Origin: Cloacibacterium normanense
GTDB taxonomy: Bacteria > Bacteroidota > Bacteroidia > Flavobacteriales > Weeksellaceae
Assembly (NCBI RefSeq): GCF_003860565.1
Contig: NZ_CP034157.1
Coordinates: 1,364,001-1,428,000, forward strand
Reading direction: 5' to 3'
Length of the DNA stretch: 64,000 nucleotides
The notes below the pieces were generated by a model. It saw only the letters and a program-made list of their open reading frames with translations, was not told the DNA's origin and did no database searches. Position numbers and translations under genes: made by a program. Positions 1 through 64,000 of the stretch are shown here, piece by piece (the first letter of the stretch is position 1; every line of letters starts with the position of its first letter).

Positions 1-446
1 TTCGTTAAAAGGTTGATTTTTTTAACGCCTAAAATATTAAGAATTTCTATTGCCACATTAAAATCTCTGTCATCTGCTGGTAAACCCAACTGAAGATTAG
101 CTTCTACCGTATCAAGACCCAATTCTTGCAACTGATAAGCCTTTATTTTATTGATAATCCCAATATTTCTACCTTCCTGACGAAGATATAAAATAATCCC
201 TCCATTTTCATCTATATATTTCATAGATGCGTCTAATTGTTGACCACACTCGCATTTTTGAGAATGAAAAATCTCTCCCGTAATACATTCTGAATGAATT
301 CTTACGTTTACCACTCCGTTAAAATCTGTATTATCAGAGATTAATGCAATGTGTGGCATCCAATCTTCTTGTGATTCTGAAAAGGCTACAATTTTGAAAT
401 TCCCAAAATCTGTAGGCAATTTTGATTCTGCTTGTATCTTGATCAT
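1..446 (-). CDS. ribA: GTP cyclohydrolase II, partial (3' end outside window)
   Basis: The frame is open at the window edge, so only the first 148 of roughly 200 expected residues are present. The protein matches GTP cyclohydrolase II, the cytosolic enzyme that opens the GTP imidazole ring in the first step of riboflavin synthesis. Visible are HSECITGE at residues 51-58, zinc cysteines C54, C65 and C67 at the same positions as in E. coli RibA, and the RQEGR loop at 89-93. No RibB (DHBP synthase) domain precedes it, so this is a stand-alone RibA. It is divergent from the tetR gene. Riboflavin gives FAD, the photolyase cofactor, but a functional link to the neighbouring cluster is only inference. 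Confidence 0.93.
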   Translation of the reverse strand, partial: MIKIQAESKLPTDFGNFKIVAFSESQEDWMPHIALISDNTDFNGVVNVRIHSECITGEIFHSQKCECGQQLDASMKYIDENGGIILYLRQEGRNIGIINKIKAYQLQELGLDTVEANLQLGLPADDRDFNVAIEILNILGVKKINLLT

Positions 447-477
447 ATTATCTATTTTTTAAATCATAATTATTGTA

Positions 478-485
478 CAAATTTA
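478..485 (-). promoter_or_regulatory. Bacteroidota -7 box for ribA
   Basis: Read on the minus strand this is TAAATTTG, a full match to the TAnnTTTG -7 element of Bacteroidota promoters, lying 32 bases before the ribA ATG. Assignment rests on motif and distance only. Confidence 0.5.
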
Positions 486-622
486 TACTTTATTTTATTA
501 AGTAGTAAAATATTTTACTATTTTTGTCATTAATAAATTCTATTGAATTAAATAAACTCTTGAAATTAAGCACAAAAGCTTGTTAATAAAGGAATACAAA
601 CCGATTTAAAAAAAATTGAAAT

Positions 623-1279
623 ATGAAAAATAAACCAATCAACTCAGAAAAAATTTTATCCGACTACGGAAATTATCTACTTACCCAAGGAGAAAGACCC
701 AAAAACATCTACGTTTTTGCACAAGAAAATCACTTTGATGAAAAAGAATTTTATCAATTCTTTTCAAGCTTCGAACATCTGGAGAAAGAAATTTTAAAGC
801 ATTTTTTTCAAAAATCTTTAGAACTTTCTCTAGAAATCGAAGGTTATGAAGACATGAGTGCTAAAGAAAGATTACTGAATCTTTATTTCATCTTTTTTGA
901 AAACCTTACCATGAATAGATCTTTAGTTCTTATGATTTTAGGAAAAAAGAATCTTTCTACACTACAAAAACTCCATGAACTAAAATCTGAACATCAAAAA
1001 TTTATTAAAACATTAGACTTTAATGACTTAGAAATTTTAGAAAAAGCTAAAGATTCTATTAAAAATTTCAATGAAAAATCTAGAGAAGAAGCGCTTTGGT
1101 TACATTTTCTCTCTATCATTGAATTTTGGCAAAAAGACGAATCTCCAAGTTTTGAAAAAACAGATTTATTCATCGAAAAAACCATTGACACAGGCTTTGA
1201 ATTCTTAAACAATGAACCTTTGAAAAAAATCATTGACTTAGGCAAATTCTTGTGGAAAGAAAAATTTCAAAAATCGTAA
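623..1279 (+). CDS. TetR family transcriptional regulator
   Basis: 218 residues. The first ~55 residues look like the TetR helix-turn-helix of the Bacteroidota type in which a serine/phenylalanine-rich turn (FYQFFSSF at about 44-51) leads into LEKEIL; the rest is an all-helical ligand/dimer domain. It is the first gene of a tight plus-strand run: the AarF-type kinase gene starts 3 bases after its stop, so it probably autoregulates and controls that run. The 176-base gap to ribA holds no second gene. The ligand is unknown. Family assignment is fairly sure; regulatory targets are inferred from position. Confidence 0.75.
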   Translation: MKNKPINSEKILSDYGNYLLTQGERPKNIYVFAQENHFDEKEFYQFFSSFEHLEKEILKHFFQKSLELSLEIEGYEDMSAKERLLNLYFIFFENLTMNRSLVLMILGKKNLSTLQKLHELKSEHQKFIKTLDFNDLEILEKAKDSIKNFNEKSREEALWLHFLSIIEFWQKDESPSFEKTDLFIEKTIDTGFEFLNNEPLKKIIDLGKFLWKEKFQKS

Positions 1280-1282
1280 AAA

Positions 1283-2608
1283 ATGAAAACCCTCAATAAA
1301 ATTCCCACGGGAAAAATAGAACGCGCCAGCAATTTACTGAAAGCCGGCGCAAAAGTTGGCGTAAATTACATTAAATATTACGGCAACAAAATCACCAAAG
1401 ACGAAGAAGAAGCCAAAAAAATTCTAAACGAAGACAATGCTGCAGACATCTATGACAGTTTAAAGGAATTGAAAGGTTCTGCGCTGAAAGTAGCACAAAT
1501 GCTGAGCATGGAAAAAAACATCATGCCACAAGCTTATGTAGAAAAATTTTCGCTTTCGCAGTTTTCGGTTCCGCCACTTTCTGGAGCTTTGGTTAAAAAG
1601 ACTTTTAGAAAATATTTTGGTAAAAATCCTGAAGATATTTTTGATGAATTTTCGCCAGAATCAGTCAATGCAGCGAGTATTGGTCAGGTTCATAAAGCCA
1701 AGAAAAACGGTCAAGAATTGGCCGTAAAAATTCAATATCCTGGAGTTCAAGAAAGCATTTCCAGCGATTTGAAATTGGTAAAACCTATCGCAATGAAGAT
1801 GTTCAACATCAGAAAAGAAGGTTCTGAATCCTATTTTAAAGAAGTAGAAGATAAATTGTATGAAGAAACCAATTATGATTTAGAACTCTCTAGAAGTGAG
1901 CAAATTGCGCAAGAATGCGCTCATTTAGAAAATATAAAATTCCCGAAATATTATCCAGAATTTTCATGTGAAAAAATCATTACGATGGACTGGTTGCACG
2001 GAAAACATTTCTCTGAATTTATCAAAACCAAGCATCCACAGAAAACGCTGAATAAAATCGGACAAACACTTTGGGATTTTTACATGTATCAAATGCACGT
2101 ACTTAAGCAAGTTCACGCAGATCCACATCCTGGAAATTTTTTGATTTCGGAAAAAGGCGAATTAATGGTGATCGATTTCGGTTGTGTGAAGGAAATTCCA
2201 AGTGATTTTTATGAGCCTTACTTTGAATTGGCAAAAGTGGAAAACTTATTGAATCAAGCGTTTTTTGAACAAAAATTATATGAATTAGAAATTCTAAAAG
2301 CAGAAGATTCATCTGAAGAAAAAGTGTTTTTCAGTAAACTTTTCCATGAAATGTTAGAATTATTTACCAGACCTTTTAATCAAGAGTTTTTTGATTTTTC
2401 AGATGAGAGTTTCTTCCAAGAAATTGCAGATTTAGGTCAGCGTTATGCTAAACTCAGCGATTTAAAAAACATGAATACCAATCGTGGTTCTAGACATTTT
2501 ATTTATCTGAACCGAACGTTTTTTGGCTTATATAATATGATGCACGATTTAAGAGCTGAAGGAATAGAAATTAATCATTTTAAAAAATTTATGGTAGAAA
2601 ATGCCTAA
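1283..2608 (+). CDS. AarF/ABC1/UbiB-family atypical kinase
   Basis: 441 residues. Members of this family are atypical protein kinase-like ATPases, known for roles in ubiquinone synthesis (UbiB) and plastid or mitochondrial lipid metabolism (ABC1K, ADCK). Visible are the alanine-rich ATP loop [11 protein letters not shown] (129-139), the VK lysine at 149 followed by IQYPGV, the catalytic loop HADPHPGNF (278-286) and DFG at 298-300. The family's N-terminal KxGQ motif appears here as KVAQ (69-72), a Gly-to-Ala change. The organism group makes menaquinone rather than ubiquinone, so a UbiB role in the strict sense is unlikely. The stop overlaps the DUF2256 gene by 8 bases, implying translational coupling. 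Confidence 0.85.
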
Positions 2609-2741
2609 AAATTTGCCCTCAAAAATCTGTGAAGTTTGCGGTTTACCTTTTAACTGGCGCAAAAAATGGAAAAAAGACTGGGAAGAAGTGAAATATTGTA
2701 GCGAGAAATGCAGGAAAAACAAATCTAAAATTTTCAAATGA
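2601..2741 (+). CDS. DUF2256 small zinc-ribbon-like protein
   Basis: A 46-residue protein, too short for most ORF cut-offs. It has two cysteine pairs, CEVC at 10-13 and CSEKC at 33-37, flanking a Trp-rich middle (WRKKWKKDW), which is the DUF2256 signature and suggests a single metal-binding site. Its start lies inside the end of the kinase gene (8-base overlap) and its stop overlaps the next start as ATGA, so the three genes are almost certainly co-translated. DUF2256 genes often sit beside photolyase/cryptochrome-type genes; that is recalled family knowledge, and a photolyase gene does lie 1.7 kb downstream. Function unknown. Confidence 0.85.
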
Positions 2742-3019
2742 AAGAAAATCTAACCATTAAAGATATTGATAGAATTATAGAAATGGCATGGGAAGACAGA
2801 ACGCCATTTGAAGCCATCACTTTTCAGTTTGGGATTTCTGAAGCTGAAACCATCGCTATTATGAGAACTGAACTGAAAAGAAGTTCCTTCAATCTTTGGA
2901 GAAAAAGAGTGAATTCTGGCATTAGTCAAAAACATCTCAAGAAGAGAAATCCAGAAATTGAAAGATTTAAATGTACCAGACAGAGAAGCATTAGTTTAAA
3001 TAAAATATCAAAGAGATAA
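2738..3019 (+). CDS. DUF2805 / TIGR03643 family protein
   Basis: 93 residues, rich in basic amino acids. The motif [12 protein letters not shown] (16-27) and the later [10 protein letters not shown] block are the hallmarks of the TIGR03643/DUF2805 family, whose function is not known. The charged, helix-turn-helix-like pattern ([11 protein letters not shown]) would allow nucleic-acid binding, but this is inference. It overlaps the DUF2256 gene by ATGA and ends about 80 bases before the SDR gene, with a heptamer repeat in the gap. In my recollection this family co-occurs with DUF2256 and photolyase genes, which fits here. Confidence 0.85.
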
Positions 3020-3023
3020 ATGA

Positions 3024-3058
3024 GATTTTAGATGTAAGATTTTAGATTTTAGATTTAA
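3024..3058. repeat. Heptamer repeat, 5 units of GATnnnn
   Basis: Five consecutive 7-base units each beginning GAT (GATTTTA, GATGTAA, GATTTTA, GATTTTA, GATTTAA) directly after the DUF2805 stop. The same phase and leading trinucleotide recur in the longer array at 28748-28859 and in shorter runs at 34488-34508 and 35832-35845. Confidence 0.8.
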
Positions 3059-3096
3059 AACCTGTGAAAAAAAATAAAACAAAAAATTAAAATAAT

Positions 3097-3795
3097 ATGA
3101 AAAATATAGTCATTATCGGTTGTGGAAGCGGAATAGGTTTAGCTACCGCAAAACAATTACAAAACGAAGCTCAGGTCATTGGAATTTCTAGAACAGAAAC
3201 TCCAGAATTGAATAATGTAAAACTTCATTTTTATCAAAAAGACATTCTAACAGACAGTTTAGATGATGTTTCTTTTCCTGAAAAAATTGATGGATTGGTT
3301 TATGCACCTGGAAGCATTAATCTGAAACCTTTCGGTAGATTATCTGATGAAGATTTCAAAAAAGACTTTGAAATTAATGTTTTGGGAGCTATTAAAATCA
3401 TTCAGAAATTATTGCCAAATCTTAAAAAGTCTGAAAGTGCAAGTGTGGTTTTATTCAGCACCGTTGCAGCAAAATTAGGGATGCCTTTTCATTCTTCTAT
3501 CGCCGCAAGTAAAAGTGCTGTAGAAGGTTTGGTAAAAAGTTTAGCTGCAGAATTTTCGCTTCAAAAAATAAGATTTAACGCAATTGCTCCGTCACTTTCA
3601 GACACCAATTTAGCCACTGCTTTATTGGCATCACCAGAGAAAAGAGAAGCCGCTGCAAAAAGACATCCCCTACAGAAAATAGGAAATCCTGAAGAAATTG
3701 CAAAAATGGTTGTATTTTTACTTTCTGATTCTTCTTCTTGGGTTACCGGACAAATTTTTGGCATTGACGGAGGAATGAGCACTATTAAATTATAA
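3097..3795 (+). CDS. Short-chain dehydrogenase/reductase-like protein lacking the catalytic Tyr
   Basis: 232 residues with a Rossmann fold: glycine-rich nucleotide loop GCGSGIG at 8-14, and the C-terminal SDR ending GQIFGIDGGMS. In classical SDRs the active site is Ser, then YxxxK. Here S121 is present in LFST and K139 is present, but the tyrosine position (135) is isoleucine (HSSIAASK). The NAG structural motif is also altered (APG at 70-72). The protein may therefore bind NAD(P) without normal oxidoreductase chemistry, or use another residue. It sits between the DUF2805 gene and a MarR gene 5 bases downstream, in the photolyase cluster. The substrate is unknown. Confidence 0.8.
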   Translation: MKNIVIIGCGSGIGLATAKQLQNEAQVIGISRTETPELNNVKLHFYQKDILTDSLDDVSFPEKIDGLVYAPGSINLKPFGRLSDEDFKKDFEINVLGAIKIIQKLLPNLKKSESASVVLFSTVAAKLGMPFHSSIAASKSAVEGLVKSLAAEFSLQKIRFNAIAPSLSDTNLATALLASPEKREAAAKRHPLQKIGNPEEIAKMVVFLLSDSSSWVTGQIFGIDGGMSTIKL

Positions 3796-3800
3796 GCAAT

Positions 3801-4448
3801 ATGGAAACCAGTTTTTTAATTAATCTCCTTTTAGAAGTTCAGGAATACGAACATTCTAAGTCGTTTAAAAATCATGCTACGATAGAAGATTTCAGAATTT
3901 GGCTCAACGAAAAAAAATATACAACAGAAAGTCCGACCAAACTTTTTAAAAATGAAAACCACGAAGTAAGTTTCACCGAAAATGAAATTTGCAAACAGGT
4001 TTTGCTTTTGGGCAGATTTTCTAAACAAATGATTCGCAAAGGTTTAAGCGATTTTCCGACTTTAGCGAATGAAGAATTTACTTACCTCTACAGACTCAAA
4101 GACGAGCCTTCTTTGACCAAAATGCAACTCATCGAAAGAAACGGTCACGAAAAACAAACGGGAATTCAAATCATCAAAAGACTTTTAGACGATGGTTTGA
4201 TTCAAGAAACCGTGGATGAAAATGACAAACGTGCCAAAAGATTGACTTTGACCAAAAAAGGAGAAGAAGCCTTTCATCAATCGGTAGAAAAAGTCAATAC
4301 CACTTCTAGAATTCTTTCGGCTAATCTTAAAAATGATGAAAAAACAAAATTGCTAGAATTACTGAAAAAAGTAAACGATTTTCATTACACTTTGTACACA
4401 GAATACAAAAACTCTGAGATTAAAGAACTCCTTCATTTGATAGAATAA
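3801..4448 (+). CDS. MarR family winged-helix regulator
   Basis: 215 residues. A winged helix is seen at about 95-165: a recognition-helix region (TKMQLIERNGHEKQTGIQII, then RLLDDGLI) followed by the wing, with conserved DKRAKRLTLTKKG, typical of MarR proteins. An N-terminal extension of ~70 residues is longer than in the smallest MarR members. The gene starts 5 bases after the SDR stop and ends 2 bases before the photolyase start, so it is embedded in the transcript and is a good candidate for a local regulator. The inducing signal is not visible. Confidence 0.82.
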   Translation: METSFLINLLLEVQEYEHSKSFKNHATIEDFRIWLNEKKYTTESPTKLFKNENHEVSFTENEICKQVLLLGRFSKQMIRKGLSDFPTLANEEFTYLYRLKDEPSLTKMQLIERNGHEKQTGIQIIKRLLDDGLIQETVDENDKRAKRLTLTKKGEEAFHQSVEKVNTTSRILSANLKNDEKTKLLELLKKVNDFHYTLYTEYKNSEIKELLHLIE

Positions 4449-4450
4449 GC

Positions 4451-5755
4451 ATGGATAAAATTTCTATTTTTTGGTTCAGAAGAGACCTTCGTTTAAAAGA
4501 CAATCACGGACTATTTCAAGCATTAGAATCGGGAAAAAAGGTGCTACCGATTTTTATTTTTGACGAAGATATTTTAGATTTATTAGAAAATAAGTCAGAC
4601 AAGAGAGTTGATTTCATTGTACAAGCTTTACAAACCCTGAATTCTTTTTTAAAATTAAAGAATAAAGGCATCAAAATCTTCAAAGGAAAACCTCTTGAAA
4701 TCTATAAAAACCTCTCACAGAACTACGAAATAAAAGCAGTTTACTGTAATGAAGATTATGAACCTTACGCGATAAAAAGAGACCAAGAAATTGCCGATTT
4801 TTTGAATTCAAAAAACATTGCTTTTCATCAGTTTAAAGACCAAGTTATTTTTCACAAAGACGAAATAGTAAAAGCCGATAAAAAACCTTACACGGTTTAT
4901 ACTCCGTATTCAAAACTTTGGCTCAATGAAATTCAAAAAGTTGATTTACAAGGATTTCCATCAGAAAAAAAACTAGACAATTTACTAGATATTCCATTTG
5001 AAGAACTTAAAATTGAAGACATTGGTTTTCAAAAAACAAATTTAGCATTTGAAATTCCAGAAGCAGATCTTCACATCATCAAAACTTATGAAGAAACTCG
5101 AAATTTCCCTGCAGTAAAAGGAACTACACAATTAGGTGTTCATCTGAGATTTGGAACCATCAGCGTAAGAAAATTAGCCAAAATTGCCAAAGAAAATAAC
5201 CTTACCTTCCTGAAAGAATTGATTTGGAGAGAATTTTTCATGCAGATTTTGTATCATTTTCCGAAAGTGGTCAATCATTCTTTCAAGGCAAAATATGATG
5301 CGATTCCTTGGGAAAATAATCCTGAATTTCTGGAAAAATGGAAAGCTGGAAAAACAGGATTTCCTATTGTTGATGCAGGAATGCGAGAACTGAACGCTAC
5401 TGGTTTTATGCACAACAGAGTTAGAATGATTACCGCGAGTTTCCTCATCAAACATTTGCTTACCGACTGGCGAATTGGCGAAGCCTATTTTGCAGAAAAA
5501 TTAATGGATTACGATTTAAGTGCGAATAATGGAAACTGGCAATGGTGCGCAAGTTCTGGCTGTGATGCCGCTCCTTATTTTAGAATTTTCAATCCAGATG
5601 AACAACAGAAAAAATTCGATCCAGATTTTAAATATATTAAAAAATGGATTCCTGAATTTGGAACAAAATACTATCCAAAACCTATCGTAGAGCATAAAAA
5701 AGCCAGAGAAAAAGTACTGAAAGTATACAAAGAAGCTTTAAATAATTTAGACTAA
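4451..5755 (+). CDS. phr: Deoxyribodipyrimidine photolyase (cryptochrome/photolyase class I)
   Basis: 434 residues. Blue-light repair enzyme that splits cyclobutane pyrimidine dimers using FADH-. The N-terminal antenna domain opens with WFRRDLRL (8-15); the C-terminal FAD domain shows FLKELIWREFF, the MHNRVRM block, TDWRIGEAYFAEKLMDYD and the NNGNWQWCASSGCDA region that binds FAD and substrate. Length is near the 440-480 residues usual for class I enzymes. The Trp residues of the electron-transfer region (WQW) are present. It is the last gene of the plus-strand run and is followed by a large inverted repeat at 5782-5912. A CPD photolyase is most likely; (6-4) or cryptochrome function cannot be fully excluded. 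Confidence 0.93.
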   Translation: MDKISIFWFRRDLRLKDNHGLFQALESGKKVLPIFIFDEDILDLLENKSDKRVDFIVQALQTLNSFLKLKNKGIKIFKGKPLEIYKNLSQNYEIKAVYCNEDYEPYAIKRDQEIADFLNSKNIAFHQFKDQVIFHKDEIVKADKKPYTVYTPYSKLWLNEIQKVDLQGFPSEKKLDNLLDIPFEELKIEDIGFQKTNLAFEIPEADLHIIKTYEETRNFPAVKGTTQLGVHLRFGTISVRKLAKIAKENNLTFLKELIWREFFMQILYHFPKVVNHSFKAKYDAIPWENNPEFLEKWKAGKTGFPIVDAGMRELNATGFMHNRVRMITASFLIKHLLTDWRIGEAYFAEKLMDYDLSANNGNWQWCASSGCDAAPYFRIFNPDEQQKKFDPDFKYIKKWIPEFGTKYYPKPIVEHKKAREKVLKVYKEALNNLD

Positions 5756-5781
5756 AATTCTTTGTAAAAGACAAAAATTAA

Positions 5782-5912
5782 TAAACCACAAAAGAGACAA
5801 AAGATTTCTTTTATTTATAAGCTCTTCAAAAGTAAAAAAAACGAAATGTTTAACTTTTTTTACTTTTGAAATACTTGTTTTCAATCATTTCTTTTGTCTC
5901 TTTTGTGGTTTA
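5782..5912. repeat. Interspersed inverted-repeat element, copy 1
   Basis: A 131-base element between the convergent photolyase and lipid-kinase genes. Outer arms of 22 bases (5782-5803 and 5891-5912) are perfect inverted copies; an inner pair of 16 bases (5825-5840 and 5855-5870, TTCAAAAGT plus an A-run) is also perfect, so the transcript can fold into a long nested hairpin in both directions. It may end transcription of both genes. A second, diverged copy in the same orientation lies at 42313-42428. No transposase or coding frame is inside; it resembles a MITE or REP-type element. Confidence 0.85.
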
Positions 5913-5940
5913 AAATATAATTTTAAAAAATTGTCATTTA

Positions 5941-6789
5941 TTAAACTAAAATTCTTAAACTTTTTGGGAGCACTTTTACTTTAACAGGAGATGAAATTTG
6001 GTTAAATTCTCCGTCGAGATGCCACAAATCTGAATCTACAGAAAATTCAATTTCTGGAACTGACAAATAATGAATGTACTGATTGTGAACCAATTTTTTG
6101 GTAAACATTCTGTAGGCAAAAACGCCAGAATGCGAGAAAGGAAACTTCTTTACCAAAGCAATTTCTAACAAGCCATCACTTTTACTTGCATGAGGAGCAA
6201 TGTAGGCGTTATTCCCGAATTGACGGGTGTTTGCAACGTTGAGCATCAAATATTTTCCGTCAAATTTTTTATATTTTTCTTCGAATTTGATGGAAATTGG
6301 TTGGTATTTAAAAAAAGTCTGGATAGAAGTTTTGATATAATTTTTGAAACCTCTGGAAGTCTTTTCAAAAGCTTCAATAACTGCTCCATCAAATCCTACT
6401 CCAGCTACATTAATCGAAAATCTTTCGTTTACCGTAAACGTATCTATTTCTTTGAAATTCTTTCTCTGGATTTTCGCTAAAAGTTCGTCTAAATTTTTAG
6501 AAAACTTGGTTTCATTAGAAAAACCGTTTCCACTTCCTGCTGGGAAAATCCCGAGAATTTTATCCGTGTGAATTAAATTTTTCGCTACCGTAGAAATGGT
6601 TCCGTCACCTCCAATAGCAACGAAAACATCTACTATTTCAAAATTTTCCTTGATGAAATCTTCAGTATCTTGAATGGATTTAGAAATTAAATACAACGGA
6701 TTTTCAACCTTTGCTTGTAAAGAATTAAGAAAAGGCTGATAATTTTTCTTTGCAGAAAAAGGATTGATGATAAATGCTACGTTTTGCAT
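5941..6789 (-). CDS. Diacylglycerol/lipid kinase family protein (YegS/DagK-like)
   Basis: 282 residues. The DAGK catalytic signature GGDGT is at 60-64 and the second glycine loop PAGSGNGF at about 83-90; the N-terminus IINPFSAKKN is typical of the family. The rest is the beta-rich domain of YegS-like cytosolic lipid kinases, which phosphorylate diacylglycerol, phosphatidylglycerol or sphingoid lipids with ATP. The true substrate cannot be read from sequence; Bacteroidota make sphingolipids, so a sphingoid base is one option. A TACTTTTG box lies only 6 bases upstream of the ATG, so the mRNA may have almost no leader. Confidence 0.85.
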   Translation of the reverse strand: MQNVAFIINPFSAKKNYQPFLNSLQAKVENPLYLISKSIQDTEDFIKENFEIVDVFVAIGGDGTISTVAKNLIHTDKILGIFPAGSGNGFSNETKFSKNLDELLAKIQRKNFKEIDTFTVNERFSINVAGVGFDGAVIEAFEKTSRGFKNYIKTSIQTFFKYQPISIKFEEKYKKFDGKYLMLNVANTRQFGNNAYIAPHASKSDGLLEIALVKKFPFSHSGVFAYRMFTKKLVHNQYIHYLSVPEIEFSVDSDLWHLDGEFNQISSPVKVKVLPKSLRILV

Positions 6790-6794
6790 GGGTG

Positions 6795-6802
6795 CAAAAG
6801 TA
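6795..6802 (-). promoter_or_regulatory. -7 box for the lipid kinase gene
   Basis: Minus-strand TACTTTTG, a full TAnnTTTG match. Transcription from it would begin within a few bases of the ATG at 6789, giving a leaderless or nearly leaderless mRNA. Confidence 0.5.
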
Positions 6803-6909
6803 CGGAATTATACCGATTAGTAATTTATAATTATTTAATTAAAATTAAATCAATAAATTATCTATCGGCATAAAACCAAGTTAAATCTCATTGTATAATT
6901 GATTTGGAT

Positions 6910-7710
6910 TTATTTAATGTTATTCCTCGAAATAAATTCTGGTTTTAAATAAGGTTTCAACTCAGAAAACGGAATAGAAATTTCTACTACTCCAGCAGCA
7001 TAAGCTGTAATTTCGTATTGATTGTACACAAAAGTGATGTTTTGGGAATCAAAATAGAAATTGTTATTTACAGGAATTTTATCGACTAAAAGCATTTCTT
7101 TTTGGTCTTGATTTTTAAAATTTTTCATTAAAATTTTATTCCAATCTACTTTATTGATATCCTTAAAAACATCAGAAAGTTGAATTACTGTATTAGTTTT
7201 TAAGTCAAAATTTTTGAACAATATATTATAGTAACCATGCGCTCCACCAGAAAAGCCATCATTTTCATAGGAAATAGTAAGAACATCATTTTGATTAGAG
7301 AAGACCTTCATATAAGAATTTTCATCCCAAATTTGCTCAAAATCTGGAGTATATTCTTTAGCATCTTCTTGACCTTGAGAAAAATAAGCTTCTTTTTGAT
7401 TTACCAATTCTTTCTGCAATTTTTCTTTAGAATAAGTCTCTAATCTGATTCCAGATGGACTATAAATACTGTCTAATAAAGTTTTATTATGAAGTGTAGG
7501 AAATAACAGAATGGTAGAAGAAGTTCGTAATTTCAAAGTTTTTGCTACAGCAATAGAATCTTGCAATTGAAGAGAATCTACTGCAAAAGGTAAATTTTCA
7601 GAAGCCAATTCATTGGCATTTTCTGGAATAATTCCTTTATTTCCTGTAGTTTTTGGGCTGCAAGAAAAGAGTACGAAAGCAGTAGCTAAAGCTAGAAAAA
7701 TGGTTTTCAT
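6910..7710 (-). CDS. DUF3298 (RsiV-like) lipoprotein
   Basis: 266 residues from the chosen start. The N-terminus is a lipoprotein signal with FVLFSC as lipobox, so the mature protein is probably anchored in a membrane and faces the periplasm. The C-terminal half carries the DUF3298 pattern (SGGAHGYY, then FDLKTNTVIQLSDVF), shared with the extracytoplasmic part of anti-sigma factor RsiV and with proteins that sense lysozyme; no anti-sigma domain or lysozyme-binding evidence is seen here. An in-frame ATG at 7719 exists but lies too close to a TATATTTA box (7731-7738), so the ATG at 7710 was preferred. It follows gyrB, separated by a terminator. Confidence 0.7.
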   Translation of the reverse strand: MKTIFLALATAFVLFSCSPKTTGNKGIIPENANELASENLPFAVDSLQLQDSIAVAKTLKLRTSSTILLFPTLHNKTLLDSIYSPSGIRLETYSKEKLQKELVNQKEAYFSQGQEDAKEYTPDFEQIWDENSYMKVFSNQNDVLTISYENDGFSGGAHGYYNILFKNFDLKTNTVIQLSDVFKDINKVDWNKILMKNFKNQDQKEMLLVDKIPVNNNFYFDSQNITFVYNQYEITAYAAGVVEISIPFSELKPYLKPEFISRNNIK

Positions 7711-7746
7711 GGAATTCATATTTGTGAACTTAAATATAGCAAAAAA

Positions 7747-7765
7747 CCGTCCAAAGATTGAACGG
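7747..7765 (-). terminator. Terminator of gyrB
   Basis: Hairpin CCGTTCAA/TTGGACGG (one C/A mismatch, 3-base loop) read on the minus strand, followed by a T-run, 29 bases past the gyrB stop. Confidence 0.65.
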
Positions 7766-7793
7766 ATTTGAAATTATTGATAAAATATTGATT

Positions 7794-9728
7794 TTAAGCG
7801 TCAATATTTGCATAGATTGCATTCTTCTCGATGAATTCTCTTCTTGGTGGCACTTCGTCGCCCATTAACATAGAGAATACGTTATCTGCTTCTGCAAGGC
7901 TTTCTATGGTGACTTGTTTTAAGATTCTGTTTTCAGGATTTAAAGTCGTTTCCCATAACTGTTCTGGGTTCATTTCCCCAAGACCTTTATAACGCTGTAC
8001 TTCTACTCCTTTTCCATCTGGAGCCATTTCTAATGTTTTTGCTTCTCTTTCTTTCTCGTTGTAAGCATACATTTTCTTATTTCCTTTTTTCAATAAATAT
8101 AAAGGCGGTTGTGCAATGTAAATGTATCCTTGTTCAATGAGTTCTTTCATATATCTAAAGAAGAAGGTAAGAATCAACGTAGAAATGTGAGAACCATCAA
8201 TATCAGCATCGGTCATGATTACAATTTTGTGATATCTTAGTTTTGCCAAGTTCAAAGCTTTAGAATCTTCTTCAGTTCCTACAGAAACACCAAGAGCAGT
8301 ATAAATATTCTTGATTTCGTCATTATCATAAACTTTGTGAAGCATAGATTTTTCTACGTTCAAGATTTTACCTCTTAATGGAAGAATCGCTTGGAAATGT
8401 CTATCTCTACCTTGTTTAGCGGTTCCACCTGCAGAATCTCCCTCTACTAAGAATATTTCTGAAATTTCAGGATCTTTAGAAGAACAGTCAGATAATTTCC
8501 CTGGTAAACCAGAACCTCCCATTGGAGATTTTCTCTGAACCATTTCACGAGCTTTTTTCGCAGCTTGTCTTGCTTTTGCAGCTAGAACTACTTTTTGTAC
8601 GATTTGTTTCGCTTCATTAGGGTTTTCTTCTAAGAAATTAGTAAGCATTTCGCCTACAATTTTATCTACCGCACCAGAAACTTCTGAGTTTCCTAATTTT
8701 GTTTTGGTTTGCCCTTCAAACTGAGGCTCCATCACTTTTACAGAAATAATCGCTGTAAGACCTTCTCTAAAGTCATCACCCGTAATTTCTACTTTTTCTT
8801 TTGCAGGAAGACCTAGTTCATCAGCATATTTCTTTAAAGTTCTAGTAAGAGCTCTTCTGAAACCTGCTAAATGCGTTCCACCTTCGTGAGTATTGATATT
8901 ATTTACGTAAGAGTGTAAATTCTCGTTGAATGAAGTATTATAACGCATGGCTACTTCTACCGGAATATCATCACGCTCACCTTCCATGAAGATTACGTGT
9001 TCCATGATTGATTCACGGTTTCCATCAATGTAGGCAACAAATTCTTTTAGACCACCTTCTGAATGGAACGTTTCAGTTGGGAAACTTCCATCTTCATTTT
9101 TTCTTCTTTCGTCTGTTAAAGTAATGGTAATTCCTTTGTTTAGGAACGCCAATTCTCTTAATCTAGCAGCTAAAGTATCATAATTGTACACCAATTCTTG
9201 GAAAATGCTTCCATCTGGCTGAAAGAAAACTTCAGTTCCTGTAGAAGTAGAAGTTCCTATTTCTTGTACATCTGCTAATGCTTTTCCTTGAGAATATTTT
9301 TGTTGGTATAATTTTCCGTTTCTAGAAACAGTAGCGATAAGTGAAGTAGAAAGCGCGTTCACACAAGAAACTCCAACTCCGTGAAGACCACCAGAAACTT
9401 TGTAAGAATCTTTATCAAACTTACCACCTGCACCAATTTTGGTCATTACTACTTCTAGCGCAGATTTTTGTTCTTTTTGGTGAAAGTCTACAGGAATACC
9501 TCTACCATTATCTTTTACAGAAATTCCGTCTCCTTCGTGAATGGTTACTGCAATGGTATCACAATGACCAGCCAAAGCTTCGTCAATAGAGTTATCAACT
9601 ACCTCATAAACCAAGTGATGCAAACCTCTAACACCTACATCACCAATGTACATAGAAGGTCTAAGACGTACGTGTTCTATTCCTTCTAATGCCTGAATAC
9701 TGTCTGCTGTATATTGTTTTTGACTCAT
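7794..9728 (-). CDS. gyrB: DNA gyrase subunit B
   Basis: 644 residues, the usual length for flavobacterial GyrB (shorter than the 804 of E. coli, which has an insert). GyrB is the ATPase half of gyrase, which adds negative supercoils to DNA with GyrA. The GHKL ATPase domain shows EVVDNSIDEA with catalytic Glu42 and Asn46, DNGRGIPVD and the GGLHGVG loop; the transducer follows; the TOPRIM domain shows EGDSAGG near residue 429 and DADIDGSH; the C-terminal KGLGEM motif is present. The YKGLGEMNPEQLWETT segment favours GyrB over ParE. gyrA is not in the window. Stop is followed by a hairpin terminator. Confidence 0.97.
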   Translation of the reverse strand: MSQKQYTADSIQALEGIEHVRLRPSMYIGDVGVRGLHHLVYEVVDNSIDEALAGHCDTIAVTIHEGDGISVKDNGRGIPVDFHQKEQKSALEVVMTKIGAGGKFDKDSYKVSGGLHGVGVSCVNALSTSLIATVSRNGKLYQQKYSQGKALADVQEIGTSTSTGTEVFFQPDGSIFQELVYNYDTLAARLRELAFLNKGITITLTDERRKNEDGSFPTETFHSEGGLKEFVAYIDGNRESIMEHVIFMEGERDDIPVEVAMRYNTSFNENLHSYVNNINTHEGGTHLAGFRRALTRTLKKYADELGLPAKEKVEITGDDFREGLTAIISVKVMEPQFEGQTKTKLGNSEVSGAVDKIVGEMLTNFLEENPNEAKQIVQKVVLAAKARQAAKKAREMVQRKSPMGGSGLPGKLSDCSSKDPEISEIFLVEGDSAGGTAKQGRDRHFQAILPLRGKILNVEKSMLHKVYDNDEIKNIYTALGVSVGTEEDSKALNLAKLRYHKIVIMTDADIDGSHISTLILTFFFRYMKELIEQGYIYIAQPPLYLLKKGNKKMYAYNEKEREAKTLEMAPDGKGVEVQRYKGLGEMNPEQLWETTLNPENRILKQVTIESLAEADNVFSMLMGDEVPPRREFIEKNAIYANIDA

Positions 9729-9860
9729 AATAAATGCATTCTGCTTTCTGCTTTTGGCTTTCAGCGAGTTTATTTTATATAATTTTTGATTAAATTTTTG
9801 CTTTTTTCAAAGACTTACAAATATCGGAAAATTTAACGAGATACGAAAGTAAAACAAAAA

Positions 9861-9884
9861 GGAAGTTTTCCACAGAAAACCTCC
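9861..9884 (-). terminator. Terminator of gltD
   Basis: Arms of 10 bases (GGAGGTTTTC and GAAAACTTCC on the minus strand, one A/G mismatch; 4-base loop) followed by TTTTTG, 30 bases after the gltD stop. Confidence 0.65.
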
Positions 9885-9913
9885 CCTTAAAAAAATATAA
9901 TTTGATTTAGGAT

Positions 9914-11341
9914 TTAACTCAAAAATGCATCTACTTTTTCGGCGCATTGCAAACCTTCACTAATTGCCCAAACTACCAAAGATTGCCCTCTTCTTGCGTC
10001 TCCACAACTGAAAACTTTCTCTTGGTTGGTGGTATATTCTCCTTCTTTGCCTATTAAGTTTCCTCTTGGGTCTAGGTTTATTTCTAAATCTTCTACAATT
10101 CCTTTTTGTTCTACGTGCAAGAAACCCATTGCCAAAAATGCCAAATCACATTCTATGGTAAATTCTGTGCCTGGTTTTTCTGCAAATGTGGTGTATCTTT
10201 TCGTAACAGGATCTTTGCTCCACTCTATTTCTACGGCTTTTAAACCTTTTAGATTTCCTGCTTCGTCTTTTATAAATTCTTTGGCATTAATCGCCCATTT
10301 TCTGGTGCAACCTTCTTCGTGAGAAGTGGTGGTTTTCAGAATCATAGGATACATTGGCCAAGGCATTGTTTCGTCTCTTTGAGAAGGCGGAGTTGGCATA
10401 ATTTCTATTTGATGAACTTCTGTTGCACCTTGTCTATTGGCTGTACCGATACAATCTGAACCAGTATCTCCACCACCAATAACCAACACTTTTTTGCCTT
10501 TCGCATCTATATTATCTTCTGTAAAAGCAATATTGCTCACTTTTTTGTTGTTTTGACGAAGATATTCCATCGCAAAATAAACGCCTTTTGCATCACGATT
10601 TGGGATAGGTAAATTTCTAGGAACGGTAGAACCCATCGCTAAAACAATGGCGTGAAATTCTCTTTTGAGTTGCTCCGCAGAATAATCTTTGCCTACCAAA
10701 GTATTGGTTTTAAATTCAATTCCTTCTGCTTTCATTAAGTCGGCTCTTCTTTTTACCACAGATTTATCTAATTTAAAATCTGGAATCCCGAACCTCAACA
10801 AACCGCCAACTTCAGATTCTCTTTCAAAAACCGAAACAGAATGCCCTAATTGATTCAATTTTTCGGCTGCTGCTAAACCAGAAGGTCCAGAACCGATAAC
10901 CGCTACTTTTTTGCCCGTCCTTTTTAAAGGAAGCCTTGGTTTTACATAGCCTTTTTGATAAGCAATTTCGATAATATTTTTTTCTACTTCTTCTATGGTT
11001 ACTGGCAATTCATTGATTCCCAAAACGCAAGAACCTTCGCAAGGAGCCGGACAAATTCTGCCCGTAAATTCTGGAAAAGGATTGGTAGTGCTTAAAATAT
11101 CGTAGGCTTTTTTCCATTCTTCTTTATACACTGCATCATTAAATTCTGGAATTACATTCCCCAGCGGACAACCACTCATACAGAAAGGAATTCCGCAATT
11201 CATACATCTTGCAGCTTGCTTGTTCAATAGTTCTGATGATGGCAAATGCTGAAATTCTTTATAGTGCTGAACTCTATCTGCTACTGCATCTTTAGTTGGT
11301 AATTCTCTTTTATATAATAAAAAACCGTCTGTTTTTCCCAT
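9914..11341 (-). CDS. gltD: Glutamate synthase (NADPH) small subunit
   Basis: 475 residues from the ATG at 11341. GltD passes electrons from NADPH via FAD and iron-sulfur clusters to GltB. Visible: N-terminal cysteine motifs CMNCGIPFCMSGCPLGN and CPAPCEGSC for two [4Fe-4S] clusters, the FAD dinucleotide loop GSGPSGLAAAEKL, the NADPH loop GGGDTGSDCIG and the C-terminal GDARRGQSLVVWAI FAD region. The frame stays open for 47 more codons upstream to 11482, but that stretch encodes the tandem TTGGAAT repeat (11385-11477) and not GltD sequence; GltD homologues begin at or close to MGKTDGF. It lies downstream of gltB, on the same strand. Confidence 0.95.
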   Translation of the reverse strand: MGKTDGFLLYKRELPTKDAVADRVQHYKEFQHLPSSELLNKQAARCMNCGIPFCMSGCPLGNVIPEFNDAVYKEEWKKAYDILSTTNPFPEFTGRICPAPCEGSCVLGINELPVTIEEVEKNIIEIAYQKGYVKPRLPLKRTGKKVAVIGSGPSGLAAAEKLNQLGHSVSVFERESEVGGLLRFGIPDFKLDKSVVKRRADLMKAEGIEFKTNTLVGKDYSAEQLKREFHAIVLAMGSTVPRNLPIPNRDAKGVYFAMEYLRQNNKKVSNIAFTEDNIDAKGKKVLVIGGGDTGSDCIGTANRQGATEVHQIEIMPTPPSQRDETMPWPMYPMILKTTTSHEEGCTRKWAINAKEFIKDEAGNLKGLKAVEIEWSKDPVTKRYTTFAEKPGTEFTIECDLAFLAMGFLHVEQKGIVEDLEINLDPRGNLIGKEGEYTTNQEKVFSCGDARRGQSLVVWAISEGLQCAEKVDAFLS

Positions 11342-11384
11342 TTTTTTTAAATTTTTGTAATTCTGATGATTTGCATTAAATACT

Positions 11385-11477
11385 TTGGAATAAATTCCAA
11401 TGCTACGAAATCGTTCGTTTCTAATTTTCATTGGAATGAATTCCAATGCTACGAAATCGTTCGTTCCTACGGAACTC
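11385..11477. repeat. Tandem palindromic element between gltB and gltD
   Basis: Two direct copies with a 46-base period start at 11385 and 11431. Each opens with the palindrome TTGGAATnnATTCCAA and continues AATGCTACGAAATCGTTCGTT; the second copy goes on to CGTTCCTACGGAACTC, which contains the small hairpin GTTCC/GGAAC. A diverged copy lies at 57070-57115 and a 13-base fragment (AATGCTACGAAAT) lies at 16031-16043, upstream of gltB. No gene is encoded; the block creates the false N-terminal extension of gltD. Confidence 0.85.
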
Positions 11478-11524
11478 ATCAAACGATTTCAGACAATTTC
11501 AAACCCATTCAAACTTTATTAATT

Positions 11525-14500
11525 CTAAAATTCAACACCTTGTTTTTCCAACACTTTTTTGTAATCTCTAGGGAAAACTTTCACAAAATATTTTAAATTT
11601 TCTTCAAAATCTTGCAACAAATATTTTCCTAAATCACTATCAGTTTCCTTCACGTGTTCTTCCACTAGATTTTTGATGGTGTTTTTATCTTTTTCCGTCA
11701 AACCTTCTAAATCTGCCATATCAGGATTGAAATTTTGTTTCAACGTTTCGTTCACATCCCAAATGTAAGCGATTCCACCACTCATTCCAGCTCCGAAATT
11801 TTTACCAACTCCACCCAAAACTACCACAGTTCCACCAGTCATATATTCGCAACCGTGAGCTCCAACTCCTTCTACAACAGCAGTTGCACCAGAATTTCTT
11901 ACGCAGAAACGTTCTCCTGCCATTCCGTTGATGAAAACTTTTCCACTGGTTGCGCCATATAAAGCTACGTTACCAATAATGCTATTTTCATTGGCTTTGA
12001 AAGTAGAACTTCTATCAGGATGAACCACCAATTTACCACCAGAAAGTCCTTTTCCGAAATAATCGTTTCCGTCGCCTTCTAATTTCATCGTAATTCCTTT
12101 ATTGCAGAACGCCCCGAAACTTTGTCCGGCAGTTCCTTTGAAATTAAATCTCAAAGCATCTTCTGGCATTCCTTCAGATTTATAAATTTTGGTTAATTCG
12201 TGAGAAAGAATCGTCCCAACCGTTCTATCGGTATTGATGATATTGAATTCTGCTTCACATTTTCCGTTACTTTCGATGGCATTTTGAGCCGCTTCAATCA
12301 ACTTCCAAGACAATGAATCTACCAACTCGTCTTCTTGAGGTTCAGATTTCGTAAGAGGCAATTCTGTGTCCATTTTTTGTAAAAATGCACTTAAATCAAC
12401 GGTTTTAGCTTTCCAGAATTTTAAATCTTCTCTTTTGGTTAAACATTGGTATTGCCCTACCATTTCATCAACCGTTCTAAACCCTAAAGAAGCCATAATT
12501 TCTCTGGTTTCCGTTGCCAAAAACGTAAAATAATTCACCAAATGATCGGCATTTCCTGTGAATTTTTTTCTTAATTCACCGTTTTGTGTTGCGATACCAA
12601 CTGGACAGGTGTTTTCGTGGCATTTTCTCATCAAAATACAACCTTGAACAATGAGTGCAGAAGTGGCAATTCCCCATTCTTCAGCGCCCATTAAAGTTGC
12701 CATTACAATGTCTCTACCCGTTTTTATTTGTCCGTCAGTTTGTACGGTAACTCTTTGTCTTAATTTATGTTTAATTAAAGTTTGATGCGTTTCTACCAAA
12801 CCTAATTCCCAAGGTAAACCAGCGTGACGCACCGAACTTAACGGAGAAGCACCAGTTCCTCCATCATAACCAGAAATCAAAATATGGTCTGCTTTAGCTT
12901 TTGCAACACCAGCTGCAATGGTTCCCACTCCTGCTTTTGATACCAATTTTACAGAAATTCTAGCGTGTCTATTCGCATTTTTAAGATCGAAAATCAACTG
13001 TGCTAAATCTTCGATGGAATAAATATCGTGATGTGGCGGCGGAGAAATTAAACCAACTCCCGGTGTTGAGTGACGGGTTTTCCCAATCCAAGCATCAACT
13101 TTGTCGCCAGGCAACTGTCCGCCTTCTCCTGGTTTTGCACCTTGCGCCATTTTAATTTGAATTTCATCAGCTTCCGCTAAATATCTTGCTGTAACTCCAA
13201 ATCTTCCTGAAGCAACTTGTTTAATCGCCGAACGAAGATTTTCTCCTTTTTCGTTGAGTTGATAACGGATTTCGTCTTCGCCACCTTCTCCAGTGTTACT
13301 TTTTGCACCAATTCTATTCATTGCAATCGCTAAAGTAGAATGCGCTTCGTAAGAAATGGAACCGAAAGACATTGCACCGCTCGCAAAACGTTTCAAAATA
13401 TTTTCTACAGGTTCTACTTCTTCAATTGGGATAGCAGGTCTATCGTTTTTAAATTCTAATAAACTTCTAAGAGTTGCTGCATTATTGGTTAAATTATTGG
13501 CAGCTCTTGAATATTTTTTGAAGGTTTCGTAATCGTTATTTCTTGTGGCTTTTTGTAATAAGTCAACGGTTTGAGGATTGTACATATGGTACTCTCCTTT
13601 TCTTTTCCATTGATAAACACCGCCTTCATTTAAGACAGGTTGTTCAAATTTAGGAGCATAAGCATCAAAATGTTTTACCAAAGCTTCTTCTGCTAAATCA
13701 TCGAAACCAAGTCCTTCAATTCTAGAAATTGCGCCAGTAAAACAAGTATTTACCACTAATTTATTTAAACCAATAATTTCAAAAATCTGCGCTCCTTGAT
13801 AAGACATCAACGTTGAAATTCCCATTTTTGAGAAAATTTTCAGCAAGCCATCGCCAACAGATTTAATATAATTTTTCTTTGCTTTTGGATAATCTTCGCC
13901 TTTAATTTCGCCAGAATTCACCATTTCTCTGATGGTAGCCAAAGCCAAATAAGGATTAATTGCAGTTGCACCAAAACCGAGCAAAGTTGCAAAATGATGA
14001 ACTTCCCATGCATCGCCCACTTCTACCACCAAGCCAACTTTTCTACGAACTCCCATTCTTATTAAATGATGATGAACCGCAGAACAAGCCAATAAACTTG
14101 GGATTGCAGCGTGATTAGAATCTATGGCTCTATCTGAAAGAATGATCACATCAAAACCATCTTGCACTGCATCCATCGCATATCTACAGAGTCTGTCGAT
14201 ACCTTTTTTCAAACTTCCTGGTTTTCCGTCTGCTTTAAAATAGGTTTGTAAAGTTTTCGCTTGAAAATCTCCTGTATCAATACTTCTTAATTTTTCTAAC
14301 TGAAGATTGTCTAAAATTGGATTATCTAACGTTACACTGTGTGCAAATTTTTTGTCACCCGTTAATAAATTTCCGTTTCCACCGATAATGGTGGTTAGAG
14401 ACATAACCAATCTTTCACGAATTGGGTCGATTGGCGGATTGGTAACTTGTGCAAATAATTGTTTGAAATAAGAACTTAAATGTTGTGGTTTTTCGCTTAA

Positions 14501-16018
14501 AACTGCAATTGGAGAATCAAATCCCATAGAACCGATTGGTTCTTTGCCAGACTCTGCCATTACTTTGATTACTTTTTCTATATCTTCTCTAGAATATCCG
14601 AACGCTTTTTGGAATTTAAGAACATCTTGCCCTTGAATTCTGGTAAATCTCATTCTTGGTTCAGGAAGCTCATCTAATTTAATTTGCTTTTCTTCTAACC
14701 ATTGTTGATACGGTTGAGAAGTACAAATTTCTTTTTTCAGCTCATCATCATTAATGATTCTTCCTTTATTTAAATCAACCAAAAACATTTTCCCAGGCTG
14801 CAATCTACCTCTTCTTATGACTTTTGCAGGATCTACAGGAAGCGCACCAGATTCTGAAGCCATCACAATGGTATCATCACTTGTTACGCAATATCTAGAA
14901 GGACGAAGTCCATTTCTATCAAGAGTTGCCCCAATTACTTTTCCGTCTGTGAAAGAGATAGAAGCTGGGCCGTCCCAAGGTTCCATCACACAAGCGTGAA
15001 AAGCGTAGAAATATTTTTTATAATCCTCCATATGCTTGTCTCCGTCCCAAGCTTCAGGAATGAGCATCATCATTACGTGTGGTAAACTTCTACCAGAATG
15101 CACCAACAATTCTACCATATTATCTAAATATGATGAATCTGATTGATTGGGTTTGGTTAAAGGCAAAAGCATATCCATTTCTTGTTGAGTGAAATATGGA
15201 CTTTCTAGATTTTTTTCGCCTGAACGAAGCCAGTTTAAATTTCCTTGAACGGTATTAATTTCGCCATTATGTGCTAAAAAACGGAACGGTTGTGCTAAAT
15301 TCCAATTCGGGTTGGTGTTTGTAGCAAACCTAGAGTGTATCATTCCGAAAGCGGAAGTGAGTTTAGGATCTGTTAAATCTTTGAAATAATTTCTAATTTG
15401 TACACTTCGCAACTGTCCTTTATAGATTAATTTTCTACAAGACATAGAAGCTACATAGAAACCAATTGGGTCGTTTTGGGTAATATTGGCAATTTGGTGA
15501 GAAATATAATTTCTAAAAATAAACAATTTTCTCTCAAAATCATCATCTGAAGTTACATCAAATGGTTTTTCAATGAAAATCATTTCCATTACTGGTTCTA
15601 CAGATTTCGCTGTTTCACCAATCTCGAAATTATTAACAGGCACAGAACGATAACCTAAAATCTTATAATTGAGTTTTTCCGCGGAATTATAAATAACTCT
15701 TTTGCATTCATCTCTTAGCGCATCATCTTTAGGAAAAAACAACATCCCTAGTCCATAATCACCTACATCTGGCAAATAAAAACCATTCTCTAGCGCTTTC
15801 TCATAAAGAAACTCGTGCGGAATCTGAATTTGAATTCCCGCACCATCACCAGTACTCTTCTCATAACCTGTTGCTCCTCTGTGCTCCATGTTTTCTAACA
15901 TGGTAATAGCATCAGAAACAATCTTATGGCTCTTCACTCCTTTTAAATTGGCCACAAAACCAACTCCACATGAATCAAAATCAAACTGTGGTAAATATAA
16001 TCCGTTTTTCATCCCCAT
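11525..16018 (-). CDS. gltB: Glutamate synthase (NADPH) large subunit
   Basis: 1497 residues, standard for GltB. It hydrolyses glutamine and transfers the ammonia through an internal tunnel to 2-oxoglutarate on FMN. A 16-residue propeptide precedes the nucleophile Cys17 (CGVGF), exposed by self-cleavage. After the Ntn-amidotransferase domain come the central domain, the FMN synthase domain (PGEGGQLPG, SPPPHHDIYSIEDLAQLI, GYDGGTGASP), the [3Fe-4S] cluster motif CILMRKCHENTC, and the C-terminal glycine-rich beta helix (GGTVVVLGGVGKNFGAGMSGG). gltD follows ~180 bases downstream, so the two subunits are made together. A second in-frame ATG at 16012 is an alternative start. Confidence 0.97.
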   Translation of the reverse strand: MGMKNGLYLPQFDFDSCGVGFVANLKGVKSHKIVSDAITMLENMEHRGATGYEKSTGDGAGIQIQIPHEFLYEKALENGFYLPDVGDYGLGMLFFPKDDALRDECKRVIYNSAEKLNYKILGYRSVPVNNFEIGETAKSVEPVMEMIFIEKPFDVTSDDDFERKLFIFRNYISHQIANITQNDPIGFYVASMSCRKLIYKGQLRSVQIRNYFKDLTDPKLTSAFGMIHSRFATNTNPNWNLAQPFRFLAHNGEINTVQGNLNWLRSGEKNLESPYFTQQEMDMLLPLTKPNQSDSSYLDNMVELLVHSGRSLPHVMMMLIPEAWDGDKHMEDYKKYFYAFHACVMEPWDGPASISFTDGKVIGATLDRNGLRPSRYCVTSDDTIVMASESGALPVDPAKVIRRGRLQPGKMFLVDLNKGRIINDDELKKEICTSQPYQQWLEEKQIKLDELPEPRMRFTRIQGQDVLKFQKAFGYSREDIEKVIKVMAESGKEPIGSMGFDSPIAVLSEKPQHLSSYFKQLFAQVTNPPIDPIRERLVMSLTTIIGGNGNLLTGDKKFAHSVTLDNPILDNLQLEKLRSIDTGDFQAKTLQTYFKADGKPGSLKKGIDRLCRYAMDAVQDGFDVIILSDRAIDSNHAAIPSLLACSAVHHHLIRMGVRRKVGLVVEVGDAWEVHHFATLLGFGATAINPYLALATIREMVNSGEIKGEDYPKAKKNYIKSVGDGLLKIFSKMGISTLMSYQGAQIFEIIGLNKLVVNTCFTGAISRIEGLGFDDLAEEALVKHFDAYAPKFEQPVLNEGGVYQWKRKGEYHMYNPQTVDLLQKATRNNDYETFKKYSRAANNLTNNAATLRSLLEFKNDRPAIPIEEVEPVENILKRFASGAMSFGSISYEAHSTLAIAMNRIGAKSNTGEGGEDEIRYQLNEKGENLRSAIKQVASGRFGVTARYLAEADEIQIKMAQGAKPGEGGQLPGDKVDAWIGKTRHSTPGVGLISPPPHHDIYSIEDLAQLIFDLKNANRHARISVKLVSKAGVGTIAAGVAKAKADHILISGYDGGTGASPLSSVRHAGLPWELGLVETHQTLIKHKLRQRVTVQTDGQIKTGRDIVMATLMGAEEWGIATSALIVQGCILMRKCHENTCPVGIATQNGELRKKFTGNADHLVNYFTFLATETREIMASLGFRTVDEMVGQYQCLTKREDLKFWKAKTVDLSAFLQKMDTELPLTKSEPQEDELVDSLSWKLIEAAQNAIESNGKCEAEFNIINTDRTVGTILSHELTKIYKSEGMPEDALRFNFKGTAGQSFGAFCNKGITMKLEGDGNDYFGKGLSGGKLVVHPDRSSTFKANENSIIGNVALYGATSGKVFINGMAGERFCVRNSGATAVVEGVGAHGCEYMTGGTVVVLGGVGKNFGAGMSGGIAYIWDVNETLKQNFNPDMADLEGLTEKDKNTIKNLVEEHVKETDSDLGKYLLQDFEENLKYFVKVFPRDYKKVLEKQGVEF

Positions 16019-16167
16019 TAAATTTTAGGCAATGCTACGAAATACATATTATAATTCATAGCAATTATTTTAATTTGCGAATATTTTAAATAAATATTTC
16101 TATTTTAATTAAATAAATTAACATTATTACAGTTAATATTTTTAACTTGATAAAAATAATTTATCTA

Positions 16168-16175
16168 CAAATATA
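16168..16175 (-). promoter_or_regulatory. Candidate -7 box for gltB
   Basis: Minus-strand TATATTTG, the only full TAnnTTTG match between lysS and gltB; it would give a leader of about 140 bases. No convincing -33 TTG at the right spacing, so confidence is low. The 222-base gap otherwise holds the lysS terminator and a 13-base fragment of the TTGGAAT-type repeat. Confidence 0.3.
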
Positions 16176-16190
16176 GCAAGTTTAAATAAA

Positions 16191-16217
16191 AAAAGCACTC
16201 CAATTCGGAATGCTTTT
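16191..16217 (-). terminator. Terminator of lysS
   Basis: 11-base arms (AAAAGCATTCC/GGAGTGCTTTT on the minus strand, one G-U pair) with a 5-base loop, ending in a T-run, 23 bases after the lysS stop. Confidence 0.8.
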
Positions 16218-16240
16218 AGATTTTTTTTATTGATTTGATA

Positions 16241-17938
16241 TTAAATTAATATGATCATCAATTTTTCGTCAATTTTTTCTACCTTGATTAAATTATTCTT
16301 CGTTAAATTTTTTGTGGCTTTATCCCATTTTTTTCCTGATAATTGAGATTTTTCTTTAACTATTGACAAATCCATTGCTTCTGATTGCGAATTCAATATT
16401 TCTAAAATCACTTTTTCGTCTTCTCCTAATTCTATAACTGTCACTTTTTTCTCTGGTCTCATTTGTGGGAAAAACAATACTTCTTGAATAGAAGCATTAT
16501 TGGTAAGGAACATAATGAGTCTATCCATTCCAATTCCTAAACCAGAAGTTGGCGGCATACCATATTCTAACGCTCTTAAGAAATCTTGGTCTATGAACAT
16601 TGCCTCGTCATCACCACGCTCAGAAAGCGCCATTTGAGACTCGAAACGTTCTCTTTGGTCAATTGGATCGTTCAACTCTGAATATGCATTGGCAATTTCT
16701 TTACCACAAACCATTAATTCAAAACGTTCGGTAAGACCTTCTTTGCTTCTGTGTTTTTTGGTTAAAGGCGACATTTCGATTGGATAATCGGTAATGAAAG
16801 TCGGCTGAATGAAGTTTCCTTCGCATTTTTCTCCAAAAATTTCATCAATTAATTTTCCTTTCCCCATCGTTTCATCTACTTCAATCCCGATAGATTTTGC
16901 AAAATCGCGCAATTCATCTTCAGTTTTTCCAGTGATATCAAAACCTGTGAATTTCTGAATCGCTTCCGTCATCGAAACTCTAGGATAAGGAGCTTTCCAG
17001 TTGATGGTATGTTCACCAAACTGAGATTCTGGAGTTCCGTTAACTGAAATCGCACAAAATTCTAACAATTTCTCAGTGAAATCCATCATCCAGTTGTAAT
17101 CTTTGTACGCCACATAAATTTCCATCGCAGTAAACTCTGGATTGTGGGTTCTATCCATTCCTTCGTTACGGAAATTTTTAGAAAATTCGTAAACACCATC
17201 AAAACCACCAACAATTAATCTTTTTAGATACAATTCGTTCGCAATTCTCATATATAAAGGAATATCAAGAGCGTTATGATGTGTAATGAAAGGTCTAGCA
17301 GCAGCACCACCAGGAATGGCTTGTAAAATTGGCGTTTCTACCTCAAAATAACCTGCATCATTAAAGAACGTTCTCATCGCATTGAACAATTTTGTTCTTT
17401 TTACAAAAATTTCTTTTACGTGAGGATTTACGGTTAAATCAACATAACGTTGTCTGTATCTTAATTCAGGATCATTGAAAGCATCGTGAACTACTCCATT
17501 TTCATCAGTTTTAGCTAAAGGAAGCGGACGAAGAGCTTTGGTTAACAATTTGAAATTCTTCACCATCACTGTCATTTCTCCCACTTGCGTTTTAAACAAC
17601 TCTCCTTCTATACCAATAATATCACCAATATCTAAAAGATGTTTATAGACTTCATTATAAAGCGTTTTATCTTCGCCAGTACAGATTTCATCACGATTAA
17701 AATACACCTGAATTCTACCTTCAGAATCTTGTAATTCTGCGAAAGAAGCCTTCCCTTGAATTCTTCTAGACATTAATCTACCTGCGATTTTCACTGCTTT
17801 TCCTTCAGCAAAATCGTTCTTGATAGACTTGGTAGTATCCGTAATTTTATATTCATCTGCTGGGAATGCGTTTATTCCCATTTCGGTCAGTTTCTGTAAT
17901 TTCTCTCTTCTGATGATTTCCTGTTCTGATAAAGACAT
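16241..17938 (-). CDS. lysS: Lysyl-tRNA synthetase (class II)
   Basis: 565 residues. It charges tRNA-Lys with lysine. The N-terminal OB-fold anticodon domain (GRLMSRRIQGKASFAELQD) is followed by the class II core with motif 2 (FRNEGMDRTHNPEFT) and motif 3 (GLGIGMDRLIMFLT). It is about 60 residues longer than E. coli LysS: after the FFPQMRPEK end of the core there is a C-terminal extension (residues ~500-565, beginning VTVIELGEDEKVI) that looks helical and winged-helix-like; such tails are common in Bacteroidota LysS and their role is not known. A TATTTTTG box lies 24 bases upstream of the ATG. Confidence 0.96.
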   Translation of the reverse strand: MSLSEQEIIRREKLQKLTEMGINAFPADEYKITDTTKSIKNDFAEGKAVKIAGRLMSRRIQGKASFAELQDSEGRIQVYFNRDEICTGEDKTLYNEVYKHLLDIGDIIGIEGELFKTQVGEMTVMVKNFKLLTKALRPLPLAKTDENGVVHDAFNDPELRYRQRYVDLTVNPHVKEIFVKRTKLFNAMRTFFNDAGYFEVETPILQAIPGGAAARPFITHHNALDIPLYMRIANELYLKRLIVGGFDGVYEFSKNFRNEGMDRTHNPEFTAMEIYVAYKDYNWMMDFTEKLLEFCAISVNGTPESQFGEHTINWKAPYPRVSMTEAIQKFTGFDITGKTEDELRDFAKSIGIEVDETMGKGKLIDEIFGEKCEGNFIQPTFITDYPIEMSPLTKKHRSKEGLTERFELMVCGKEIANAYSELNDPIDQRERFESQMALSERGDDEAMFIDQDFLRALEYGMPPTSGLGIGMDRLIMFLTNNASIQEVLFFPQMRPEKKVTVIELGEDEKVILEILNSQSEAMDLSIVKEKSQLSGKKWDKATKNLTKNNLIKVEKIDEKLMIILI

Positions 17939-17961
17939 TGTTTTTCAATTTTTTGGAATTG

Positions 17962-17969
17962 CAAAAATA
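17962..17969 (-). promoter_or_regulatory. -7 box for lysS
   Basis: Minus-strand TATTTTTG, a full TAnnTTTG match, 24 bases before the lysS ATG. Confidence 0.5.
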
Positions 17970-18024
17970 AGGATTTTTTTACGAATTTTTAAATTTCTTA
18001 AAAATTAGCTTGGTCAAGAAAAAA

Positions 18025-18042
18025 GCAACCCAAAAAGGTTGC
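18025..18042 (-). terminator. Terminator of the cytochrome c gene
   Basis: GCAACC/GGTTGC arms with a 6-base loop, followed on the minus strand by TTTTTTC, 32 bases after the stop of the gene at 18074. Confidence 0.75.
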
Positions 18043-18073
18043 CTTCTGTTAAAATCACAATTGGTACAATTGT

Positions 18074-18466
18074 TTATTTTTTTAGGGTGAGAATATATTT
18101 CACCATTTTTTTAGCATTTTCTTTATCCATTCCAGCGTGAGCAGACATAGGAACTTCTCCCCAAACTCCGCTACCACCGTTAATGATTTTATCTGCTAAC
18201 ATATCAATATCCGCTTCAGTATATTTTGCCGCTACTTCTTGATAAGAAGGACCTACTAATTTAGCATCTTCTTTATGACAAGTAAGACAATCTGAACCTG
18301 CGATTAATGCTTTACCTTCTTCTTCAGGAGTTGCAGCAGCTGTAGCAGCAGTTTGCTCTGTAGGTTCTGGCAACATTACATTTGATTCTTTTACTGGCTC
18401 TTCTTTTTTAGAACAAGAAACCGCTACTAATGCACCGAAAGCTAGTGTTAAAATAATTCTTTTCAT
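18074..18466 (-). CDS. Lipoprotein c-type cytochrome, monohaem
   Basis: 130 residues. A lipoprotein signal ends in VAVSC (Cys18), followed by a low-complexity Glu/Ala/Pro/Thr linker and a class I cytochrome c domain: haem-binding CLTCH near 60-64 and a later methionine in VPMSAHAGM as the likely axial ligand. It probably sits on the periplasmic side of a membrane and carries electrons, for example to a terminal oxidase or peroxidase; the partner is not in the window. It is a single-gene unit with its own promoter and terminator, divergent from lipB. Confidence 0.88.
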   Translation of the reverse strand: MKRIILTLAFGALVAVSCSKKEEPVKESNVMLPEPTEQTAATAAATPEEEGKALIAGSDCLTCHKEDAKLVGPSYQEVAAKYTEADIDMLADKIINGGSGVWGEVPMSAHAGMDKENAKKMVKYILTLKK

Positions 18467-18497
18467 AGATATAATATTTTATTTATTTTAATTTTTT

Positions 18498-18505
18498 CAA
18501 ATTTA
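18498..18505 (-). promoter_or_regulatory. -7 box for the cytochrome c gene
   Basis: Minus-strand TAAATTTG, 32 bases before the ATG at 18466, in the divergent gap with lipB. Confidence 0.5.
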
Positions 18506-18595
18506 GTGAATAAAGCCTTCTCTTTTTTCAAAATGCTAAAAATCATATCAGATTTTTTAAAAAATTTATTCAAAGCATAATTATTAAAAAAAACT

Positions 18596-18603
18596 TATTT
18601 TTG
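18596..18603 (+). promoter_or_regulatory. -7 box for lipB, decides its start
   Basis: TATTTTTG, a full -7 match. Its final G is the first base of a possible GTG start at 18603, so that GTG cannot be within the transcript; the ATG at 18621 is the better start. Confidence 0.55.
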
Positions 18604-18620
18604 TGAACCAAAAATTAGAA

Positions 18621-19343
18621 ATGAACGCTTCACAAAACAAAAAAATAAAATTCGAAGAATTGGGTCTTAAAAATTATCTTGAGGCTTTTGAATATCAACA
18701 ATCTTTAATGGATAAAATCATTGCCATTAAAATCAAAAATAGAGAAAACGAAGACCAAGAACCCGAAACTACTCCTAATTATTTACTGTTTGTAGAACAC
18801 CCACATGTTTACACTTTAGGAAAATCTGGTGACGAGCACAATATGCTTGCTAATGAAAGTAAACTAAAAGAAATTGACGCCACTTTCGTAAAGACCAATC
18901 GCGGTGGAGACATTACCTATCACGGTTTTGGTCAACTTGTAGGGTATCCGATTTTAGATTTAGACAACTTCAAATCAGATATTCATTTATATATGAGAAA
19001 TCTGGAAGAAGTAATCATCAGAACCATTGCAGAATACGGTTTAAAAGGCGAAAGAAGCGTGGGCGAAACTGGAGTTTGGCTAGATGTAGGAAAACCTTAT
19101 GCTAGAAAAATTTGTGCATTGGGTGTTAAAACTTCAAAATGGGTGACTATGCACGGTTTTGCCATCAATGTCAATACAGACTTACGCTATTTCGAATACA
19201 TTATTCCTTGCGGAATCAAGGACAAAGCAGTTACTTCCCTAAAACGTGAACTAGAAAGAGAATTTACACCGGCAGAAGTAGAAGAAGTAAAAGAAAAAAT
19301 AAAGAAACATTTTCAAGATGTTTTCGAAGCGGAACTTTTTTAA
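18621..19343 (+). CDS. lipB: Octanoyltransferase (lipoyl(octanoyl) transferase)
   Basis: 240 residues. LipB moves octanoate from acyl carrier protein to lipoyl domains, such as that of the E2 protein encoded at 22740. Visible: VEHPHVYTLGK, the RGGDITYHGFGQLVGYP block containing the substrate His, KICALGVK with the conserved Cys-Lys catalytic region (kIxAlGVk type), and HGFAINVN plus PCGI near the end. A GTG six codons upstream (18603) would extend the frame, but it coincides with the last base of a TATTTTTG promoter box, so the ATG is chosen. The stop lies 16 bases from the convergent monooxygenase gene. Confidence 0.95.
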   Translation: MNASQNKKIKFEELGLKNYLEAFEYQQSLMDKIIAIKIKNRENEDQEPETTPNYLLFVEHPHVYTLGKSGDEHNMLANESKLKEIDATFVKTNRGGDITYHGFGQLVGYPILDLDNFKSDIHLYMRNLEEVIIRTIAEYGLKGERSVGETGVWLDVGKPYARKICALGVKTSKWVTMHGFAINVNTDLRYFEYIIPCGIKDKAVTSLKRELEREFTPAEVEEVKEKIKKHFQDVFEAELF

Positions 19344-19359
19344 GTTTCGCTTTTTCTTT

Positions 19360-19650
19360 TTAAAAAATCTTCGCTCCTCTGTAAACTTCTGTTTGAGATT
19401 CCATCAGTGGAGCTGCGCTTTGTCTAAAAGTAAAAAGATGTTCTGTTCCTGCATGTAAATGATGATGTTCTTCGGTTTCCCAAAGTTCAATTAAGAAAAA
19501 AGTGCCTTTATTTTCTCGGTCTTCTATTAAATCATATTGAAGACAACCTTCTTCTTTTCTGGTTTCTATTACTAATTTTTTCAATAATTCTATCGCATCA
19601 AAAAGATGATTTTCTTTGAATCTAAATAATGCTACAATGTATAAATTCAT
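19360..19650 (-). CDS. Antibiotic biosynthesis monooxygenase (ABM/YgiN-type) protein
   Basis: 96 residues, a single dimeric ferredoxin-like ABM domain: VALFRFKENHLFDAIELLKKL, then EEGCLQYDLIED and FFLIELWETEEHHHLHAGTEH. Members include quinol monooxygenase YgiN and polyketide-modifying oxygenases that work without cofactors. The conserved ELWxxxxxxxxH pattern is seen. With no pathway context the substrate is unknown. A TACATTTG box is 26 bases upstream of the ATG. Confidence 0.82.
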   Translation of the reverse strand: MNLYIVALFRFKENHLFDAIELLKKLVIETRKEEGCLQYDLIEDRENKGTFFLIELWETEEHHHLHAGTEHLFTFRQSAAPLMESQTEVYRGAKIF

Positions 19651-19675
19651 AACTTCTGAATTATTTTTAATAGGG

Positions 19676-19683
19676 CAAATGTA
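19676..19683 (-). promoter_or_regulatory. -7 box for the ABM gene
   Basis: Minus-strand TACATTTG, matching TAnnTTTG, 26 bases upstream of the ATG at 19650. Confidence 0.45.
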
Positions 19684-19721
19684 GAAATTTGAAACTATAA
19701 ACTAAAAATTTCAACAATAAA

Positions 19722-19747
19722 AAAGCCTTCAAATACAAGAAGGCTTT
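19722..19747 (-). terminator. Terminator of the M36 peptidase gene
   Basis: AAAGCCTTC/GAAGGCTTT arms (9 bases) with an 8-base loop and a T-run on the minus strand, 25 bases after the stop at 19772. Confidence 0.8.
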
Positions 19748-19771
19748 AAAATTCAATTCATATTAAGAAGA

Positions 19772-22381
19772 TTATTTTTCAATAATTATTTTTTGAGAAA
19801 AATTAACTCCAATTCCTTCTCCTTTTATAATATAAATACCATTTGAAAGTCTAGAAGTATCAACTGTATTTTGGGATTTAAGATTCTTTTTCTCAGAAAT
19901 AACCAGCTTTCCAGTAGCATCATATACCGATATAATTGTCTCGCCAATTGCTAATGAATTTGATTTTATAAAAATTTCATTTTTCGCAGGATTAGGATAA
20001 ATCTGAACCTCTTTATTTAAAGTAACTTCTTCACTAGTAAGCGAAGATGAACATTCTGCTGGATAAGTAAAATCTTCTACTTGATCATTAAGAGCTGCAA
20101 TCATATTGGTGCTATTAACAGGGGTAATAGATTTCTTAAGTCCTGCACTTGCTTTTACACCTAAACCTCTTTTTGCAAAAACTCCCCAAATCATACATTT
20201 ATCAGTTCCTTCAGTTGTACTAAGTTCAGCTTGCAAAATAGCATCTCTACCATCAATAAAAGTGGGTGAACAAGCAGTAACCTTCATAGCATCAGTTACC
20301 AACTGCAAAACTCTTGCGCTACCAGAATTAGGATTTGCTGTAACATCTGAGCTATAGCCATATTTTTCTACATATTTCCAATGTAAATCCCATAGCATAG
20401 TTGCCCACACAAAACCAATAGAATGCACATTACTAGAACCATCAGAAAAAGACATTCCATTGGTTCTACCGTATGTATAATTATTAATTGTAAAATTAGG
20501 CGAATATTTTGCAGGGCGAATTCCTAATCCATTAGTAGCTTCTGCAGAAGAAAATGTACCAACTCCTCTTGGAACAGAAGCAGTATCGCCTGGTTGATTA
20601 GTCATCATTAAAGCAAGAAAATCTGACCATCCCTCTCCCATTTGTTCATTAGAATTATATTGATTAAGACAAGTTGCTGTTGTCCCTATAAGCCTGTTAG
20701 AAACTCCATGTCCATATTCATGGGCTATAATTCCGTTATCTAAATCTGCATCTATGTAAATATGTTTTGTTTCATCATCAGAAATAGTAACATTAACAGG
20801 CGTTCTTGATAATTGATTTGCAATTGCTACACCTTCCGAATTTTCAATTAATATTGAAGGAATTGTAACTGTGGTGTCAACTCCTCCCATTTGCCCTATA
20901 TAAGCAGAAGTGGGTGCATTATAAATAATTGCAGCAACAGCTCCATTATTTTGAGCATTTTTAACCTTTACTGTAAAATTACATGACCCTCTTTGTATTA
21001 AAGCTATTTTACCATATAAATTTTCAGAAATCGCAGTACAACCATCCACAGGAGTTGTTAGAGCAACATTAGCTGTAATTCTAGCATTTGTTAAGGCAGG
21101 ACCGAAAGCTGCATCTTTAGTGTCGGGCTTTCTAGATGCAAATGTAGAAGGCGCATTATACACCAATCTGTTTACACTAGCAGGATCCCAAAGATACATT
21201 TGCATTCTTGGTGATGAGCCATCTGCTGGAGTTGCAAAATTAGCATTATTCAATTTCTGAGTAGTAGCTTCGCTAGCATCTCTAGCTTCTGCATTTACAG
21301 CATCATTTCCACTTCCTAAAGTTGTAAAATTTGTTGTTTGAAAATTTCTCCAAGTCTCGTTAAACCCAAATTTATACATTATATCATGAATTTTATTATT
21401 CATATAAAATAAATTGGTTACTGCAGCATCTTTATATGTAGTATGATACTGAGTTAAATCAATAGGGAAATCGAATATTCTAGAAGCTCCACCATCAGTA
21501 GCATTTTCCACAGAAGCAGTATTAGTATTAGTTACATCTGTATAAGCATAAACATTATTACCCCTAGTATAAGTATAATGATTAGTTCCATCAGAATGCC
21601 AACCTTCTGGCGAAACTGTAAGATCCCAAGGATTAGTAACAAGAGTTCTTACCCCAAACGAAGGGGCTTCTACTGGCAATGCATATACTCTGTATGAAGC
21701 ATTATCTGGTGACAAAAAAGATAGTGTAGATTCAAAAGGTTTATTTTCTGGCTTTACAAATTTGTTAATTTCATGTTCCTCATGTTTATCGTGATTACCA
21801 TCAAAACGACAAGAAAGATTAAGATTTTGCTTTTCAAAAATTTCACCACTAGTTGCATCTGCCACAATACTCCAATAATTAGAAGAACCTTCTTCTTCAA
21901 ACTGATATAAATATGCTAATTTTAATTCATTGTCGAGTGGAAAATATACTTTTTTAAAAAAAACAGAATTAGGCTTTCCTTTTTCTGACAAACTATATGT
22001 GCCTTTTTCAATTGAAGCATTATTTAAAACCTTAGAAAAAATAATCTCTACATTATCTGCTTTTTCTTGTTTTGATACAATAGAAGATTTATAAAAATTT
22101 TCGTTTATTGATAATAATTTCTCATTCTTAATCAACACATTTCCGTAAGAATTATACACTGGGACTCCCAAAAAAGTCTGTTGAACTTGCAAAACTGTAG
22201 ATTTCATACTGGTAGAATAGTCTTCAGTTTTAATTGCAAATTCTTTATTCGCAGATTTTAAACTTCGATATTTGGCAGAATTATTAAAGTAGTTTTTTAG
22301 AATTTCTTCATTCTTTTGTGCCGCCAATAAATTACTGCAAAGCAATGCACCAAAAGTTAAATAGTAAATTTCTTTTCTCAT
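19772..22381 (-). CDS. Secreted M36 (fungalysin) metallopeptidase with PA insert and T9SS tail
   Basis: 869 residues. Order of parts: signal peptide (first ~20), a fungalysin-type propeptide to about 220, M36 catalytic domain with zinc motif HEYGH (His554, His558) and the downstream ligand region GEGWSDF, a protease-associated (PA) domain inserted ahead of the zinc motif (about 440-530, IALIQRGSCNFTVKVKNAQ), and a C-terminal type IX secretion sorting domain (IYPNPAKNEIFI, then LSNGIYIIKGE). It should be exported by Sec, then released or surface-anchored through T9SS, and digest external protein. It is a single-gene unit with a terminator. Confidence 0.93.
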   Translation of the reverse strand: MRKEIYYLTFGALLCSNLLAAQKNEEILKNYFNNSAKYRSLKSANKEFAIKTEDYSTSMKSTVLQVQQTFLGVPVYNSYGNVLIKNEKLLSINENFYKSSIVSKQEKADNVEIIFSKVLNNASIEKGTYSLSEKGKPNSVFFKKVYFPLDNELKLAYLYQFEEEGSSNYWSIVADATSGEIFEKQNLNLSCRFDGNHDKHEEHEINKFVKPENKPFESTLSFLSPDNASYRVYALPVEAPSFGVRTLVTNPWDLTVSPEGWHSDGTNHYTYTRGNNVYAYTDVTNTNTASVENATDGGASRIFDFPIDLTQYHTTYKDAAVTNLFYMNNKIHDIMYKFGFNETWRNFQTTNFTTLGSGNDAVNAEARDASEATTQKLNNANFATPADGSSPRMQMYLWDPASVNRLVYNAPSTFASRKPDTKDAAFGPALTNARITANVALTTPVDGCTAISENLYGKIALIQRGSCNFTVKVKNAQNNGAVAAIIYNAPTSAYIGQMGGVDTTVTIPSILIENSEGVAIANQLSRTPVNVTISDDETKHIYIDADLDNGIIAHEYGHGVSNRLIGTTATCLNQYNSNEQMGEGWSDFLALMMTNQPGDTASVPRGVGTFSSAEATNGLGIRPAKYSPNFTINNYTYGRTNGMSFSDGSSNVHSIGFVWATMLWDLHWKYVEKYGYSSDVTANPNSGSARVLQLVTDAMKVTACSPTFIDGRDAILQAELSTTEGTDKCMIWGVFAKRGLGVKASAGLKKSITPVNSTNMIAALNDQVEDFTYPAECSSSLTSEEVTLNKEVQIYPNPAKNEIFIKSNSLAIGETIISVYDATGKLVISEKKNLKSQNTVDTSRLSNGIYIIKGEGIGVNFSQKIIIEK

Positions 22382-22739
22382 AATTTTATATATATTAAGT
22401 ATAATAGATAAGCATTAATTGATAAAATCATTGTCTTTTTTTTTATTGTGAAATAAAAACTAAATCTCAGTTTATTTAAACTATTAAATAAAAATTAAAT
22501 CAACAAGGAAAAAAAAGCAATAAATTTTGAAGCTAAAAAAAGCAAAAACAAATTATATCATTTAGTGAATTTAAGAAAAAACACAATAAATTCACAACTA
22601 ATTTCATCATTACCATGCAATAATATGATTTTTATTTGACAATTTATAGAAAAAAATCAATTTATGAAATTCGCAATTTTTAACAAAAAAAATATTATAT
22701 ATTAAAATTTTTTATCTTTGTGAAAATTCAAAAAGTAAA
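22382..22739. other. 358-base A/T-rich intergenic region
   Basis: Divergent gap between the M36 peptidase and the E2 gene, mostly A/T homopolymer-like tracts. Apart from the E2 promoter box at 22713-22720 no gene, hairpin or repeat is seen. No TAnnTTTG match is found for the peptidase gene, so its promoter may be of another class. Confidence 0.6.
22713..22720 (+). promoter_or_regulatory. -7 box for the E2 gene
   Basis: TATCTTTG, matching TAnnTTTG, 20 bases before the ATG at 22740. Confidence 0.5.
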
Positions 22740-24083
22740 ATGGCAGAATACAAATTAATCCTTCCAAGCATGGGAGAAGGCGTGATGGAAGCTACTATTA
22801 TCAGTTGGTTATATAATGAAGGCGACACCGTAAATGAAGATGATTCTGTGGTAGAAATTGCTACCGACAAAGTAGACTCTGATGTTCCTACACCAGTTTC
22901 TGGGAAAATTGTAAAAATTTTAAAACATAAAGACGAAGTTGCTAAAATTGGTGAAGCAATCGCTATTTTAGACATTTCGACTCCGCTCAATGGAACAGCA
23001 GGAGAAGGAGAAGCTGCTCCAGTTGTAGAAACTCCGAAAATAGAAGAGCCTAAAACTGAAGCTCCTGCTGCTGAAGTAGTAAAAGAATTAGAAAAACCTT
23101 TAGCTACCACTTCTACTCCTCAAGAATTTTCTGGAGATGTTTATCTTTCTCCACTCGTAAAATCTATTGCTCAAGAAGAAAATATTTCTGAAGCAGAACT
23201 TAAAACCATTAAAGGTTCTGGTTTAGAAGGCAGAATCACCAAAGAAGATATTCTAGCTTTTGTAAAAAATAGAAGTGATGAAAAGGTTGAGGCAAAGGTA
23301 AAGGTTGAGGAAATTTCTCCATCTCTCCAACTCTCCAATTCTCCCACTCCAACTCTCCCACTTTCTACAAATGAAGGTGATGAAATCATTCCAATGGATA
23401 GAGTTAGAAAAATCATTGCAGATGCTATGGTTAATTCTAAGAGAACTTCGCCACACGTTACTTCTTTCATAGAATCAGACGTAACCAATGTGGTAAAATG
23501 GAGAGCTAAACATAAAGATATTTTTGAAAAACGTGAAGGCGAAAAATTAACTTTCATGCCTATTTTCGTGAAAGCTGTGGTAAAAGCCATTCAAGATTTC
23601 CCAATGATTAATGTTTCTGTAGATGGTGACAAAATCATCAAAAAGAAAAATATCAACATCGGTATGGCAACTGCTTTACCAGACGGAAACCTAATTGTTC
23701 CTGTAATTAAAAACGCTGACCAATTATCACTTTCTGGATTGGCAAAAGCAATTAACGATTTGGCTTACAGAGCAAGAAACAAAAAACTTCGTCCAGAAGA
23801 TACTCAAGGTGCTACTTACACCATTTCAAACGTAGGAACTTTCGGAAATCTAATGGGAACGCCTATTATTCCTCAACCGCAAGTTGCGATTTTAGCAATT
23901 GGTGCAATTGTAAAAAAACCTGCAGTTATCGAAACCAAAGATGGCGACATGATTGGCATTCGTCAAATGATGTTTATGAGTCATTCTTATGACCACAGAG
24001 TTGTAGACGGTTCTCTTGGCGGAATGTTCCTAAAACACGTTCATGATTACCTACAAAATTGGGACATGAATACAGAAATTTAA
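22740..24083 (+). CDS. 2-oxo acid dehydrogenase E2 component (dihydrolipoyl acyltransferase, likely branched-chain)
   Basis: 447 residues. One lipoyl domain (1-80; lipoylated Lys44 in ATDKVDSD), a Pro/Glu/Ala linker, a peripheral subunit-binding domain (about 134-175, YLSPLVKSIAQEE), a second linker, and the catalytic acyltransferase domain ending with HSYDHRVVDG, which holds the active-site His and Asp. E2 transfers the acyl group from lipoamide to CoA. With the fused E1 at 26754 it most likely forms a branched-chain 2-oxo acid dehydrogenase, feeding iso-fatty acid synthesis; a pyruvate or 2-oxoglutarate role is less likely. The second linker carries an unusual C/T-rich repeat (23310-23372). 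Confidence 0.92.
   Translation: MAEYKLILPSMGEGVMEATIISWLYNEGDTVNEDDSVVEIATDKVDSDVPTPVSGKIVKILKHKDEVAKIGEAIAILDISTPLNGTAGEGEAAPVVETPKIEEPKTEAPAAEVVKELEKPLATTSTPQEFSGDVYLSPLVKSIAQEENISEAELKTIKGSGLEGRITKEDILAFVKNRSDEKVEAKVKVEEISPSLQLSNSPTPTLPLSTNEGDEIIPMDRVRKIIADAMVNSKRTSPHVTSFIESDVTNVVKWRAKHKDIFEKREGEKLTFMPIFVKAVVKAIQDFPMINVSVDGDKIIKKKNINIGMATALPDGNLIVPVIKNADQLSLSGLAKAINDLAYRARNKKLRPEDTQGATYTISNVGTFGNLMGTPIIPQPQVAILAIGAIVKKPAVIETKDGDMIGIRQMMFMSHSYDHRVVDGSLGGMFLKHVHDYLQNWDMNTEI
23310..23372. repeat. C/T-rich octamer-like repeat inside the E2 linker
   Basis: A run built from variants of CTCTCCAA and CTCTCCCA, in frame within the E2 gene. It codes for a Ser/Pro/Leu/Thr stretch (SPSLQLSNSPTPTLPL) in the flexible linker between the subunit-binding and catalytic domains. 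Base use differs sharply from the surrounding gene. Confidence 0.7.
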
Positions 24084-24112
24084 GAGCCAAGAAAAAAGGA
24101 AAAAGATAAAGG

Positions 24113-24141
24113 AACCTTCGAAATTTTTCGGAGGTTTTTTT
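24113..24141 (+). terminator. Terminator of the E2 gene
   Basis: AACCTTCGAA/TTCGGAGGTT arms (10 bases with one G-U pair, 4-base loop) followed by seven T, 30 bases after the E2 stop. Confidence 0.8.
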
Positions 24142-24148
24142 GTGGGTT

Positions 24149-24191
24149 CCCCTCTTTTAGAGGGGTGTCAATCCGCTTTAGCGAGATTGAC
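24149..24191. repeat. Double-hairpin interspersed element
   Basis: Two adjacent near-perfect hairpins: CCCCTCT/AGAGGGG with a 3-base loop (24149-24165) and GTCAATCCGCT/AGCG-GATTGAC with a TT loop and a bulged A (24167-24191). A further imperfect stem (ATCTTTTTCTT with AAGAAAAAGGAT, about 24227-24270) and a segment reading GTCGCTGCAATCGGGGCTAG follow. The block is richer in G+C than its surroundings and has the look of a dispersed REP-like repeat of Flavobacteriales. No coding frame. Confidence 0.7.
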
Positions 24192-24338
24192 GGGGTGTTT
24201 TAGAAGCATTTCCCGCTTTCCGCTATATCTTTTTCTTGTAACCGCAATTCCCAATCTAAGAAAAAGGATGTCGCTGCAATCGGGGCTAGTTACATTTTCG
24301 TCAAAAAATTGCTATTTTTGAAAAAAAAATAATAAACC

Positions 24339-24758
24339 ATGAAAAAAATAATTACTTTATCATTTTTAGTAATCATTTTAGTAAGTTGTAATAATAGAAT
24401 TGCCATTAAGTATGATGATAAAAACCATCAATTAACAAGTTTAGAGAAAAATTTTGAAAAAAAAACAAGTCCATTTCTCAATATAACTTTTGAAGACTAC
24501 TTTAAATCTGATTACATTAAAATATATGTTGATAAAAAATTAGTTTATGACAAAAAAATTAGCACAAGTGATATTTTAGGTGTTGCAGATTCTTATGAAT
24601 TAGAAAAGGATTTCAAAGAAGTAATTATCTATATCAATAATCAAAAAATTATTTTAACTAAAGAAAAAACTCTTGACTATAAAAATATTTATGTCAATAA
24701 ACTTCCAAATAATAAAATAGAAATACTCATTTCAAAAAAGTTCCATATTTACAAGTAA
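24339..24758 (+). CDS. Hypothetical lipoprotein
   Basis: 139 residues. A short signal peptide ends in IILVSC (lipobox, Cys17), so the product is probably a lipoprotein. The remainder is Lys/Ile/Tyr-rich and predicted from composition to be mostly beta strand; no known family is recognised. It starts after the double-hairpin repeat block and ends 11 bases before an acetyltransferase gene, with which it may be co-transcribed. Confidence 0.6.
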   Translation: MKKIITLSFLVIILVSCNNRIAIKYDDKNHQLTSLEKNFEKKTSPFLNITFEDYFKSDYIKIYVDKKLVYDKKISTSDILGVADSYELEKDFKEVIIYINNQKIILTKEKTLDYKNIYVNKLPNNKIEILISKKFHIYK

Positions 24759-24769
24759 AATTTTTCAAT

Positions 24770-25246
24770 ATGAATAACTTCCAAATCCGTAAAGCAACAC
24801 CAGAAGACACACAAACCATCTTTGACTTAATCTACAAATTAGCTGTTTACGAAAAATTAGAAAACGATGTTATCACTTCAGTAGAAGAACTTCGCACCAA
24901 TATTTTTGAGAAAAAATTTGCAGAAGTGCTCATCGCAGAAGAAGACGAAAAACCAGTTGGTTTTGCACTCTATTTTCATAATTTTTCTACGTTTGTTGGC
25001 AAACCAGGAATTTATCTAGAAGATTTATTCGTAGAACCAGAAACTCGCGGAAAAGGTTACGGAAAAGCACTTTTAGTAGAACTCGCAAGAATTGCCAAAG
25101 AAAGAAACTGTGGTAGATTAGAATGGAGCGTACTCGATTGGAATACGCCTTCTATAGAATTTTATAAATCTCTAGGTGCAAAACCAATGGATGAATGGAC
25201 GGTGTTCCGTTTAGACAAAAGTGGAATAGAAAATTTAGCGAAATAA
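24770..25246 (+). CDS. GNAT family N-acetyltransferase
   Basis: 158 residues with the GNAT fold: N-terminal IRKATPEDTQTI, beta strands LIAEEDEKPVGFALYF, the acetyl-CoA loop ETRGKGYGKALLVELA (motif R-x-x-G-x-G/A) and the C-terminal WSVLDWNTPSIEFYKSLGA. The YLEDLFVEPETRGKGYG and DWN-PSIEFYKSLGA pattern resembles diamine/spermidine N-acetyltransferases, so a polyamine or small amine is a plausible acceptor, but this is not proven. It lies just upstream of the ribosomal protein operon, which has its own promoter. Confidence 0.88.
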   Translation: MNNFQIRKATPEDTQTIFDLIYKLAVYEKLENDVITSVEELRTNIFEKKFAEVLIAEEDEKPVGFALYFHNFSTFVGKPGIYLEDLFVEPETRGKGYGKALLVELARIAKERNCGRLEWSVLDWNTPSIEFYKSLGAKPMDEWTVFRLDKSGIENLAK

Positions 25247-25299
25247 ATCTAAATTCAGACATTAACACATCGTCAAATCAACAAATTATCACATCATTA

Positions 25300-25330
25300 T
25301 TGTGTATTTAAAAAAGTTTCAATACTTTTG
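25300..25330 (+). promoter_or_regulatory. Promoter of the rpsF-rpsR-rplI operon
   Basis: A TTG at 25300-25302 and TACTTTTG at 25323-25330 are 20 bases apart, which fits the Bacteroidota -33/-7 consensus well. The rpsF ATG is 34 bases downstream. Confidence 0.65.
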
Positions 25331-25364
25331 CACCTCGAAATAATTAACAAATATTTTTAACATT

Positions 25365-25706
25365 ATGAACAATTACGAAACTGTTTTCATTTTAACTCCC
25401 GTTCTATCTGACGCTCAGGTGGAGGAAGCAGTTAAAAAATTCGAAGACTTCTTAAAAGAGCACAACTGCGAAATCGTTGCTAAAGAAAATTGGGGTCTTA
25501 AAAAATTAGCTTATCCTATTCAATTAAAAAAGAATGGATTCTACACTTTGATTGAATTCAAAGGTGAAGGTACTGTAGTTGCAGGTTTAGAAACTGCTTT
25601 CAAACGTGACGAGAGAGTAATCCGTTACTTAACTACTAAACTTGATAAGCATGGCGTAGAATACGCAGTGAAAAGAAGAGCTAAAGTAAAAACTGCTAAA
25701 GCTTAA
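25365..25706 (+). CDS. rpsF: 30S ribosomal protein S6
   Basis: 113 residues. Opens with [16 protein letters not shown], the S6 signature, and continues with [23 protein letters not shown] and the [16 protein letters not shown] segment. S6 binds S18 on the platform of the small subunit. It is first in an S6-S18-L9 operon; the priB/ssb gene found between S6 and S18 in many other bacteria is absent. Confidence 0.97.
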
Positions 25707-25733
25707 TTTTTAACCCTTAAAAAATTTACAAAA

Positions 25734-26036
25734 ATGGCAATCGACGACATGGCAAAACAAGCATCAGCTGGAGGTGAATCAGAAGTAAAATTTCTTACTC
25801 CACTTGATATCAATACTAAATCTGACAAAAAATACTGTAGATTCAAAAAATTCGGTATTAAATACGTAGACTATAAAGATGCTGACTTCTTATTACAGTT
25901 CGTAAACGAACAAGGTAAAATTTTACCAAGAAGATATACAGGTACTTCTCTTAAATATCAAAGAAAAGTTTCTGCAGCAATCAAAAGAGCTAGACACTTA
26001 GCTTTAATGCCTTACGTAGCAGACTTATTAAAATAA
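25734..26036 (+). CDS. rpsR: 30S ribosomal protein S18
   Basis: 100 residues, longer than the 75 of E. coli because of an N-terminal extension ([17 protein letters not shown]) typical of Flavobacteriales; an internal ATG at codon 6 is a less likely start. The core is clear: [18 protein letters not shown], the [19 protein letters not shown] segment and the [10 protein letters not shown] end. Starts 27 bases after rpsF. Confidence 0.97.
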
Positions 26037-26110
26037 TTATTAACAAAAAATAAATTGTTGGTTTTAGTTTTACTAAACCTAACTTTTTAAAACAAAAAAG
26101 GACAACAACA

Positions 26111-26587
26111 ATGGAAATTATCCTAAAAAAAGACGTAGAAAACTTAGGACTTGAGTTTGATACAGTAAATGTAAAACCAGGTTATGCAAGAAACTTCTTA
26201 ATCCCTCAAGGTTATGCACTTCTTGCAACTCCTAAGAACAAAGCTGCTCTAGAAGCTACTTTAGAAGCTAGAAAAGAAGAAGAAGCTAAATTAATCGTTG
26301 CTGCAACTGCAATCATCGAAAAATTAAAAGCTACTACCATTTCTATCTCTGCTAAAGCTGGTGCAGGTGATAAGATTTTTGGTTCTATTAACAATGCTAC
26401 TTTAGCTGAAGAATTAGCGAAAGCTGGTGTAGAAGTAGACAAAAAATACATCAAAATCCCTGGAAATACTATCAAGAGAACAGGTAAATTCTCTGCTAAA
26501 GTAAGACCTCACAGAAACGTAGAATACGATTATGAATTCGAAGTTGTTTCTGATGTAGTTGCTGAAGAAGCAAACCCTGAAGCTTAA
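26111..26587 (+). CDS. rplI: 50S ribosomal protein L9
   Basis: 158 residues. The N-terminal domain reads MEIILKKDVENLGLEFDTVNVKPGYARNFLIPQGYAL when taken in parts (MEIILKKDVENLG, then VKPGYARNFLIPQGYA), the L9 signature; a long connecting helix rich in Glu/Ala/Lys follows and then the C-terminal domain (AGAGDKIFGSINNATLAEEL). Last gene of the operon, closed by a strong terminator. Confidence 0.97.
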   Translation: MEIILKKDVENLGLEFDTVNVKPGYARNFLIPQGYALLATPKNKAALEATLEARKEEEAKLIVAATAIIEKLKATTISISAKAGAGDKIFGSINNATLAEELAKAGVEVDKKYIKIPGNTIKRTGKFSAKVRPHRNVEYDYEFEVVSDVVAEEANPEA

Positions 26588-26610
26588 AATTCAGACTTAT
26601 AAATATTAAG

Positions 26611-26640
26611 AACGCTCTCAAAATTTTGAGAGCGTTTTTT
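26611..26640 (+). terminator. Terminator of the rpsF-rpsR-rplI operon
   Basis: Perfect 13-base arms (26611-26623 and 26624-26636; AACGCTCTCAAAA and its complement) followed by T residues, 24 bases after the rplI stop. Confidence 0.9.
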
Positions 26641-26729
26641 TTATGCTTTTCATTTCACAAATAGATAATATATCTAGACTTTATTGAAAATTTGGCAATT
26701 TATAAATTGTTGCTCTCATCACTTTTGAT

Positions 26730-26737
26730 TATTTTTG
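26730..26737 (+). promoter_or_regulatory. -7 box for the E1 gene
   Basis: TATTTTTG with a TTG at 26707-26709, 20 bases upstream, before the ATG at 26754. Confidence 0.55.
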
Positions 26738-26753
26738 AGTTTAAACATTCCTT

Positions 26754-28733
26754 ATGAATTTCAACACCGAAAATCTTGATAAAGAAACACTACTCCACCT
26801 TTACAAAGCAATGGTTTTACCCAGAACCATAGAAGAAAAAATGCTCATTGCTTTACGACAAGGTAAAATTTCGAAATGGTTTTCTAGTTGGGGACAAGAA
26901 GCCACTTCTGTAGGTTCTGCTCTTGCGATGAACAAAGAAGAATACATCTTAACCATGCATAGAAATTTAGGTGTTTTTACTTCTAGGGAAATTCCACTAG
27001 ATAGACTTTTTTCTCAGTTTCAGGGAAAAATGAATGGTTTCACCAAAGGAAGAGACAGAAGTTTTCATTTCGGGACTCAGGAATTCAAAATTGTGGGAAT
27101 GATTTCTCATTTGGGTTCGCAAATGGGAGTTGCAGACGGAATTGCTCTTTCTCATTTATTGAATCAGGAAGAAAAATGCACACTGGTTTACACTGGTGAT
27201 GGTGGCGCTTCTGAAGGAGATTTCCACGAAGCTGTAAATACTGCCGCTGTTTGGAATTTGCCAGTCATCATCGTCGTTGAAAATAATCAGTGGGGACTTT
27301 CTACTCCATCTCGTGAACAGTTTAGATGCAAATCATTCGCAGATAAGGGAATTGGCTACGGAATAGAAGCCCATTCAATCAATGGAAATAACATTTTAGA
27401 AGTTTACCAGACTTTCAAAAATTTAGCAGAAAGCATCAGAAAAAATCCTAGGCCTATTTTGGTAGAGTGCAATACTTTTAGACTCAGAGGTCATGAAGAA
27501 GCTTCTGGAACGGCCTATTATCCAGAAGGAATGATTGAAGAATGGACAAAACAAGACCCAATTGCTAACTATGAACAATTCTTACTTTCTGAAGGAATTT
27601 TAAATCAAAATTTGATTGAAGAAATAAAAGAGTCCTATAAAAAACAAGTTGACGAAGCACTTGACCAAACCATCGCAGAACCAGAAATCATTCCGAATAA
27701 AAAAACGGAATTAGAAGATGTTTATGCGCCTTTTGATAATCAAGAAATCTTACCACAAAAATTACAAAACAGAGAAATAAGATTTATCGATGCGATTTCT
27801 GAAGCCATAGAAATTTCCATGAAAAACCATCCTAATCTTGTTTTGATGGGACAAGATATTGCAGAATATGGCGGCGCTTTTAAAATTACAGAGGGTTTTG
27901 TTGAAAAATTTGGTAAAAAAAGAGTGAGAAATACACCATTGTGCGAAGCAGCGATTGTAGGTTCTGGTTTGGGACTCAGCATTAATGGCTACAAGTCTAT
28001 GGTAGAAATGCAATTTGCAGATTTTGTAACGGAAGGTTTCAATCAAATCATCAATAATTTGGCAAAAACCCATTACAGATGGAACCAAAATGCTGATGTA
28101 GTGGTAAGAATGCCAACTGGAGCGGGAACTGGAGCGGGACCTTTTCACTCTCAAAGCAATGAAGCTTGGTTTACCAAAACTCCAGGACTGAAAATCGCTT
28201 ATCCTGCGTTTCCTGATGATGCAAAAGGTTTATTGATACAAAGTTTTGAAGACCCAAATCCAGTATTGTTTTTCGAACATAAAAAATTATACAGAAGTCT
28301 GAAAGGAAACGTTCCAGAAGGCTTCTACACTACTCCATTTGGTAAAGCCAGAAAAGTAAAAGAAGGCGAGGAACTTACGATTATTACTTACGGTTTAGGA
28401 GTTCACATTGCTTTAGAATTTGCAGAAAAAAATCCTGAAATTTCTTTAGAAATTATCGATTTAAGAACGCTGGTTCCACTCGATACTGAAACCATTTACG
28501 AATCAGTGAAAAAATGCAATAAAGTGATAATTCTGCACGAAGACACTTTAACTTGTGGTTTCGGGGCGGAACTTTCTGCATTGATTTCTGAACATTGTTT
28601 TGAGGATTTAGACGCTCCTATTTTACGTGTAGCTTCTATGGATACACCAATTCCATTCAACAAAAAGCTAGAAGACCAATTTATGCCCAATGAAGAATTG
28701 GCAGAAGCTGTAGAGAGAATTTTGAAATATTGA
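26754..28733 (+). CDS. Fused E1 alpha/beta subunit of a branched-chain 2-oxo acid dehydrogenase
   Basis: 659 residues joining both E1 subunits in one chain. The alpha half (1 to ~320) holds the thiamine diphosphate motif GDGGASEGDFHEA ... VENNQWGLSTP and the RGHEEASG segment near the phosphorylation-loop region. The beta half (from about 340, IRFIDAISEAIEISMKNHP) holds GQDIAEYGGAFKIT, the RMPTGAGTGAGPFHSQ loop and FFEHKKLYRSLKGNVPEG. It decarboxylates branched-chain 2-oxo acids and loads the acyl group on E2 lipoyl groups. Fused alpha/beta E1 is common in Bacteroidota. The E2 gene lies 2.7 kb upstream in the same orientation; no E3 gene is nearby. Confidence 0.92.
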   Translation: MNFNTENLDKETLLHLYKAMVLPRTIEEKMLIALRQGKISKWFSSWGQEATSVGSALAMNKEEYILTMHRNLGVFTSREIPLDRLFSQFQGKMNGFTKGRDRSFHFGTQEFKIVGMISHLGSQMGVADGIALSHLLNQEEKCTLVYTGDGGASEGDFHEAVNTAAVWNLPVIIVVENNQWGLSTPSREQFRCKSFADKGIGYGIEAHSINGNNILEVYQTFKNLAESIRKNPRPILVECNTFRLRGHEEASGTAYYPEGMIEEWTKQDPIANYEQFLLSEGILNQNLIEEIKESYKKQVDEALDQTIAEPEIIPNKKTELEDVYAPFDNQEILPQKLQNREIRFIDAISEAIEISMKNHPNLVLMGQDIAEYGGAFKITEGFVEKFGKKRVRNTPLCEAAIVGSGLGLSINGYKSMVEMQFADFVTEGFNQIINNLAKTHYRWNQNADVVVRMPTGAGTGAGPFHSQSNEAWFTKTPGLKIAYPAFPDDAKGLLIQSFEDPNPVLFFEHKKLYRSLKGNVPEGFYTTPFGKARKVKEGEELTIITYGLGVHIALEFAEKNPEISLEIIDLRTLVPLDTETIYESVKKCNKVIILHEDTLTCGFGAELSALISEHCFEDLDAPILRVASMDTPIPFNKKLEDQFMPNEELAEAVERILKY

Positions 28734-28747
28734 GAAGCTAGAAGTTT

Positions 28748-28859
28748 GATGTTGGATGTTAGATGTTAGATGTTAGATGTTAGATGATGGATGATGGATG
28801 ATGGATGATGGATGATGGATGATGGATGATGGATGTTGGATGATGGATTTCGGATGTTG
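28748..28859. repeat. Heptamer tandem array, 16 units of GATnnnn
   Basis: Sixteen uninterrupted 7-base units: one GATGTTG, four GATGTTA, seven GATGATG, then GATGTTG, GATGATG, GATTTCG and GATGTTG. It starts 15 bases after the E1 stop. Blocks of identical units suggest slipped-strand expansion, so the length may vary between strains. The false open frame on the other strand (repeating Ser-Ile-Ile-His-His-Pro-Ser) arises from it. Confidence 0.9.
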
Positions 28860-28865
28860 AAACTC

Positions 28866-29002
28866 GGAACTGTTTTGCGTGAGCGATTGCAGCGGAAATC
28901 CCACAGTGAAAATGGCGCGAGCGAAGCGAGCGTTAGTTTTCACGAGGAATTGCAGCGAAAAGCGCGGTATTTTTTTGCATGGAAAAAGCAAGGGAAAAAT
29001 AC
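28866..29002. repeat. G+C-rich mosaic palindromic block
   Basis: The rest of the 328-base gap before the DUF4197 gene. It contains a hairpin with arms GTGAAAA (28906-28912) and TTTTCAC (28937-28943) enclosing GCGAGCGAAGCGAGC, two related segments (GATTGCAGCGGAAATC and AATTGCAGCGAAAAGCGCGG), and an 8-base stem GTATTTTT/AAAAATAC (28967-28974 and 28995-29002). Base composition is much richer in G+C than the genes around it. It looks like several dispersed repeat modules placed side by side. No gene is seen. Confidence 0.65.
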
Positions 29003-29017
29003 ACGCCCAAAAAATTG

Positions 29018-29025
29018 TAACTTTG
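29018..29025 (+). promoter_or_regulatory. -7 box for the DUF4197 gene
   Basis: TAACTTTG, a full match, 36 bases before the ATG at 29062; it rules out the TTG at 29035 as a likely start. Confidence 0.5.
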
Positions 29026-29061
29026 GCTTGATATTTGAAAACTTCCCTTAAAAAGATTATT

Positions 29062-29739
29062 ATGAAAAAATATATTTTAGCAGCAGGATTAGCATTGGGT
29101 TCGGTGGGAATTATTGCCACTACCACACAATCTTGTATGACAATTGCCACTACAGTAGGACTTTCGGTTCTTAAAAAGATTTTAATTGGTGGCGTTTCTA
29201 AAGGTTTAGGAATTTTTAAAGATAAAAATAGTTTCTTGGGCAATGAATTGATTAATGCTGCACTTCCACAACAACTGAAAGACATTAATTCTACTCTAGA
29301 AAAATTAGGATTAAGCAATTTGGTTCAGAAGGAAAAAGGCTACATTGCAGATGCAGCTGCATTTGTTGCACCGATAGCAGAACCTATTTTAATCAATGCG
29401 ATTAATGATATGACTTCGGCAGAAGCTCAACAAATTGCACAAGGTGGAAGCGGCGCTGCTACAGCTTATCTTAAACAAAAAACCAGTGCACAACTCATGG
29501 CCGCGATTGCGCCAAAAGTAGATGCGAAACTCAATGAATACGGTATTGTAAGAAGTGTAAATCTTGCTTTACAAGGAAATAATTTGCTTGGCGGTTTGTT
29601 AGGAAATCAAAATTCTAATTCTTCTGCAAGTTTAAGTTTGAGCAATTTAGCAGCTGAACAAATGGTGAATGGACTGTTCAACATTGTAGAAAATTACGAA
29701 AAAACCAATCCAGAAAATCCTATGAATATTTTGAAATAG
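29062..29739 (+). CDS. DUF4197 family exported protein
   Basis: 225 residues from the ATG at 29062; the longer frame from TTG at 29035 begins about 10 bases after the promoter box and adds a non-signal segment. The N-terminus is a signal peptide with a Cys at TTTQSC, a possible lipobox-like end. The body matches DUF4197: LPQQLKDINSTLEKLGL, AAAFVAPIAEPILINAINDMTSAEAQQI, GGSGAATAYLKQKTSAQL and the end MVNGLFNIVENYEKTNPENP. The family is periplasmic or outer-membrane associated and of unknown function. It is a single-gene unit closed by a terminator. Confidence 0.8.
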   Translation: MKKYILAAGLALGSVGIIATTTQSCMTIATTVGLSVLKKILIGGVSKGLGIFKDKNSFLGNELINAALPQQLKDINSTLEKLGLSNLVQKEKGYIADAAAFVAPIAEPILINAINDMTSAEAQQIAQGGSGAATAYLKQKTSAQLMAAIAPKVDAKLNEYGIVRSVNLALQGNNLLGGLLGNQNSNSSASLSLSNLAAEQMVNGLFNIVENYEKTNPENPMNILK

Positions 29740-29763
29740 AGGTTTTCAATATCATGATATGTA

Positions 29764-29793
29764 AAATCAATTGCGAGCTATTGCAATTGATTT
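29764..29793 (+). terminator. Terminator of the DUF4197 gene
   Basis: Perfect 11-base arms AAATCAATTGC/GCAATTGATTT, 8-base loop, then T-run. The right arm also supplies the TTG (29781-29783) at the correct spacing upstream of the next promoter box. Confidence 0.85.
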
Positions 29794-29803
29794 TTTTGTG
29801 TAT

Positions 29804-29811
29804 TACTTTTG
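29804..29811 (+). promoter_or_regulatory. -7 box for the ABC/HlyD/TolC exporter operon
   Basis: TACTTTTG, 18 bases before the ATG at 29829, with a TTG 20 bases upstream inside the preceding terminator hairpin. Confidence 0.55.
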
Positions 29812-29828
29812 ACAAAATTTAAAACACA

Positions 29829-31484
29829 ATGACGGCAAAAGAGCAAGGAAAAAGGCTTCTGAAGTATATAACTAAAGAAAGAAAAGATGTTCTCAATATT
29901 TACTTTTATGCCATATTAAGTGGTCTGGTTCAGTTGAGTTTACCACTGGGAATACAAGCCATCATCAGTTTTGCGATGGGTGCAACTATGGTTACTTCTA
30001 TTTATATTCTCATTGCATTTGTAGTTCTCGGAACTTGGTTGGTAGGATTTTTCAGGGTTAAAGTAATGGAAATAATTGAAAAAATTCAACAAAAAATATT
30101 CGTAGAATATGCCATCTCTTTTTCGGAAACTTTACCAAAAATAAAACTCGAAAAGACCAATCAATATTACTTACCAGAACTTATCAATCGTTTTTTTGAC
30201 ACCCAAAATTTACAAAAAGGAATTTCTAAAATTCTGCTCGAAATTCCGACTGCTATTATTCATATTTTATTTGGGATCATTCTACTCTCTTTTTATCACC
30301 CATGGTTTTTAGCTTTTGGAGCAATTGTATTGTTAGGAGTCGTTTTGATTTTTAATTATACTTCAGAAAAAGGGATAGAAACAAGTTTAATCGAAAGTGA
30401 TAAGAAATATTTTGTCGCATCTTGGTTAGAAGATATTGCCAGTTCGGTAAAATCTTTCAAAACCAATAAACACACCAACCTTCACCTTAGAGAAACGGAT
30501 GACAGACTTCTGGATTATCTAAGTTACAGAACGCATCATTTCAAAGTTCTATTATTTCAATATAAAACCATTATTTTCTTCAAAGTTTTGATTACACTGG
30601 TTATGTTAGTAATCGGAACCTATCTATTGGTCAATCAAAAGCTAAATATTGGTGCGTTTATCGCTGCTGAAATTGTAGTGCTTACCATTTTAACCGCAGT
30701 AGAAAAACTCATCAAAAGTTTAGAAAGTTATTATGATGTCATTACGGCGCTCAGCAAACTTTCTAAGGTTACAGATTTACCGCTAGAAAATGAAACAAAC
30801 GACATTATCCATATCAAAGATGATATTCAATCTATTGAATTTAAAAATGTTTCTTTTGGTTTTGGAGATGAAGACATTCTGAAAAATTTAAATTTCAAAG
30901 TTCAACCAAGTAGCATCAATGTGATTTCGGGAGAGCTTTCTTCAGGAAAATCACTGCTCATCAATCTGATGTCTGGGATTTACGCCCCTACTTCTGGACA
31001 TATTTTATACAATGATGTTTCTTCTAAAAATTTAACTCAAGACCAAATCAGAAGAGGAATCAGTATTCACACAGATGATATAGATGTTTTCAAAGGAACA
31101 ATACTGGAAAATATTCAACTGGGAAATGAAAAAATAACCGTAGAAAAAATCAATCATATTGCTCAAAAAATAGGAATTGATGATTTCGGGACTAAGTTTA
31201 CCAACGGATTTTTGACCAAAATTCAAGATGGAAACTCTCAACTTTCTTACAGCAATAAGAAAATAATCCTTCTGCTAAGAGCTCTTGCTACGGATAATAA
31301 AATCATCATTTTAGAAGATCCTTATGATGGACTTTCTAAAGAAATCAAAGAAAAAATGATAGCGTTTTTACAAGAATTAGCCAAGGAAAAAACCATTATT
31401 GTGGTTACTCAAGATGATGACTTTATCCAAAAAGCTCATCAACATTTTCACATGATTAATGGTCAATTAGAAACTAAAAAATAA
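29829..31484 (+). CDS. ABC exporter (membrane + ATPase domains) with degenerate ATPase motifs
   Basis: 551 residues: an exporter-type membrane domain (about 1-320, several hydrophobic helices such as LSGLVQLSLPLGIQAIISF) joined to a nucleotide-binding domain. Walker A is intact (GELSSGKS, 368-375). Three other motifs are not: the signature LSGGQ is LSYSN (472-476), Walker B reads IIILED with Glu496-Asp497 in place of Asp-Glu, and the H-loop His is Gln528 (VVTQD). It looks like the inner-membrane part of a type 1 secretion system (no peptidase domain), and HlyD and TolC genes follow directly. The export substrate is not encoded nearby in any form I recognise. ATP hydrolysis may be slow or absent. 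Confidence 0.85.
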   Translation: MTAKEQGKRLLKYITKERKDVLNIYFYAILSGLVQLSLPLGIQAIISFAMGATMVTSIYILIAFVVLGTWLVGFFRVKVMEIIEKIQQKIFVEYAISFSETLPKIKLEKTNQYYLPELINRFFDTQNLQKGISKILLEIPTAIIHILFGIILLSFYHPWFLAFGAIVLLGVVLIFNYTSEKGIETSLIESDKKYFVASWLEDIASSVKSFKTNKHTNLHLRETDDRLLDYLSYRTHHFKVLLFQYKTIIFFKVLITLVMLVIGTYLLVNQKLNIGAFIAAEIVVLTILTAVEKLIKSLESYYDVITALSKLSKVTDLPLENETNDIIHIKDDIQSIEFKNVSFGFGDEDILKNLNFKVQPSSINVISGELSSGKSLLINLMSGIYAPTSGHILYNDVSSKNLTQDQIRRGISIHTDDIDVFKGTILENIQLGNEKITVEKINHIAQKIGIDDFGTKFTNGFLTKIQDGNSQLSYSNKKIILLLRALATDNKIIILEDPYDGLSKEIKEKMIAFLQELAKEKTIIVVTQDDDFIQKAHQHFHMINGQLETKK

Positions 31485-31488
31485 AACG

Positions 31489-32790
31489 ATGCAACTCAAA
31501 TCACTCGAAAATATTTATCATATCAATAAGAAATCAAATGTTGCCAAATGGTTTTTATTTACTTTTTTAGCATTTGTTTTCATTATGTTTTTGCCTTGGA
31601 CTCAGAATATTAAAACTCAAGGAAATGTTAATACTTTATTTCAGGAACAAAGACCTCAAAAACTGAACTCTCCTATTCCTGGAAGAATCATCAAATGGTA
31701 CGTGAAAAACGGAGATGTCGTAAAAAAAGGCGATACCATTCTTCAAATTTCTGAAATTAAAGACGATTATCTAGACCCACTTTTGGTAGAAAGAACTCAG
31801 GAACAAGTTCAAGCCAAAAAAGGTGTGAGAGAATACTATAATGCCAAAATTTCTACCACAGAAAACCAAATTGCAGCCATTTCTACTGCTAAAGATTTGA
31901 AACTGAATCAAATTAAAATTAAAATTGCTCAGTTACAGAATAAATTAAAAGCAGAACAAGCCGAACTTACCGCCGTAAACAACGAATTAAAAATTGCTCA
32001 AGACCAGCTTAATCGTCAGAATAAAATGTATGAAGAAGGTTTGGTTTCTCTTACTCAGTTGCAACAACGAAATGTAAGTTATCAGAATGCTCTTGCCAAG
32101 AAAACGTCTGCGGAGAATAAATTGGCACAAACCCAACAAGAAATCACGGCTCAAAACATAGAACAAAACGCTGTTATTCAAGAATATACAGAAAAATTAA
32201 GCAAAACTGAAGGCGATCGTTTCCAAAGTATGGGACAAGTTGCAGGAAGCACTGGTGACATCGCAAAATTAGAAAATCAAGTGGCAACCTATAAAGTGAG
32301 AAAAGGTTTGTATTACATTTTGGCAACGCAAGACGGACAAATTACACAACTCACGAAAGCCGGAATTGGCGAAATTGTAAAAGATGCAGAAACCATCGGA
32401 ATTATTGTTCCGAAAACGATAGATTACATAGCAGAAATTTATGTAAAACCTGTTGACTTACCGCTGATTAGAGAAAATCAAAAAGTAATGCTCACTTTCG
32501 ACGGATTTCCTGCGATTGTTTTCTCAGGTTGGCCTAATTCTAGCTACGGAACTTTTTCTGGAAAAATTATTGCCATAGAAAATTCCATCAGTGAAAACGG
32601 TTTGTTTAAAGCGATTGTTGCCGAAGATAAAACTCAAAAAAGATGGCCTCCCAACATGAAAATCGGAACAGGAGCCAGTGGAATTGCCATTCTGAATGAT
32701 GTGCCGATTTGGTACGAAATATGGAGAAATATCAATGGTTTTCCGCCAGATTATTATCAAGTAAACACCCAAAAGAATGAGAAAAAATAA
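31489..32790 (+). CDS. HlyD family periplasmic adaptor
   Basis: 433 residues. One N-terminal membrane segment (about 20-40, WFLFTFLAFVFIMFLPW), a lipoyl-like half-motif (LNSPIPGRIIKWYVKNGDVV), a long alpha-helical hairpin (about 100-250, LNQIKIKIAQLQNKLKAEQ and following coiled-coil) and a C-terminal beta domain (DLPLIRENQKVMLTFDGFPA). It links an inner-membrane exporter to a TolC-type channel. Starts 4 bases after the ABC gene and overlaps the TolC gene by 14 bases, so the three proteins are made together. Confidence 0.9.
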   Translation: MQLKSLENIYHINKKSNVAKWFLFTFLAFVFIMFLPWTQNIKTQGNVNTLFQEQRPQKLNSPIPGRIIKWYVKNGDVVKKGDTILQISEIKDDYLDPLLVERTQEQVQAKKGVREYYNAKISTTENQIAAISTAKDLKLNQIKIKIAQLQNKLKAEQAELTAVNNELKIAQDQLNRQNKMYEEGLVSLTQLQQRNVSYQNALAKKTSAENKLAQTQQEITAQNIEQNAVIQEYTEKLSKTEGDRFQSMGQVAGSTGDIAKLENQVATYKVRKGLYYILATQDGQITQLTKAGIGEIVKDAETIGIIVPKTIDYIAEIYVKPVDLPLIRENQKVMLTFDGFPAIVFSGWPNSSYGTFSGKIIAIENSISENGLFKAIVAEDKTQKRWPPNMKIGTGASGIAILNDVPIWYEIWRNINGFPPDYYQVNTQKNEKK

Positions 32791-34174
32791 AATTTTATTG
32801 CTTATTTTTCTTTTCACGTCTTATCATTTTTTCGCTCAAGATTCTATTGCTTTGAGCTATGAAAATTATATTTCTTGGGTTCAAAAAAACCATCCAATTA
32901 TTAAAATTTCTGATTGGGAAAAAAATATTGCTCAAAATAATATTTTGAAAGCCAAAGCTTTACTTGACCCAAATATTTCTGCAAAAATTGGCGAGAAAAA
33001 AATAGACAACACGCTTTATTACAGTCAAAAAAACATAGAACTGAATCTCCCAACTTGGTACGGGATAGATTTCAACATTGGCACCAATGATTTGACTGGA
33101 AATAAACTAAATAATGAAGAAACAAAAGGCGTTCTGAATCATGTAGGAATAAGCATTCCGCTTGCGAGAGATTTGGTTTACAATAAAAGAAGAACTGCCA
33201 TTCAGCAATCGAAAAATTTCAGCAAAATGACCTTTTACGAGCAAGAAATGCTCAAAAATGAAATCCTTTTGGAAGCAAATTTCAGTTTTTGGGAATGGGT
33301 GAAAAATTACGAAATTTTAGAATTGAACAAAAAGGTTCTTGACCTCAACAAAAAAAGATATCAATTGGTCAAAAAATCATTTGAGTTGGGAGAAAGACCA
33401 GCCATAGATACCGTAGAAGCTTTCACGCAACTGCAAAGTTTCGAAGCCAAAACCATAGAATATCAGAACAAGTTTAATATTTCTACCATAGAACTTTCAC
33501 AATTTCTTTGGAAAGAAAACGGTGAAAATTACAATCTTCCGTTATTTACCAAACCAAGTGAACAACTGAACACTCAGTTTACCCAAGATTACTTTATCAT
33601 CACCGAGAAACTTTTACAAAATATTGATACACAATATGCGCTGAATTATTATTTTGAAAAATCTAAATCTTTGGAACTGGAAAGGAAACTAAAATGGCAA
33701 AATTTTCTTCCTAAAATCAATTTCAATTACAATTTGTACAATAAAGAGTTTAAAAATCAGGACATTCTGCCACTTTTTGACAACAATTATCAATATGGTA
33801 TAAAATTGGAGTTACCCATATTCATGAGAGAAGCTCGTGCTGATTATCAAAACATTAAGCTGAAAATTCTCCAGAATAATGAGAATATAAAATTTAAAAA
33901 TCAAGAATTAAAAACCAAAATACAGACTTACAATGCAGAAATGAGCAATTTCTTATCTTTAACTCAAAATAATGAATCGCTCATTGAGAATTATAAAAGG
34001 CTTTTAAAAGCCGAAGAAATTAAATTTTCTAATGGTGAAAGTTCACTTTTCTTAATTAACAGCAGAGAAAACAAACTATTAGAAACTCAAGAAAAATTTC
34101 TAGAACTGAAAGCCAAAACGATTAAAACTTATTTTAAACTGAACTGGCTGGAAAACAACACTTTAAAACAATGA
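32777..34174 (+). CDS. TolC family outer membrane channel
   Basis: 465 residues. A signal peptide (LLIFLFTSYHFFAQ) precedes a protein made almost entirely of long helices with the repeat pattern of outer membrane efflux proteins. The WKENG and KINFNYNLYNKEF segments mark the beta-barrel strands. It would form the trimeric exit duct for the exporter encoded upstream. It overlaps the HlyD gene by 14 bases and the DUF493 gene by 4, so the run is one transcription unit. Confidence 0.88.
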   Translation: MRKNKILLLIFLFTSYHFFAQDSIALSYENYISWVQKNHPIIKISDWEKNIAQNNILKAKALLDPNISAKIGEKKIDNTLYYSQKNIELNLPTWYGIDFNIGTNDLTGNKLNNEETKGVLNHVGISIPLARDLVYNKRRTAIQQSKNFSKMTFYEQEMLKNEILLEANFSFWEWVKNYEILELNKKVLDLNKKRYQLVKKSFELGERPAIDTVEAFTQLQSFEAKTIEYQNKFNISTIELSQFLWKENGENYNLPLFTKPSEQLNTQFTQDYFIITEKLLQNIDTQYALNYYFEKSKSLELERKLKWQNFLPKINFNYNLYNKEFKNQDILPLFDNNYQYGIKLELPIFMREARADYQNIKLKILQNNENIKFKNQELKTKIQTYNAEMSNFLSLTQNNESLIENYKRLLKAEEIKFSNGESSLFLINSRENKLLETQEKFLELKAKTIKTYFKLNWLENNTLKQ

Positions 34175-34479
34175 TAGAAGTAACAGGAAACGAACCATTT
34201 GATGAACAAGCAGAATTTTATGCTTCTTTAAAAATAAATTTAGAGAAAAATCACAATTTCCCTGAAGATTATCTTTATAAATTCATCATTGTCAATAATC
34301 AAGAAAAGCTTACAGAAATTTATAAGGTTTTTGACGGCACCAAAAATACTTTTTCTACCAGAGAAAGCAGTAACGGAAAATACATCAGTATTACCATACA
34401 ATGTTTCGTACTGGATGCGGAACATGTGATCAGACTTTATCAGGAAGTTGCCAAAATTGAAGGCGTAATTATGTTGTAA
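34171..34479 (+). CDS. DUF493 family protein (YbeD-like)
   Basis: 102 residues of the DUF493 type: a small ferredoxin-like fold similar to ACT domains, with FPEDYLYKFIIVNNQEKL and the SSNGKYISITIQCFV strand followed by AEHVIRLYQEVAKIEGVIML. The molecular role of DUF493 is not known. Its start overlaps the tolC stop (ATGA), so it is co-expressed with the exporter genes although no functional tie is established. Confidence 0.88.
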   Translation: MIEVTGNEPFDEQAEFYASLKINLEKNHNFPEDYLYKFIIVNNQEKLTEIYKVFDGTKNTFSTRESSNGKYISITIQCFVLDAEHVIRLYQEVAKIEGVIML

Positions 34480-34487
34480 TAATAGTG

Positions 34488-34508
34488 GATGAAGGATGAT
34501 GGATGATT
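34488..34508. repeat. Short heptamer run, 3 units of GATnnnn
   Basis: GATGAAG, GATGATG, GATGATT directly after the DUF493 stop, the same unit and phase as the 16-unit array at 28748-28859. Confidence 0.6.
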
Positions 34509-34530
34509 TATAAATTTTGAAATTTAACTT

Positions 34531-35430
34531 ATGAAAATTTTAGTAACAGGAGCCACTGGTTTAATCGGGAAATACTTAGTTCGAAAACTAAAAGAAATAG
34601 GTCATGAAATTGTAATTTTGACCAGAAAAAAAACGGGAAAACCTAATGAATTTCAATGGAATCCAGATCAAAATTTCATAGAAGATGCTGCTTTTGAAAA
34701 CATAGAAGCCATCATTCATTTAGCGGGTGCTACCATTGCCAAAAGATGGACAAAAGAATACAAAAAAGAACTTTACAGCTCTAGAATTAATGCTGCTAAT
34801 CTTCTTAAATCTTACTGCGAAAAGCATCAAATCAAACTAAAAAGCTTTATCTCAGCTTCTGGAATTAATTATTACGGAACGTATACCAGCGATGAAATCC
34901 TCACTGAAAACTCTCCCATCAAAAAACTAGATTTTTTGGCTGAACTTTCAGTGGATTGGGAAAAATCTGCTTATCAATTTTCTGAAATTTCAGAACGTGT
35001 GGTTTGCTTAAGAACAGCAATGGTTTTGGCAAAAGAAGGCGGAAGTTTTGTTCCATTGAAAAAATTGACGGATTTCAACTTGGCTTCACCTGTAGGAACA
35101 GGAAAACAATGGATGAACTGGATTCACATAGAAGATTTGGCAAATATGTATGTAGAAGCGATAGAAAACCCTCAATACAATGGAAGTTACAACGCTGTAG
35201 CAGATGAAACCGTTACCAATGAAACTTTCATGAAAAGCATGGCTCAAAAATCAAATAAATTTTTCTTGCCTATTCCTGTTCCAGCATTTATGATGAAACT
35301 CATTATGGGAGAAATGTCTTCTATTATTTTAGAGGGAAGCAGAGCGTCAAACGAGAAAATAAAATCCACAGGATTTACTTTTAAATACCCGAATTTAAAT
35401 CATGCCTTGGAAGATTTAATCAACCAATAA
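34531..35430 (+). CDS. TIGR01777 family epimerase/oxidoreductase-like protein (SDR39U1 type)
   Basis: 299 residues. N-terminal Rossmann loop VTGATGLIGKYLVRKL (4-19), LAGATIAKRWTKEYKKELY (the family hallmark with R-W-T), then ISASGINYYG and GKQWMNWIHIEDLANMY. Extended SDR proteins of this family bind NAD(P) and are implicated in cell division or carotenoid/photoprotection clusters in some species; the reaction is not known. It is a separate unit from the DUF493 gene (51 bases apart, with a heptamer run) and is closed by a two-way terminator. Confidence 0.9.
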   Translation: MKILVTGATGLIGKYLVRKLKEIGHEIVILTRKKTGKPNEFQWNPDQNFIEDAAFENIEAIIHLAGATIAKRWTKEYKKELYSSRINAANLLKSYCEKHQIKLKSFISASGINYYGTYTSDEILTENSPIKKLDFLAELSVDWEKSAYQFSEISERVVCLRTAMVLAKEGGSFVPLKKLTDFNLASPVGTGKQWMNWIHIEDLANMYVEAIENPQYNGSYNAVADETVTNETFMKSMAQKSNKFFLPIPVPAFMMKLIMGEMSSIILEGSRASNEKIKSTGFTFKYPNLNHALEDLINQ

Positions 35431-35445
35431 AAAACTTTAAATCAA

Positions 35446-35473
35446 AAAAGCGAACTCTTTCGAGTTCGCTTTT
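35446..35473. terminator. Bidirectional terminator between the TIGR01777 and arsC-like genes
   Basis: Perfect 12-base arms AAAAGCGAACTC/GAGTTCGCTTTT with a 4-base loop; A-run on the left and T-run on the right, so it can stop transcripts from both the plus gene ending at 35430 and the minus gene ending at 35482. Confidence 0.9.
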
Positions 35474-35481
35474 CATTTATT

Positions 35482-35823
35482 TTATAGAAATTTTTCTAAC
35501 TTTTCTATTTCTCTTGCGATGATAGCTTTATTATCTTTTATCACAATTGGTCTTTGCAAAAGTTTAGGATAATTTGCCAAAATAGAAACTAAACCACTAT
35601 CAGAATACGTTGTTTCTGAGAAATTTTCTTTCCACAAATCTTCATTTTTTCTGATAATATTATGTATTGAAGTATCTAATTTAGATAATAAATCTTCTAT
35701 TTCTACTTCAGACAATGGATTTTCTAAGTAATTTCTTACTTCAAATTGTAATCCTTTAGATTCTAAAAACTGTAAGGCAGCTCTAGATTTTCCGCAGCGA
35801 TTATTATGTAAGATCGTGATCAT
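35482..35823 (-). CDS. arsC: Arsenate reductase (glutaredoxin-type, ArsC/YfgD family)
   Basis: 113 residues of the ArsC thioredoxin-like fold. The catalytic cysteine is in the HNNRCGKSRAALQFLE motif (Cys10), and RPIVIKDNKAIIAR matches the family's RP(I/L) segment. Enzymes of this group reduce arsenate with glutathione and glutaredoxin; other members (Spx/YfgD-like) have unclear substrates, and there is no arsenic operon here, so the assignment to arsenate is only by family. It ends 23 bases from the convergent TIGR01777 gene and is preceded by a two-unit GATnnnn run. Confidence 0.82.
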   Translation of the reverse strand: MITILHNNRCGKSRAALQFLESKGLQFEVRNYLENPLSEVEIEDLLSKLDTSIHNIIRKNEDLWKENFSETTYSDSGLVSILANYPKLLQRPIVIKDNKAIIAREIEKLEKFL

Positions 35824-35888
35824 AAATTTTGGATATTAGATGTTTAATCAATGTTCTCTAATTCTCAATCATTCTACAACGCTACTGC

Positions 35889-36503
35889 TTAAAAAAGTCC
35901 GTGCAATTCTGCTTCTATTTTCTCTAAAATATACCCGAAATCTTCTGGTCTTTCTACAAAATCTAAATCATCAACTTCTATAATAAGTAGTTTTCCTTCT
36001 TTGTAGTTAGAAATCCATTTTTCGTATTTTTCGTTTAGTTTAGATAAATATTCTATGCTAATGCTGGCTTCATAATCTCTTCCTCTTTTGTAGATTTTCT
36101 TTACTAAATTAGGAACATCTGACTTCAAATAAATTAGCAAATCTGGTGCCGAAACAAAGGATTTCATCAGATGAAACACAGAAGAATAATTGTTAAAATC
36201 TCTTTCGGTAAGTAAGCCCATATCATTTAAGTTTTCCGCAAAAATATACGCATCTTCGTAGATGGTTCTGTCTTGAACTATATTTTTACCACTTTCTCTA
36301 ATTTCTTTTACCTGGCGAAATCTGCTTCCTAAGAAATAGATTTGGAGCGCAAAACTCCATTTGCTCATGTCTTCGTAAAAGTCTTCTAAATATGGATTAT
36401 GATCTACATCTTCAAATTGCGCATCCCAACCATAATGTTTTGACAACATGGTAGTTAGAGTAGTTTTTCCCGCGCCTATGTTTCCAGTAACAGCAATATG
36501 CAT
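35889..36503 (-). CDS. Deoxynucleoside kinase (dNK family)
   Basis: 204 residues. The P-loop GNIGAGKTT is at 7-15, followed by the dNK features EDVDHNPYLEDFYED (nucleoside-binding Glu), the QDRTIYEDAYIFA (DRS/ERS-like) segment and the lid RGRDYE. It phosphorylates deoxynucleosides (dA/dG/dC) to salvage DNA precursors; which base is preferred cannot be read off. It begins 5 bases after the stop of the exported 253-residue protein, so the two genes share a transcript. Confidence 0.92.
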   Translation of the reverse strand: MHIAVTGNIGAGKTTLTTMLSKHYGWDAQFEDVDHNPYLEDFYEDMSKWSFALQIYFLGSRFRQVKEIRESGKNIVQDRTIYEDAYIFAENLNDMGLLTERDFNNYSSVFHLMKSFVSAPDLLIYLKSDVPNLVKKIYKRGRDYEASISIEYLSKLNEKYEKWISNYKEGKLLIIEVDDLDFVERPEDFGYILEKIEAELHGLF

Positions 36504-36508
36504 CGATT

Positions 36509-37270
36509 CTATTTTTCTATTCCGTAAAGATAAAGTTTGTCTTCTATGAAAGCCAAAAAATGATTGCTGTTTTTTTCCACAATGATAAAATTTTCTTTAG
36601 AAAATACAGGATAGAATAATTGAGCTGGTGTGTAGAGTGAAATGGTATTTTTTTCTATCACGTAAATTTTATCATTTACGCGTCTTAATCTTTTACCATT
36701 TTCTATATCGATAGAATATTTATGAGCACCTTTGAGTTCATAAACGCTGAAACATTTTTCTCTGAGTAAGTATAATTGATTTTGATACACGATAAAATCT
36801 ACCACAGTACTCAAATCCATGTCAAAAGGAAAGATATTGATAATTTTATCCTCTCGATAATTGTACTGTATCAATTGCTTTCGAGCTGAATCTAACACCC
36901 AAATAAACTGTAAATCTTGCGAATAAACCACTTTTACATGTCCAAATTTTTGGTATAGGTTTAGATACTGAATTTCATTAAGATTCTGGTCTAGAATTTT
37001 AATTTCCTGTCCGTTTTCTGAGAACAGAAAAATATTCAGAGGATTTTCAACCGATTGTATTTTAAACGGTTGCGGAAACATGACTTGTGCTTTTTTATGA
37101 CCAAGAGAATCATATTTCAGAATACTCAAATCGCTATTGCGATACACATAAATGTTCTCATAATCATCTATAAGAACATCTCTAATACTATCTTTTATGA
37201 TAATAGGAAATTCTTTTTGTGCAAAAAGTGCAGCACAAATAAATGTAAAAATAAGTGATAATCGTTTCAT
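36509..37270 (-). CDS. Exported beta-propeller-like protein of unknown function
   Basis: 253 residues from the ATG at 37270; ten more codons are open upstream but do not read as part of a signal peptide. The N-terminus (MKRLSLIFTFICAALFAQ) is a Sec signal. The body is all beta, with repeated strands ending in Tyr/Ile-rich turns (FAIDNQLYLL, KIYVIEKNTISLY), suggesting a beta-propeller. No family was recognised. It precedes the deoxynucleoside kinase gene by 5 bases. Confidence 0.6.
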   Translation of the reverse strand: MKRLSLIFTFICAALFAQKEFPIIIKDSIRDVLIDDYENIYVYRNSDLSILKYDSLGHKKAQVMFPQPFKIQSVENPLNIFLFSENGQEIKILDQNLNEIQYLNLYQKFGHVKVVYSQDLQFIWVLDSARKQLIQYNYREDKIINIFPFDMDLSTVVDFIVYQNQLYLLREKCFSVYELKGAHKYSIDIENGKRLRRVNDKIYVIEKNTISLYTPAQLFYPVFSKENFIIVEKNSNHFLAFIEDKLYLYGIEK

Positions 37271-37329
37271 GGCATTTGTGTTTGTAAAATGTATTGTCAA
37301 GAAAAAACCAGAAACTTTCAGTATGAAAT

Positions 37330-38349
37330 TTACTTTATTTTTACTTCATAAATCTTGTCCCAATTTTTTCCTGTAACAAGCATGTTTTGTCCTTTGAAGG
37401 CAATTCCGTTAAGAACATCATCTGTTCCTGTGTTGTGTTTTTTCACAATTTCTGAGAAATCTATTTTTGCCAAAACTTCTCCTGATTTTGGATTAATTTT
37501 TAGAATAATTGGTTTTTGCCAAACATTAGCGTAAACAAAACCGTTATCATATTCTAATTCATTTAATTGGTCATACACTTCAGTATTTCCAGCTACAGAG
37601 ATGTATTTCACCATTTTAGAAGGATCATTTACATCTAAGAAATATAGATTTTTAGTTCCGTCTGAAGCGATAAGATTTTTACCATCATACGTTAAACCCC
37701 AACCTTCTCCCATTACATTAGGATAAGGAAATTCTGACAAAAGTTTAAGCGATGATTTATCATAAATAAAACCTTTTTTATTTTGCCAAGTCAACTGATA
37801 TACTTTGTTTCCTACAATAGTGCTTCCTTCAGAGAAAACATCTGCTGGTTGCGCAGTAAAAGTTGTAGCATTGGTTTCACCTAAGGTATATTTTAAAATT
37901 TTAGATTGTCCGGTTTGTCCATCACTTTCATAAATGGTGTTTCCTTCTAACTGAAATCCTTGTACAAAATTAGCCTTATCGTGAGGATATTCTGCTACGA
38001 TTTCATAAGTCAATTGCGCTTCTGGATTTTTGGCGAAAACATTTATGGTAGCATCTTGAGTCAATACTTTTCCATCTCTGGTAATATTGATGGTTACCGC
38101 ATTATCTCCTAAAGTAAAAAATGCTGGATCTACTACTAAATCGCTGGTTTCTTTGTCTCCAAAACTGATGCTGATGCTTTCTGCGTTTTCTGTAACTTCT
38201 TTGGGTAGGTTTATTTTATCCCCGAAATGATAACCTTTGGTTTCCATTTCTGTATTATAGGTATTAAGAGCGTCTAAAATCTCTTTGTCTTTATTACATG
38301 AAGTCAATAAAAATAGGGCAAATATACTTACGAAAAGTGTTTTTTTCAT
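37330..38349 (-). CDS. Glutaminyl-peptide cyclotransferase (lipoprotein)
   Basis: 339 residues. The lipoprotein signal ends in LLTSC (Cys18). After a ~100-residue N-terminal part, the rest (about 115-339) matches the plant-type QC beta-propeller family: FVQGFQLEGNTIYESDGQTGQSKI, ANVWQKPIILKINP and DVLNGIAF. Such enzymes cyclise N-terminal Gln of exported proteins to pyroglutamate, which is common in the Bacteroidota periplasm and for T9SS cargo. A TAATTTTG box lies 18 bases upstream of the ATG. Confidence 0.85.
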   Translation of the reverse strand: MKKTLFVSIFALFLLTSCNKDKEILDALNTYNTEMETKGYHFGDKINLPKEVTENAESISISFGDKETSDLVVDPAFFTLGDNAVTINITRDGKVLTQDATINVFAKNPEAQLTYEIVAEYPHDKANFVQGFQLEGNTIYESDGQTGQSKILKYTLGETNATTFTAQPADVFSEGSTIVGNKVYQLTWQNKKGFIYDKSSLKLLSEFPYPNVMGEGWGLTYDGKNLIASDGTKNLYFLDVNDPSKMVKYISVAGNTEVYDQLNELEYDNGFVYANVWQKPIILKINPKSGEVLAKIDFSEIVKKHNTGTDDVLNGIAFKGQNMLVTGKNWDKIYEVKIK

Positions 38350-38366
38350 TCTTAAATTATTTAGTT

Positions 38367-38374
38367 CAAAATTA
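38367..38374 (-). promoter_or_regulatory. -7 box for the glutaminyl cyclase gene
   Basis: Minus-strand TAATTTTG, a full TAnnTTTG match, 18 bases before the ATG. Confidence 0.5.
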
Positions 38375-38382
38375 CAAAAAAA

Positions 38383-38405
38383 GCACCACTCTATAAGAAT
38401 GATGC
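38383..38405 (-). terminator. Terminator of the SRPBCC gene
   Basis: GCATCATTC/GAGTGGTGC arms (9 bases with two G-U pairs, 5-base loop) then a T-run on the minus strand, 28 bases after the stop at 38433. Confidence 0.65.
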
Positions 38406-38432
38406 CTAATATTTAATAAATTTTAAGAATTT

Positions 38433-38855
38433 TTAGTTTTCAACAAAATTTTTCAAAGCCTTGTTTAGGATTTCGTCCCAACCGTTTTGGAAATTTTCTT
38501 TCTTAAAATCAGCGCCTAGATGATCAAAGTTTTCTAAACCTTTGTGTGTAAGAGTAACCAAGGTTCCGTTGTTTTCTGGCTGAAGTTCCCATTTTACTAA
38601 CGTTTTATCATGGGTATAATCAGGATATGTCCAAGAATGTTTTAATTTTTTCTGAGGAATAATCTCTACGATTTCGCAGTGATGGTGTAATTTTTTATCT
38701 TCTCCTTCAAAGAAATTAAAAGCGGTATGCTCTTTTAATTCGAAGTCTGGTATATTAAAATACCATTCTTTCATCTGTTCTCTATTCGTAATCGCATCCC
38801 AAACTTTTTCTATTGGTGCGTTTACTTTTACGCTGATTTTAACATTATCGTGCAT
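38433..38855 (-). CDS. SRPBCC domain (AHSA1-like) protein
   Basis: 140 residues from the ATG at 38855 (an in-frame ATG at 38882 adds nine unlikely residues). The START/Bet v 1-like fold of AHSA1 proteins is clear: VSVKVNAPIEKVWDAITNREQMKEWY near the N-terminus and LTHKGLENFDHLGADFKKENFQNGWDEILNKAL near the end. The fold binds hydrophobic ligands; no enzyme activity is known. It is the last gene of a minus-strand row of small proteins (VOC, VOC, DUF1569) that may share a transcript. Confidence 0.85.
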   Translation of the reverse strand: MHDNVKISVKVNAPIEKVWDAITNREQMKEWYFNIPDFELKEHTAFNFFEGEDKKLHHHCEIVEIIPQKKLKHSWTYPDYTHDKTLVKWELQPENNGTLVTLTHKGLENFDHLGADFKKENFQNGWDEILNKALKNFVEN

Positions 38856-38916
38856 AGCGTTATCATTTTTAAGATTGAACAATTATTTATACTCGAATTT
38901 ACAAAAAATATCTTGA

Positions 38917-39363
38917 TTAATGTTGCTGAATTTTATCAGGGTCATCATAGTTCACCATCCATTGAATACCAAACCTGTCTTCCCACATTCCGAAATATGC
39001 TCCCCAAAAAGTATCTTGTAATGGCATCGTTACATTTCCTCCTTCTGAAAGTCCGTTAAATAATTTTTCTGCTTCAGCTCTTGATTGTGCATTGAGTGAA
39101 ATTGCAAAATTATTTCCTTTGGTAATTGTATGAATTCCTGGCATAGAATCGCTTCCCATCAAAACAGTTTCTGTAGAAATAGGAAGTGTAACGTGCATGA
39201 TTCTGTTTTTATGTTCCTCAGAAAGTGGTGGCATTCCTTCTTGTGGAGGCATTTCGCCGAATCTATTCCACATAGGAATTTCTCCTCCTAAAACCGATTG
39301 ATAAAACGTGAATGCCGCTTCGCATTCTCCATCAAAAGTAAGATAAATGTTTGCTGTAGCCAT
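38917..39363 (-). CDS. VOC family protein (PhnB/3-dmu-9_3-mt type)
   Basis: 148 residues with a single glyoxalase/VOC fold of the PhnB type: IYLTFDGECEAAFTFYQSVLGG, the SDSMPG and GNNFAISLNAQSRAEAEKLFNGLSEGG segments and FWGAYFGMWEDRFGIQWMVNY. Family members bind metals and various small molecules; no role is known here. It lies between an SRPBCC gene and another VOC gene on the same strand. Confidence 0.88.
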   Translation of the reverse strand: MATANIYLTFDGECEAAFTFYQSVLGGEIPMWNRFGEMPPQEGMPPLSEEHKNRIMHVTLPISTETVLMGSDSMPGIHTITKGNNFAISLNAQSRAEAEKLFNGLSEGGNVTMPLQDTFWGAYFGMWEDRFGIQWMVNYDDPDKIQQH

Positions 39364-39424
39364 AGTATTAATATTTGTAGATTGGGTTTAAAAAATTAAC
39401 AAAATAGGATTGACTTTCCCTTTT

Positions 39425-39877
39425 TTATCTATGTTGGTCTATTAAAATAGAATTTCCATCAGGGTCTGTTAAGACGATATATTCAGGACCTTTTGTGGTT
39501 TCATTTGCCTCTCTGTCTACTTTCATTCCCTTTTCTTTCAGTTTTTTCTGAATTTCTCTTACATCAGTAAAAGGATTAACTTCTGATGCTGATTGATCCC
39601 AACCTGGATTAAAAGTAAGTGTATTTTCTTCTATAAACCCTTGAAAAAGTCCGATAACTGTACTTCCGTTTTTTAGAACAATCCAATTTTGGTCAATATT
39701 TCCAGCTTTGTAAGTGAAACCCAGTTTTTTGTAAAATTCAACAGACTTTTTAATATCTTTTACCTTAAGACTTATTGAAAATGCTCCTAATTCCATATTT
39801 TTTTGATTTGAAGTATTATTTTCTTGAGCAAAAGCTAATTGCGAAATCAACTGAAAACTAAATAATATTTTTTTCAT
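39425..39877 (-). CDS. VOC family protein with an N-terminal signal peptide
   Basis: 150 residues. The first 18 (MKKILFSFQLISQLAFAQ) look like a Sec signal peptide, unusual for a VOC protein; without it, an internal ATG at residue 28 would give a cytosolic form starting MELGAFSISLKVKDI. The rest is a glyoxalase-like fold: KDIKKSVEFYKKLGF, GSTVIGLFQGF and EYIVLTDPDGNSILIDQHR. The function is not known. It starts 2 bases before the DUF1569 stop, so it is co-transcribed with that gene. Confidence 0.8.
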   Translation of the reverse strand: MKKILFSFQLISQLAFAQENNTSNQKNMELGAFSISLKVKDIKKSVEFYKKLGFTYKAGNIDQNWIVLKNGSTVIGLFQGFIEENTLTFNPGWDQSASEVNPFTDVREIQKKLKEKGMKVDREANETTKGPEYIVLTDPDGNSILIDQHR

Positions 39878-39879
39878 GT

Positions 39880-40335
39880 TTAAACTCCAAATTGTTCTAA
39901 ATGGTGATTGAGATGTTTCGCAAACATATTATTCCAACATTGAGCCGTCATTTTTCCGAAATTAATATTTTCTTTTCCTTCAAAAGCTTCTCTTCCCAAT
40001 TGTTGCACACGCTGAATATTGCCAATCAATTTGGCTTTTTCTTCTTCAAAGTTTCTTTCATCTGCAATGATAAAAACTGGACTTGTTGGCAAACTCTGTT
40101 TATAAGGAATTTCGTTGGTGATTTTCGATTTTACAAATCTCGAAAGTAAAAATTTAGCAATAAAATTAGGCTTTGGAAATTTTTCAGGCGTAAAAGTTAG
40201 GTCATAGGCTACATTCAAATGTGCTAAAACTTGGTCTACACTCATTTTGCCCCATTTTCTTTGGGTTTCTGGTGTTAAATTATTGATTCTATTGATGTAC
40301 TCTTGTGCATCTTTTGCATCAAAAACGTTTTGCAT
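39880..40335 (-). CDS. DUF1569 (DinB-like) family protein
   Basis: 151 residues. The helical bundle shows MSVDQVLAHLNVAYDL and the later MTAQCWNNMFAKHLNHHLEQFGV; the spaced histidines could bind a metal as in DinB proteins, and match DUF1569. The function is not known. It is first in the row of small genes on the minus strand (40335 down to 38433) and is about 107 bases from the Crp-family gene. Confidence 0.85.
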   Translation of the reverse strand: MQNVFDAKDAQEYINRINNLTPETQRKWGKMSVDQVLAHLNVAYDLTFTPEKFPKPNFIAKFLLSRFVKSKITNEIPYKQSLPTSPVFIIADERNFEEEKAKLIGNIQRVQQLGREAFEGKENINFGKMTAQCWNNMFAKHLNHHLEQFGV

Positions 40336-40442
40336 GGATTTTATTTTTAAAGAATCTCAAAGTTAATTGAAATTTCTAAAACGCCTACCAAAAGAATCTT
40401 AAAAATATGATAAAATTTAGAAAATAAAAACCGTTTTTGACT

Positions 40443-41003
40443 TTAAATATCACTTCTGATGCGGCTTAAAGTCTCCTGAGAAATTCCCAAATAAGACGCA
40501 ATCATTCCGAGTGGAGCTCTTAGAATGATATTAGGATTTTCTTCAAGCAATTGAATGTATTTTTCTTTTGCCGTCATATATTGCAGCGAAGAAATTCTGC
40601 GCGACATCTCTATCATTAAGTTTCCTAGAATATATCTGCTGAAATTTGCCGCAGTAAGCGAAACCGAACATAATTCTTCTAATTTATTGAAATTACAAGT
40701 GGTAATTATAGATTTTTCTAACGTTTCTATGTTATTTCGAGTAGGTTGGTTTTTAAAAAGAGTATCTATATTAGCCGTAATCTTTCCTTCTGAATAAAAA
40801 TTAGTGGTAATATCTTTTCCGTTTTCGTAGTAAAACATTCTTAGCAAACCTTCATCTACAAAGAAAACAGTATGATTGTATTGATTCTGCTTGCTCAATA
40901 TTTCACCTTTTTCAAAGACTTTCGTTTCACATTCTTCATTTAAAAAACGCTCTATTTCTGCATCTACCTTAATGTGCTTATTAAGTTCTTGAATTAATTT
41001 CAT
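40443..41003 (-). CDS. Crp/Fnr family transcriptional regulator
   Basis: 186 residues from the ATG at 41003. The N-terminal cyclic-nucleotide-binding fold is present (FEKGEILSKQNQYNHTVFFVDEGLLRMFY), followed by the C-terminal helix-turn-helix GMIASYLGISQETLSRIRSDI. The fold lacks Fe-S cysteines of Fnr, and a canonical cAMP arginine is not obvious, so the ligand is unknown. The open frame runs 38 codons further upstream to 41117, but this part crosses the promoter box (41021-41028) and terminator (41038-41061), so it is not coding. It lies downstream of the exporter operon in the same direction. Confidence 0.85.
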   Translation of the reverse strand: MKLIQELNKHIKVDAEIERFLNEECETKVFEKGEILSKQNQYNHTVFFVDEGLLRMFYYENGKDITTNFYSEGKITANIDTLFKNQPTRNNIETLEKSIITTCNFNKLEELCSVSLTAANFSRYILGNLMIEMSRRISSLQYMTAKEKYIQLLEENPNIILRAPLGMIASYLGISQETLSRIRSDI

Positions 41004-41020
41004 GAAAACCAAATTTCTGG

Positions 41021-41028
41021 CAAAATTA
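41021..41028 (-). promoter_or_regulatory. -7 box for the Crp-family gene
   Basis: Minus-strand TAATTTTG, a full TAnnTTTG match, 17 bases before the ATG at 41003; it supports the short start. Confidence 0.55.
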
Positions 41029-41037
41029 CACAAAAAA

Positions 41038-41061
41038 GGCGTTTCAGTAAACTGAAACGCC
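41038..41061 (-). terminator. Terminator of the TolC-HlyD-permease operon
   Basis: Perfect 10-base arms GGCGTTTCAG/CTGAAACGCC with a 4-base loop, then TTTTTT on the minus strand, 33 bases after the permease stop. Confidence 0.9.
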
Positions 41062-41094
41062 TTCGAATAAACATTAATAAAAAAACTATATGGA

Positions 41095-42291
41095 TTAAAC
41101 GAACCTCTGGTCGTCATAATCTTCAGAGAGATGATATTCTTTGAACAGCATTTTGATTTTGATTTTCAAAGCTATCCAACCTAAAAGGAAATAAACCCAA
41201 CCTAGAATAAACAAGTGCCAGAAATATTTTTGGGTTAAATAATCGGAACCTTTTTCTACCACCATAATTTTCAAAGCTTCTAAATATGGTGTTAAAGGAA
41301 TAATTTTAGTGAAATAAGTAATGAAATCTGGCATCGCATAATTTGGCCAAGTAAATCCACTGATGATAAACGCAGGAGAAGCAATTACCATTAAAATCTG
41401 AGTCGCTTTGAGCGCATCTGGAACCATAATACTTACCAAAACGCCTAAATTGGTTGCTGCTACTACAAAAATTGCTGTTATCAAAAAGAAATTCATAGCG
41501 TTTTCTGGAGCTGGAATTTTAAAATACAAGCTACACAAGTAAAAGAATAAAATATTTAAATTGGAAAAAATCCAAACGGGTAAACATTTAATCGCCATTA
41601 CCAAAATCGCATATTTGTGTTTCCCTGCAAAATCTTTTATAAAAGAATCTCTTTTAAATTCCTCGGAAAACGTAACTGCCATCGCCAAAAGAATAACTTG
41701 CTGTAAAACCACCGCCATCATTGCTGGCCACATAAAAATTAAGTAATTACTCGTGGTGTTAAAAAGCGTAATATAATTGGCTTTATAAGGTTCTATATTG
41801 GCTTTTGCTTGGTCTGCATTCATTCCTTTTTTCTGCAAAGCTTTCATTTCGGCACCTGCTGAAAAAGTTCCTAAGGTTAATTGAATCGCTTTTGAAGCAA
41901 AATTAGCGGTTAACACATTCGAAGTATTGAGATAAACGTTAATTTCTGGATATTTCTTTTGCAGCATATTCGCCTCGAAACGCTCCGGAATTATAACAAC
42001 TGCTCCTGCTTCTGTTTTGATGATCTCATCTTTCAAAATCGCTGGTTCATCTACATAATTCAGCACTTTAAGCGTTTGATTATCATCTAACATGTCAACA
42101 ATTTGGTTAGACAAAGGAGTTTGGTCATGATTAATCACAATTACAGGAATATCTGTCACTTTTCCCTTTTCGTAGGTAAAACCTAACAAAAGCGCGTAGA
42201 AAATGGGAGCCATAAAAAATACAGAAAGCATTGTTTTGTTCGTGAAGAACAAATGAAACTCTCTTTTTAAAAGGTATCTTAACTGTTTCAT
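41095..42291 (-). CDS. ABC-2 type transporter permease (YhhJ-like)
   Basis: 398 residues. One N-terminal membrane helix (about 18-37), a periplasmic loop of ~130 residues (VIVINHDQTPLSNQIVDMLDD and following), then five to six membrane helices including FMWPAMMAVVLQQVILLAMAV and LVSIMVPDALKATQILMVIA. This layout is that of the ABC-2 permeases that pair with HlyD and TolC proteins in drug or metabolite export. The operon has no ATPase and only one permease, whereas similar operons often carry two. It is separated from the HlyD gene by an inverted-repeat element (42313-42428). Confidence 0.87.
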   Translation of the reverse strand: MKQLRYLLKREFHLFFTNKTMLSVFFMAPIFYALLLGFTYEKGKVTDIPVIVINHDQTPLSNQIVDMLDDNQTLKVLNYVDEPAILKDEIIKTEAGAVVIIPERFEANMLQKKYPEINVYLNTSNVLTANFASKAIQLTLGTFSAGAEMKALQKKGMNADQAKANIEPYKANYITLFNTTSNYLIFMWPAMMAVVLQQVILLAMAVTFSEEFKRDSFIKDFAGKHKYAILVMAIKCLPVWIFSNLNILFFYLCSLYFKIPAPENAMNFFLITAIFVVAATNLGVLVSIMVPDALKATQILMVIASPAFIISGFTWPNYAMPDFITYFTKIIPLTPYLEALKIMVVEKGSDYLTQKYFWHLFILGWVYFLLGWIALKIKIKMLFKEYHLSEDYDDQRFV

Positions 42292-42312
42292 TTTTTCTAA
42301 ATTTTATTTTTT

Positions 42313-42428
42313 TTAACCACAAAAGAGACAAAAGCTTTTCCGTTTTAAAGTTTTCCAAAAGAAAAAAAACTTTTTTTACTTTTGAATTGCTTATTTTCAA
42401 ACATTTCTTTTGGAGCTTTTGCGGTTTT
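42313..42428. repeat. Interspersed inverted-repeat element, copy 2
   Basis: A 116-base diverged copy of the element at 5782-5912, in the same orientation. The left arm (42313-42334) agrees with copy 1 over its last 20 of 22 bases (AACCACAAAAGAGACAAAAG); the central part (actttttttacttttgaa) and the stretch ATTTTCAA-CATTTCTTTTG are also near-identical, while the right arm (42407-42428) has drifted. It lies inside the exporter operon between the HlyD and permease genes. Confidence 0.8.
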
Positions 42429-42437
42429 TAGTTAAGA

Positions 42438-43397
42438 TTATTTTAAAGTTACGCTAGAATTCACCAAAATATTATTCACTTTTGCTCTATCTGTAGGAAT
42501 TACTTTAATTTCGTAAACCGCATCTTCTGGTTGATAATCAGGGAATGCTGTGGTAATATCTGCATATTTTGTCAATTGTTTGATGGAAACTATTTTTCCT
42601 GAAAACTCTTGATTTCCGTAAGTAGATTTCATATTAACGGTCATTCCTTTTTGATATTTAGAAATTTTACTTTCTGGAATGGTAAAACGGAAATAAGTAG
42701 AGTTCGGAATGTAACCGTTGAACAAAGCATAACCTGCAGTTGCCAATTCGCCTACATTTAAAGAAATGGTTTCAATTTCCATATCATTGGTTGCGATAAT
42801 ATATCTTTCAGAATAGGCAACATTGGCTTCTTGGAGAACACCTCTCGCTTGGTTTTCTTGACCGATTGCCATTTCTATTTTTTCTAATCTTGTACCGATT
42901 TCTACATCATGTAATTCTGCATTCACTGCGTCATATTGAGCTTTTGCGCCTTGTAATTTTGCGAAAGCCTCATCATAATTTTGTGGAGAAAGCAAACTGT
43001 CTTTGTACATATTTTGCGCTCTTTTAAAAGATTTTTGAGCATATTCATATTGTTCTGCTAACCCTTTTTGTTTGGCTTTTAACTGACGAAGTTGATCTGC
43101 GGTTGCGCCGTTTTTCGCCATTTGTGCTTGTGCAGTTGCTGCAGCAGTGGCTCCTTTTGCTTGAGCAATTTTCGCTGAAACTTCGGGAACGTCTAACATT
43201 GCGAGGGTATCTCCTGCTTTTACGGTTTGTCCTTCTTCTACATAAATTTTTAAAATTCTACCGGTAACTTTTGGCGCGAAAGAAACAACTTCTTTTTTAG
43301 TTTTTCCTTCGGTTAATTGTTGTGGAGTTTCGTTTTTACAAGCTCCTAGAGAAAGTAAGGTTACTAAAAATAAAGATTTTACAATATAGTTTTTCAT
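42438..43397 (-). CDS. HlyD family adaptor lipoprotein of the exporter operon
   Basis: 319 residues. A lipoprotein signal ends in LGAC (Cys20), unlike the membrane-spanning HlyD at 31489. The lipoyl-like element GRILKIYVEEGQTVKAGDTLAMLD, the helical hairpin (SAKIAQAKGATAAATAQAQ to about 170) and the beta domain near FRFTIPESKISKYQKGM mark a MacA/EmrA-type adaptor. It would connect the ABC-2 permease to the TolC channel. It lies 36 bases after the TolC gene and is followed by the inverted-repeat element. Confidence 0.9.
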   Translation of the reverse strand: MKNYIVKSLFLVTLLSLGACKNETPQQLTEGKTKKEVVSFAPKVTGRILKIYVEEGQTVKAGDTLAMLDVPEVSAKIAQAKGATAAATAQAQMAKNGATADQLRQLKAKQKGLAEQYEYAQKSFKRAQNMYKDSLLSPQNYDEAFAKLQGAKAQYDAVNAELHDVEIGTRLEKIEMAIGQENQARGVLQEANVAYSERYIIATNDMEIETISLNVGELATAGYALFNGYIPNSTYFRFTIPESKISKYQKGMTVNMKSTYGNQEFSGKIVSIKQLTKYADITTAFPDYQPEDAVYEIKVIPTDRAKVNNILVNSSVTLK

Positions 43398-43433
43398 TGG
43401 ATTAAAATATTTAATTGATTAATGTTTATCGTT

Positions 43434-44840
43434 TTATAGTTTTTCTAAGTTTAAATTTTGAGTAGATTTCATTAGTTCTACTGCTGCTCTTCTTTGGTTG
43501 AAAACAGCAGTTTGATATTCTAATTCTGCGTTTTCTAAATCATTTTCTGCCTCTATCAATTGCGTAGATTTAATCAAACCATATCTGAATTCTTTTTCGG
43601 CTTGTGTCATTGCATTTTTAGCAATTTGTTTCGCCTTCGCTTTTAAGTCTACTTGCGCATTTGCAATGTTATAATTGGTTTGATTATTGGCTAAATTGAG
43701 TTGTAATTTTCTTTCAGCATCAGATTTTTTACTTTCTAAAATCTCTCTTTCTATTTTTGCTTTTTCTACTTCGTGTTTTCCTTCATTTCCATCAAAAACA
43801 TCCCATTTAAAACCAATTCCCGCTTGAAAAATTGGCAATAGATTAAGATTAGTCAAGTCATAATCTAGCTTTGCGCCAGTTCCCGGCATTAATTCTTTTG
43901 ATGAAGAAAGATTGGTATTATAAAATCCCATGTAGGAAAGCGAAGTCATGGCTTGAACTTTCGGAATCCACCACGTTTTTTCTGCTTTTATTTTGGCATC
44001 AATGGCTTTAATCCCAAAATCCAAAGCTTTTAATTCTGCTCTATTTTCGATGGTTTCATTGGTAAGCAAATAGTCTATTTTTTCTAAATCAGGATGGATG
44101 AGAGCAATTCTCTCTTTGTCAATTCCCGTTAAAACATTTAATTGCGTAATCAGCAATTCCTTTTTGCCTTCGTATTCTACCATTTTAGAATCCAAAGTAG
44201 CTTGTGCCAATTCTATTTTTTTGTAATCATAAGGAGTGATTAAGCCATAACCTAAAGCTTTTTCTGCTGTTTTTTTATTGGCATCGAGACGTTTTTTGCT
44301 TTCATCTAAAACTTTTTTAGATTCTATTACAAGTGCAAATTGATCATACGCTTTAGAAATCTGAGTAATGACTTCGTCTTGATTTTTGACTTGTAAAGCT
44401 TGAGTGGCATTATTTTTCTCGGTCAAAGCTTGTTTCAGATATTTTACTTTTCCGCCAGAATAAAGAAGCGCTTTTGCTTCAACTTTTGCGGCTGCATCAA
44501 AACCCGACAAAGTAAAATTATTATCAAAAGTTCCTTCTGGAAAAACCGCACCCGGAAAAATAGGTTTAATCGCAGGAATGGCAATTTCTGGTGAAAGGAA
44601 TTTTGCCGTAGCATTTAAATATTCTCCTTTTCCTGAAATTTCAACTTTGGGTAAGAAAATGTCTTTTAATTTTTGTTGGTCTAATCCATTTGCTTTAGAC
44701 TCTAAGTTTTGTTGTTCTATGGCAGCATCTTTGGTCATCGCTGCGTCTACTAATTCCTTGAATGAAGGAGCAGTTTGCGCAGAGAAGGACAAGGGAAAGC
44801 CCATCATTGCTGTAAAAATTAATGTTTTATAGTTTTTCAT
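43434..44840 (-). CDS. TolC family outer membrane protein of the exporter operon
   Basis: 468 residues from the ATG at 44840; the longer frame to 44906 reads through promoter and operator and is rejected. Signal peptide MKNYKTLIFTAMMGFPLSFSA is followed by an all-helical outer membrane efflux protein (KELVDAAMTKDAAIEQQNL, QVKNQDEVITQISKAYDQFAL). It is first in the operon and is preceded by the 16-base palindrome at 44892-44907, so it is probably repressor controlled. Confidence 0.88.
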   Translation of the reverse strand: MKNYKTLIFTAMMGFPLSFSAQTAPSFKELVDAAMTKDAAIEQQNLESKANGLDQQKLKDIFLPKVEISGKGEYLNATAKFLSPEIAIPAIKPIFPGAVFPEGTFDNNFTLSGFDAAAKVEAKALLYSGGKVKYLKQALTEKNNATQALQVKNQDEVITQISKAYDQFALVIESKKVLDESKKRLDANKKTAEKALGYGLITPYDYKKIELAQATLDSKMVEYEGKKELLITQLNVLTGIDKERIALIHPDLEKIDYLLTNETIENRAELKALDFGIKAIDAKIKAEKTWWIPKVQAMTSLSYMGFYNTNLSSSKELMPGTGAKLDYDLTNLNLLPIFQAGIGFKWDVFDGNEGKHEVEKAKIEREILESKKSDAERKLQLNLANNQTNYNIANAQVDLKAKAKQIAKNAMTQAEKEFRYGLIKSTQLIEAENDLENAELEYQTAVFNQRRAAVELMKSTQNLNLEKL

Positions 44841-44891
44841 TTTTAATGTTTGTTTACAGATGCAAAGTTGCGACGATTGAAAAAATATTCC

Positions 44892-44907
44892 TTTGACATT
44901 TGTCAAA
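44892..44907 (-). promoter_or_regulatory. Palindromic operator upstream of the TolC operon
   Basis: TTTGACATTTGTCAAA, a perfect 16-base inverted repeat (7+2+7), 52 bases upstream of the TolC ATG at 44840. The sequence class (TGACA/TGTCA) and length fit a TetR-family binding site. No TetR gene is adjacent in the operon; the regulator may be encoded elsewhere. Confidence 0.6.
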
Positions 44908-44912
44908 AAATA

Positions 44913-44943
44913 AAATCGCCCACAAAAAATTTTTGGGCGATTT
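44913..44943 (-). terminator. Terminator of the alpha-2-macroglobulin gene
   Basis: Perfect 10-base arms AAATCGCCCA/TGGGCGATTT around an A/T loop, 10 bases after the stop at 44953, with a T-rich tail on the minus strand. Confidence 0.85.
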
Positions 44944-44952
44944 CATTTTCAA

Positions 44953-47900
44953 TTATTCATTAATGGAAACCTTCGTTCCCTGTGTATGCGCATTCATTTG
45001 TGGCGCGTAATAATTCTGCATCGTAGTAATTCCGTTGCTGAACGTTCCCGCTGCATTACAAATATAATCATACTCAAAAACGTATTTTCCTTTCGGCATG
45101 TATTCGATGTAGAAATTGGTAGATGCATCCTTAGTTACCTGGTAATAACCCAAATTATTCTTCCATTGATAGCCAGAAAGTACGTCAACCGGCTCAAAAC
45201 CTGCGGCTCTCATATCTTTCAAATGAATAAATTCCATATTTCTATCGGTGTTCAGAATCATTCTGACCGTTACTTTATCCCCTATTTTTAGTGGCGAATT
45301 TTCTGTAATTTTCTGCAATTCTTCACCGTTTACCGTTTTCACTTTTTTGTACAATTCTTTGGTGATGGAAATATAACTTTCAGAAGATTTAATTTTGTCT
45401 AAATACTCATAATATTGCCAGAATAAACCACCTTGAACAATTCCAGCTCCTGGTTTTGTAATGGTTACTGTGGCTAAATTTTTATCTAATTTATCTGAAT
45501 TTACCGCAGATTTTACATAACCAGTTGCTTTTGTATCAGGATTTACCAAATCTTTTCCTCCCCAAATTATCGTGGCTTTATCATTTTCCGCAGAAGTCCA
45601 AGATTTTCCAGAATTGAGAATCGTATAAATCACTTCGGCGGTACTTCTAGAAGTATCCCAATTCGAAACTTCTTTCTGTGTAATCAGCCAAATTTTCATT
45701 TCTTCTACAAAATTTTGGTCGGTATTCAATTTATTGAACGCTTCCAAAGCACCAGCGTGATTTACGGTTTTTGAGGAATACCAACCCCAATCGTTGAGAT
45801 TTTGTTTCCAATACACCCCTTGAGTTTCGCTTTGTACAGAAGTTTCTTTCAGATAAGTCATTAATTTTTTAGAAACATCTTTTAAATTATACGCATCAAA
45901 AATCAATGCCGCTCTATGTAATCCAAAGAAAGTAAAATCAGTAATTTTAGCTGTTTTAGCTTTTGAAATCAATAAATCTTTCATTTTCTTGCCATCACCT
46001 TTAAACGGAAATTCTTTTTCCCAATAATGACGAGCATCCAAATAATCTAAAACATAATTACTCCAAACATTGCTTCGACTACGCTCAGCAACCGCCTTTA
46101 CATCGAAATATCTGCTCACTTCATTATCCACAAATTTCACCAATTGAGAAACCATTTCTTTTTGTTCCGAAGACTGATAATCTGCTAAATTCCCTTTCAA
46201 CCATTCATTAATTCTACCTAAATTTTTCAAAATATACAGCGAATTGTAGTAGGAACTTGGGTAACCAGCGTACCACGAAAAACCGCCATCAGGATTTTGC
46301 AATTTTTTCAGTTCGCTCCAATCCTCATTGATGGAATTTCGCATGGTATTGGCATCAAATAATCTTGCCAATTTCGCCATTTGTTCGGTTTCGTTTTTAG
46401 CATCTAAAACCCAAGGCGTTTCTTCTAACAATAATTGTTTCAATTCTTGGTTTTTCTCCAAATTTGAATTGAGTAAACCTTTGGCTTGATACTCATCAAA
46501 AACAGTTTTCAGTTTTGGATTGGCTTTGAAAATTTCAGACGCCAAAACATCAGCAAACCATTTATTGAAAACCACATCGGCAGAAAGATTATTATCATTC
46601 TTGAGACTTGGCAACGCAAAAATCACTTCCCAAATTGGGTTCGTAGTTAATTCTAAAGTGTTTGAAACATTCGTTGCTGTTTTAGAAGAATTATTTTTCA
46701 GATTTTCTAAAACAAAGGTCTTGGTTTGACCTTCTTTCACAAAAACCGGAACTGCATCTGTTACCAACATTCGGTTTGGCAAAACTGCGATTGCTTTTTG
46801 TTCACCATCAGAAAATTGACCAGCTTTCGCAACATTTTTAATGATAATAGAAGAAACTCCATTCGGAACTTTTACATTCCATTGAACGGTTGTGCTTCCA
46901 TTTGCATTGAGTGTAAATGATTGTTCTACGTTGTAACCAGCAGCTGCATTTAACTGGTTAATTCCAAATTTTTCAGTAATATCTTCATTGGTAAAAGCGT
47001 CTAATATTTGCAAATTCGCAAAACCTTTGAGTTGTTGAGTCGTTAAGTTGCTCAATTTAGCTTTGAAAACCAATTCATCACCTTCTCTCAAAAATCTAGG
47101 ATAATTAGGTGTTACCGAAAATTCTTTTTGGGTAACCACCGTTTTTTCTAAAGTGGCAACTTGCGCATCTTTGGTATGAGCTAGAAACATCAATTTCCAT
47201 TGTGTAAGAGCTTCTGGAGATGTAAATTCAAACGATACATTTCCGTTTTTATCCGTCATTAAATTTGGATAAAAAAATGCGGTTTCATTGAGATTGGCAC
47301 GAACTTTAACATTTTCTAAGTTTTCTTTTTTCTTTGCATAGCCAAGTGAAACCACTTCTTCTATATCCTTAGTTTTTACGGAATCTGTTACAGCTTCTGA
47401 CTTCATTGAAGCCATTCCTCTAATTTTGACATTTGAGGAAGGAACTGCACTTTCAGTTATTATGAGACCAGCTGCTCTTCCTCTTAACTGATAAGTAATT
47501 CCTCCATCAAACCAATCAAAATCCGGTCTATTCACACCGAAATTATCAAAATATTTTAGTCTTTTGCTGTAATATTTTTGGTCTAAACTTTCATTGATGC
47601 CGTATTGAGAAATCCAGTAAGGTTTGCTGTAAAGACTTTGCCAAGAATAAGTATTTACCGCAAATTGGTCTAAAGATTTATCATACATATTTGCCAAAAC
47701 TTCGGCAGTAATCTGATCGGTGAACGAAGTCGAACTGCCAGAAATTTTCACACTCCATTTTTCTTTAGAATTCGGTTGTAATTTATCTCTAAACGTTACC
47801 AATTCTATTTTAAAAGGCTTTTTATCCGAAGAAATTTTCACATCTTGCGAAACAGTTTGCACATCATTGAAAGCAATCATTTGAAACTGAACATTCAGAT

Positions 47901-50900
47901 TTTCTATGCTAATATCTTTCGGAAGTGGAACTTCGTAAACTAAAATTCCGTTTTTAATCGGTAATTGCTCAAATTGCGTTTTTCCATCACCGTTTTGAAC
48001 ATATACATTGACCATAGCATCTGGAATGGCTGAATAAACGTAGAATTTAGCCTTTTCAGTTCTGTTGTATTCTGCTTTTGCAAGTAAAACTTTTAAAAAT
48101 GGTTTTTGATTTTCTGCAAGTTTGGTTTTATCAAAAACTTCAAAAATTTTCTCCGTTTTGATGGTATCTTTTCCTTCGATGTTAAAGAGTTCTAGTTTGT
48201 ATTTTCCAGCGGAAAGTTTTCCTAAATCTAAATTGGTAATTGGTAATTGGTCATTAGTATTTGGACTTTCTATTCGTTCAAATATTTTGCTTTCAACTTT
48301 CTGTTCTTTTTCAGATTTTTCAAAATAATCATGTGGGAATTTCTGTACAAAAACTTCTTTGCTAAAGAAAGGCGCATTCTGAATTTCACTCTCAAAATTG
48401 GTTCTAAAAACTCTTTCTTGAGGTGATAATTTTGACAATTTTGCGGTGTAACTTTTCTTTAAAATCTGGTCATTGTAATTTTTAGTTTCAACTTTAAATT
48501 TTATATTTTCGTCTGTAAAATAATCTGTCACACTGAGCGGAGTCGAAGTGTTGGCTTCTGAAAGTGAAATATAATGGGAAACCGAAGCCACTTTTAGATT
48601 GGTTTGGTCAGATTGTGTTTCTCCGTTAATATCGGTAACAGAAGCATTGATTTGATAATTATCAATCTGTATTCCTTCTAAAGTTTCATCTTTTTTGAGG
48701 TCAATTTTTATGGTGAATTCCCCTTTTTCATTGGTTTTTACTTCACCAAGAATTGAGTTCTCGTTATCATTTCCACGAGGATACCACCAGAAATATCTCC
48801 AACGAATATTCTGTTTTTTGATTTCATAATTTACGGTAGCATTATTGAGCGGAACTCCCGAAAACATCATCGCTTTTCCTTGTAATTCTATGGTTTGTCC
48901 GTACTGATATTCTTGTTTTACCGGTTCAAAACTTACTTCAAATTTCGGACGTTTATATTCCTCTACTCGGAAACTTTTATAGCCGTCCATCACATAATCT
49001 GTGACTTCTTCATCGTCATTATCAACTTCTATAGAAAATTGTCCGTTCAGTTTTCCTTGTGGAAGCGTAAAACTTCCGTTCACAGAACCAAATTCATTGG
49101 TAGTTAAAGTTTGCGTAGAAATTTCTTCGCCATTTGTATCTTTCAAAGTGATATTTAATTTCACTTTTGGTGTTACTTTTTCTTTATTGGTTTCACTGCT
49201 AAAAGCGGTTCCAATTACTTTAAAATAAACAGTTTGTCCAGGTCTGTAAATCGCTCTGTCTAAGAAAATTTGCGCTTGTTCTACTTCATTTCTAGTGTTA
49301 AAAGAGGTATCATACTGATTGCCATAAACTTGCAAAAGATTCACATCATTGGTAGAAGGTTGACGAACCATAACATAGCGATAATAGCGTTTTTTATCAT
49401 TTTCTGGAATTTTGAAACCAGCTTTATCATCTGTAACTCCCGCAGATTTTTCTATATTTTGTTGAGCAACATATTCATAAAATTCTAAGTTTTCTTTTGG
49501 CAAAATTTTCCCATTTTTTCTGAGCACCAATTGCAATTCATTTTCGAAAATTTGTTGGTCTGATTTATTTTTAAAAATAATTCTAGAATTAGCGGCAATA
49601 AAATAAAAATGGTCTTGAACATTGCCATCTACCAAATATTCTCCCACGTAAATTCCCGAAGGAAGTGGCGCAATTTCCAGCGAAGTTTTATGAGAAGTGT
49701 AATCTTTAAAATTTTTCAGCGGAAAAGTTTCTTTTTTTACCAAAGTTTTCTTGAGTTGAGAAAAATAATCTTTGTTCCATGAATTATAAATATACTTCAA
49801 AAAGCCTTGATAATCAGATTTCACTTCATAAATATTGAGCGAAAACTGTGACGTATTTTTGTATTCTGCAACCAAATGAATCGGTTGGTTCGGCAAAGTG
49901 GACGTTTCAAATTTTATATTAACAAAAGGCTGTTTGATTTGATTTTCTTGATTTTTGATGTTTTCTAAAAATTTAGATTTTGGATAGGCTTTTTTCACTT
50001 TTTCAATCCAAGAAAGCGCTTCATCAAATTTTTGTTCTCCTTGAAGACTGGAAATGATTTCTTGAGCAATTAAAACCTTATACTCGTCTTCTGTTGCTGA
50101 ATTATAAAGAGAAATTAATTGTTCTTGTTTGTTTTTACAGTTGGTAAAAGCACATTCATCATTCAGTTTTTGATGTTTGAAGTACAATTGCGCATTTCCT
50201 GAATTTATAGCAATTAACGCATCATAAATTCCTAAAATTTTAGGCTGATTTTCTTTCAGTTCATTTTTAGTAAAATAACTATTATCTTGAAGATAATCAA
50301 TATATTGCATTGATTTATAATCAAAAAATGTAGGGAAATAAGCAATATCTTCTACTCCATCAAAAATCTCTGCATATTTTGAAATCGTGATTTTTTGTAA
50401 CGCTGCATCTTGTTTTGAAATTTCAGAAAAATATTGGACAAAATAATTTTTAAAATCTAATTTGCTCCATGTTTCGATTTGAGAAAAATCTTGCTTTTCG
50501 CCAGTATTTACATTCGTTCTTTGGTTAATTTCCCATTGATTTTCATCGTAATAATCTTGAAAAAAGTCTCCCAACAATACTTGAAAAACCAATTTTTGTT
50601 CGCCTTTTAATTTCTGGTCAAAAGATTCTAATTTTTTAAAAAATTGAGAAGCGGTGTCATTTTGAGTATCATCTTCGGTAAGGTCTGTCACGCTTAATTC
50701 CGCTTTCAAAGATTTAATCAATTGAATCGCGTTGTCTTCTGAAATCGCACGTTTCTGAATGTCTAAAATGAGCGGAAGATTAGATTTATAAGTTCCTTTC
50801 TTATAGTTTTCAGAAATTTTCTTCCATTGTTGGTCATAGTATTTTTGAGCTTTCATAGGAGTTATATTCCAAATGAGGAATAGTAAAATGAAGATTTGGG

Positions 50901-50919
50901 TTAGTTTTTTCATAATCAA
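44953..50919 (-). CDS. Alpha-2-macroglobulin family protein without thioester
   Basis: 1988 residues. Signal peptide (first ~24, ending PMKAQ), an N-terminal region unique to flavobacterial members, MG domains (YRPGQTVYFKVIGTAF, GEFTIKIDLKKDET), bait-like region, the A2M domain with FYPNLMTDKNGNVSFEFTSPEALTQWKLMFLAHT, a helical TED-like region, and a C-terminal receptor-like domain ending GTFSNGITTMQNYYAPQMNAH. In family members with a thioester this domain has CxEQ; here it reads LPSLKNDNNLSAD, so no thioester exists. A SusC-type signature (EEVVSLGYAKKKENL, with IRGMASM before it) is placed ahead of the A2M domain. M1 (50919) and M3 (50913) are both possible starts. It may trap proteases in the periplasm. 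Confidence 0.88.
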   Translation of the reverse strand: MIMKKLTQIFILLFLIWNITPMKAQKYYDQQWKKISENYKKGTYKSNLPLILDIQKRAISEDNAIQLIKSLKAELSVTDLTEDDTQNDTASQFFKKLESFDQKLKGEQKLVFQVLLGDFFQDYYDENQWEINQRTNVNTGEKQDFSQIETWSKLDFKNYFVQYFSEISKQDAALQKITISKYAEIFDGVEDIAYFPTFFDYKSMQYIDYLQDNSYFTKNELKENQPKILGIYDALIAINSGNAQLYFKHQKLNDECAFTNCKNKQEQLISLYNSATEDEYKVLIAQEIISSLQGEQKFDEALSWIEKVKKAYPKSKFLENIKNQENQIKQPFVNIKFETSTLPNQPIHLVAEYKNTSQFSLNIYEVKSDYQGFLKYIYNSWNKDYFSQLKKTLVKKETFPLKNFKDYTSHKTSLEIAPLPSGIYVGEYLVDGNVQDHFYFIAANSRIIFKNKSDQQIFENELQLVLRKNGKILPKENLEFYEYVAQQNIEKSAGVTDDKAGFKIPENDKKRYYRYVMVRQPSTNDVNLLQVYGNQYDTSFNTRNEVEQAQIFLDRAIYRPGQTVYFKVIGTAFSSETNKEKVTPKVKLNITLKDTNGEEISTQTLTTNEFGSVNGSFTLPQGKLNGQFSIEVDNDDEEVTDYVMDGYKSFRVEEYKRPKFEVSFEPVKQEYQYGQTIELQGKAMMFSGVPLNNATVNYEIKKQNIRWRYFWWYPRGNDNENSILGEVKTNEKGEFTIKIDLKKDETLEGIQIDNYQINASVTDINGETQSDQTNLKVASVSHYISLSEANTSTPLSVTDYFTDENIKFKVETKNYNDQILKKSYTAKLSKLSPQERVFRTNFESEIQNAPFFSKEVFVQKFPHDYFEKSEKEQKVESKIFERIESPNTNDQLPITNLDLGKLSAGKYKLELFNIEGKDTIKTEKIFEVFDKTKLAENQKPFLKVLLAKAEYNRTEKAKFYVYSAIPDAMVNVYVQNGDGKTQFEQLPIKNGILVYEVPLPKDISIENLNVQFQMIAFNDVQTVSQDVKISSDKKPFKIELVTFRDKLQPNSKEKWSVKISGSSTSFTDQITAEVLANMYDKSLDQFAVNTYSWQSLYSKPYWISQYGINESLDQKYYSKRLKYFDNFGVNRPDFDWFDGGITYQLRGRAAGLIITESAVPSSNVKIRGMASMKSEAVTDSVKTKDIEEVVSLGYAKKKENLENVKVRANLNETAFFYPNLMTDKNGNVSFEFTSPEALTQWKLMFLAHTKDAQVATLEKTVVTQKEFSVTPNYPRFLREGDELVFKAKLSNLTTQQLKGFANLQILDAFTNEDITEKFGINQLNAAAGYNVEQSFTLNANGSTTVQWNVKVPNGVSSIIIKNVAKAGQFSDGEQKAIAVLPNRMLVTDAVPVFVKEGQTKTFVLENLKNNSSKTATNVSNTLELTTNPIWEVIFALPSLKNDNNLSADVVFNKWFADVLASEIFKANPKLKTVFDEYQAKGLLNSNLEKNQELKQLLLEETPWVLDAKNETEQMAKLARLFDANTMRNSINEDWSELKKLQNPDGGFSWYAGYPSSYYNSLYILKNLGRINEWLKGNLADYQSSEQKEMVSQLVKFVDNEVSRYFDVKAVAERSRSNVWSNYVLDYLDARHYWEKEFPFKGDGKKMKDLLISKAKTAKITDFTFFGLHRAALIFDAYNLKDVSKKLMTYLKETSVQSETQGVYWKQNLNDWGWYSSKTVNHAGALEAFNKLNTDQNFVEEMKIWLITQKEVSNWDTSRSTAEVIYTILNSGKSWTSAENDKATIIWGGKDLVNPDTKATGYVKSAVNSDKLDKNLATVTITKPGAGIVQGGLFWQYYEYLDKIKSSESYISITKELYKKVKTVNGEELQKITENSPLKIGDKVTVRMILNTDRNMEFIHLKDMRAAGFEPVDVLSGYQWKNNLGYYQVTKDASTNFYIEYMPKGKYVFEYDYICNAAGTFSNGITTMQNYYAPQMNAHTQGTKVSINE
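46072..46095. repeat. Repeat-like tract inside the alpha-2-macroglobulin gene, copy 1
   Basis: The 18-base core GCTTCGACTACGCTCAGC, inserted in frame; on the gene strand it encodes VAERSRS just before NVWSNYVLDYLDARHYW. Two related tracts lie in the same gene at 47720-47738 and 48527-48553. Confidence 0.55.
48527..48553. repeat. Repeat-like tract inside the alpha-2-macroglobulin gene, copy 2
   Basis: GTCACACTGAGCGGAGTC with a following GAAGTG, the same core as at 46072 but in the opposite sense; the gene reads CACTTCGACTCCGCTCAGTG, encoding TSTPLSV, and the ends can pair as a short hairpin (CACT/AGTG). A weaker third copy is at 47720-47738 (TTCGACTTCGTTCA). Confidence 0.55.
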
Positions 50920-50960
50920 AAAAGATTTTTATTGCATTAGAATAAAATGTCACGAAAAAT

Positions 50961-50968
50961 CAAAAATA
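50961..50968 (-). promoter_or_regulatory. -7 box for the alpha-2-macroglobulin gene
   Basis: Minus-strand TATTTTTG, a full TAnnTTTG match, 42-48 bases upstream of the two possible starts. It lies in the 106-base divergent gap with the UbiA-like gene. Confidence 0.5.
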
Positions 50969-51013
50969 GATTCTTCATTTCGCTTTGCTTCATTCAGAAT
51001 GACAAAGTGTTTT

Positions 51014-51021
51014 TATATTTG
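51014..51021 (+). promoter_or_regulatory. -7 box for the UbiA-like gene
   Basis: TATATTTG, a full match, ending only 4 bases before the ATG at 51026, so transcription from it would give a leaderless mRNA. Confidence 0.5.
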
Positions 51022-51025
51022 CTTA

Positions 51026-51766
51026 ATGAACGTTATAAATTTACTAAAAAATATTCTACTAAAGTCGCAGATTTATGTTTCTCTTTGCGCAACGCTATTA
51101 GGCGTTTTCATCTTGCAAGAGCAAGAATCTTACCAAAATACTTTAGCATTCATCCTTTTCCTTACATTTTGGAATGGATATTTTTTCACCGTTTATCACA
51201 AAAGAAAATTTGCAAAAATTTGGAATATTTTAGGATTTGTTCTTATCAGTTCCATTCTTTTGAAATATTTTGACCTGAATTTTTACTTGAAATGGCTGAT
51301 TGTTTTAATTCTTGGTTTTATTTACAACGCAGATTTTTTGAACATTAATCTTCGACAATTTTCTTTGGTCAAAACTTTTTATGTGGGATTTATTTGGGCG
51401 CTGACTTTGGTCTGGTTTCCTCTGAAAGAAATGAATTGGGCGTGGTTTTTTATTATTTTTTTCTATACTTCTGCCATTACTTTTCCATTCGAAATTAGAG
51501 ATTTAAAACGAGATGATTTCACAACTTTACCTATGAAAATCGGCATTCAAAACACCAAATATTTGAGTTATATTTTTTTATGTTTGAGTTCAGTTTTGAC
51601 AATATATTTCCTGAAATTTGAATTTGCATTTTCGCTGTTCTTAACCTTTACCTTTGCCTCCATCTTAATTTATTTTTCACATCAAAAACGTGCAGATTGG
51701 TATTATTCTTTTTTAATGGAGAGTTTAAGCCTAATGCCGTTTTTAATTCTCGTTTTATTGAAGTAA
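51026..51766 (+). CDS. UbiA prenyltransferase-like membrane protein with one Asp motif lost
   Basis: 246 residues from the ATG at 51026; the frame is open 51 codons further, but that part overlaps both divergent promoters and a repeat-like tract (TTCATTCAGAATGACA). Seven to nine hydrophobic helices are present. UbiA enzymes move prenyl groups with Mg2+ held by two Asp-rich motifs. The second, EIRDLKRDD (about 180-188), is present; the first (NDxxDxxxD type) is lost, reading NGYFFTVYHKR. The protein may therefore be a relative with altered or no catalysis. The recF gene begins 10 bases downstream. Confidence 0.7.
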   Translation: MNVINLLKNILLKSQIYVSLCATLLGVFILQEQESYQNTLAFILFLTFWNGYFFTVYHKRKFAKIWNILGFVLISSILLKYFDLNFYLKWLIVLILGFIYNADFLNINLRQFSLVKTFYVGFIWALTLVWFPLKEMNWAWFFIIFFYTSAITFPFEIRDLKRDDFTTLPMKIGIQNTKYLSYIFLCLSSVLTIYFLKFEFAFSLFLTFTFASILIYFSHQKRADWYYSFLMESLSLMPFLILVLLK

Positions 51767-51775
51767 TTTTGCTAC

Positions 51776-52855
51776 ATGATCATCAAAAATCTGAAAATAT
51801 TCAATTTCAAAAATCACAGTGAAAATTCATTCGATTTTTCGCCAGAAATCAATTGTTTCGTGGGAAATAACGGCGCTGGAAAAACCAATATTCTGGATGC
51901 ACTTCATTATCTTTCGATGGCAAAAAGTTTTCTGGGAAATCTTGATGCTCAAAACATTTTACAGGACAGTGATTTTTTTGCGATAGAAGCAGAAATTCAA
52001 GGAGATGAAAAAAATGACATCATCAAAGTGCAATTGCCCAAAGAAGGTAAAAAAATCATTAAAAAAAATGATAAAACCTACGAAAGAATTGCAGACCACA
52101 TTGGATTTTTGCCAAGTGTAATGATTTCTCCCTATGATGCAAATCTCATTTCTGATGGCAGCGAAAGCAGAAGAAAGTTTCTAGATGCCATGATTTCTCA
52201 GACCGATTCTGATTATCTTTTTGCTTTGATTCAATACCAAAAAACGCTTCAACAAAGAAATGCATTACTCAAATATTTTGCTAAAAACAGAACTTTCGAC
52301 CTCGATTCTCTAGAAATATACAACGAACCTTTGACCAAATTTGGAACTCAAATTTTTGAAAAAAGACAACGATTCGTTGCATCAATTCTTCCTACAATTC
52401 AGCATTTTTACGAAATTATTTCAAAAGGAAACGAAAAAGTTACCGTGATTTATGATAGTAATTTGAATGAACAAAATTTTGAAGAAATCTTAAACGAAAA
52501 CCTCGAAAAAGACAGAGTTCTCACTTATACTTCACGAGGAATCCATAAGGATGATTTGCGCTTCGAAATGAACGGAAATTTGATTAAAAAATTCGGAAGT
52601 CAAGGTCAACAAAAATCTTTCCTTATTGCTCTGAAATTAGCTCAAATCAAAAGAATTAAAGACATCACGAATAAAAATCCTATTCTTCTTTTGGATGATA
52701 TTTTTGATAAGTTAGATGACAATAGAGTTTCTCAGTTGATAGAATTGGTAAACCAACAGAATTTCGGACAGATTTTCATTACAGATACACATAGAGAACG
52801 TACAGAATCTGTGGTGAAAAGGATTAATGAAGAAAGTAAGATTTTTCAGATTTAA
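51776..52855 (+). CDS. recF: DNA replication and repair protein RecF
   Basis: 359 residues. Walker A GNNGAGKTN (30-38) in the ABC-type SMC-like ATPase head, then the middle SDGSESRRKFLDAMISQ segment, the signature GSQGQQKSFLIALKLAQ and Walker B LLLDDIFDKLDDNR near the end. RecF with RecO/RecR loads RecA at gaps next to duplex DNA. It follows the UbiA-like gene by 10 bases and precedes the DUF721 gene by 14, so the three are one unit. Confidence 0.96.
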   Translation: MIIKNLKIFNFKNHSENSFDFSPEINCFVGNNGAGKTNILDALHYLSMAKSFLGNLDAQNILQDSDFFAIEAEIQGDEKNDIIKVQLPKEGKKIIKKNDKTYERIADHIGFLPSVMISPYDANLISDGSESRRKFLDAMISQTDSDYLFALIQYQKTLQQRNALLKYFAKNRTFDLDSLEIYNEPLTKFGTQIFEKRQRFVASILPTIQHFYEIISKGNEKVTVIYDSNLNEQNFEEILNENLEKDRVLTYTSRGIHKDDLRFEMNGNLIKKFGSQGQQKSFLIALKLAQIKRIKDITNKNPILLLDDIFDKLDDNRVSQLIELVNQQNFGQIFITDTHRERTESVVKRINEESKIFQI

Positions 52856-52869
52856 GAAGTGACTCAAAA

Positions 52870-53160
52870 ATGAAAAAGAAAAGAGAATATCAAAGTTCTG
52901 AATTGGTGAAAAGTTTTGCCAAGTTGTATGGTTTTGAGGATAAATTATTGGCTTTACAAGTCAAGGATTTTTTGAAAAACTATTTAGACGAAGCATTTTT
53001 CAAAGAAATAGAAAGCGTAAATCTGAATGAAAAAATTCTAGAAATCAGAATAAAATCTCCACTTTTCAGAAATGATTTTAGAATGAAAAAGTCATTTTTC
53101 CTCAAGAAATTTCAAGAAGAATTTGGCGCCGACCAATTTATGGATGTGTATGTTTTGTAG
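52870..53160 (+). CDS. DUF721 domain protein (DciA-like)
   Basis: 96 residues of the DUF721 fold (AKLYGFEDKLLALQVKDF, then VNLNEKILEIRIKSPLFRNDFRMKKSFFL). The family includes DciA, which helps load the replicative helicase in bacteria without DnaC, and typically sits beside recF as here; replication function in this organism is an inference. Its last 23 bases overlap the end of the oppositely oriented COG4389 gene. Confidence 0.88.
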   Translation: MKKKREYQSSELVKSFAKLYGFEDKLLALQVKDFLKNYLDEAFFKEIESVNLNEKILEIRIKSPLFRNDFRMKKSFFLKKFQEEFGADQFMDVYVL

Positions 53161-55165
53161 TATCGGAAATTAATTTTTTGGCTCTTTCGTCTAACACAGA
53201 ACGAATTGGGAAAAAGAAAATCAGCGGATTTTTGAAGAAATATTTAATGATGCTTCGGTTAAGGTTTCTCACCTCACCAAAGTTCACTTTTCTAGAACGG
53301 AATGCTAAAACCATAGACAATCCAAAGCTTACTATAAAGTTTAAGAAACCAATCAAAAATACCGTTACAAAAGCAATAATAAACGTTTGGGTATCGATGG
53401 AAAATTCTTTTCCGTATAATCCTAATGCAAAATTTCCTGCCGCGAAAGTAATGTGACGAATATCTAAATCCAGTCCAAAAAACTTACCGATGGTAGCTGT
53501 AGAACCTAAGAAAATCCCTAACCAAAGGTTAGACATAATTCCCGCCCAATTTTTAGAATAATATTGTGAAAGATTTTCGGCAAAATTTCTTCCGAAAAGG
53601 TAATGGATATAAGGATTTTTGGCAATTCTCTCTGGTATTTTATAGAAAACAGAGGTGTTTCCTACATTTCCTGCAATAATCCCCGAAATGAAAAGATAAA
53701 CTCCCGCTAAAGCAGCATGCAATAAGGCTTTAGAATGAAATGGGTCTAAATCTTTGAGCAAAGTAGAAGATTTTTCGATGGCAAAATTCTGTCCAAAAAG
53801 AATTTCTAAACCATAAATAATGGCCAACGCAATCGGGAAACTCAACAATACATTTCCTACAAACGCAATGAACTGACTCCTGAATAATTTGGAAACCAAA
53901 TGGGCAAAATCTAGATAATTTTTAGAATTATTTTTTCCTTCAGAAAGCACTTTAGCCATCGTTGCAGCAGTCATGGCCGGTTGTTTTGTAGCCAGCGTGA
54001 AATTCATTAAATAAATCATAATGAAACCCATCGCATAATTAAATGAGTATAAAAATGCATGGTAAAATTCACTACCTGGAACATAAGCATATAGCATTTT
54101 TATTACACAAAGCGCACCTACGATAATTCCGCCACCACTTGCTTTTTTGAACATTTTAAGATATTCTTTTGGCGAAGTCGTAATGTAATTGGTTCCTGTT
54201 TCTGCGGTATGTGTAGTAATGAGATGCGAAAGCAATGTGGTGCTATCATTGAATAAATCTCGGATGTTATTACGGTGAGATTTATAATCTAAAATATTGA
54301 TAACCAAATTTTTAGACTTTCTTATTACGTCTTTTTCATCATCAATGACTAGAAGTTCTAAAATTTCTGAAATACGTTGTAATTGTTGACGAATTTTCAG
54401 CAAAGACTGATTGGTTTTACCAGAAATTCCGTATTTAGAAGCATTTTTGAACGCTTTGCTGATGAAAGCAAAACATTGCTGAAGGTAAATTTTAATTTGC
54501 TTATAATGACTGTCTTTAGAGGTAAGAACGATGGCTTGATTCTTTTTGAAATCGCTGATAAGAATGTCTAATTCATCTTGTAATGCCAAAAATGGATTGT
54601 CGAAATTTTTATATTCTGGAGCCATTTTCAGCACATCTACATCTAAAGCGTTTCCAATAGCTCTCCACGCCAAAATATTCATCGAAAAAAGAAGTTCTTT
54701 TTTCACTTTTGGCTGTAGAATCATGCGGTCGATTTCTAACATTCTGAAAAGTTCGTCAGATTCTTGTCTAGAAACTTTTTTGATGAATTTAAAATCAGCA
54801 TTATCTCTAAAAAAGACGTTTGAAATAATGTTAGAAATAGTATTATCATCTTCTACTGGCGGTAGAAATTTCGACAAAATTCTTTTTCTTAATTCCGGAA
54901 AAAATGCGTCTTCTGAAAGAATATTGGCTTCGGTAAGAGAAAGGTTAAAAGCTCTTCCCATAAAGACAGTATTGATGTAATACACCAAGTTTTGTCTTAT
55001 TTCTTCGTGTTCTTTAAGAAAAGTTAAAAAATTAGAGAAATTTTCTTTTTGTAGAGAATGAAAAAGCTCTGTAAGAGGTTTTAAATCACGCGTTTCGTTC
55101 TTGATAGAAAAATATTTATCAAGAATCTCTGCTGAACTTTGCGATGTATTGAATTGAAACCTCAC
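53138..55165 (-). CDS. COG4389 (SpecificRecomb, PF10136) membrane protein
   Basis: 675 residues. It matches proteins annotated as site-specific recombinase (PF10136), but there is no recombinase catalytic motif; the second half (about 340-640) is dominated by hydrophobic helices (ASGGGIIVGALCVIKMLYAYV, GFIMIYLMNFTLATKQPAMTAA, GFLNFIVSFGLSMVLAF), so it is an integral membrane protein of unknown role and the name is misleading. The N-terminal half is soluble and helical. Its C-terminal end overlaps the DUF721 gene tail to tail by 23 bases. Confidence 0.8.
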   Translation of the reverse strand: MRFQFNTSQSSAEILDKYFSIKNETRDLKPLTELFHSLQKENFSNFLTFLKEHEEIRQNLVYYINTVFMGRAFNLSLTEANILSEDAFFPELRKRILSKFLPPVEDDNTISNIISNVFFRDNADFKFIKKVSRQESDELFRMLEIDRMILQPKVKKELLFSMNILAWRAIGNALDVDVLKMAPEYKNFDNPFLALQDELDILISDFKKNQAIVLTSKDSHYKQIKIYLQQCFAFISKAFKNASKYGISGKTNQSLLKIRQQLQRISEILELLVIDDEKDVIRKSKNLVINILDYKSHRNNIRDLFNDSTTLLSHLITTHTAETGTNYITTSPKEYLKMFKKASGGGIIVGALCVIKMLYAYVPGSEFYHAFLYSFNYAMGFIMIYLMNFTLATKQPAMTAATMAKVLSEGKNNSKNYLDFAHLVSKLFRSQFIAFVGNVLLSFPIALAIIYGLEILFGQNFAIEKSSTLLKDLDPFHSKALLHAALAGVYLFISGIIAGNVGNTSVFYKIPERIAKNPYIHYLFGRNFAENLSQYYSKNWAGIMSNLWLGIFLGSTATIGKFFGLDLDIRHITFAAGNFALGLYGKEFSIDTQTFIIAFVTVFLIGFLNFIVSFGLSMVLAFRSRKVNFGEVRNLNRSIIKYFFKNPLIFFFPIRSVLDERAKKLISDTTKHTHP

Positions 55166-55178
55166 GAATTGTCTTTAT

Positions 55179-55823
55179 TTATTCCAAATTTACGTAATTC
55201 ATTTGTCTCATCACCCAAGAATGTTTTCTAGAAAGATAAGAACTCGGATTTTTCGGGTCATATTTTTTAGGATTTGGAAGACAAACTGCAATCCAAGCTG
55301 CTTCTGACTTGGTTAAATCTGCCGAAGATTTCCCAAAATAGTAGTGACTTGCTGCTTCTACACCGAAAACACCTTGTCCCATTTCTATGGAATTCAGGTA
55401 GCGTTCTAAAATAATGTCTTTGCTCCAAACTTTTTCTATGATAAAGGTGAAAATAGCTTCCAGACCTTTTCTTACGTAACTTCTGCCGTTCCAAAGGAAA
55501 ACATTTTTTGCGGTTTGTTGAGAAATGGTACTTCCTCCTTTTAATTTTTTTCCTTTTTGATTATCGGCAAATGCTTTTTGGATGGCTTGAAAATCAAAAC
55601 CATTATGTCTGTAAAAATTCTGGTCTTCGCTAGCAATGACAGCCTTTTTTACGTTTCTTCCCATTTCATCAAAGCTGATGTAATCTCTGTCTAGTTTTTG
55701 ATATTTCACCAAACCTTCTATTTGCGTAATGGTAATAATCGGATTAAAAAATCTTCCCCAAATAATAGAAAAAATGCTGATGATGGCAATGGTATAAAAT
55801 AGTTTCTTAATAAATTTCCACAT
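55179..55823 (-). CDS. mtgA: Monofunctional biosynthetic peptidoglycan transglycosylase
   Basis: 214 residues from the ATG at 55823 (the longer start at 55859 lies inside the promoter). One membrane anchor (IKKLFYTIAIISIFSIIW) is followed by a GT51 glycosyltransferase domain: VIASEDQNFYRHNGFD with the catalytic Glu, KGGSTISQQTAKNVFLW, KDIILERYLNSIEMGQGVFGVEAAS. It polymerises lipid II into glycan strands without a transpeptidase domain. It lies 13 bases downstream of a substrate-binding lipoprotein gene on the opposite side of the strand order. Confidence 0.95.
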   Translation of the reverse strand: MWKFIKKLFYTIAIISIFSIIWGRFFNPIITITQIEGLVKYQKLDRDYISFDEMGRNVKKAVIASEDQNFYRHNGFDFQAIQKAFADNQKGKKLKGGSTISQQTAKNVFLWNGRSYVRKGLEAIFTFIIEKVWSKDIILERYLNSIEMGQGVFGVEAASHYYFGKSSADLTKSEAAWIAVCLPNPKKYDPKNPSSYLSRKHSWVMRQMNYVNLE

Positions 55824-55856
55824 AAAAATGTAATCTATAATAGTTGATTTAAGTTG

Positions 55857-55864
55857 CAAAAATA
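55857..55864 (-). promoter_or_regulatory. -7 box for mtgA
   Basis: Minus-strand TATTTTTG, a full TAnnTTTG match, 34 bases before the ATG at 55823. It overlaps the longer start at 55859 and argues against it. Confidence 0.5.
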
Positions 55865-55868
55865 ACGA

Positions 55869-56915
55869 CTAATTCAGTTTTTTCATATACAATAATGAAT
55901 CTTTTGGAAAAATCTCTGGATGAAAAATTTTTATATAATCTTTCAAAACTAAATCTGCTCTCACTACTCCACTTTCGAAATAATCATTGGCAGAGCCTTT
56001 TTCTCTACCAGAAATCGTGTAAATATCGCCTTTTTGGTAGACTTTCATCTTCGCATAATTAGGATTGATTTGGAGTAAATCTTTCTTGTTTTTATGATTT
56101 CCTACATTTACCCAAAATTCTGCATTTTCGGCTCTAGAAAAGACTTCTTCGAAGCTTTTTGGGGTAGATTTAGATTCTGAATTATCCCCGAAAATATATT
56201 GGGCATTTGCATCTTTTATAAAATGTGCGATTTGAGAGTTTCCACCTGCTACAAACCATTGATTTCCGTAGATTTCATTGGTTAAAACTTGCAGTTTATT
56301 CGTAGATTTCGCTGCTAAATTCTTATACGAATTATAATATTTTTCAATTTCTGAATATTTTTCTAATGCTTCTTTTTCTTTACCGAGAAGTTTACCGAAA
56401 ACCTCTATTATTTTTGCTTTTTCTAAAGGTTTCTCTTCTAAATATTCATCAATAAAGATAATTTCTATTCCGTTTTTCTTTAAAACTTCGTAAGTATTCT
56501 CGAAACTGGCAACGTAATTGGTGAAAATAGCATCTGGTTGATACGCGATGATTTTTTCTACGTTGTATTTCTGTTCGTTTCCGATGTTTTGAATTTTATT
56601 TTCTTGGATTCTTTTCTGTATTTTCTCTGAAAAAATATATTCTGGACTAGAAACCCCAATGATTTTTTCTTCTGCGCCTAATTCTGTAATGTATCCCACT
56701 AAACTTGCGTTGAGCAACATAATTTTTTGGTACGGCAATTTAGAATGAGGAATTTTATACTGATGTTTTCCTGATTTTAAGAGTAAAAAATCGCCATTTT
56801 CTTTGAACTGAATGTTTTTAGAAATGACAATCCAATCTGTGGACAATTGATAAGTTTCTTTTTTACAAGAAATTACCATCAATAACGCAAAAAAAGCAAA
56901 AAAATATGATTTCAT
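55869..56915 (-). CDS. ABC transporter substrate-binding lipoprotein (BtuF/FecB-like)
   Basis: 348 residues. The lipoprotein signal ends LLMVISC (Cys17), then the two-lobed periplasmic binding fold of family PF01497: GYITELGAEEKIIGVSSPEYIF, IQNIGNEQKYNVEKIIAYQPDAIF, and near the end EVFSRAENAEFWVNVG. It would bind a metal-chelate such as vitamin B12 or a siderophore. No membrane or ATPase subunit is in the window, so the ligand is not known. Confidence 0.85.
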   Translation of the reverse strand: MKSYFFAFFALLMVISCKKETYQLSTDWIVISKNIQFKENGDFLLLKSGKHQYKIPHSKLPYQKIMLLNASLVGYITELGAEEKIIGVSSPEYIFSEKIQKRIQENKIQNIGNEQKYNVEKIIAYQPDAIFTNYVASFENTYEVLKKNGIEIIFIDEYLEEKPLEKAKIIEVFGKLLGKEKEALEKYSEIEKYYNSYKNLAAKSTNKLQVLTNEIYGNQWFVAGGNSQIAHFIKDANAQYIFGDNSESKSTPKSFEEVFSRAENAEFWVNVGNHKNKKDLLQINPNYAKMKVYQKGDIYTISGREKGSANDYFESGVVRADLVLKDYIKIFHPEIFPKDSLLYMKKLN

Positions 56916-56939
56916 TCTTCAAAGAAAGCAAAAAAGCAT

Positions 56940-56947
56940 TATATTTG
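56940..56947 (+). promoter_or_regulatory. -7 box for tRNA-Arg
   Basis: TATATTTG, a full match, 14 bases before the tRNA 5' end. Confidence 0.55.
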
Positions 56948-56960
56948 CAAACCGAATTTC

Positions 56961-57034
56961 GGCCTCGTGGCGCAACTGAATAGCGCATCTGATTACGGCT
57001 CAGAAGGTTACAGGTTTGAATCCTGTCGAGGTCA
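56961..57034 (+). tRNA. tRNA-Arg (anticodon ACG)
   Basis: 74 bases fold as a cloverleaf: acceptor arms GGCCTCG/CGAGGTC (one G-U pair), D arm GCGC/GCGC, anticodon stem TCTGA/TCAGA with loop TTACGGC (anticodon ACG, reading CGU/CGC/CGA after A-to-I editing), T arm ACAGG/CCTGT, discriminator A. CCA is not encoded. A perfect terminator hairpin follows 3 bases later. Confidence 0.95.
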
Positions 57035-57036
57035 CA

Positions 57037-57064
57037 AAAATCCCAAGAAATTTCTTGGGATTTT
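57037..57064 (+). terminator. Terminator of tRNA-Arg
   Basis: Perfect 14-base arms (57037-57050, 57051-57064; core TCCCAAGAAA and its complement) followed by a T-rich run, right after the tRNA. Confidence 0.9.
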
Positions 57065-57069
57065 CTTTT

Positions 57070-57115
57070 TGGAATTAATTCCAATTTTATAAAATCAATC
57101 GTTCTTACGGAACTC
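57070..57115. repeat. TTGGAAT-type palindromic element, diverged copy
   Basis: Starts with the perfect palindrome TTGGAATTAATTCCAA (57070-57085) and ends CGTTCTTACGGAACTC, like the element between gltB and gltD at 11431-11477; the middle has diverged. Confidence 0.65.
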
Positions 57116-57135
57116 TATTTTCAAAATATTATCTC

Positions 57136-57143
57136 TATTTTTG
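57136..57143 (+). promoter_or_regulatory. -7 box for the ABC ATPase gene
   Basis: TATTTTTG, a full match, 36 bases before the ATG at 57180. Confidence 0.5.
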
Positions 57144-57179
57144 CGTTAACAAATTACTATTTCTTATTACGGATTACTT

Positions 57180-57890
57180 ATGTCTTTAGAAATCAAAAAT
57201 CTTACAAAAAAATTTGGCGAACAAACTGCGCTTCACAACATCAATTTAGATATTCACAAAAACGAAATCATAGGACTTCTAGGACCGAATGGTGCAGGAA
57301 AGTCTACCTTGATGAAATCTATTGTTGGTGCTCTAAAAATAGAGGAAGGAGAAATTATTTTTGATGGAAAAAACATTACCGAAAACGAAACAGAAGTAAA
57401 GAAAAACATCGGTTTTTTGCCAGAAAATAATCCACTTTATTTGGAAATGTATGTGAAAGAATATTTGCAATTCGTGGCAGATATTCACCAGATTTCTAAA
57501 GAAAAAGTAGATGAAATCATAGATTTAGTAGGCATTACTCCCGAAAAATCAAAGAAAATTTCTCAGTTATCGAAAGGATACAAACAGCGTGTTGGCTTAG
57601 CTCAAGCGATTCTTCATGCTCCAGATTTATTGATTCTAGATGAACCTACCAATGGTCTTGACCCGAATCAAATTCTAGAAATTAGAAATGTCATCAAAGA
57701 AATTGGCAAAGAAAAAACCGTAATTCTTTCTACTCACATTATGCAAGAAGTAGAAGCACTCTGTACCAGAGTGATTTTGATTCACCAAGGAAACATTGTT
57801 CAAGATGCTGATATTGCAGATTTCAAAGGGAAATTCAATAATTTAGAAGAAGCTTTTGCTCATTATACCAGCGTAAAAATAGAAGACTAA
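57180..57890 (+). CDS. ABC transporter ATP-binding protein (GldA-like)
   Basis: 236 residues with a full set of intact motifs: Walker A GPNGAGKST (35-43), signature LSKGYKQRVGLAQA, Walker B LLILDEPTNGLDP and H-loop STHIMQE. Its closest likeness is to GldA and other ATPases that pair with ABC-2 permeases (the LSKGYKQR and PNQI pattern), although GldA of gliding flavobacteria is longer (about 300). No permease gene adjoins it, so the transported substrate is unknown. The stop overlaps the convergent threonine/serine exporter gene by 4 bases. Confidence 0.85.
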   Translation: MSLEIKNLTKKFGEQTALHNINLDIHKNEIIGLLGPNGAGKSTLMKSIVGALKIEEGEIIFDGKNITENETEVKKNIGFLPENNPLYLEMYVKEYLQFVADIHQISKEKVDEIIDLVGITPEKSKKISQLSKGYKQRVGLAQAILHAPDLLILDEPTNGLDPNQILEIRNVIKEIGKEKTVILSTHIMQEVEALCTRVILIHQGNIVQDADIADFKGKFNNLEEAFAHYTSVKIED

Positions 57891-58399
57891 TCGTTTTCTA
57901 TTTTTCTTTTGTGTGCAAATTTCAGCATTTTCACACTCGATTGTCTGAAAAGCAATACACCGATGGAAATTCCGACTGCCAAACAAAACAATAAAGAAGC
58001 GGTAAGAACCAAATTGTGAAAAGTATTATCTAAATCTTGAGGATTTCTGACTAATCCGCTTTCGTCTGTCAATCGAATGAAACCCAACATGGTTTTATAT
58101 GCGTACATTCCGGGAATCATAGTAATACAAGCTGGCATGGTAAAAACAATTGGCGGAGTGTGAACTCTATGCGCCAAAACAATTCCCAATAAACCTATAA
58201 GCACTGTTCCGGAAAGTGTAGAAGTTATTAATCCTAAACCAACTCCTTCGTACAAAGTAAAACGCAAAGCATGACCTAACCCACCAAGCAACCCTGCGAT
58301 TAATAAAACTCTGTTTGGAGTGTTAAACAAACTTCCAAAACCAATGGCTACACAAAATGCGAAGCTAAAATCTTTTATGATCAGTAGAAAAAAATCCAT
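57887..58399 (-). CDS. Threonine/serine exporter family protein, C-terminal-domain subunit (DUF3815 / ThrE_2)
   Basis: 170 residues from the ATG at 58399, one base after the upstream stop; an ATG at 58423 would overlap that gene. Five hydrophobic helices make up the smaller half of the ThrE exporter fold (GFGSLFNTPNRVLLIAGLLGGLGHALR, PPIVFTMPACITMIPGMYAYKTMLGF). In Corynebacterium ThrE both halves are one chain; here, as in several other bacteria, two adjacent genes encode them. Amino acid export is inferred from family. Confidence 0.88.
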   Translation of the reverse strand: MDFFLLIIKDFSFAFCVAIGFGSLFNTPNRVLLIAGLLGGLGHALRFTLYEGVGLGLITSTLSGTVLIGLLGIVLAHRVHTPPIVFTMPACITMIPGMYAYKTMLGFIRLTDESGLVRNPQDLDNTFHNLVLTASLLFCLAVGISIGVLLFRQSSVKMLKFAHKRKIEND

Positions 58400-58400
58400 T

Positions 58401-59195
58401 TTAGTAAAAATTATTAATTCCAAAAATAAGAATGCTCAAAGCCATTCCTGCAGCAATACACAATAAAAGAAATCCCGAATAAAAACCTCTTGCAATAGCT
58501 GTAGCGACGTATCCTTCGATTAAATCTATAACAGCATTCACCAATTGAACACCCGGAACCAAATACAGCACTGAAGTAGCCAAGGCTTTTTCGGGGAGTG
58601 CTCCTATTCCGTAAAAAACATTGATGGAAGCAATAAAACTGGTAACAAATGCTCCTCCACTAATTGCTAACATCACATTAAATTTTCGTTTTGAAATTTC
58701 TTGTCTCGCAAGTATTCCTAGCATAGAAGCAAAAAATGCAAAAGTGGCATCTATAAAATCTCCTTTGGCTAAAATACAAAGAGATGCACAAGCAATTCCT
58801 ACTCCTAGAACAATTTGAATTCGTTTATGATGAGAAAGTTTCTTAATTTTTTCAAACTCTCTTTTCACATGTGGATAATCTAGATGATCGCTCACCACCT
58901 TCCAAGAAAGCAAACTTATTTCGTTGAGAATCCCGAAATGAACACCATGACTTGGTAATCTTTTATAATGAGTGGCGGTTTCAGAAGGGTTGTTTCTCAT
59001 TTTAGTAGTGAGAATAATACCATTGAAAGAATAAAAGATTTCTATATCTACCCCGAAAACATCTGCAATACGTTTTATATTTCGGTCTATTCTACCACAA
59101 TGCGCACCTGCAACCATCAATGTAGAGCCTATATCTAAGAGTAAATCATTATATTTTTCGATTAAAGGTTTCTCTTGCAACATTCCTGATTTCAT
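58401..59195 (-). CDS. Threonine/serine exporter family protein, N-terminal-domain subunit (DUF1212 / ThrE)
   Basis: 264 residues from the ATG at 59195, the first after the promoter box; the frame continues upstream to 59216, over the box. A soluble N-terminal region (LLLDIGSTLMVAGAHCGRIDRNIKRIADVFG, given in parts: STLMVAGAHCGRIDRN) precedes five hydrophobic helices (GVGIACASLCILAKGDFIDATFAF in the middle). It pairs with the DUF3815 gene 1 base downstream to form a threonine/serine exporter. Confidence 0.88.
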   Translation of the reverse strand: MKSGMLQEKPLIEKYNDLLLDIGSTLMVAGAHCGRIDRNIKRIADVFGVDIEIFYSFNGIILTTKMRNNPSETATHYKRLPSHGVHFGILNEISLLSWKVVSDHLDYPHVKREFEKIKKLSHHKRIQIVLGVGIACASLCILAKGDFIDATFAFFASMLGILARQEISKRKFNVMLAISGGAFVTSFIASINVFYGIGALPEKALATSVLYLVPGVQLVNAVIDLIEGYVATAIARGFYSGFLLLCIAAGMALSILIFGINNFY

Positions 59196-59213
59196 CTTTA
59201 AGTTTTTACCGCG

Positions 59214-59221
59214 CAAAGTTA
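59214..59221 (-). promoter_or_regulatory. -7 box for the threonine/serine exporter genes
   Basis: Minus-strand TAACTTTG, a full match, 18 bases upstream of the ATG at 59195. Confidence 0.55.
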
Positions 59222-59277
59222 GGAATTCCTAAAACGAAAAGATTAAAATTTAAACCTATTTTATATCATAAAAAAAC

Positions 59278-59299
59278 AGTTGCAATTTTCATTGCAACT
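59278..59299 (-). terminator. Terminator of the exported-protein gene at 59355
   Basis: Perfect 8-base arms AGTTGCAA/TTGCAACT with a 6-base loop, followed by a T-run on the minus strand, 55 bases after the stop. Confidence 0.7.
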
Positions 59300-59354
59300 A
59301 TTCTGCTAAATCAATAGCGTATTCAAAGAGTTGTTTTTTTTATTATAATTGTTT

Positions 59355-60227
59355 TTATAATGTAATATTAACTACACCATAGTCTATGGTGAGAACTGGT
59401 TCATAAAAATTTAAAGGAGAGTTATCACCACTACCAATGTAAAGAATAATTCCATGGTCTATGATTTCTTGTGTAACGACTATTGGTGAAAGTACCAATT
59501 CGTCTCTTACATAAGGAAAACTACTTGTTTTGGTTTTTTTAAACATTAAATCTTTAATTTTTCTTCCTCCTGTATAATTTCCTGTGGAAGTATTGACTAC
59601 AGCATTACCTGTATATGCTACAAATCGAGAAGCTTCTGAGTTAGAGGTAGTTTGTTGGTATTTTAAAGAAATATTAACGGTAATAGAATAGCCTAATAAT
59701 TGCTGTGGAACATTAATTTTTTTATTGACATTATCCCAAATCACAAAATTATTTGGAGCGCCAGACAATGGATTATTGATAATAATATCATCACCTAGAG
59801 CAGAGTAATCGCAATCAAAACGTCTTAGTCCAGGAGAAGAAGGAGCAACCATTGCATTAATAAGATAAGGAAAAGTATCCATATCATTTAGTACTGCATT
59901 AAGTGGCTTAATCACACTATTGTAAATATTTGTGAAATTCACTTGACCTAATCCAGACCATTTGGTACCATCCCAATAATAAATTCCTTTTCCTGTAGTT
60001 GTATTGGTATTATAAGCAAGTAAACCCTCTGCAATAGTTGGGGAAATTACGGGTGACTTAAGATTCAAATCTGTAATATTAAAGTAAGGTAAAAGAAAAC
60101 CTTTATCACTAGAATTGAGATGAAGTACTGAAGATTCATGAGGCTCTGTAGTGTTAATTCCTACCTGTGAGAATGTGAGAATAATGGAAAACACTCCCAT
60201 TATAAACATGTAGAGTTTTGTTTTCAT
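59355..60227 (-). CDS. Exported protein of unknown function
   Basis: 290 residues. Signal peptide (MKTKLYMFIMGVFSIILTFS), then VGINTTEPHESSVLHLNSSDKGFLLPYF, given in parts VGINTTEPHESSVLHL and DKGFLLPYF, a segment that recurs at the start of many secreted Bacteroidota proteins (GINTxxPxxSAxLxLxSxdKGFLlPR). GIYYWDGTKWSGLG follows, as in the same group. The rest is rich in Asn/Ser/Thr and beta-like; no enzyme motif is seen and no T9SS C-terminal domain. Single-gene unit. Confidence 0.65.
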   Translation of the reverse strand: MKTKLYMFIMGVFSIILTFSQVGINTTEPHESSVLHLNSSDKGFLLPYFNITDLNLKSPVISPTIAEGLLAYNTNTTTGKGIYYWDGTKWSGLGQVNFTNIYNSVIKPLNAVLNDMDTFPYLINAMVAPSSPGLRRFDCDYSALGDDIIINNPLSGAPNNFVIWDNVNKKINVPQQLLGYSITVNISLKYQQTTSNSEASRFVAYTGNAVVNTSTGNYTGGRKIKDLMFKKTKTSSFPYVRDELVLSPIVVTQEIIDHGIILYIGSGDNSPLNFYEPVLTIDYGVVNITL

Positions 60228-60301
60228 CTTTGTGTTTTTTGTACCTTAAAGTTACCCTCATTTACTAACAATTAAAATACTACATTCTACGTATTTTAAA
60301 A

Positions 60302-60334
60302 AAAATTCCCACCAAATAAATTGGAGGGAATTTT
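60302..60334 (-). terminator. Terminator of the RND efflux operon
   Basis: AAAATTCCC and CCAA arms pair with TTGG and GGGAATTTT (one A/A mismatch, 5-base loop) with a T-run on the minus strand, 78 bases after the permease stop. Confidence 0.75.
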
Positions 60335-60411
60335 CAAAATAAACTATTAAAACAAAACTATGACAGTAAGAATTTTCAGAATTTAATCTTCAATTCTTTA
60401 TCTGTATATTT

Positions 60412-63400
60412 TTAATCTAAATGTTTTGGCGTAAAACCATCTTCACTTAGTTCTTTGTGTACATATTCTGCTTTCATTTCTGCTTCGTAATCTATCTTTT
60501 CGTGCTTGCCCATTCTTCTAAGAATAGAATCAAAAATAGAATATACTACTGGTACAATAATTAGCGTAAGGAATAAAGATGATGTTAAACCACCAATAAT
60601 TACCCAAGCCAAACCTTTATTCATCTCTGCACCTGCGCCGTTTGCTAATGCAATTGGCAACATCCCGAAAATCATCGCAATAGTTGTCATCAAGATAGGA
60701 CGAAGACGTGCGTGGTTGGCTTGTATTAAAGCATCGTGAGTATTAACTCCTGCTGCTTTTCTGGCATTGGTAAAGTCAACAATCAAAATTGCATTTTTCG
60801 CTACCAAACCAATCAACATAATCATCCCCAACATGGTGAAAATATTCAATGAATTACCTGTAAGTGCTAAAATGAGCATTACCCCAATCATCGCCAACGG
60901 AATTGAAAACAATACTACAAATGGATATACAAAAGAGTCGTACAACGATACCATTACCAAATAAACTAAGACAATAGCCGCTAACAAAGCAATACCTAAT
61001 GTACCAAAACCTTCTTGTTGGTTTTCCATATCACCACTCCAGATGTAATCTACTCCTGCAGGTTTATCTTTACCATCCATAAATTGGTTTGCCCATTCGT
61101 TTGCAACATCTCCTACAGGTCTTCCTACCGCTTTAGCTTTCACTTTTACAGACGGAGATTTGTCTCTACGTTCTAGTAAACTAGGCCCTGAACCCATTTT
61201 AACATCAGCAAACTGACTCAAACGAATTTGCTGTCCTTGAGAATTAGTAAAAATTAAATTCTTAACATCTTCAATAGATTTTCTGCTATTATCAGCAAAA
61301 CGAATATTAATATCATATTCATATTCTCCAGCTTTAAATTTTCCGTCTGTATTACCGTTGAATGCTGTTTGCATTGCTTGTCCTACACTCGAAAGATTTA
61401 AGCCCAAAGACGCCATTTTATCTCTATCTAAATTTACCTGAACTTCTGGATTACCTGTATCCGTAGATAACTCTGCATCTACGGCACCCGGAACTTTTTT
61501 CAATAAATTTAAAATTCTTGTTGCTTCTTTTACAGCCGTAGCATTATCAGGAGCGGTAACTACCATTTCTATAGGAGCATTTTCTGCACCCATTATACCA
61601 ATAGGAGCTGTTTTAAATTCAACTCCTGTAAATTTTTCTTCTAAAGCTCTTTTTACTTTTGCAGATTTAATATCTGTGCTTTCAGAACGCTCAGATTTAT
61701 CTATTAAATTTACCTGAACTTCAGATTGATAAGTAGTAGCTTGTGCTCCACCAAAACCAGTAGATTGTTGACCAACAGTGGTAATTAAATCTACCACATC
61801 TTTATCTTTTCTTAAGAATTTTTCGACTTCTAAAGTAATTTGGTTTGTTTTCTCGATGGTTGCATCTTTTGGCAATTCCATTTGAACCAAGAACTGTCCA
61901 CGGTCTGTTTTCGGGAAGAATTCTCCACCAATATAACCGAATTTCACTAACATGAAAGACATAATCAAAACAACAAAAGTAATTACTACGGTAAATATTC
62001 TTCTAAAAGTAGTTCTAAGAGACCATTCTAACAAGCCTGTAATCCAATGTGTAAAGTTATCTAATTGTTTTTCGAACCAAAGAATGAATTTTTCAAAAGC
62101 ATTTTTACCTGTAAGATGTTGTAATTTTCCAAATCTTGATGACAACCAAGGTATAATGGTAAAAGAGGCCAACAATGATAATAATGTTGCAATAACCACG
62201 GTTACACAGAATTGTGCCAAGATATTAGCTACAAGACCTGTACTCATCGCAATTGGCAAAAATACTACCACAATTACCAAAGTAATAGCAGCAACGGTAA
62301 AGCCAATTTCCGCAGCACCATCATACGCTGCTCTAATTTTGCTTTTTCCCATTTCCATGTGACGATAGATATTCTCTAGAACCACAATCGCGTCATCTAC
62401 CAAAATCCCCACAACTAACGAAAGTCCTAATAAACTCATCAAGTTTAAGGTATATCCCATGAGATACATGCCGATAAAAGCTGCAATTAATGAAGCCGGA
62501 ATAGAAACCATTACAATAAATGCATTTCTAACACTATGCAAGAACAACAACATTACAATAGCCACCAAAACAATAGCTAAGAATAAATCGAAAATAACGT
62601 GGTCTGCAGATTCTAATGTAAAATCTGTAGTATCATTTACTACTTTTAATTTTACCCCTTGAAGTTTATATCCATCTTCTACTGTTTTTATTGTTTCTTG
62701 AATGCTTTCTGAAACCGCTACAGCATTAGCATCAGACTGTTTTTTAACCTGCATTAAAATAGTAGGAAACTGGTTGAATCTCGCTAATTTTTCAACATCT
62801 TTTTGAGCATCAAAAACAGTTGCTACATCAGAAAGACGAACTTGGGCTCCGTTTTTATTCGAAACCACAAGATTGCTCATTTCTTCTACAGATTTATATT
62901 TACCAGATAATCTAATGGTAGATTTATTAACTCTGGTTTTTAAACTACCTGTAGGGAAATCTAAGTTTGAAGTAAGGATTGCCTGTTGCACTTCCCCAAT
63001 AGAAAGTCCGTAACCTTGTAATTTTTTATCATCAATATTTACCTGAATTTCTCTCTCTTGTCCACCAACAAGGTCAACTTGCGCCACACCATTTACACGA
63101 GAAAAAATAGGTTCTATTTTTTTGTCTAAAAGGTCATAAAGTTCTTTATTATTTAATTTATCAGACGAAATACTCATGGTGATAATAGGCAAATCATCCA
63201 AAGAGAATTTATTAAGAGAAGGCGCATCTACATCATCTGGAAGGTCTGCCAATATTGCATTTACCTTACGCTGTGCATCATTAAGCGCATAATCTACATC
63301 TGCACCATTATTAAGCTGAACCATAATAACAGACAAACTTTCGTACGAAGAAGATTCTACTTTTTTTACGTTTTCTAAAGAACCTACCGCATCTTCAATT

Positions 63401-63597
63401 TTTCGGGTAACAGATGTTTCTACTTCACTAGGAGAAGCTCCTGGATAAACGGTAGAAATAGTTACTATATTGGTTTCAAATTTTGGAATGAGCTCGTATC
63501 CCATCATAGAATAGCTCAAAAGTCCTCCTAACGTTAGCAATGTAAATAATACAATAACCAACGATGGTCTTTTAATCGATATTTCTGCTAACTTCAT
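60412..63597 (-). CDS. RND efflux transporter permease (HAE1/AcrB type)
   Basis: 1061 residues. Order: first membrane helix (SLVIVLFTLLTLGGLLSY), a large periplasmic loop (ATVYPGASPSEVETSVTRKIEDAVG region), helices 2-6 with LVVGILVDDAIVVLENIYRHME (proton-relay Asp pair), a second periplasmic loop, and helices 8-12 with MLGMIMLIGLVAKNAILIVDFTN (relay Lys region). It is the proton-driven inner-membrane pump of a tripartite drug efflux system. The adaptor gene starts 1 base upstream and runs out of the window. Confidence 0.95.
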   Translation of the reverse strand: MKLAEISIKRPSLVIVLFTLLTLGGLLSYSMMGYELIPKFETNIVTISTVYPGASPSEVETSVTRKIEDAVGSLENVKKVESSSYESLSVIMVQLNNGADVDYALNDAQRKVNAILADLPDDVDAPSLNKFSLDDLPIITMSISSDKLNNKELYDLLDKKIEPIFSRVNGVAQVDLVGGQEREIQVNIDDKKLQGYGLSIGEVQQAILTSNLDFPTGSLKTRVNKSTIRLSGKYKSVEEMSNLVVSNKNGAQVRLSDVATVFDAQKDVEKLARFNQFPTILMQVKKQSDANAVAVSESIQETIKTVEDGYKLQGVKLKVVNDTTDFTLESADHVIFDLFLAIVLVAIVMLLFLHSVRNAFIVMVSIPASLIAAFIGMYLMGYTLNLMSLLGLSLVVGILVDDAIVVLENIYRHMEMGKSKIRAAYDGAAEIGFTVAAITLVIVVVFLPIAMSTGLVANILAQFCVTVVIATLLSLLASFTIIPWLSSRFGKLQHLTGKNAFEKFILWFEKQLDNFTHWITGLLEWSLRTTFRRIFTVVITFVVLIMSFMLVKFGYIGGEFFPKTDRGQFLVQMELPKDATIEKTNQITLEVEKFLRKDKDVVDLITTVGQQSTGFGGAQATTYQSEVQVNLIDKSERSESTDIKSAKVKRALEEKFTGVEFKTAPIGIMGAENAPIEMVVTAPDNATAVKEATRILNLLKKVPGAVDAELSTDTGNPEVQVNLDRDKMASLGLNLSSVGQAMQTAFNGNTDGKFKAGEYEYDINIRFADNSRKSIEDVKNLIFTNSQGQQIRLSQFADVKMGSGPSLLERRDKSPSVKVKAKAVGRPVGDVANEWANQFMDGKDKPAGVDYIWSGDMENQQEGFGTLGIALLAAIVLVYLVMVSLYDSFVYPFVVLFSIPLAMIGVMLILALTGNSLNIFTMLGMIMLIGLVAKNAILIVDFTNARKAAGVNTHDALIQANHARLRPILMTTIAMIFGMLPIALANGAGAEMNKGLAWVIIGGLTSSLFLTLIIVPVVYSIFDSILRRMGKHEKIDYEAEMKAEYVHKELSEDGFTPKHLD

Positions 63598-63598
63598 A

Positions 63599-64000
63599 CT
63601 ACTTTATGATATTAATTTTAGAACCATTATCTAGGTTAATTTGTCCACTGGTAATCACTTGGTCTCCATTTTTAAGACCGTTTAAGATTTGAACTTTATC
63701 GCCGTACACTTTTCCAGGCGTTACTTTAATCAATTTAGCAACTCCGTTTTGAGCTACAAAAATTTGTCCAGAACTCACTCCGTTTACGAATGCAGTAGCT
63801 GGTACCGTTAACATATTTTGAGTTTCGGCACCATTATTCGTTTGGAAAATTGCAGTAGCATACATCCCAGCTTTTAAGTTTCCTCTGTTTTGAACTTCAA
63901 TTTCTACAGGGAAATTAAGTGAAGCATCACTTTTTGGAGCAATAAATGTAATTCTACCACTGAAAGAATCTTCTGGTAAAACATTTACATTAATAGCAAC
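63599..64000 (-). CDS. RND efflux periplasmic adaptor subunit, partial (5' end outside window)
   Basis: Only the C-terminal 133 residues are here; the frame is open at the window edge, so the real start lies beyond 64000 (an internal ATG at 63865 is not the start). The beta-barrel and membrane-proximal domains of a MacA/AcrA-type adaptor are recognisable: FSGRITFIAPKSDASLNFPVEIEVQN, given in parts FSGRITFIAPKSD, then NRGNLKAGMYATAIFQT and LKNGDQVITSGQINLDNGSKI. The permease gene follows by 1 base, so both form one operon. Confidence 0.93.
   Translation of the reverse strand, partial: VAINVNVLPEDSFSGRITFIAPKSDASLNFPVEIEVQNRGNLKAGMYATAIFQTNNGAETQNMLTVPATAFVNGVSSGQIFVAQNGVAKLIKVTPGKVYGDKVQILNGLKNGDQVITSGQINLDNGSKINIIK

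Follow-up and report, generated by a model that had tools for sequence, protein, structure and literature searches.

Tripartite pumps have been described as energised by ABC, RND or MFS transporters (PMC8277102). Transport by the membrane domain of an ABC exporter in the absence of an ATPase has so far rested on two engineered proteins, MsbA and LmrA, together with one importer family, SbmA. When MsbA is cut down to its membrane domain, proton-coupled transport of ethidium and chloramphenicol persists (PMC4979069), and the corresponding membrane domain of LmrA is a secondary-active translocator, a glutamate in TM6 of LmrA being needed for proton-coupled transport (PMC6155054). SbmA, which has no nucleotide-binding domain (NBD) and is inferred to have arisen from an ABC transporter, is proton-driven by way of a glutamate ladder (PMC13316013).

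Here, we analyze a three-gene operon within a 64,000-nucleotide stretch of Cloacibacterium normanense DNA (hereafter the window), whose parts are known, being HlyB/HlyD/TolC-like, and whose motor state is undescribed in the open-access literature that we searched. That literature holds no description of tripartite exporters that are NBD-less or doubly degenerate, and no transport, ATPase or energy-coupling data for any member of the family; subscription papers were not covered. The original prediction, made from the letters of the window alone, had proposed that the complex is kept although its ATPase may be inactive or atypical, and that it perhaps represents a distinct exporter class. Our comparison supports this proposal: the motif changes are shared among relatives, some of which have decayed further, and the hlyD-tolC linkage holds throughout. 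We consider it probable, if well short of settled, that the operon belongs to a family of regulated tripartite exporters whose ABC motor was given up stepwise and whose membrane domain operates without hydrolysing ATP, an ion gradient being the probable driving force; transport, energy source and cargo are inferred.

Operon layout and predicted structure

The operon lies on the forward strand at positions 29829-34174 of the window, which belongs to a single contig of 2.76 Mb. Its first gene (29829..31484) encodes an ABC-derived inner-membrane protein of 551 aa, recognized from its ORF together with Pfam, AlphaFold2 and Foldseek. It is followed by genes for a HlyD-type membrane fusion protein, the periplasmic adaptor (31489..32790; 433 aa; HlyD_3 PF13437, 2.4e-13), and for a TolC-type outer-membrane factor (32777..34174; 465 aa; OEP PF02321, 2.5e-28). 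A 4-base gap separates the ABC gene from hlyD, while hlyD and tolC overlap by 14 bases, an ORF layout that bears out both the boundaries and the tight coupling first reported for the three genes. A DUF493/YbeD-like gene (34171-34479) had also been reported to overlap the end of tolC. The overlap is present and comprises the first 4 bases of that gene, but the gene is not part of the system: the overlap is genus-specific and, among the loci read, recurs only in L136. Elsewhere in the window, two very long ORFs of 1497 and 1988 aa lie on the reverse strand (11525-16018 and 44953-50919, respectively).

The ABC-derived protein consists of a type IV exporter membrane domain (approximately residues 1-325) and a degenerate NBD (approximately residues 333-551). 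Pfam matches PF00005 in it with 62.6 bits; its PF00664 score of 22.4 bits is under the cut-off of 28, above which the NBD-less relatives described below score. With 87 aligned homologues, AlphaFold2 predicted a full exporter monomer (pLDDT 88.2, pTM 0.80), and the best solved matches of this model in Foldseek were TM287/288 and PCAT1, with TM-scores of 0.82-0.90 among the top hits and of up to 0.90 for PCAT1. HlyB and PCAT proteins carry a C39 or C39-like domain at the N-terminal place. The window protein begins at the elbow helix and has no such N-terminal domain. Many canonical relatives and some degenerate ones (L085, L089, L075, L078, L088, L095, L104, L109 and others) have an N-terminal extension of 150-280 aa ahead of the membrane domain. 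Pfam searches on the extensions of some of these relatives gave no convincing match and no C39 at E up to 1.

Degenerate catalytic motifs across the clade

Homologues were collected by whole-genome searches within the same family, within the class and across the phylum; 120 stretches of flanking DNA were read and 153 proteins aligned. A tree of 150 rows was then built from the membrane-domain columns only, which kept the NBD from influencing it. The window protein falls within a clade of 130 of these rows (SH-aLRT 100, stem length 1.13), whose members are spread over Bacteroidota.

In the NBD of the window protein, Walker A is retained as GELSSGKS (residues 368-375; 30930..30953, forward strand). 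Motif alignment places LSYSN at the signature position in place of LSGGQ (residues 472-476; 31242..31256), Glu496-Asp497 in Walker B in place of Asp-Glu (31314..31319) and Gln528 at the H-loop position in place of His (31410..31412), all on the forward strand and all at the residues given in the original prediction. Whether homologues linked to HlyD and TolC share these three changes had been left to alignment: across the 121 NBD-bearing members of the clade they are conserved together, and the refutation set out with the prediction, canonical motifs in homologues, fails for this clade. Specifically, 87 of the 121 have Glu at position 496, where only 15 have Asp, and at position 497 Asp occurs in 87 and Glu in only 16. 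Only three members keep the signature Gly, 81 having Ser there, and only five keep the H-loop His; some of these few canonical residues fall in doubtfully aligned NBDs. By alignment column, the Walker A Lys is present in 112/121, and a search recovers a recognizable P-loop in 109/121. The full set of Walker A, Asp-Glu, His and signature is found in no member of the 130-row clade. Outside it, Asp-Glu and His are kept in all 15 canonical relatives, and also in the outgroup and most sister relatives; an LSTGQ signature occurs in L110 and in three of the most distant canonical relatives (L118-L120). Among the 57 full-length proteins found separately in named genomes, none has an intact Asp-Glu or H-loop His. 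One of these, L221, is misaligned in its NBD, and the apparent absence of the domain from it in the added alignment is an artefact of aligning. Judged from these alignments, the motif changes in the window protein are not chance.

Placed on the membrane-domain tree, the sequences indicate that the signature was lost first, with Walker B and the H-loop going next and Walker A only afterwards, in scattered lineages. The last step, defined by the P-loop search, has affected 12 of the 121 NBD-bearing members (L101, L135, L148, L153, L161, L163, L164, L165, L169, L171, L174 and L175) and requires at least six changes on the tree. The remainder of the NBD is recognizable in most of these proteins, and in L171 the loss is merely a change of Lys to Arg.

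Members without an NBD

The nine NBD-less rows of the tree make up a single clade (SH-aLRT 100) that lies within the degenerate forms and whose sister, L089, retains an NBD in degenerate form. The NBD-less proteins are 332-339 aa long and end (VTDLELEE...) just past the membrane domain, in the linker where the NBD would start, and PF00664 is the only ABC domain that Pfam matches in them. Named genomes contributed 23 NBD-less loci, from Mucilaginibacter, Pedobacter, Sphingobacterium, Hymenobacter, Spirosoma and Larkinella, and the tree set and named-genome set together comprise 29 distinct NBD-less proteins after removal of three duplicates. Among 201 Sphingobacteriaceae genomes, the NBD-less form was detected at an identity of at least 63% in 39. 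The truncated gene is directly followed by hlyD in each of the 23 named NBD-less loci, with a median overlap of 5 nt, and tolC comes next. Over all 80 named loci, hlyD adjoins the ABC or membrane-domain-only gene in 77, and tolC is the next gene in 76.

For an NBD-less member, AlphaFold2 predicted a complete six-helix type IV membrane domain (pLDDT 90.4), with an elbow helix, short loop helices (113-116 and 213-216) at the places of the coupling helices and no extra TM helices. In VIA-align, the best structural matches of this model were TmrB (Z 27.0) and HlyB (8dck_A, Z 26.5). SbmA was absent among the 50 structural matches listed, which is uninformative and no evidence of difference. The existence of members without an NBD suggests that an exporter of this family can work without its own ATPase, and we argue from it, in the absence of biochemistry, that within the NBD-less sub-clade at least the exporter does not depend on an NBD of its own for hydrolysis.

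Several irregularities were also recorded in this survey. G1055 has two NBD-less copies (C3:406320-407309 and 428912-429892), and G195 has two copies of the exporter membrane protein (C3 and C11). Single in-frame stop codons lie inside the matched stretch in L059 (G203), G502 C12 and G1053 C3, consistent with occasional pseudogenes or with overrun of the match past the gene end. The tolC frame is split in two in L136 (8448-9823), L131 and L181, a genus mate of the window organism being among them; a frameshift or sequencing error is possible.

Conservation and selection

Pairwise identity across the clade averages 49.4% in the membrane domain against 30.5% in the NBD, and not one of 7199 pairs has the higher identity in the NBD. 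The corresponding averages for canonical relatives are 47.6% and 41.9%, and there the NBD is ahead in 35% of pairs. Because the membrane domain is conserved while the NBD drifts, we infer that selection has moved to the membrane domain. Within the window genus, estimates of dN/dS, rough because they rest on few changes, lie at 0.02-0.04 in the membrane domain and at 0.03-0.10 in the NBD. The NBD of this genus, being under purifying selection, is not dead weight, and since that of the window protein also still folds in the predicted model, it probably has a structural or regulatory role.

Within the NBD-less clade, the second coupling-loop region shows 33% identity as against 62% over the whole membrane domain, while the first coupling-loop region stands at 62%. 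Glu84, Glu189, Glu281 and Glu292 hardly vary, whether or not the NBD is present, and the same largely holds for ATPase-competent relatives. As those relatives largely keep them, the membrane acids are candidates for ion coupling and not evidence of it. By column conservation, Glu281 and Glu292, which fall in a segment of TM6 (30669..30704, forward strand) and are still acidic in NBD-less members, are the candidates that we infer within this helix. No proton-coupling residue was gained alongside NBD loss, the NBD-less clade having gained only basic charges, at positions 242 and 270.

Regulator, neighbors and searches for a partner

A TetR-type regulator (Pfam TetR_N) lies directly upstream in 53 loci, none of them canonical. 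The gene is present in 39 of the 57 named full-length loci and is divergent in four NBD-less loci; the window genome contains no close copy, only generic hits. Clustering of neighbors, for loci with enough flank, found nothing widely recurrent except TetR, HlyD and TolC. No cargo gene recurs nearby, just as none had been seen in the window at the outset, and no second ABC gene recurs, and thus no competent partner half is encoded alongside. A search of nine NBD-less genomes with the sister NBD recovered no orphan NBD, the best hits (27-31% identity) lying inside ordinary full-length transporters. A strongly diverged NBD partner cannot be excluded by this search, because the window NBD itself scores no better against the sister-NBD query. 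The closest paralogues in the window genome are generic exporters with 21-27% identity, and every genome examined encodes several generic type IV half-exporters. PADLOC gave only a weak match of the NBD region to mad3 and hence no link to defence.

Proposed mechanism and alternative explanations

Comparison of sequences and predicted models shows motif loss, NBD loss, conserved linkage, purifying selection and, as predicted, a retained exporter fold; that the exporter works is inferred from the linkage, the regulator of many relatives and the selection, without transport data. On this basis, the ancestor would have been a type I secretion or peptidase-ABC-like (HlyB/PCAT-like) system, whose motor may have decayed first in the C-loop, then in Walker B and the H-loop, then in Walker A in several lineages, with the whole NBD lost in one clade. 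A dimer of membrane domains would most likely shift the substrate into the HlyD-TolC duct without ATP hydrolysis. Its energy would probably come from an ion gradient, with proton coupling via conserved membrane acids such as Glu84, Glu189, Glu281 and Glu292; both this coupling and the role of ATP hydrolysis in driving, or not driving, export are inferences. Where the NBD is kept, as in the window protein, it would act as a structural or ATP-sensing domain and not as a motor. The cargo may be a small toxic or signalling molecule, an inference for which the TetR gene is the only hint. In its broadest form, the proposal is that tripartite exporters across the phylum naturally abandoned ATP, the membrane domain with HlyD and TolC forming a secondary exporter driven by an ion gradient, and that living species display the passage from competent ATPase through degenerate NBD to none. 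This broader form we hold tentatively, as credible without quite outweighing its denial.

The retention of Walker A in 109/121 members, together with the acidic Walker B pair, tells against a retired motor, since ATP binding or slow hydrolysis remains possible in most members, including that of the window; for the window protein itself, the main uncertainty lies in such residual activity of full-length members. The full-length NBD could still power transport if the swapped Glu-Asp and altered C-loop allow slow or binding-driven cycling, in which case only the NBD-less side clade would have switched mechanism. The Glu-Asp pair is conserved in most members, the NBD is under purifying selection, and the translocation step of TmrAB can be driven by ATP binding alone (PMC7756269). 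We nevertheless regard this as unlikely, though not to be discounted: the changes to signature, Walker B order and H-loop occur together, the operon is kept in the 12 members without Walker A, every pair of degenerate proteins has its membrane domain better conserved than its NBD, and a homodimer would have both sites degenerate. A motor might instead be supplied in trans, by pairing of the degenerate subunit with a competent half-transporter or another ATPase encoded elsewhere, comparable to TM287/288 and TAP. Exporters are commonly found as heterodimers of which one half is degenerate (PMC7756269), and generic half-exporters are available in each genome examined, but the absence of a recurring second ABC gene, the distance of the window-genome paralogues and the lack of an orphan NBD in the nine genomes make such a partner improbable. 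The NBD-less proteins, moreover, lack an NBD surface for a partner NBD, and their second coupling-loop region is relaxed.

A further possibility is that the ABC-derived protein is no longer a transporter and serves as an anchor or gate through which HlyD-TolC is used by a different pump or for a periplasmic substrate. Such a role would account for the indifference to the NBD and would fit the HlyD-TolC linkage as the most constant feature of the family, yet the NBD-less forms retain a full six-helix exporter fold, as predicted, along with conserved charged residues, and an anchor would not need 62% identity over its whole membrane domain; we consider this reading unlikely. That the operon is merely a decaying relic, as the split TolC frames of three loci and the occasional in-frame stops might suggest, is very hard to reconcile with a dN/dS of 0.02-0.10 in the window genus, a three-gene order conserved across the phylum and an NBD-less form kept in several genera and families. 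The stepwise retirement of the motor remains our preferred reading. If it is true, exporters of this kind would stand as a further class of tripartite pump beside those energised by ABC, RND and MFS transporters, and many genes of Bacteroidota that are scored as ABC transporters probably encode proteins not driven by ATP. In dozens of species, the motor has been deleted and the other parts of the machine kept, leaving exporters that probably run on another energy source.

Comparison with known systems

The family shares with HlyB-HlyD-TolC and PCAT systems the same three components, their gene order and the type IV fold of the membrane domain. It differs from them in that the NBD motifs are lost or the NBD is absent, no cargo gene recurs and many members have a TetR gene; the C39 peptidase domain of PCAT is also missing from the window protein. 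MacAB-TolC does not fit, as the MacB fold (NBD first, four TM helices and a large periplasmic domain) is matched neither in domain order nor by the six-helix exporter fold found here. Altered Walker B, C-loop and H-loop motifs also occur in TM287/288, TmrAB and TAP, but these keep one competent site in the partner half, whereas no partner gene recurs beside the operon in the window family.

SbmA/BacA (SLiPT) proteins likewise have an exporter-fold membrane domain without an NBD, a likeness confined to the NBD-less sub-clade since the window protein has one. Their parent lineage is YddA and not HlyB/PCAT-like. SbmA is an importer without coupling helices, has additional TM0 helices and does not partner with HlyD or TolC. 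In the window family, by contrast, the elbow and coupling-loop helices remain in the NBD-less model and intermediates with a dead NBD survive. Differing in parent lineage, coupling helices, TM0 helices and partners, the window family does not belong to the SLiPT proteins. MsbA-MD and LmrA-MD are likewise membrane domains of ABC exporters without an NBD, and ion-coupled drug transport has been demonstrated for them. Those two proteins were engineered, whereas the same truncation arose here in evolution and has been retained alongside dedicated partners, and these loci thus offer natural, stably inherited and partner-equipped NBD-less exporters together with graded intermediates.
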